20,290 bases of DNA from Dyadobacter fermentans. GTDB taxonomy: Bacteria > Bacteroidota > Bacteroidia > Cytophagales > Spirosomataceae. The notes under the pieces were generated by a model. The model ran no database searches. It had not been told where the DNA came from and was given only the letters and a program-made list of their open reading frames with translations. The translations under genes and the position numbers were made by a program. The stretch lies in contig NZ_JAHXBN010000042.1 of NCBI RefSeq assembly GCF_019924045.1, positions 1 to 20,290 on the forward strand. The letters run 5' to 3'. Position 1 is the first letter of the stretch, and each line of letters starts with the position of its first letter. This document shows positions 1-20,290 of the stretch, piece after piece.

Positions 1-2088
1 TTCTTCAACGTTGGTATGAACAACACCACGTTCAACGGCACGAACTGGGATCAACCAGGTCTGTATGCCAATAGCGCCATTGCGAGAAGAAATAATACGG
101 GATCATTGCTTGTCAATGGTAACATAGGCGGCGGAAACCCGAACTTCTCGACAACCAGCCCGAGCATTATGTACCATACATTTAAAGACGTTTCGGTAGC
201 TAAGGGCCTCAACGGTGGCGCAGCTGGTACGCCTTATGTACACGGCGCAATCGGCGAGGTAACCGGCGGACATATGTTCGGTTCTAACGCCGGCGATGTT
301 ACATCAGGTGATGATGGCGGTTTTGTTGGTAACATCGGCGAGCTGATCATCTATGGCGCAGGGGCTGTATCGGCGACAGACCGCAATAAAGTAGATAGCT
401 ACCTTGCCCTCAAATACGGCGTAACGTTGGCTGCGGGTACAAACTATACTACGTCCACGGACGCTGTTGTATGGGATGCTACCGCCAACGCGGCTTACCA
501 CAACAACGTGGCAGGTATCGGTAACGACTTCCGTTCGGCATTGCACCAGAAGCAGAGCCGCAACCAGCACACCAATACGAACAATCAGGTAACGATCGGT
601 TTGGGTGGTATTGCTGCAACGAATGATGCCAATACCAACCAGTTGGCTGACGGCCAGTTCCTCATCTGGGGCGACAATGGCAATACCCAGGCCATGACCA
701 ACACGGCTAGCACGTACACGGCATTCGAGTACGAGGGCAGCATCAACAATGCCCGCCGCATGAACCGTATCTGGAAAGTGCAGAATACCAACGTAGCTGG
801 CGAAACGCTCATCCGTTTCCCGCAGGCTTCCGTAGGTACAACCACGCTGACCAACGACGCCTGCGCAGGGTATGTGATCCTGTTCGCGTCCGATGCGGCA
901 TTCTCGGCTAACGTTACGGCTGTTCCGCTGACAGTGAATGGTACCGATTACGAAGCTACCCACAGCTTCCCGAATGGGGCAAGCTACTTCACCTTCGGTA
1001 AGGTGACGCCTATTACGACCGGTACCGTTTACCTGCCGGCAGTGGTCGAGGAAACCACCGAGTACAGCGACAACTGCGGTACCGGCGCGTGGACCTACTT
1101 CCGCAACAGTGCCGACAATTCGCTGAAGCTGCTCGCTACCTCAGGCCTGGCTGCCGACGTACTGAACAACCTCACGGTGAAAATCACTCCGGAAGGCGTA
1201 ACCTACTCCGACGCTGCCAGAACGACCAGTCTTATGCCGCGCATTACCATGGTGACCAACGGCTCATCCACCGCAGTCACAGGCGCAAAGGTGCGTGTCT
1301 ATTACAGCGCCACCGAAATGGCAGCTACGCAGCTTCCGGGCGCCCAGGTGAATGGTTGGTTCAAGTATGAAGGAACTGCCGAAGATGTGATCGCGAATGT
1401 GTATGGTTCAGGGGTACTCGATGCATCCAAAGCGGTACAGCTCACGCCTGACGCAAGCGGCGTGGAAGACGGCGTAAACTACGTGGAATTCCACAACATT
1501 ACTTCTTTCTCATCATTCGTGTACGTATCGACCACCGCCGAATCAGCTCTGCCTGTAACGCTTACTTACTTCAAGGCAGCGAAAGAAGGCGGCACCGCCA
1601 ACCTTGCCTGGGCCACTACCGAAGAAGTGAATAACAAAGGCTTCGAGATCCAGCGCAGCTCAAATGCACGCGACTGGAAGGAGATCGGCTTTGTTGCGAA
1701 CCAGACCGAAGGCGGTAACAGCAAAGGCGCGTTGTCGTACGATTTCAAAGACGCATCGCCATTGGCAGGTACCAACTACTACCGCCTGAAACAAATTGAT
1801 TTCGATGGCAAATTCATGTACAGCTCGGCGGTTGCATTACAATTCGACGGTGCCAAAGGCACATTGTCTGTATATCCTAACCCGGCAGTGGATGGAAGGT
1901 TAACGCTCAGCCTGCCGCAAGCCGGCGAATACAAGCTGTCGATCTTCAATGTATCCGGAGTCCAGGTGTTGAATGCGAATCAGTCAAGTAACATCATCGA
2001 CATCCGGAGCCTGCCCTCCGGCGTGTACGTATTGCGTGTAATGTATGAAAACGGCCAAGCGCACAGCAAAACTTTTGTTGTAAAATAA
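1..2088 (+). CDS. T9SS type A sorting domain exoprotein (5' end outside window)
   Basis: The frame is open from base 1, so the ATG at 16 is probably internal and the gene starts upstream. Numbering from that ATG, residues 1-125 resemble the end of a LamG/concanavalin-like domain. A SYLALKYGVTL motif follows (about 128-138), typical of large Bacteroidota exoproteins. Next come beta-rich segments and, from about residue 510, the module LPVTLTYFKA...LAWATTEE...GFEIQRS...YYRLKQIDFDG. Residues 617-690 form the sorting domain, with YPNP near 620, GVYVLRV, and a terminal TFVVK. In this family the C-terminal domain directs export across the outer membrane by the type IX system and is then cleaved, so the product is likely surface-attached or released. 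The ligand is unknown; carbohydrate binding is possible from the fold. Several antisense reading frames cover it but have no recognisable content. It ends just before a strong terminator. Confidence 0.9.
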   Translation, partial: FFNVGMNNTTFNGTNWDQPGLYANSAIARRNNTGSLLVNGNIGGGNPNFSTTSPSIMYHTFKDVSVAKGLNGGAAGTPYVHGAIGEVTGGHMFGSNAGDVTSGDDGGFVGNIGELIIYGAGAVSATDRNKVDSYLALKYGVTLAAGTNYTTSTDAVVWDATANAAYHNNVAGIGNDFRSALHQKQSRNQHTNTNNQVTIGLGGIAATNDANTNQLADGQFLIWGDNGNTQAMTNTASTYTAFEYEGSINNARRMNRIWKVQNTNVAGETLIRFPQASVGTTTLTNDACAGYVILFASDAAFSANVTAVPLTVNGTDYEATHSFPNGASYFTFGKVTPITTGTVYLPAVVEETTEYSDNCGTGAWTYFRNSADNSLKLLATSGLAADVLNNLTVKITPEGVTYSDAARTTSLMPRITMVTNGSSTAVTGAKVRVYYSATEMAATQLPGAQVNGWFKYEGTAEDVIANVYGSGVLDASKAVQLTPDASGVEDGVNYVEFHNITSFSSFVYVSTTAESALPVTLTYFKAAKEGGTANLAWATTEEVNNKGFEIQRSSNARDWKEIGFVANQTEGGNSKGALSYDFKDASPLAGTNYYRLKQIDFDGKFMYSSAVALQFDGAKGTLSVYPNPAVDGRLTLSLPQAGEYKLSIFNVSGVQVLNANQSSNIIDIRSLPSGVYVLRVMYENGQAHSKTFVVK

Positions 2089-2115
2089 CGGGGCGTATAT
2101 ATATAAGGTGAAAGC

Positions 2116-2150
2116 AAAAACAGGATCCGGAATTCCGGATCCTGTTTTTT
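2116..2150 (+). terminator. Palindromic rho-independent terminator
   Basis: A perfect 24-base palindrome (2121-2144, containing CAGGATCCGG and its complement around AATT) is flanked by A5 on the left and T6 on the right. The RNA would form a GC-rich 10-bp stem, extended by A-U pairs, followed by a U-tract. It lies 28 bases after the stop of the T9SS gene. The symmetric A/T flanks mean it could also stop transcription from the other strand. Confidence 0.85.
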
Positions 2151-2344
2151 ATGAATATATAGCAATCAGGAATGTCAATCTTTTTATTATTGGGATAAAA
2201 CGACCTGTAGGAAGAGCGAAAAATAGATCCTGCAAGTAGTAAAAGAAGGGCGCGATATACTGAGACGGCAATTAGTGCGGCCACTTCAGCAATAAAGTCG
2301 ATTGTATTTTGAGATTTCAGAATGACGGATGGTTACCCGTTTGA

Positions 2345-2580
2345 ACTGGCTTCCGCAATATTTGTCGTCCTGTTCATTGTTGTAGGTATCGACAACCTCT
2401 GCAACGGCGTCTGTAATGCTCACTTCTCTACAGCCAAGGAAATGGCAGTAGTCAATCTGACTTGGGCAGCCGCAGAAGAGTTGAACGAAAGCTTCGAGAT
2501 TAAGTGCCGATTCACGCAAATGGAAAATCGTAGAATTTGCAGAAAATCACGCGGGAGGGGATTGGATAAATAGCCGAGAA
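2345..2580 (+). pseudogene. Decayed fragment of a T9SS C-terminal module
   Basis: This stretch aligns by eye, in DNA and peptide, with bases about 1475-1690 of the upstream T9SS gene. The DNA shares TCATT, GTATCGAC, CTGTAA and GCTCACTTC-like blocks with the region around LPVTLTYF. One frame gives FSTAKE..VNLTWAAAEELN.SFEIK, matching FKAAKE..ANLAWATTEEVNNKGFEIQ. A second frame then gives WKIVEFAENHAGG, matching WKEIGFVANQTEGG. At least two frame changes and the absence of a start, an N-terminal part and a YPNP domain show it is a relic. It is probably what remains of a tandem paralogue or a partial duplication. It is too divergent to be recent. Confidence 0.7.
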
Positions 2581-2740
2581 TCCGATGTTGTGTTAAGCCT
2601 AAACAGAATCTAGATTTTCGGATGCAGTTTTTTAGTGCCCGTAAAGTTATCCCCGCAGATTGACAAGAAAATAATCCACTCTTTCGGCAGCAGTTGCCCA
2701 TTTTTATCTGGCAGCAATGCGGTAGTTAATAGTTTTATCG

Positions 2741-3436
2741 GACATTAAACTTTTAAGCAGAACCTTCGCGGCGAAAGGAACGAAGCTTGCTATCCGTTAT
2801 AATACAGTGGAAACCCGGCCGGATGCGGAGAAAACGTTGGCCGACGTACTGGCCGCCGGAGCGGAGGCCTTCCTGTTTCAAGCGGATCTGACTGATGTTG
2901 GCAATATTGCCCGACTTTTTGACGAAACAATCGGCCGCTTCGTAGCAGTTGACATTGCCATCAATACTGTGGGGAAAGTTTTGAAGAAGCCATTTGTTGA
3001 GACAACCGAAGCAGAGTACGACAGCATGAGCGAAATCAATTCGAAGGTTGCCTACTTTTTTATCCAGTAAGCAGGCAAGAAGCTCAGCGACAACGGTAAG
3101 ATTTGTACTGTGATAACCTAACTGCTAGCGGCGTACGCGGGTCTTTTTCGACCTATGAAGGTATGAAAGCACCGGTTGAGCATTTCACACGCCGCCTCCA
3201 AGGAGTTTGGAGGCCGGGGGATTTCCGTAACGGCAGTCGCTCCAGGGCCTATGGATACCCCGTTCTTCTGCGGCCAGGAAAGTCCCGATGCCGTTGCATA
3301 TCACAAGTCGGCAGCTGCATTGGGCGGACTTACCGATATTAAAGACATTGCCCCGCTGATCGAGTTTCTTGTTACGGAAGGCTGGTGGATTACCGGACAG
3401 ACAATCTTCGCAAACGGAGGTTATACAACCCGCTAG
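2741..3436 (+). pseudogene. Broken short-chain dehydrogenase/reductase (FabG-like SDR)
   Basis: Fragments in two frames together spell most of a classical SDR. They run SRTFAAKGTKLAIRYN (about 2756), then FQADLTDVGNIARLFD, DIAINTVGKV (the position of the usual NNAG/NTVG motif), INSKVAYFFIQ, GKICTVIT, STYEGMKAPVEHFTR (Y and K of the catalytic YxxxK), SKEFGGRGISVTAVAPGPMDTPFF and a C-terminal GWWITGQTIFANGGY. Lesions: the N-terminal TGxxxGxG cofactor loop is missing; in-frame TAA codons lie at 3068 and 3119; and a short out-of-frame stretch at about 3140-3190 is later compensated. The intact relatives are cytosolic NAD(P)H-dependent oxidoreductases of about 250 residues. No functional product is expected. 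Family assignment is firm; the original substrate is unknown. Confidence 0.85.
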
Positions 3437-3476
3437 TCTCCAGGGTGATACAGGGTTTTTATCAATACTGATTTTT

Positions 3477-3524
3477 GGCAGGCCACGCGATTTTCGTCCC
3501 GGCCTGCCGCTGTTTGTTTATTTT
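3477..3524 (+). terminator. Probable terminator of the SDR relic
   Basis: The arms GGCAGGCC (3477-3484) and GGCCTGCC (3501-3508) pair perfectly over a 16-base loop and are followed by a T-rich run (GCTGTTTGTTTATTTT). It sits 40 bases after the SDR stop codon, the expected place for that gene's terminator. The loop is long, so efficiency is uncertain. Confidence 0.5.
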
Positions 3525-4480
3525 GCAAACAAGGGGCGGCGGACATCGGCGTCAACCCCGGTAGACACATTGATTTGTAACAACTACCCAATCAATTTAC
3601 ATGCCATACATCTGCTGCATTTATTTCAGCCTTCTTTCTACGATGATCGGATCTGGTCAACACATGAATAATGGTTCAAACCTTTTATTTGTAAGGCACA
3701 TTCCGTCGAGGAGGCGGGGTGTTTTTTGCTCTCAAACAGGTTCCTTTATCCCCAAAACAGTTTATCTTCATGGCAGACCCCCTAAAAAAAGCTGTTTACA
3801 TCACCGGAGGACAAACGATCCGTTTGAACTATCACAATGACTGTAAAAAAAACTAAGGGATTTGAAATGTATTTTTCTGCTGCTGATTATAGCATTATAT
3901 TATTTGCCAAGCAACGGAAAGTGATCGATAAACAAACAATCGGATACCGGGGAAGTCTGCTTGTTCGCTGTGGGCGGCAAAAATATCGATATGCTGTGCA
4001 TGGTGTCCATGTAAGTTGAAAAGGCCAACTGGCGACCCTTAGTTTTACATTTTTCGAACAAATGTGACATGCCTGCATAATGACTCTTTTATATACTAGC
4101 TGGCTTCCGTATTTTGTACTGGACACCAAAGTCGATAACGACAGGAAGCATCGTGATTTCGGATTGTTTATCGCTGGCGTCCGAGGGCGAGAGTACTCTG
4201 CCTGCATCGGCGAAGTGAAAATGCAGTGAATTAGCGATTAACTGTAATTTTTTTGCGATCGGTTTTCAAGCGTTCATTTCAGCCGAAAACTTCGCCGGCT
4301 TACTGCTTGCACTATCAGCCCGCTTTCGCGGCGGTGTTCGACTACTTTGTCATCATTATCGTCATACATTTCCAACTATAGTGAAAGCGCAGTGAACGCT
4401 TTTCCGAAGTTCCCGAACTCTGCTCTAATATTCTTTCCGGACATCAACATCGAAGCCAGTTCCTATCTGAAATCAGCATC
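3525..4480. other. About 950 bases without a supportable gene
   Basis: Only short, low-quality open frames occur on either strand. None shows a family motif or continues through a frame change into something recognisable. Given its neighbours it is probably further decayed coding sequence, but nothing in it could be named. Confidence 0.5.
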
Positions 4481-4606
4481 ATAACTTTTTCGGGATTTTA
4501 TCCCAGTTCGGTTTTTCATTGCCTTCCAGGTTGAGCAAGAATGTGTACTGCTTTTTAGAGGATTCACCTAAAAGCGTGCCACCGGTGATAGTGAAGCCAA
4601 AGACAT
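4481..4606 (-). pseudogene. Unidentified C-terminal coding remnant
   Basis: The minus strand reads as a coding-like tail of about 41 residues (VFGFTITGGTLLG, then KQYTFLLNLEGN, ending WDKIPKKL and a TGA stop). It has the mixed composition of a real protein end, but no start lies upstream because the terminator hairpin at 4608-4642 interrupts it. The family is not recognised. It may be a chance frame. Confidence 0.25.
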
Positions 4607-4607
4607 G

Positions 4608-4642
4608 AGAAAGGGTGCAAGAATCGTTCTTGCACCCTTTCT
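4608..4642 (-). terminator. Hairpin downstream of the RCC1-like T9SS gene
   Basis: A perfect 16-bp stem (AGAAAGGGTGCAAGAA at 4608-4623 against its complement at 4627-4642) closes a 3-base loop. It lies 34 bases past the stop of the minus-strand gene. Read on the minus strand, the stem ends in CCCTTTCT but is not followed by a long T-tract. It is probably the transcript's 3' end; a processing or protective hairpin is the alternative. Confidence 0.6.
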
Positions 4643-4676
4643 ATTTTACGGGCTTTGCATTACTTCTCTGCTGCGC

Positions 4677-7600
4677 TTACTTCATGAAGAAAGTACAAGT
4701 TTGCGTTTCTCCACTGGCTGAGATGATCCGTAAAATGTACATTCCTCTGGCTAATCCGCGTACGTCGAGCTGGCGCTGGTTTTCCAGACGAAGTTGCATG
4801 ACGCGGGTTCCGGCAAGGTTATTAACTTCTATCCTGTATGAACTCGCCCCCGACGGACCGATCGTAAGTTTGCCGTCTACGACCGGATTAGGGTAAACAA
4901 GGAGCTGATCGCCACCGTCCAACCGGAGCGACCGGATTTGGCTGTACGCAAATGTTCCGTCGTTGTCGACCATCTTCAAACGATAATAGCTTACTCCTTT
5001 GTGCACCGAGGCGTCCGTAAAGTCATAGTCAAGTCGGCTGGTACTGCCTGTTTCAGATGATTTTGATGCTACAAAACCTATTTTGGTCCAGTTAGATGCG
5101 TTGGTGCTGCGCTCGATTTCGAAGCCCCTGCTATTTTCCTCGCTGGTGGTGGCCCATGCCAGGTGCGCGGCGTTTTTCTCGGCGGAAGCTTCGAAGCTGA
5201 TCAGCGTCACAGGCAATGCAGATTCGGTTGCAATGCTGTAAGCCACAGGGGAACTGGTTGCGCCCGCTGCGTCCGTCATCGAATAGGTAAAACCAAATTC
5301 GTTTCCGGCGGTACCACTTCCTACTTGCCCATAAACCACCAGGCTGTTCACATTGAAATCGGGGATCGTAACCGGGCCGCCGGATACGTCTATCTGCTGA
5401 ATGCCGGTCACTCCGCCGAAGTCGTAGTACACCAGGGTATTCGCGTTGATCGAGTGAATGGTAAATGTGGTAGAAGTTCCGGTAGCACAAGTACCTGCTG
5501 CCGCACAATCTTCTGCATCCGAACCTGAAAGCGAACCACCGGTCGGATAGCCGGTCAGACTCGATGATGATGCCGGGATAGACTGATAACCCGCTTCCGC
5601 TGGAAACGCCGCCTGAGGTGTCGCGCTAAATGCGACATTAGGAACAGTATAACTCTTTGGATCCGCCACTGGTGGGGTCTGGATGCCAAAATTAACGGGA
5701 TCCAAAGTAGTTGTAGTCGCCGGAAGCGCATTCAGGCTTCCCAGATTAACGGTTCCGGTATTATTGGAAGGTGTAACGGAAGTAGTTCCGCCCCGGTTGG
5801 TGCCAGTGTACTCGTAGCCATTCAGTGGAGTATCCGCAGCTGTAACAGTGTCGCCGATATTCCGGCTGCCATTCGTCAGCACCACCGAATAATCTCCGAT
5901 GCTGGTCAGCAAGCCACTGCGTATCTCGATATTATAAGAACCATCGGCTGCTACTTCCACCGATGCTACCACCTTGCCCTGCGGGTCGATCAGGTTGGCC
6001 CATAAGCCGTTCGCAGTTTCGCTTTCCGTACCGTCCACAATCGCATCACCGTTCGCGTCTATCCAGACGTTGCCCGGGATGCTTATCATCCGTTCCACGT
6101 TGACGAGCTGGTTTACGACCACGGCACCGCAGGTAGCACTGTTGATAATATAATTAACCCGCAATGTACCAGCCGATGGAATGCTGGCTATCCCGGTGAC
6201 AGGGTCGATGGTAGCACCTGCAGCCGTAGTAAGGCTGGCATCGATGGCGTAAGTGCCTCCGGATGGCGCTCCTACGAATGTAACCGAACTGCCGGAGAGG
6301 AAAGGCCCTGATGAAGACACCGTTAAGCTGGCGTCGGTCGTGACAGCCCCGCACACCTGTACGGCGCTGGTGCGGAAGTGCACGGTATTGTCGGTAACAT
6401 CGGTATCGATATTGTCGCCCATACTGCCATGGATGCGGTGACCTATATAGCCGAAGTCGTCTTCGCATTCACGCAGCATCATGGTAGTGTGCCCCCCTGA
6501 TTCAAGTGAGATAATTCCGGAATTCGTATACCCTGCTTCAAAGCTGACCGGCTCTCCCGGATCCACAGGTGTTGATCCGCTCACACTCCCATGCACGCCC
6601 CTTCCCAATGCGAAACCGCTTTCCTGCCCCCAGTTAAATATCTTTTGGCCGTTGGTCAACACATTGATAAAACTGAAAAGCCCGTCATGTTCCTGAGGTG
6701 ATATCCATTTGATATCATTCATGACCGGTCCCGAGGCCGAGATATAGCGTGGCTGTGTCCAGGTAGTGGGCTGATTCGCGTTGGTGGTGTCCCAGTTTCC
6801 GAGCTGTTTCCTGTCGTTCCCCCCCAGGGCGAACAAGCTGCCATCCTCGTAAAGTACGTAATAAGTGATGGTGTTGGTAGACGCAATGGTCGCGCCAATC
6901 ATCTTAATTTTCGCCCCGGCGCCGGCAGGCGGTAAAGTCAAGGGAACAGCTCTTGTCCGGTTCGCGCTCGTGGCGGCTATGCCATCCCAGGATCCTGCGC
7001 CATAAGCCCACAAGCCACCGGAATTATCCAAGGCAACTACCCCGGCACGCGTGCCCCTTGCAGCGACGATATCCGTGAGATCACCTCCTGACTGCTTTTG
7101 CACTACATTCCAGGACAAATTATTGCCACCATTTACCCCCCGAACCCACGCGCTTTGAGACAGGGTGTATACCCTTCCGTCACCGCAGGTGGTGATCACG
7201 ATCGAACCGGAGGTAACAAACATCATTTTAACATTTGCGGCGGTAATCCCTGCCGGAAGGCCGATGGATAGTTGCTGGAACGGAGTGACATTCACTGCTG
7301 GCTGTCCGGTTTCCACAATTACATTATTGACGTTAGTCGTCAAAGCTGCATCCACGACGGCCCCTGCCCGGCCCCATACCCAAAGTTTGTTATCGCTGGT
7401 AAGCAACACGTACTGCACATTGTTGCGGCTTGACGTACCGACGCCCATTTTTAACGGAGTACCGGTAAGTCCGGGATAGTTGGTTGCATTTACTTCCGTC
7501 GGAATAAGGTGGGCACCTGCACCATCCGCCTTCGAGAGTTCCCCCCATACTTTGAAAGAGCCGTCGATATCCCTCACCGCCGACGAGTGCCAGCCCGAAA

Positions 7601-7772
7601 CGTAGTTGTCGTATTCGAGATTCGAAGCGACCGTAGACGCATAACCGAAATTACCGTAATCCTGACAACCGGATGCACTATAACAGCCCAATTGGGCAAA
7701 TAATGAATGATTGACCGAAAGCAGCAGGAACCAAAGAAGCCCTCTGGTTAGTACCGTAAAGTTTGATTTCAT
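4677..7772 (-). CDS. Secreted T9SS protein with RCC1-like repeats and an SdrD-B-like domain
   Basis: 1031 residues. The N-terminus is a signal peptide (charged MKSNFTVLTR, hydrophobic GLLWFLLLSV, cleavage near LFA-QLG at 26/27). Residues about 60-435 hold repeated motifs of the form LWVWG, VYTLS, LWAYGAGSWDG, LFALGGNDRKQLG and IFNWGQESGFALGRG, the signature of RCC1/ATS1-type beta-propeller blades. Residues about 565-640 resemble an SdrD-B/CNA-B Ig-like domain, beginning GNVWIDANGDAIVDG with acidic, possibly calcium-binding positions. The tail repeats the LPVTLISF...GFEIERS...YYRLKMVDNDG module (853-940), then the type A sorting domain (YPNP at 960-963, GMYILRI, TFFMK end). Predicted location is the cell surface or medium. 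A binding or adhesion role is inferred from architecture; no catalytic motif was seen. The ATG at 7772 is chosen because the signal peptide follows at once. Confidence 0.92.
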   Translation of the reverse strand: MKSNFTVLTRGLLWFLLLSVNHSLFAQLGCYSASGCQDYGNFGYASTVASNLEYDNYVSGWHSSAVRDIDGSFKVWGELSKADGAGAHLIPTEVNATNYPGLTGTPLKMGVGTSSRNNVQYVLLTSDNKLWVWGRAGAVVDAALTTNVNNVIVETGQPAVNVTPFQQLSIGLPAGITAANVKMMFVTSGSIVITTCGDGRVYTLSQSAWVRGVNGGNNLSWNVVQKQSGGDLTDIVAARGTRAGVVALDNSGGLWAYGAGSWDGIAATSANRTRAVPLTLPPAGAGAKIKMIGATIASTNTITYYVLYEDGSLFALGGNDRKQLGNWDTTNANQPTTWTQPRYISASGPVMNDIKWISPQEHDGLFSFINVLTNGQKIFNWGQESGFALGRGVHGSVSGSTPVDPGEPVSFEAGYTNSGIISLESGGHTTMMLRECEDDFGYIGHRIHGSMGDNIDTDVTDNTVHFRTSAVQVCGAVTTDASLTVSSSGPFLSGSSVTFVGAPSGGTYAIDASLTTAAGATIDPVTGIASIPSAGTLRVNYIINSATCGAVVVNQLVNVERMISIPGNVWIDANGDAIVDGTESETANGLWANLIDPQGKVVASVEVAADGSYNIEIRSGLLTSIGDYSVVLTNGSRNIGDTVTAADTPLNGYEYTGTNRGGTTSVTPSNNTGTVNLGSLNALPATTTTLDPVNFGIQTPPVADPKSYTVPNVAFSATPQAAFPAEAGYQSIPASSSSLTGYPTGGSLSGSDAEDCAAAGTCATGTSTTFTIHSINANTLVYYDFGGVTGIQQIDVSGGPVTIPDFNVNSLVVYGQVGSGTAGNEFGFTYSMTDAAGATSSPVAYSIATESALPVTLISFEASAEKNAAHLAWATTSEENSRGFEIERSTNASNWTKIGFVASKSSETGSTSRLDYDFTDASVHKGVSYYRLKMVDNDGTFAYSQIRSLRLDGGDQLLVYPNPVVDGKLTIGPSGASSYRIEVNNLAGTRVMQLRLENQRQLDVRGLARGMYILRIISASGETQTCTFFMK

Positions 7773-8004
7773 GCCTAAAAGATTAAGTGATATAAGAAGT
7801 ATTGCGCCTGAGCGCGAATGAGATAATGGAAAGTAACGGTTTTTTTGTCACACAGATGGGTGAAAAATCTGTCAATTTGGTGGGATTAATTTACCACAGG
7901 GGATTTTCTTTGCGGCAGGCTGAATTTTCTTTTCCCGTTTACTGAGGAATCAGGTCTTCTTTTCAGTTGCTGGGGCGTTACGCAAGCGCGGCTAGGCTTT
8001 TTAA

Positions 8005-8700
8005 GAACCGGAATGTTGGCCATTTTTGAGTATAAATGCCTCGTCACCAACGCCCATCCAGATATTTCGCTTCGAGTGTTCAATACACTGTGAGCGGAGC
8101 TGACAGACTTGTAGTTTCTGAACCGGCCCGTATGTTATGTCACATAATAATGCTCTGAAAGTGCCTATCAGCCAAAGCCGGCCGTACGAATTCTCCAGAA
8201 TGTCGGGCATCCCGCCATTGTCCAACTCCTTGTCCCTTCCGCTGGCCGCGGTAGAGTAATGGCAATAACTTCCTGAATCAAGGTTAAAGCTCATCAGCAA
8301 GGTGTTTCCCACCGACCAGAGCGTGCTGTTCCCATCAATGTAAAATTGACATAGTCGGAGGAGGGCCGTAATTTCAGTTCGAAAGATCTGGTCTGCACAT
8401 CCATGATATCAAACAGGAGCGACTTTTTCTGGTCCTTCCCGATCACCCAAAGCTTACCGTCCCTGCTATTACCCCCATGAATTGGCATAGGGAACATAGG
8501 AAATGCCGTTCACTGAAAAAGGCCAGGAAAGCAAACGTGGAGCATTCTGGTAGAAATTGCTGACGCCCAAATAGTAAGCTCCGAGCCAAACTCCACCCTG
8601 CCGATCCGAGCACATGGTTTGAATGTAATTATCGGCCCGATTATATAAATTGCCAGGAGTTGAGCTCTGGACCAGTAGGGGACTGGTCGGTGGACCCGGG
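8005..8700 (-). pseudogene. Shattered beta-propeller sensor of HTCS type (reg_prop repeats)
   Basis: Minus-strand reading frames, broken by stops and frame changes, carry successive propeller blades typical of the periplasmic half of hybrid two-component systems. In order: NYIQTMCSDRQGGVWLGAYY.GVSNFYQNAP (about 8640-8540); tandem stops after NSWG; RDGKLWVIGKD..KSLLFDI; in another frame DGNSTLWSVGN..LMSFNLDSG; then MPDILENSYGRLWLIGTFRALL; and CIEHSKRNIWMGVGDEAFIL. Each matches the D..G.LWIGT..GL pattern of two-component regulator propellers. No Y_Y_Y, kinase or AraC part follows on this strand. In intact relatives this domain senses extracellular carbohydrate or other ligands. It is inactive here. 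Confidence 0.75.
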
Positions 8701-8791
8701 CGCCATTACAACAAAGTACCAGGGGCTAGCACCAAGAGAAGCTCCATTCTGCGAAGATGAGACATGAGCGCTTGTCTGCGGGAGTGTGCCC

Positions 8792-9805
8792 CTATTTCAT
8801 TTTTGCGTTCTGATATTCAGGTTCGACATAGCCACCAGGTACGTAGCGGGAAGTATCGTTAGTGTGCCAGGCGTATACGCCTTGTATCATAATGCCTATG
8901 GCGTGTACATAATCATAGGCCAGATGCTGCCATTGCCCGAAATTGGGTAGATTCTCATGTAAAATCAAAAACTCTTTCAGAAGTTTGTCATGATAATCCA
9001 TCGCCATCGCGTAAGCATCCTTCCAAGAGAGGCCATGCCCCTTCTGCAAGACTTTTACGATATTGATTACATCACCCTCTCTTTTCATTTCTTTGGGTAG
9101 TGAAACGATATCGTTATGTATGCCAATCATCAGGGCCGCCAATGTATGCAACCTCAAAATATGGGTATGTTCTAATACCGTATCTGGCAAGTTGCGAAAA
9201 TCTTTTTGCATCGCAACGTATTTACAAAACGGCAGACCTCCACTGGTATCTTCACGAAGTACTAAATAGACCGGCCATGTCGGGATTGTGTTAGTTGACA
9301 TGTACCGTTTTTCATCCTGATAACCGGTAAGCAGGTTCCCAACACTGGTTAAGAACTTATCAAACAATCGCTGGGGCATCCCACACTGGATAGCTCGGCT
9401 CCTGAGCAAATAGAACTGGCGAAATATACCGTGATCAGCAGGCTCCTTACTATCTTCGCCAGTCAACAATGCCATAATCCTTTCTCTCACGGCACACATC
9501 TGCTCATAGCTGCAATGGTCGAAATAATCATCCATCATAGCTCCGTTTGCCGCAAAACTAGCGATCGGGAACAACTCATCTAAGGTTTTCAACAGTGGCA
9601 AACCACGGGCCGCAATATCGGTCAGCAAATGACTCTTATGCTTCTGCCGGGCATTTTCGGAGTGGAATGCATAGTCGATATCGATCCAATTCCAATAAAT
9701 CTCTCGCATTTCTTGTGCATATGGGCTGATAAGATTGGGGAAGGGATAACTTGGGCGCGGCATATTTTTAAATTGGCCGTAGAATTCTTCTTCATTGGTA
9801 GTCAT
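8792..9805 (-). CDS. Class I terpene synthase (cyclase), bacterial type
   Basis: 337 residues, the normal size for a single-domain bacterial class I terpene cyclase. The aspartate-rich metal motif DDYFD is at 92-96, the NSE triad N231-D-I-V-S235-L-P-K238-E239 is complete, R184 lies about 47 residues before it at the pyrophosphate-sensor position, and R320-Y321 gives the conserved C-terminal RY pair. All elements for Mg2+-dependent ionisation of a prenyl diphosphate are visible, so it should be active, in the cytosol, making a cyclic hydrocarbon or alcohol. Sequence alone does not settle the substrate (GPP, FPP or GGPP); sesqui- or diterpene is the usual case. The gene follows the NRPS-like gene on the same strand after 238 bases containing a terminator, so it likely has its own promoter. 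No prenyltransferase or P450 is nearby. Confidence 0.92.
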   Translation of the reverse strand: MTTNEEEFYGQFKNMPRPSYPFPNLISPYAQEMREIYWNWIDIDYAFHSENARQKHKSHLLTDIAARGLPLLKTLDELFPIASFAANGAMMDDYFDHCSYEQMCAVRERIMALLTGEDSKEPADHGIFRQFYLLRSRAIQCGMPQRLFDKFLTSVGNLLTGYQDEKRYMSTNTIPTWPVYLVLREDTSGGLPFCKYVAMQKDFRNLPDTVLEHTHILRLHTLAALMIGIHNDIVSLPKEMKREGDVINIVKVLQKGHGLSWKDAYAMAMDYHDKLLKEFLILHENLPNFGQWQHLAYDYVHAIGIMIQGVYAWHTNDTSRYVPGGYVEPEYQNAKMK

Positions 9806-9887
9806 ACTAGATAAGGTTTAAATTATGAATGCATCACATTCCAATGGTCTACCAGGTGTCGGGATATCATTAAGGGACACACGAGTG

Positions 9888-9919
9888 CAAAATATCCGTA
9901 CTACCAGCTGGTTTTCAAA
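9888..9919 (-). promoter_or_regulatory. Candidate promoter for the terpene synthase
   Basis: On the minus strand a TTTG (9919-9916) is followed after 20 bases by ATATTTTG (9895-9888), close to the Bacteroidota -33 TTTG / -7 TAnnTTTG pattern but with the first two -7 bases transposed. It lies about 80 bases before the start codon and after the upstream terminator. Confidence 0.3.
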
Positions 9920-9975
9920 TTTGACGTGAAATGGGGCAGATTCATCAGTCAGGCAGTAAATCACCTGTTCAATTT

Positions 9976-10028
9976 GGAAAAAATAGGGCTGACAAGAGCG
10001 CCGTAGATTTAAACTGCCTGTCAGCCCT
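9976..10028 (-). terminator. Rho-independent terminator of the NRPS-like gene
   Basis: The arms AGGGCTGACA (9985-9994) and TGTCAGCCCT (10019-10028) are perfectly complementary over a 24-base loop. On the minus strand the stem is followed by ATTTTTTCC. It begins 16 bases after the stop codon of the NRPS-like gene, so most transcripts should stop before the terpene synthase. Confidence 0.75.
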
Positions 10029-10043
10029 TACAGCTCGGGTCGA

Positions 10044-13000
10044 TCAAGGCGTTGTCAAGAGTGCATCTGTTGACTCGGATTCCTGACGTGCCTCTAGCAG
10101 AACATCCAGGTAATGCAGGTAAGCATCCAATAATTTCTTGTCAAAAACTGGCTCCTGAATACCGCTGCCTTCCAGAAATGTTTTGGTCTGCGCATTATCC
10201 CAGATATAGGTATTCTGATATAACTCGACGGTCGATAAGCCTTCGTGCATATTGTCCTTGAACAGACTGGTGAGCGGATACAGTTCGCATGTGCTGTCGT
10301 TTTCCCACTGCGCACGCCATTCCAGGTAAGGCAATGGTTGCAATGTGACCGTATAGTATTTTTGAAGTAATAAGAAGAACTGTTTAAGGGTAAGATTCTC
10401 GGAAGGCGAAGCAATCAAATTGAACTTCAGTCCCAGACAGTCTGGGTTACCGGTGATGTGTACGACAGATTCAGCTATATAATCTACCGTGATCAGACCT
10501 TCCCTAAGCTCGATCAGGTCCGGGTAGCTGCTGTACCTGAGACACACTTTTACCAGATTGGACCACCATTGGTAGGGCGCGAATGCACCTGTTGTGCTGT
10601 GACAGATCGCATACCCCAGTCGATAGGTAACCACGGGTAGGCCTTCAGACGCGGCTAAGTCCGCAATTGCTTCCATCACATACTTACTTCTTACGTACCC
10701 AATATCTTTGCTGACCGACAGAATGTTCTGTTTGATATCATCCTGCTCGGTCATCACCGTCTTGTGCGTAAATTTGTGTCCCCAGCTATATACAGATATG
10801 GTGGACATGAGCGCAAGGCATTTAAGTCTGATGTTTCCAGCGAATTTAATGATCCGACGAAGGCCATCTACGTTTGGTACTTTGTTATAAGAGTAAGGTT
10901 CTATAAAGTTGACTGAGCTCGCTGAATGATAGATAATGTCGATCGATCCGGAAAGCTCGTCATATTGGTCCCTGGGAAGGCCCATTTCGGGTTGTGTAAG
11001 GTCTCCGACAACCGGGATAATCCTTGTTTTGAGCCCTTCGTCAATGGTAAGGTTGAATTTATTTATTGTCCCGTCGATTTTCATCCAGGCATCGAAGGTA
11101 TTTCTGGCTCTGATAAGGCAATGGATAACAGCATCAGTCCTGACCAACAATTCATGCAGCAAATGGATACCCACAAATCCTGTAATTCCGGTCAGAAAAA
11201 CGTGATGCGGGTTTTTCAAAACACTTCTGTCAAAAGTCCCATGGATAACCGTGCCGGGCGCCAGGTATACATCATTCTGGAGTTCTGTCACCGGTTCTGC
11301 ATCTTCCAGTGGGATATTTGCGGTGGCTTCCTTTCGTTTGCTCAGCATAGCTGCAAGTGCCTGTATCGTAGGAAACTGGTAAATATCCCTCAGATATACT
11401 TTTACTTTTAGCATCTTAGAGATATCCGCGGCCGCAACTGCTACAAGCAGGGAATCGCCGCCAATATCAAAGAAATTGTCGGTGATGTCAACGGCCGCCC
11501 GGTCGAGCAGTTCGCCCCATATACAGGCAATGCACTCTTGCATTTTTGATGCTGGCCCTGCTATGAGACCATCGACGGAAATATCCCGTAATTGCATCTC
11601 ATGCAACCTGCGCGTATCTGTTTTACCGTTGGTATTCAGAGGCATTTTGTCCAGAAATGCAAAATGAGTAGGGATCATATAACCGGGCAACTCCTCCTTA
11701 AGGTATTGACGGATAGCGTTTGCCGCCGCCTTCTCATCGGAAATAAGTTCTCCGGGTGCCGGTACAATGAATGCGATCAGCATTTTGTTTTGCCTGCTGT
11801 TCTCCTTGGCGATCACCGCCGCTGCCCCGACATGAGGTGCTTTCAGCAATACCGTTTCCACTTCCCCCAGTTCGATACGATAACCCTTGATCTTTACCTG
11901 ATTATCGATCCTGCCGATGAATTCGATATCGCCATCCGGCAGCCAGCGGGCAAGATCGCCCGTTTTGTAGAGCTTTTCATTTGCTCTGAACGGGTTGTCG
12001 ATAAATTTCCCGGCGGTAAGTTCCGGGTTGTTCCAGTAGCCTTTTGCCAGGCATACTCCACCAATACAAAGCTCACCGATCTGGCCGGCAGGAAGTGGCT
12101 GCATTTGTGGGTTTACAATGTGTGCCTGGATGTTAGCCAGGGGCTTTCCAATGGTCGAAACATATGCACCATCTGGACGGTTTACCTTGGCGTAGGTGGC
12201 AAAAACGGTACATTCGGTTGGGCCGTAGTAGTCGATCAGGTTGTAGGAGATACGCTTTGTGTCAACGGGTTTTAGTTTTTCACCACCTGTAAAAAGATAA
12301 GATAAAGAAAGCTTTCTGGCTGTTGTATTGAGGACAATATCGGGGACCAGAACGGTTGGTGCAAAGCCGTGGGTAATACTGTGACGCTCATAATAGTCGA
12401 GCAGCCCATCTGCGTTTGTCCGCTCTTCGTTGTTGGCGATATACAATGCGGATCCTGCTGCCAATGAAGACCATATCTCCCAAACGGCGATATCAAAACT
12501 TGTACCAGCGACAAAACTGAGCCGGCTTTCGGCTGTAACGCCGAAATGGACATTATGCCAGCCAACCAAATTCTGTATTGAACCGTGTGCTACCATTACT
12601 CCTTTGGGATTTCCGGTCGACCCTGAAGTATAGATAACATATGCAAGATCTTCCGGTAGCACCGCTACGTTGACAGGTCCGATGGCTTGCTGTTGAACTT
12701 CCTGGTCAGTCAATGTAATAGCCCGGCTGTTTTGCGGCAAAAAAGTCTTGTGATAATGGTCGGTGATCACCAATTGCCCTCCGGCGTCGGACAGAATATA
12801 AGCCAGCCTGTTGGGAGGATAGGCCTGGTCCACCGGAACGTAAGCAGCACCTGCCTTTAAAACCCCTATAATGGACACAATCAAGTCGACGGAGCGATCG
12901 AGCCATATAGGTATCAGTGATGACCGGCCGACGCCTGCGGCCAGCAGACAATGGGCGATCTTGTTGCTGGCTACGTCGAGTTGACTGAATGTAATGCTGG

Positions 13001-13118
13001 TGCCATCACTGGCCACTGCTGTCCTTTCCGGATGCTTCCTGACAGAATTGGTGAATAAATCGAGTAAAGTGCTGTCCCGCCCATAAAGCAAGGCAGAATT
13101 GGTCTGTTTGTTGTCCAT
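10044..13118 (-). CDS. Stand-alone NRPS-like A-T-R enzyme (adenylation, carrier, thioester reductase)
   Basis: 1024 residues, three domains. Adenylation, about 15-505: YTSGSTGNPKG (163-173), DYYGPTE (296-302), YKTGDLARW and GRIDNQVKIKGYRIE (384-415), and the A10 lysine in NTNGK (499). Carrier, about 520-595: FFDIGGDSL with phosphopantetheine serine S556. Reductase, about 638-1000: TGITGFVG (643-650) for NADPH, S772/T773, and Y808-V-R-S-K812. Known A-T-R enzymes load an acid as a thioester and reduce it to an aldehyde, sometimes an alcohol. There is no condensation domain, so a single building block is processed. By manual alignment to GrsA the pocket reads roughly D-I-W-G-F-G-Y-V-F-K; the leading Asp indicates an alpha-amino acid, but the residue cannot be named. 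A phosphopantetheinyl transferase must act in trans. The ATG at 13118 precedes the domain normally and lacks a Shine-Dalgarno sequence. Confidence 0.93.
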   Translation of the reverse strand: MDNKQTNSALLYGRDSTLLDLFTNSVRKHPERTAVASDGTSITFSQLDVASNKIAHCLLAAGVGRSSLIPIWLDRSVDLIVSIIGVLKAGAAYVPVDQAYPPNRLAYILSDAGGQLVITDHYHKTFLPQNSRAITLTDQEVQQQAIGPVNVAVLPEDLAYVIYTSGSTGNPKGVMVAHGSIQNLVGWHNVHFGVTAESRLSFVAGTSFDIAVWEIWSSLAAGSALYIANNEERTNADGLLDYYERHSITHGFAPTVLVPDIVLNTTARKLSLSYLFTGGEKLKPVDTKRISYNLIDYYGPTECTVFATYAKVNRPDGAYVSTIGKPLANIQAHIVNPQMQPLPAGQIGELCIGGVCLAKGYWNNPELTAGKFIDNPFRANEKLYKTGDLARWLPDGDIEFIGRIDNQVKIKGYRIELGEVETVLLKAPHVGAAAVIAKENSRQNKMLIAFIVPAPGELISDEKAAANAIRQYLKEELPGYMIPTHFAFLDKMPLNTNGKTDTRRLHEMQLRDISVDGLIAGPASKMQECIACIWGELLDRAAVDITDNFFDIGGDSLLVAVAAADISKMLKVKVYLRDIYQFPTIQALAAMLSKRKEATANIPLEDAEPVTELQNDVYLAPGTVIHGTFDRSVLKNPHHVFLTGITGFVGIHLLHELLVRTDAVIHCLIRARNTFDAWMKIDGTINKFNLTIDEGLKTRIIPVVGDLTQPEMGLPRDQYDELSGSIDIIYHSASSVNFIEPYSYNKVPNVDGLRRIIKFAGNIRLKCLALMSTISVYSWGHKFTHKTVMTEQDDIKQNILSVSKDIGYVRSKYVMEAIADLAASEGLPVVTYRLGYAICHSTTGAFAPYQWWSNLVKVCLRYSSYPDLIELREGLITVDYIAESVVHITGNPDCLGLKFNLIASPSENLTLKQFFLLLQKYYTVTLQPLPYLEWRAQWENDSTCELYPLTSLFKDNMHEGLSTVELYQNTYIWDNAQTKTFLEGSGIQEPVFDKKLLDAYLHYLDVLLEARQESESTDALLTTP

Positions 13119-13226
13119 GAAATAGCATGATAAAATTTGGTTGATAATGTGAATTGGTGAGAAATCCAGGAGAAAATCATGTTCTCTACAAAAAAAGTCA
13201 AATTACGTCTCGAATCCATCTAATTC

Positions 13227-13285
13227 ATTGTCGAATTATTTCAATTTTAATTGTCGAATTATTTATTAATTACTAATAGTGTCGA
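13227..13285. repeat. Tandem TGTCGA repeats upstream of the NRPS-like gene (putative operator)
   Basis: The 15-base word ATTGTCGAATTATTT occurs identically at 13227-13241 and 13250-13264, a period of 23 bases. A weaker third copy (AGTGTCGATGAAATT) has its TGTCGA core at 13280-13285. The array is very AT-rich and lies 109 bases or more before the NRPS-like start codon in an otherwise gene-free stretch. A multimeric regulator-binding site is the simplest reading. Confidence 0.6.
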
Positions 13286-13439
13286 TGAAATTAACCAGCC
13301 CCAATTCGTTTGTTCGGGGTACCTCCTGCCGGGCCCGACTGCAATCGTAATCCGCCATGCCAATTTGGTGATCAGGCGCTTTGACAGGATGTAGACGAGC
13401 TTGATTGAGGGATTAAGTACTTATGGGATATGCCGACAA

Positions 13440-13625
13440 GTGGTAGAGACTGCTGCGGTGGACTGCAATAATCTGGTTGATGCCATCGCGCCGTTTGCGT
13501 TAAGGGAAGGTATTTGTACTCAGGCTCCCATCAAGCGGCAGAAGTGACCGCAGCTGTCTATTCCCTTATTGCCTCCTGCATGAAAATGGTGTTGATGATT
13601 GGAAACTACGGTGCCAATGACCACT
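13440..13625 (+). mobile_element. IS66-family transposase remnant
   Basis: Three successive frames rebuild the C-terminal end of an IS66 TnpC-type transposase: D.NNLVDAIAPFALREG (from 13461), then YLYSGSHQAAEVTAAVYSLIASC (from 13511), then HENGVDDWKL (from 13579). These match the conserved IDNNLVENAIRPLALGRKNYLFAGSH and YSLIASCKLNGV...W patterns of the family. Two frame shifts, and the lack of the catalytic core and of terminal inverted repeats, make it dead. It records an insertion sequence once present next to the biosynthetic genes. Confidence 0.8.
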
Positions 13626-13941
13626 AAATCTTCCTTTCAGCAGTTGGTTAAACAAAATCCAAGAATTCGGATTACTGAGCAATCTGCCACGGAACGGGGC
13701 GAAGTATTGCACCGAATTCTCCATGGACAGGCACATACTGAACTGGAAACGTCATTGTCATACGGTTTTAGGAAAGATTAAGCGCCTGACCATCTTTGAA
13801 CAATATAAATGTTAGGCACAACTATCGAATTTTTAGACAGATTTTTTGGCTTAGGAGGGAGGATGCACCTGTTTTCAACTTTTGACTTTTTTGTAGATCA
13901 AACGGCCGGACTAAGCTTCCCAATTTTTAACTCGACTGCAA
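13626..13941. other. Gap between IS66 and PfpI relics
   Basis: The stretch holds part of a 60-codon open frame (13599-13781) that overlaps the IS66 relic and has no recognisable motif. It is followed by a short AT-rich leader before the PfpI start. No gene is supported. Confidence 0.45.
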
Positions 13942-14518
13942 ATGGCTCGAAAAGTACTGATCGTCACCGGTGACGGTGGTGACCGTTAAGAGCACTTTAT
14001 ACCGTGCACCACTCCCAGGAAGCGTGCGTTTCCATGAAGACTGCCGCTCCCGTCAGACGCCGCCTTAACTTCTTAATGCACGATATTGAACCGGGTTGCG
14101 ACACATATGTTGAGCGGCCAGGCTATTGTCTAGACGCAGATTTAAGGATTAGCGAAGTGGCGACAGGCGACTATGATATCATACTCTTGTTTGGCGGCCG
14201 TGCTCCCGAATACCTGCGCAACCACGTAGCGCTGTTGGAGATAGTGCGCGATTTTGACCCGGGAGGCAAATGGGTGTTGGCCGTCTTCCACGGTATCCAG
14301 ATTTTGGTAACAGCCGGATGAGCCGATAACCGAACATTAACGACCTATGGACATGTACGTGCAGAAATCGAGATGGGGATGGCTCATATTCTACCCGGCA
14401 GGCCGTTCGAGATGAAAATATCATAACCGGACAAGCTAGGTAGTCACACCTGGAGTTTTACCAGGAAATCTTTGCATGTTTCAACCAGGTTTCAACAAAT
14501 GTCGCTTCCGACAATTGA
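13942..14518 (+). pseudogene. DJ-1/PfpI family pseudogene
   Basis: The start MARKVLIVTGDGGD at 13942 is stopped at 13987. The body resumes in another frame: MHDIEPGCDTYVERPGY.LDADL, YDIILLFGGRAPEYLRNHVALL and LAVFHGIQILVTAG. After an in-frame TGA at 14319 it continues NRTLTTYGHVRAEIEM. A last frame gives QAVRDENIITGQAR, then SHLEFYQEIFACF, ending near 14518. This is the whole length (about 190 residues) of a DJ-1/PfpI glutamine-amidotransferase-like protein, a family of cysteine-dependent deglycase, hydratase or protease-like enzymes. The nucleophile motif, normally AICHGPQIL, reads AVFHGIQIL, so the cysteine is now phenylalanine (one base change). Several stops and shifts rule out a functional product. 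Confidence 0.85.
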
Positions 14519-14606
14519 TCAACAATTCTGGCTTTTCTCTCGCACTCATAGCTCACTATTTTTGAAATTCATAAATAACACTCTCAGACCAACTTAAGCT
14601 TTAATG

Positions 14607-14945
14607 TTACTTGTTCGTAAACACCGGCAGGTGGCTTGCTGACCCGTCATCCCTGATAGGCTGAATCTGATTAAGCAGTTCCATATCGTTCTGGCTGATT
14701 TTGAAGCCGACGTCCGCATTACTTTTCATGTGTGCGGGGTTGGCGGTTTTGGGTAATGGCAACAGATCCAGTTCCAAAGGATAGCGGATACCCAGTTGCG
14801 CGATCGAAACATAATATTTGTCTGCAATCGCCTGCATCTCTTCGTTTTAAACAGCTCTCCATGGCCGATCGGAGAATGGGCGTGGACGAGGATGTCTTGC
14901 TGTTTACAATATTTGATTAATTCATATGGCATATATTCAGTTAGC
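14607..14945 (-). pseudogene. Truncated aldo/keto reductase (C-terminal third)
   Basis: Minus-strand peptides YMPYELIKYCKQQDILVHAHSPIGHGELFK and, in a second frame, MQAIADKYYVSIAQLGIRY, LLPLPKTANPAHMKSNADV, ISQNDMELLNQIQ and SHLPVF match the C-terminal part of aldo/keto reductases. These are NADPH-dependent carbonyl reductases of about 270-280 residues; LPLPKTANPEHMKSN-like sequence binds the NADPH phosphate. The frame change falls inside TTTAAAACG and can be explained by one lost A: restoring it gives FKNEEMQAIADKY. The N-terminal two thirds, with the catalytic Asp, Tyr and Lys, are absent, so it cannot be active. Confidence 0.82.
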
Positions 14946-15017
14946 TAGCAGGGGGTGCTTGATACGCGATTTTTGCGGACAATGGCAAGAAGACAATCAA
15001 TTGTCTCCCAACGTTTC

Positions 15018-15677
15018 CTAGGATGCTCCCTGTTTTCTTAGCACCCTTTCGAGGTCGATGATGTTATGTACTTTGGTCTTTCTGTAAATATTGGATTTGA
15101 CAGTGCTGATCGTCGAGCTGCGCCTGTCCAGGGTTTGTGCGATCTCCGAAGTGGTCATTCCCCTGATCAGGCACCCCGCTACTTTTTGCTCCAGACCGGA
15201 TAATGTCCCGGGCTGACGCTTCTTTTGATCAAGGTTCTTTTGGGTGATTAACTGGTAGGCGATTTCACTATTAATATAATGTAAGCCGGCAGCAAGAGAA
15301 TCGATACACATATCAAGTTCACGGGAGTCGAAATCCTCCGGCAAATATCCTCCAATACTTTCCCGGAAAAAGGTGAGCAAGAAGTTCATCGATTTTCGAT
15401 TATCGTACACCGCGATGGCGGCTTGCGGGCTGTAACGCCGCAGACGATTGGCAAGGTTAATTATCTCGACATCGGGAACGCCCGCACCGAAAACAAAGAT
15501 GATCGCAGGTGAGCGGCCATGGTGTTTTTTTTCCAGATCCTGGCAGTTAACCGCTTCAATGACCTCCAAAGCGGCCCGGCTTTGGGATAAAGTTTGCCTA
15601 AAACCCCTTTTGAACACAGGACGAGGATCAACAATAGCAATTAAATCTACATTGGTGGAGGTTGGGGGTGTTTTCAT
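15018..15677 (-). CDS. LuxR-type DNA-binding regulator with a degenerate receiver domain
   Basis: 219 residues. Residues 10-130 follow the fold pattern of a NarL/FixJ receiver (IAIVDPRPVFKRGF, later GGYLPEDFDSRELDMCI and AAGLHYINSEIA). Residues 158-215 are a LuxR helix-turn-helix: LSGLEQKVAGCLIRGMTTSE, IAQTLDRRSSTIST and VKSNIYRKTKV. The acidic pocket is reduced to a single Asp (D17, in VDPR instead of DD). The phospho-acceptor region reads IIFVFGAGVPD, with Phe/Val where Asp is expected, and the conserved Lys before the last strand is replaced (GYLPED). It is therefore probably a phosphorylation-independent or ligand-controlled transcription factor. It has no partner kinase in cis on its strand; the HTCS gene lies divergent. 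An inverted repeat just upstream is a candidate operator. Confidence 0.85.
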   Translation of the reverse strand: MKTPPTSTNVDLIAIVDPRPVFKRGFRQTLSQSRAALEVIEAVNCQDLEKKHHGRSPAIIFVFGAGVPDVEIINLANRLRRYSPQAAIAVYDNRKSMNFLLTFFRESIGGYLPEDFDSRELDMCIDSLAAGLHYINSEIAYQLITQKNLDQKKRQPGTLSGLEQKVAGCLIRGMTTSEIAQTLDRRSSTISTVKSNIYRKTKVHNIIDLERVLRKQGAS

Positions 15678-15693
15678 CTCTCAAATGAATTTT

Positions 15694-15756
15694 AATATTC
15701 CAATACTTACTGCTGCAAGGTTTTCAGTTTGTAGCAAACCACACGATTGGAATATT
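15694..15756. promoter_or_regulatory. Spaced inverted repeat upstream of the LuxR-type gene
   Basis: AATATTCCAAT (15694-15704) and ATTGGAATATT (15746-15756) are exact reverse complements with centres 52 bases apart, about five helical turns. Between them lies a smaller dyad, GTTTG-TAG-CAAAC (15727-15739). The first arm is 17 bases before the LuxR-type start codon. Autoregulatory binding is inferred, not shown. Confidence 0.5.
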
Positions 15757-16261
15757 GTCAATCTAGCAGGGTTATGTTGTCAGCGGGTTAAATGGTAACG
15801 TTCCAAACCAGGAAAGGCGATTTCGCATTTTAGTCGGGGGGCGTCGCATATGCGAAGAAACGCCGTTTCGATGAGCGAGGCATTGGACATAGGATTAACT
15901 CTATCCCGATGTTTGACGTTTGAAACGAACGTGCTTGGCAAGAATCGCCGGAATTGTATTTCCCTAGGCGGTGACAGCTTCTGCCTGTTGCCATTTGGGG
16001 CCGCTTCTGTGTTTTCTTTATTAATCTGGTGGGGATATCTTGTCAGACGAATGTTGGCTGCCAAAGCATCAAAAGGAATTAATCGAAGGTTTTTAAGTTT
16101 GCTTCACGGCGATCGGGATAGAATAAATTTGATCATTCATCGCTTCGCTTATGTCGAAAAATTTTCTTTCGCAACGCTGCCACTGTTGGGATTTCTGCAA
16201 TTGCCCATTGTCGGTAGTATGAAGTGGATCTGAAATAAATTCTATAAAATCATACGCTCTA
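15757..16261. other. Gap between divergent regulator genes
   Basis: Overlapping open frames of 90-130 codons exist on both strands (15850-16233 on +, 15780-16064 and 16093-16311 on -). None shows a domain motif, and no propeller or Y_Y_Y remnants were found that would extend the HTCS protein upstream. A TGA at 16220 closes the HTCS frame on that side. Confidence 0.45.
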
Positions 16262-18016
16262 TTGAAAACGTTGCTTGTCTTTTTTCGGGCATTGCTCGTT
16301 CCTGCATTCACCAGTTCCGAGTACCTTACCCAGGCCCAAATGGCGCCCGGGTGGAAGACCTGGTACGCGTATCTGGGCTACCTGCTGTTGACTGCCATGG
16401 TCATATTTGCAGTTACAAGGTTCTTCTGGCTCCAAAGCTCATTCAGGAAGGAAAATGCGCTGAACCAGGCCAAGCTCGACTTCTTCACGAATATATCTCA
16501 CGAAATCAGAACGCACTTGTCGTTGATCATCGGCCCGCTGGAAAAAGCATCTCAGCAGGCTAAGGAGGGTAAGAATGTTGACCATTATCTAGGCTACGCC
16601 AGAAGTAACTCCGACCGCTTGATGCTGTTGGTCAATGAACTGCTTGATTTTCGCAAAATCCAGAGCGGGAGCGTGCGGCTGCAAGTGCAGGAATATGATG
16701 TTGTCAAGGTTATTCAAAATGTCATTGCGGCATTCGAGCATTCGGCGATTGAGCGGGATATCCAGACTTCACTTCTTTGTCCCGATGAACCTGTTATGCT
16801 TTGGTTTGATTTGGGACAGATGCAAAAGGTTTTCTACAATCTGATAAGCAATGCTTACAAGTTTAGCCCCGAACGAGGCAAGGTTACAGTGCGCATTGCT
16901 GAATTTTCCAATGAGGTGCTTTTCACAATTGAGGATAATGGCAAAGGCATATCCGAGGAGCATTTGCGCAAATTATTTACCTATTACTACCAGGCGGATT
17001 CGGAAAAACCGGGTTACGGATTAGGGCTAGCATTATCTAAGAGTATTGTAGAGCAGCACCGGGGGTATTTGACAGCCGAAAGTCGCCTGGCAACCAAGTT
17101 TTCCCACGGAAGCACGACCCTTTCGATCCGGATGCTCCGTGAAAACCGGCATTTCGCTCCTGATCAAATCGCCGTGAAAAGTAACGAATACTTCGGCAGC
17201 ATTCCGGGCGCTACGCAGGCAGTGCCCGTTAGCGACGATCCATTTCCTGAAAAGCAAGCCAACACGATGCTGATTATCGAGGACAACGATCAGCTACGCG
17301 TGTTTATCAAAGAGCTTTTCCGGCACGAATTCAATACACTGGAAGGCGAGAACGGGCTGCAGGGGTTGGAACTCGCCAACGAGCATCTGCCCGATGTTAT
17401 TCTTTCGGACGTGATGATGCCGGGCATGAATGGTTTGGAGCTATGTAGCCGGTTGAAAAAAAATATTGCGACTTCACATATACCGATAGTGCTGCTGACC
17501 GCCCGAACCCAAAATAAGCAGATTGTCGAGGGGCTTGCTTCCGGAGCGGATGATTACCTGGTTAAACCATTCGACCCGAGAATTCTTGAATTGAAGGTCG
17601 CGAACCTTATCCGCCTCCGGAACGAGCTGAAAGAATTTTATCGCGAATCTGTCACATCCGACCAGCATACAGCAAACAGTATAGCCCAGGACGTGAACGA
17701 TGCATTTATCGGCAAGCTCAGAGCGCTGCTTATTGAGAACATTTCCGATCCGAAATTTGGTGTCAATGAACTGGCTTTTAAGGTCGGGATGAGTGTATCT
17801 GCACTTTATAGGAAATTGAAATCACTGACTGGAATGACAGTTAATGATTTCACAAAGGCAATTCGGCTCAGTGAAGCTAAAAAGCTATTGGAGTCGGGGG
17901 TGTATAATGTAGGTGAAGTGGCCACCATCGTAGGGTTCGAGGATAGCAGGCATTTTAGTAAGGAGTTCGCAAAAGCATTTGGTAAGAAGCCTAACGAAAT
18001 CAAGAAACAAAGCTGA
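16262..18016 (+). CDS. Sensor-less hybrid two-component regulator (HisKA-HATPase-REC-AraC)
   Basis: 584 residues from a TTG start; the frame is closed by a TGA at 16220, so it cannot extend far. A membrane segment (about 35-57) follows the WKTWYAYLGY motif normally found after the Y_Y_Y domain. Then: HisKA with NISHEIRTHLSLI (H80), HATPase with ISNAYKFSPERG (N197), IEDNGKGI and YGLGLALSK, a receiver (MLIIEDN, phospho-acceptor D383 in LSDVMMPGMNG, K435 in VKPF), and an AraC domain (about 482-584; ELAFKVGMSVSALYRKLKS, EVATIVGFEDSRHFSKEF). In full-length HTCS proteins of about 1300 residues, a periplasmic beta-propeller precedes this half. Here it is missing, although every catalytic residue is intact. 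It may be a 5'-truncated gene still expressed, or an unusual short regulator. Its target genes are unknown; the divergent secreted-protein gene downstream is one possibility. Confidence 0.88.
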   Translation: MKTLLVFFRALLVPAFTSSEYLTQAQMAPGWKTWYAYLGYLLLTAMVIFAVTRFFWLQSSFRKENALNQAKLDFFTNISHEIRTHLSLIIGPLEKASQQAKEGKNVDHYLGYARSNSDRLMLLVNELLDFRKIQSGSVRLQVQEYDVVKVIQNVIAAFEHSAIERDIQTSLLCPDEPVMLWFDLGQMQKVFYNLISNAYKFSPERGKVTVRIAEFSNEVLFTIEDNGKGISEEHLRKLFTYYYQADSEKPGYGLGLALSKSIVEQHRGYLTAESRLATKFSHGSTTLSIRMLRENRHFAPDQIAVKSNEYFGSIPGATQAVPVSDDPFPEKQANTMLIIEDNDQLRVFIKELFRHEFNTLEGENGLQGLELANEHLPDVILSDVMMPGMNGLELCSRLKKNIATSHIPIVLLTARTQNKQIVEGLASGADDYLVKPFDPRILELKVANLIRLRNELKEFYRESVTSDQHTANSIAQDVNDAFIGKLRALLIENISDPKFGVNELAFKVGMSVSALYRKLKSLTGMTVNDFTKAIRLSEAKKLLESGVYNVGEVATIVGFEDSRHFSKEFAKAFGKKPNEIKKQS

Positions 18017-18445
18017 TGTTATTCTTGATTTTTCAATGTCTATTGGATGAATTTGCCTCGGATATAATTGATAACGAAACTGGTGTATTTGACCCAGCCT
18101 TGTTATTGATATTTACGGGTGAGGATTATAGAGGATAAACGTGCATTCCTCTGTTAATAATGGGAATGGCAAGGTGTTTTGGCAAAATATTCCCTGGTAA
18201 TAGACAGGTTTTTCAACCTTGCGGGCGGTTGAAAAACAATAGATTTACAAAATGAATCGCCGCACGAATAGGGCTTAAGAACGCCACCTGTGATTTACGG
18301 CAGGATAGGTCTACTGATTTTATAAATGATAAATCAAACTTTTAATCAATCTATATGTAAAACAATTTATAATTCTGAAAATGCCTTCTGCTTAATTAAT
18401 TTGAATGTATTTATCTGTATTTGTTTAAAGCGTTTGAGGGTTGAT
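18017..18445. other. AT-rich intergenic region
   Basis: About 430 bases with no coding signal on either strand. It contains the hairpin at 18208-18237 and leads into the promoter of the downstream secreted-protein gene. No convincing terminator for the HTCS gene was found directly after its stop. Confidence 0.5.
18208..18237. repeat. Perfect inverted repeat (hairpin)
   Basis: GTTTTTCAACC (18208-18218) and GGTTGAAAAAC (18227-18237) pair over an 8-base GC-rich loop. No T-tract follows on either strand, so it is not a standard terminator. It may be a weak or factor-dependent 3' end for the HTCS transcript, or a binding site. Confidence 0.5.
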
Positions 18446-18477
18446 ATTGCTTGGGGTGTCGTGCGAAAATAATTTTG
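18446..18477 (+). promoter_or_regulatory. Bacteroidota-type promoter for the secreted-protein gene
   Basis: TAATTTTG (18470-18477) matches the -7 consensus TAnnTTTG exactly. The TTG at 18447-18449, preceded by T, stands 20 bases upstream as the -33 element. Both positions and spacing fit the primary sigma factor of Bacteroidota. The resulting leader would be about 65 bases before the ATG at 18549. Confidence 0.6.
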
Positions 18478-18548
18478 ATAGCAAGCATATTTCTCATTCG
18501 TTCAATATGTATCCTCTTAAAATAATTGAATTTAAATCGCTATTTTGT

Positions 18549-20290
18549 ATGTTAACCTTCTATACGACGCGTAGTATTCTTTTTGCGCGGCTTACGAGTT
18601 TTATTTTAGTTGCTATTTTGGCATGGCTACCAGTATCATTTGCGAATGCCCAATCATGTCCGGATCCCGGAGGAGGAATCAGGTGGTTGTATTTTAATGT
18701 AAGCGATGCTGTGAATTTTTTTCCGGAGAATGTACCGGCTGGAAAGACTGGCGCCGGAAAGGCAACATCGGGCAAACTGACACTCTCCGAGACGATGAAT
18801 GCCGTTTATCCGCTTCGTATGGTTACTATTAATCCCGAACTGTCCGATGGAACAACAGGCAAAGTTGTGCTCCGGTTTGACTTTCTGGACATGGCCCCCG
18901 CCGCGGTTATCAATATTTATCAAGGTGCTTCTGCAACGGGAACACCGGCCGAAACCATAACATCGGCAAACGCTTCGGGTTATTTGCTGCAAACCCGTAC
19001 CTATACAGGCTCTGTTACTGTGACATTTGAAAGCCCTGTCGCCTCGGCCGGAGGAGACTTTAAAATCTTTATCCCGTATACAACCGGAGATGAGGTTGCT
19101 ACGTCGGCGTTTGGTTTTCAGGTAGCTTATTGGAAAAAGTTTATCACTCCTAACTCGTATACTGTGATGGACTCCTATCCCGAGGAGGCCACGCCCATTG
19201 CTACTGCCTATTTTGATGCAAATAAGAACCTTGTTTCTTCCGAACTCTCTTTTTGTATTGACTACGGGAAACCCTCGCCTTCTATGGCGAACAGCAATTA
19301 TATTGGACAGGTTGTTTTCTTTCCACACGCTCGTCCGGACTTGGATAAATCAGGAACTGCGGACGGGGTGGATCAATTAAAGGCGGCCCGCCTGGTCTAT
19401 ATTATGAAAAACATTGCAACACCGGCAACGACTTATCAAAACTTCATGGATGTTCAGGGAGCGGTGAATTCTACACTTGGGCCAAACTATGCTGGTCACT
19501 ACCCCGGGCTTCATGGAGATGCGATCGATGCTATTCCCAGCCTGCCAAGCCCGGCTGAGCCAGTGTTTTCAATTACCGGCCCGGCAACAGTAGTTTCGGC
19601 AGGGACGCCTCAAAATTTTACTGTTAACCTGACAGACGACGGCGGACATCCGAGAGTTTTTAAGTTGGAGCTCCCCGCGGGCGTGACCCTGAACTCGGTA
19701 ACAGGGGCGACATATGATGCAGGCAACAGCACCCTGACGTTTGCGTCATCGCCCGCTTCCGCGACAGTGTCTGTTACCAGTGCCGCAAGTACCACAGCGA
19801 CGTTACGAGTTGTCTACAACCAACCAGATTTTTGGAATGTCAACAATCTCATTGTATATGAACCCTGCACAGGTCTGAACGATTTCCAGGGATTTATTGG
19901 GTTAAGCAAGGGCGATATTACTTATCCCTTTCGGGAAGCTTCCGCAACCTGGGCTGGTCAGCCGGCTTTCCCATGCTCGGAACTGAGCTATGTGATCGGC
20001 AACCGGAATATAGGCGGTTCCAACGTTTCGGATGGTTACACACTCGACCTTTCGAGTGGTGTTACAACCCTGGGTAAACAGACTTTGATCGAAGGTCCTA
20101 ATGCTTTCATTAATGCTATCGGCTACAACACGGTCGATAACTACATCTGGGGTTTCCGTTATGGCACCAATCAGCTCGTACGGATCGGCAGTGATTGGTC
20201 TGTGACATTCCATAATGTGACCGGCTTCCCGTCAACAGTCCCGGGTTTTGCAACCGGGGATGTAAGTCCGAACGGCATTCTGTACTTGTA
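18549..20290 (+). CDS. Large secreted protein with a thioester-domain-like region (3' end outside window)
   Basis: The frame is open from the ATG at 18549 to the window edge (580 codons). A signal peptide is clear: RLTSFILVAILAWLPVSF, cleavage near ANA-QS (34/35). Residues 40-210 are beta-rich. Residues about 225-325 resemble the thioester (TED) domain of Gram-positive adhesins: SFCIDYGKPSP (C236), AARLVYIMKN (279-288) and DVQGAVNSTL (Q303), fitting the [YFL]C and hydrophobic-Q-x-x-hydrophobic motifs whose Cys and Gln form an internal thioester. Residues about 335-430 look like an Ig-like domain. From about 510, NAIGYNTVDNYIWGFRYG, NQLVRIGSDW and GDVSPNGILYLY resemble the DUF6923 propeller-like repeat of large Bacteroidota surface proteins. 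A sorting domain is expected beyond the edge. The covalent-adhesin role is an inference. Confidence 0.85.
   Translation, partial: MLTFYTTRSILFARLTSFILVAILAWLPVSFANAQSCPDPGGGIRWLYFNVSDAVNFFPENVPAGKTGAGKATSGKLTLSETMNAVYPLRMVTINPELSDGTTGKVVLRFDFLDMAPAAVINIYQGASATGTPAETITSANASGYLLQTRTYTGSVTVTFESPVASAGGDFKIFIPYTTGDEVATSAFGFQVAYWKKFITPNSYTVMDSYPEEATPIATAYFDANKNLVSSELSFCIDYGKPSPSMANSNYIGQVVFFPHARPDLDKSGTADGVDQLKAARLVYIMKNIATPATTYQNFMDVQGAVNSTLGPNYAGHYPGLHGDAIDAIPSLPSPAEPVFSITGPATVVSAGTPQNFTVNLTDDGGHPRVFKLELPAGVTLNSVTGATYDAGNSTLTFASSPASATVSVTSAASTTATLRVVYNQPDFWNVNNLIVYEPCTGLNDFQGFIGLSKGDITYPFREASATWAGQPAFPCSELSYVIGNRNIGGSNVSDGYTLDLSSGVTTLGKQTLIEGPNAFINAIGYNTVDNYIWGFRYGTNQLVRIGSDWSVTFHNVTGFPSTVPGFATGDVSPNGILYL

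Follow-up and report, generated by a model that had tools for sequence, protein, structure and literature searches.

A terpene cyclase and a stand-alone A-T-R reductase adjoining in one Dyadobacter lineage: probably two independent single-enzyme genes

The window analysed here, 20,290 nucleotides from the soil bacterium Dyadobacter fermentans, carries a terpene cyclase gene and, next to it, a gene for a stand-alone enzyme with adenylation (A), carrier (T) and thioester reductase (R) domains. The first-pass annotation had proposed that both enzymes belong to one small metabolite locus. Is the pair a shared pathway, or are the two genes neighbours by accident? The evidence below points with good confidence to the latter: two independent single-enzyme metabolic genes brought side by side by chance in a single Dyadobacter lineage.

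The two enzymes, the hairpin between them and the flanking relics

The two ORFs, cyclase (8792–9805) and A-T-R (10044–13118), agree exactly in coordinates with the first-pass annotation, and both lie on the minus strand as it had placed them (Table 1). Pfam and NCBIfam domains and motifs bear out its two enzyme assignments, and the active-site motifs it had called complete are indeed so in both proteins. The cyclase (337 aa) matches Terpene_syn_C_2 (PF19086) with an E-value of 6.6e-29 (101.5 bits for a cut-off of 23.7). It has DDYFD at residue 92, NDIVSLPKE at 231 and RY at 320 and is, by this aspartate-rich motif, NSE triad and RY pair, a bacterial class I terpene synthase. Its orthologue in Chryseobacterium polytrichastri DSM 26899 is 59.2% identical and carries all six CpPS residues named in the accessible part of PMC8518897 (I66, A87, G90, A91, A192 and M308). 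The comparison took in these six of the 13 pocket residues listed there, and the C. polytrichastri gene is taken as CpPS by this match and not by accession number. Because of its identity to a gene matching six published residue positions, the window cyclase is probably a GGPP diterpene synthase, and homology and shared residues would place it in the polytrichastrene/wanjudiene type. Transcribed alone, it would cyclise geranylgeranyl diphosphate into a polycyclic diterpene of that type.

The neighbouring protein is an ATRed-type minimal NRPS. It unites AMP-binding (residues 22–362), AMP-binding_C (419–499), PP-binding (531–592) and thioester reductase (639–1004) domains in one chain, and Pfam lists neither a condensation nor a thioesterase domain. 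Motifs A3, A5, A7, A8 and A10, the carrier GGDSL and the reductase TGxTGFxG and YxxxK were all found, scored with what we take to be the usual definitions of the A3–A10, carrier and reductase motifs. Orthologues occur in Chryseobacterium, Chitinophaga, Burkholderia and Pseudomonas. The adenylation pocket, DIWFF(G/A)YV(F/Y)K, is nearly invariant across the 34 Bacteroidota copies that were compared, and Burkholderia and Pseudomonas have a similar one; codes were read for 32 of the 68 Chryseobacterium copies, for one of two listed Burkholderia matches and for one Pseudomonas copy. We know of no specificity code that fits this pocket, and a full-text search of the accessible literature for the strings DIWFFA, DIWFFG and DVWFFA returned no paper. 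Since the pocket Asp and Lys are present, the substrate is probably of the alpha-amino acid class. The enzyme would adenylate one such amino acid, load it onto its own carrier domain and release it, reduced with NAD(P)H, as an amino aldehyde. By analogy with what is proposed for the Xenorhabdus indica ATRed, the aldehyde might then dimerise to a pyrazine or be reduced to an amino alcohol. C. polytrichastri emits pyrazines (PMC7756357, seen in part), but at the cut-offs used the searches gave no A-T-R match in its genome, so these pyrazines cannot be credited to the A-T-R enzyme.

The genes are separated by 238 bp that hold a hairpin followed by a U-run, so the terminator described in the first-pass annotation is present as a shape. 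The hairpin has a 12-bp stem with three inner pairs and a folding energy of -22.7 kcal/mol (z = -2.05; 6 of 200 shuffled sequences fold equally well or better). A generic terminator scan gave five sites for 5.1 expected, which is chance level; this hairpin is missing from its list because its loop is longer than the scan permits. The A-T-R transcript would probably end here. The element would argue against a shared transcript, and the earlier suggestion of separately controlled transcription may stand on that basis.

The flanking gene relics were partly upheld. Both SDR fragments (2807–3070 and 3176–3436) and the DJ-1/PfpI fragment match Pfam, the aldo/keto reductase fragment does so only below the cut-off, and the segment 8001–8312 has no Pfam match. 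The two SDR, the DJ-1/PfpI and the aldo/keto reductase fragments occupy the same sites in Dyadobacter jiangsuensis with 93–99% identity and are thus not an error of one assembly.

Table 1. Features of the window, with strand and basis of assignment.
Coordinates	Strand	Feature	Basis
2785–3436	+	Broken SDR gene; the D. jiangsuensis contig carries an intact SDR gene at another site, 74% identical in DNA	
8792–9805	-	Terpene cyclase of class I; probable diterpene synthase acting on GGPP, polytrichastrene/wanjudiene type	Pfam PF19086, motifs, 59% C. polytrichastri orthologue
9985–10028	-	Hairpin then AUUUUUU, likely A-T-R transcript terminator, ahead of the cyclase gene	Folding
10044–13118	-	Stand-alone A-T-R enzyme, ATRed-type minimal NRPS, 1024 aa	Pfam/NCBIfam domains, motifs, orthologues
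10107–11204	-	Terminal thioester reductase (R) domain, TGITGFVG and YVRSK	NCBIfam/domain search, motifs
11343–11528	-	Carrier (T) domain with FFDIGGDSL	Pfam, motif
11622–13055	-	Adenylation domain, pocket residues DIWFFGYVFK	Pfam, pocket reading
14004–14321	+	DJ-1/PfpI gene fragment	Pfam match
14607–14837	-	Aldo/keto reductase C-terminal fragment	Pfam match below its cut-off

Distribution and linkage in related genomes

Adjacency of the two genes is not conserved across species. It was found in 2 of 44 cyclase-bearing genomes (Chryseobacterium 24, Chitinophaga 14, Dyadobacter 2, Olivibacter 2, Parapedobacter 1, Streptomyces 1), both of the same Dyadobacter lineage: the window genome and D. jiangsuensis, whose contig aligns over the whole length of the window with 98.7% identity and 20 gap columns. 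None of the other 42 genomes has an A-T-R gene adjoining the cyclase, the outcome of the check that the first-pass annotation had put forward for Cytophagales and here extended to other relatives. At the cut-offs used, either gene is present in only 2 of 48 Dyadobacter and 2 of 222 family genomes. The fetched stretches of 11 other loci from the scan of named genomes, which used short exact patterns and may miss relatives, contain no A-T-R orthologue but only an A domain of 31% identity at one locus (L015). Between the two Dyadobacter genomes there are 2 changes in the cyclase and 15 in the A-T-R gene (dN/dS 0.83), differences too few to prove function by purifying selection on either gene.

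The 173 Chryseobacterium genomes comprise 68 with an A-T-R gene, 24 with the cyclase (at 26 places) and 12 with both. Co-occurrence is not enriched (12/24 versus 56/149, Fisher p = 0.27). In all 12 co-holders the genes are at least 95 kb apart: seven have them on one contig at distances of 290 kb to 3.1 Mb, and for the other five the distances to the contig ends imply a separation of at least 95 kb. Each gene has its own neighbours in this genus (14 selected stretches were compared for the A-T-R gene). The cyclase is present in 14 of 79 Chitinophaga genomes; an A-T-R gene was found in one of the four cyclase-holders searched genome-wide, and in the remaining ten the stretches up to about 20 kb from the cyclase contain no orthologue. 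In Chitinophaga sp. Ak27 the A-T-R ORF is intact (51% identity) and the cyclase, interrupted by one in-frame stop, lies about 16 kb away on the same strand. With 13 known co-holders outside Dyadobacter, one pair at so short a distance would arise by chance with a probability of roughly 8%, so there may be a weak tendency of the genes to lie together. Absence of the A-T-R gene from a genome means that its best few candidates were scored (four in Chryseobacterium, three or two in the other searches) at strict cut-offs of 1e-100 to 1e-250, which fragments or diverged copies may escape.

Shared pathway, detached cluster member or chance neighbours

With no conserved linkage, no enriched co-occurrence and a hairpin between the genes, the proposal of one joint metabolite locus was rejected. 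That the genes are intact here and apart in relatives most likely reflects two separate small pathways and not one new pathway. A real two-enzyme pathway, new in the D. jiangsuensis lineage and joining an amino aldehyde or alcohol to a diterpene, would fit the adjacency on one strand, its retention in two genomes and the looser Ak27 pair, but it is very improbable given the distances in Chryseobacterium, the intervening hairpin and the make-up of the seven main window ORFs scanned, which include no enzyme for joining, oxidation or transport. Equally remote is an A-T-R enzyme of pvf/ham type making a diazeniumdiolate-like signal. HamD has the same domain architecture (PMC5878181, seen in part), but the 7 main and 6 small window ORFs scanned include no diiron N-oxygenase or accessory (pvf/ham) gene, and the 18 annotated features surrounding a Pseudomonas plasmid homologue of 42% identity likewise lack a ham-like partner.

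The reading as chance neighbours is compatible with a further explanation, which we consider possible though somewhat doubtful: that the cyclase has become separated from an MEP-fed, multi-cyclase terpene cluster gained by horizontal transfer, and that an unrelated A-T-R gene landed or stayed beside it. Parapedobacter tibetensis has such a cluster in one direction (locus L009, 0.98–13.2 kb; IDS-DXS-IspH-TC-DXR-TC-TC-orthologue-TC-TC), whose orthologue is 78% identical to the window cyclase, and in D. jiangsuensis the series TC2-IDI-IDS-IspH-DXS-IspG-TC3 lies about 19 kb from the cyclase. TC3, DXS and IspH of the latter are 77, 75 and 69% identical to those of Parapedobacter, whereas the best DXS and IspH copies found in the window genome match those of D. 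jiangsuensis at 60 and 57% identity. The GC content of the cyclase is 0.444, against 0.508 over the opening 13 kb of the D. jiangsuensis contig. However, identity between the two clusters is only 50% for the prenyl synthases and only 52–58% for TC2, and the 40 stretches fetched from Chryseobacterium and Chitinophaga contain no MEP-gene match near the cyclase. In the window genome, moreover, the cyclase has no linked set of duplicated MEP genes: contig C113 matches D. jiangsuensis up to position 60726 and no further, and only distant homologues of the MEP/TC2/TC3 genes were found elsewhere.

The probable independence of the two genes removes a false lead, namely their study as one pathway, and leaves two better ones. 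The orphan A-T-R gene of 68/173 Chryseobacterium genomes, which has a nearly fixed pocket wherever copies were compared and whose relatives reach into Burkholderia and Pseudomonas, may tentatively be seen as an undescribed, widely shared family of amino-acid reductases with one small-molecule product common to all, which might be a signal of pyrazine or amino-alcohol type. A single purified enzyme could disclose the substrate of the whole family. The other lead is the bacteroidete type of terpene cluster with its own MEP-pathway genes. The accessible published work on Dyadobacter terpene synthases, Chryseobacterium NRPS-like enzymes and thioester reductases, and bacteroidete MEP/terpene clusters, a body that takes in little of the subscription literature, showed nothing on a cyclase/A-T-R pair.

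Comparison with known A-T-R enzymes and cyclases

The best NCBIfam model for the A-T-R protein is that of the myxochelin synthetase MxcG (NF038078), aligned over model positions 457–1432 with a score of 536 for a cut-off of 2300. MxcG has a condensation domain too, unlike the window enzyme. An orphan A-T-R gene adjoining cupB genes on Pseudomonas aeruginosa plasmid CP109682 encodes a protein of 42% identity over 96% of the query, with pocket DVWFFAYVFK; its annotated neighbours include SDR, response regulator and fimbrial genes but, unlike in the window, no terpene cyclase. We take PA4078 to be its PAO1 counterpart. In the accessible literature PA4078 is named in two papers, in one of them as a row of a proteomics table with no tested function. 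HamD of the fragin/valdiazen cluster resembles the window enzyme by architecture; it acts within a seven-gene cluster (PMC5878181, seen in part), whereas the window ORFs scanned include no such partners. The likeness to the ATRed of X. indica is also one of architecture: both enzymes are monomodular and lack a condensation domain, and release of an amino aldehyde would be expected of both. According to the accessible part of PMC7586950, ATRed was linked to a pyrazine through promoter exchange and by expressing it in E. coli, and is proposed to use Phe; the pocket of the window enzyme is given in Table 1. For the cyclase the nearest known systems are the wanjudiene synthase CwWS (PMC7383580) and CpPS of C. 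polytrichastri. The window enzyme shares with CpPS the class I motifs and five of the six named residues, the sixth being Gly in place of Ala at position 192, where, according to the accessible part of PMC8518897, an exchange alters the CpPS product.

The gene pair and its surroundings

The terpene cyclase and the stand-alone A-T-R enzyme (adenylation, carrier and thioester reductase domains) are encoded where the first-pass annotation had placed them, both on the minus strand, and the motifs of each protein were found. The terminator-like element described between the two genes was also recovered as a hairpin with a U-run. The full window aligns with 98.7% identity to the reversed segment 30757-51036 of contig NZ_PYAS01000022.1 of D. 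jiangsuensis DSM 29057. The left end of the window and the right end of contig C113 (L047) from the same 8.0 Mb genome match two parts of one large gene encoding a T9SS-sorted protein and are thus probably neighbours in the genome. Genes resembling the regulator and the kinase found near the A-T-R gene occur repeatedly on the D. jiangsuensis contig.

Coordinates of the two enzyme genes and associated features (TC, terpene cyclase; IDS, prenyl synthase; DXS, IspH and IspG, MEP-pathway genes)
Feature	Location	Strand	Remarks
Terpene cyclase	window 8792-9805	-	337 aa; motifs present
A-T-R protein	window 10044-13118	-	1024 aa; motifs present
LuxR-type regulator	window 15018-15677		no Pfam receiver-domain match
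Hybrid histidine kinase	window 16262-18016		AraC domain
T9SS-sorted protein gene, part	window 1-2088
T9SS-sorted protein gene	D. jiangsuensis contig 22, 48949-55128
TC2-IDI-IDS-IspH-DXS-IspG-TC3	D. jiangsuensis contig 22 (L023), 60.8-70.4 kb		19 kb from cyclase
Related MEP/terpene cluster	Parapedobacter tibetensis L009:984-13161		six cyclases, one the window cyclase's orthologue
A-T-R and cyclase	Chitinophaga sp. Ak27 contig 21, 690-711 kb (L060/L061)	same	about 16 kb apart

Both terpene clusters include MEP-pathway genes of their own (DXS, IspH, IspG or DXR, prenyl synthase, IDI). In the D. jiangsuensis cluster, DXS and IspH share 75% and 69% identity with those of Parapedobacter but 60% and 57% with the best-matching copies that the window's genome yielded, which suggests that the cluster was transferred. 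The prenyl synthases (50%) and TC2 (52-58%) are less similar between the clusters. The MEP/TC2/TC3 cluster is not in the window's genome, where contig C113 follows D. jiangsuensis 53507-60726 and then departs.

Linkage of the cyclase and A-T-R genes

Among 48 Dyadobacter and 222 family genomes, either gene was found, at the cut-offs used, only in the window's genome and in D. jiangsuensis, side by side in both. In 395 genomes drawn from the phylum, A-T-R (E up to 1e-150) occurs in four (the window's, two at 57%, one at 38%) and the cyclase (E up to 1e-20) in three, the window's and two with paralogues at 29-34%. Scanning named genomes identified 12 cyclase loci, in D. jiangsuensis (99% identity), Parapedobacter tibetensis (79%), two Olivibacter (76-78%), three Chryseobacterium (60-62%), four Chitinophaga (57-59%) and a Streptomyces (54%). 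Only that of D. jiangsuensis has an A-T-R within the fetched stretch. Whole-genome searches gave A-T-R matches at 1e-100 in seven of these 12 genomes, full-length orthologues (at least 51%) being limited to D. jiangsuensis, Ak27 and Chryseobacterium sp. Bi04, where 357 kb separate the A-T-R from the cyclase. The A-T-R of Olivibacter jilunii is 36% identical and differs in its pocket.

A-T-R is present in 68 and the cyclase in 24 of 173 Chryseobacterium genomes; 12 hold both, with no enrichment of co-occurrence (12/24 vs 56/149, p = 0.27). The genes lie 290 kb to 3.1 Mb apart on one contig in seven co-holders, and in the other five each gene lies so far from the ends of its contig that the two must be at least 95 kb apart. 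A magnesium-chelatase-like gene is near A-T-R in 12 of 14 stretches that we chose. The neighbours of the cyclase (21 stretches) are different, any one being common to at most nine, and include housekeeping genes that, by their N-termini, resemble fusA, rpsG, rpsL or fabI.

The cyclase is found in 14 of 79 Chitinophaga genomes. No A-T-R orthologue occurs within about 20 kb of it, the range searched, in ten of the 14, two of which have adenylation-domain matches (up to 34%) nearby. Two or three paralogous cyclases (26-31% identity to the window cyclase) lie within about 13 kb of the orthologue in L144 and L147 (Chitinophaga genomes G821 and G804) and in L018.

The proposal of a single metabolite locus had called for conserved adjacency, which proved confined to the window's genome and D. 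jiangsuensis, the Chryseobacterium co-holders having the genes far apart. From the Chryseobacterium, Chitinophaga and family surveys, the pairing therefore arose locally, within a single Dyadobacter lineage. On sequence grounds we regard both as ordinary, complete genes for enzymes that are adjacent through chance or a recent rearrangement. Against this verdict count the looser pair of Ak27, whose cyclase is broken by one in-frame TGA stop, and a divergence within Dyadobacter too small to reveal selection.

Relation of the two enzymes to characterized systems

The ten pocket positions of the window A-T-R, which we placed by the GrsA numbering, read DIWFFGYVFK. The Chryseobacterium pockets (32 of 68 copies) are DIWFFGYVYK (13), DIWFFAYVYK (10) and DIWFFGYVFK (9), that of Ak27 is DIWFFAYVYK, and homologues of Burkholderia multivorans and Pseudomonas aeruginosa have DIWFFAFIFK and DVWFFAYVFK. 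The pocket is nearly invariant across the copies compared from Bacteroidota, Burkholderia and Pseudomonas (window and orthologues L064-L092, L048, L049). Of the 20 best among 441 plasmid records, three are proteobacterial homologues with 42-44% identity, well separated from the rest (35% or less). Given this pocket and distinct homologue group, the proteins look like a coherent orphan family that probably has a single substrate in common. The aspartate and lysine of the pocket are consistent with an alpha-amino acid. The domain architecture is that of ATRed, tied to a phenylalanine-derived pyrazine (PMC7586950), and of HamD (PMC5878181). Pyrazines are also reported from C. polytrichastri (PMC7756357); they were dismissed as evidence on the A-T-R product because its genome gave no A-T-R match at the cut-offs used.

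The C. polytrichastri DSM 26899 orthologue of the cyclase (59.2% identity) carries I66, A87, G90, A91, A192 and M308, six residues named for polytrichastrene synthase (CpPS), a GGPP diterpene synthase initially called linalool synthase (PMC8518897). Five of these six are common to the window cyclase, and this match makes a GGPP diterpene synthase our best guess for its function. Related enzymes of Chryseobacterium and Chitinophaga are under active study (PMC7383580, PMC12723471). The remaining residue is Ala192 in CpPS and Gly in the window cyclase; as this position steers products in CpPS, the product of the window cyclase may differ from that of CpPS.
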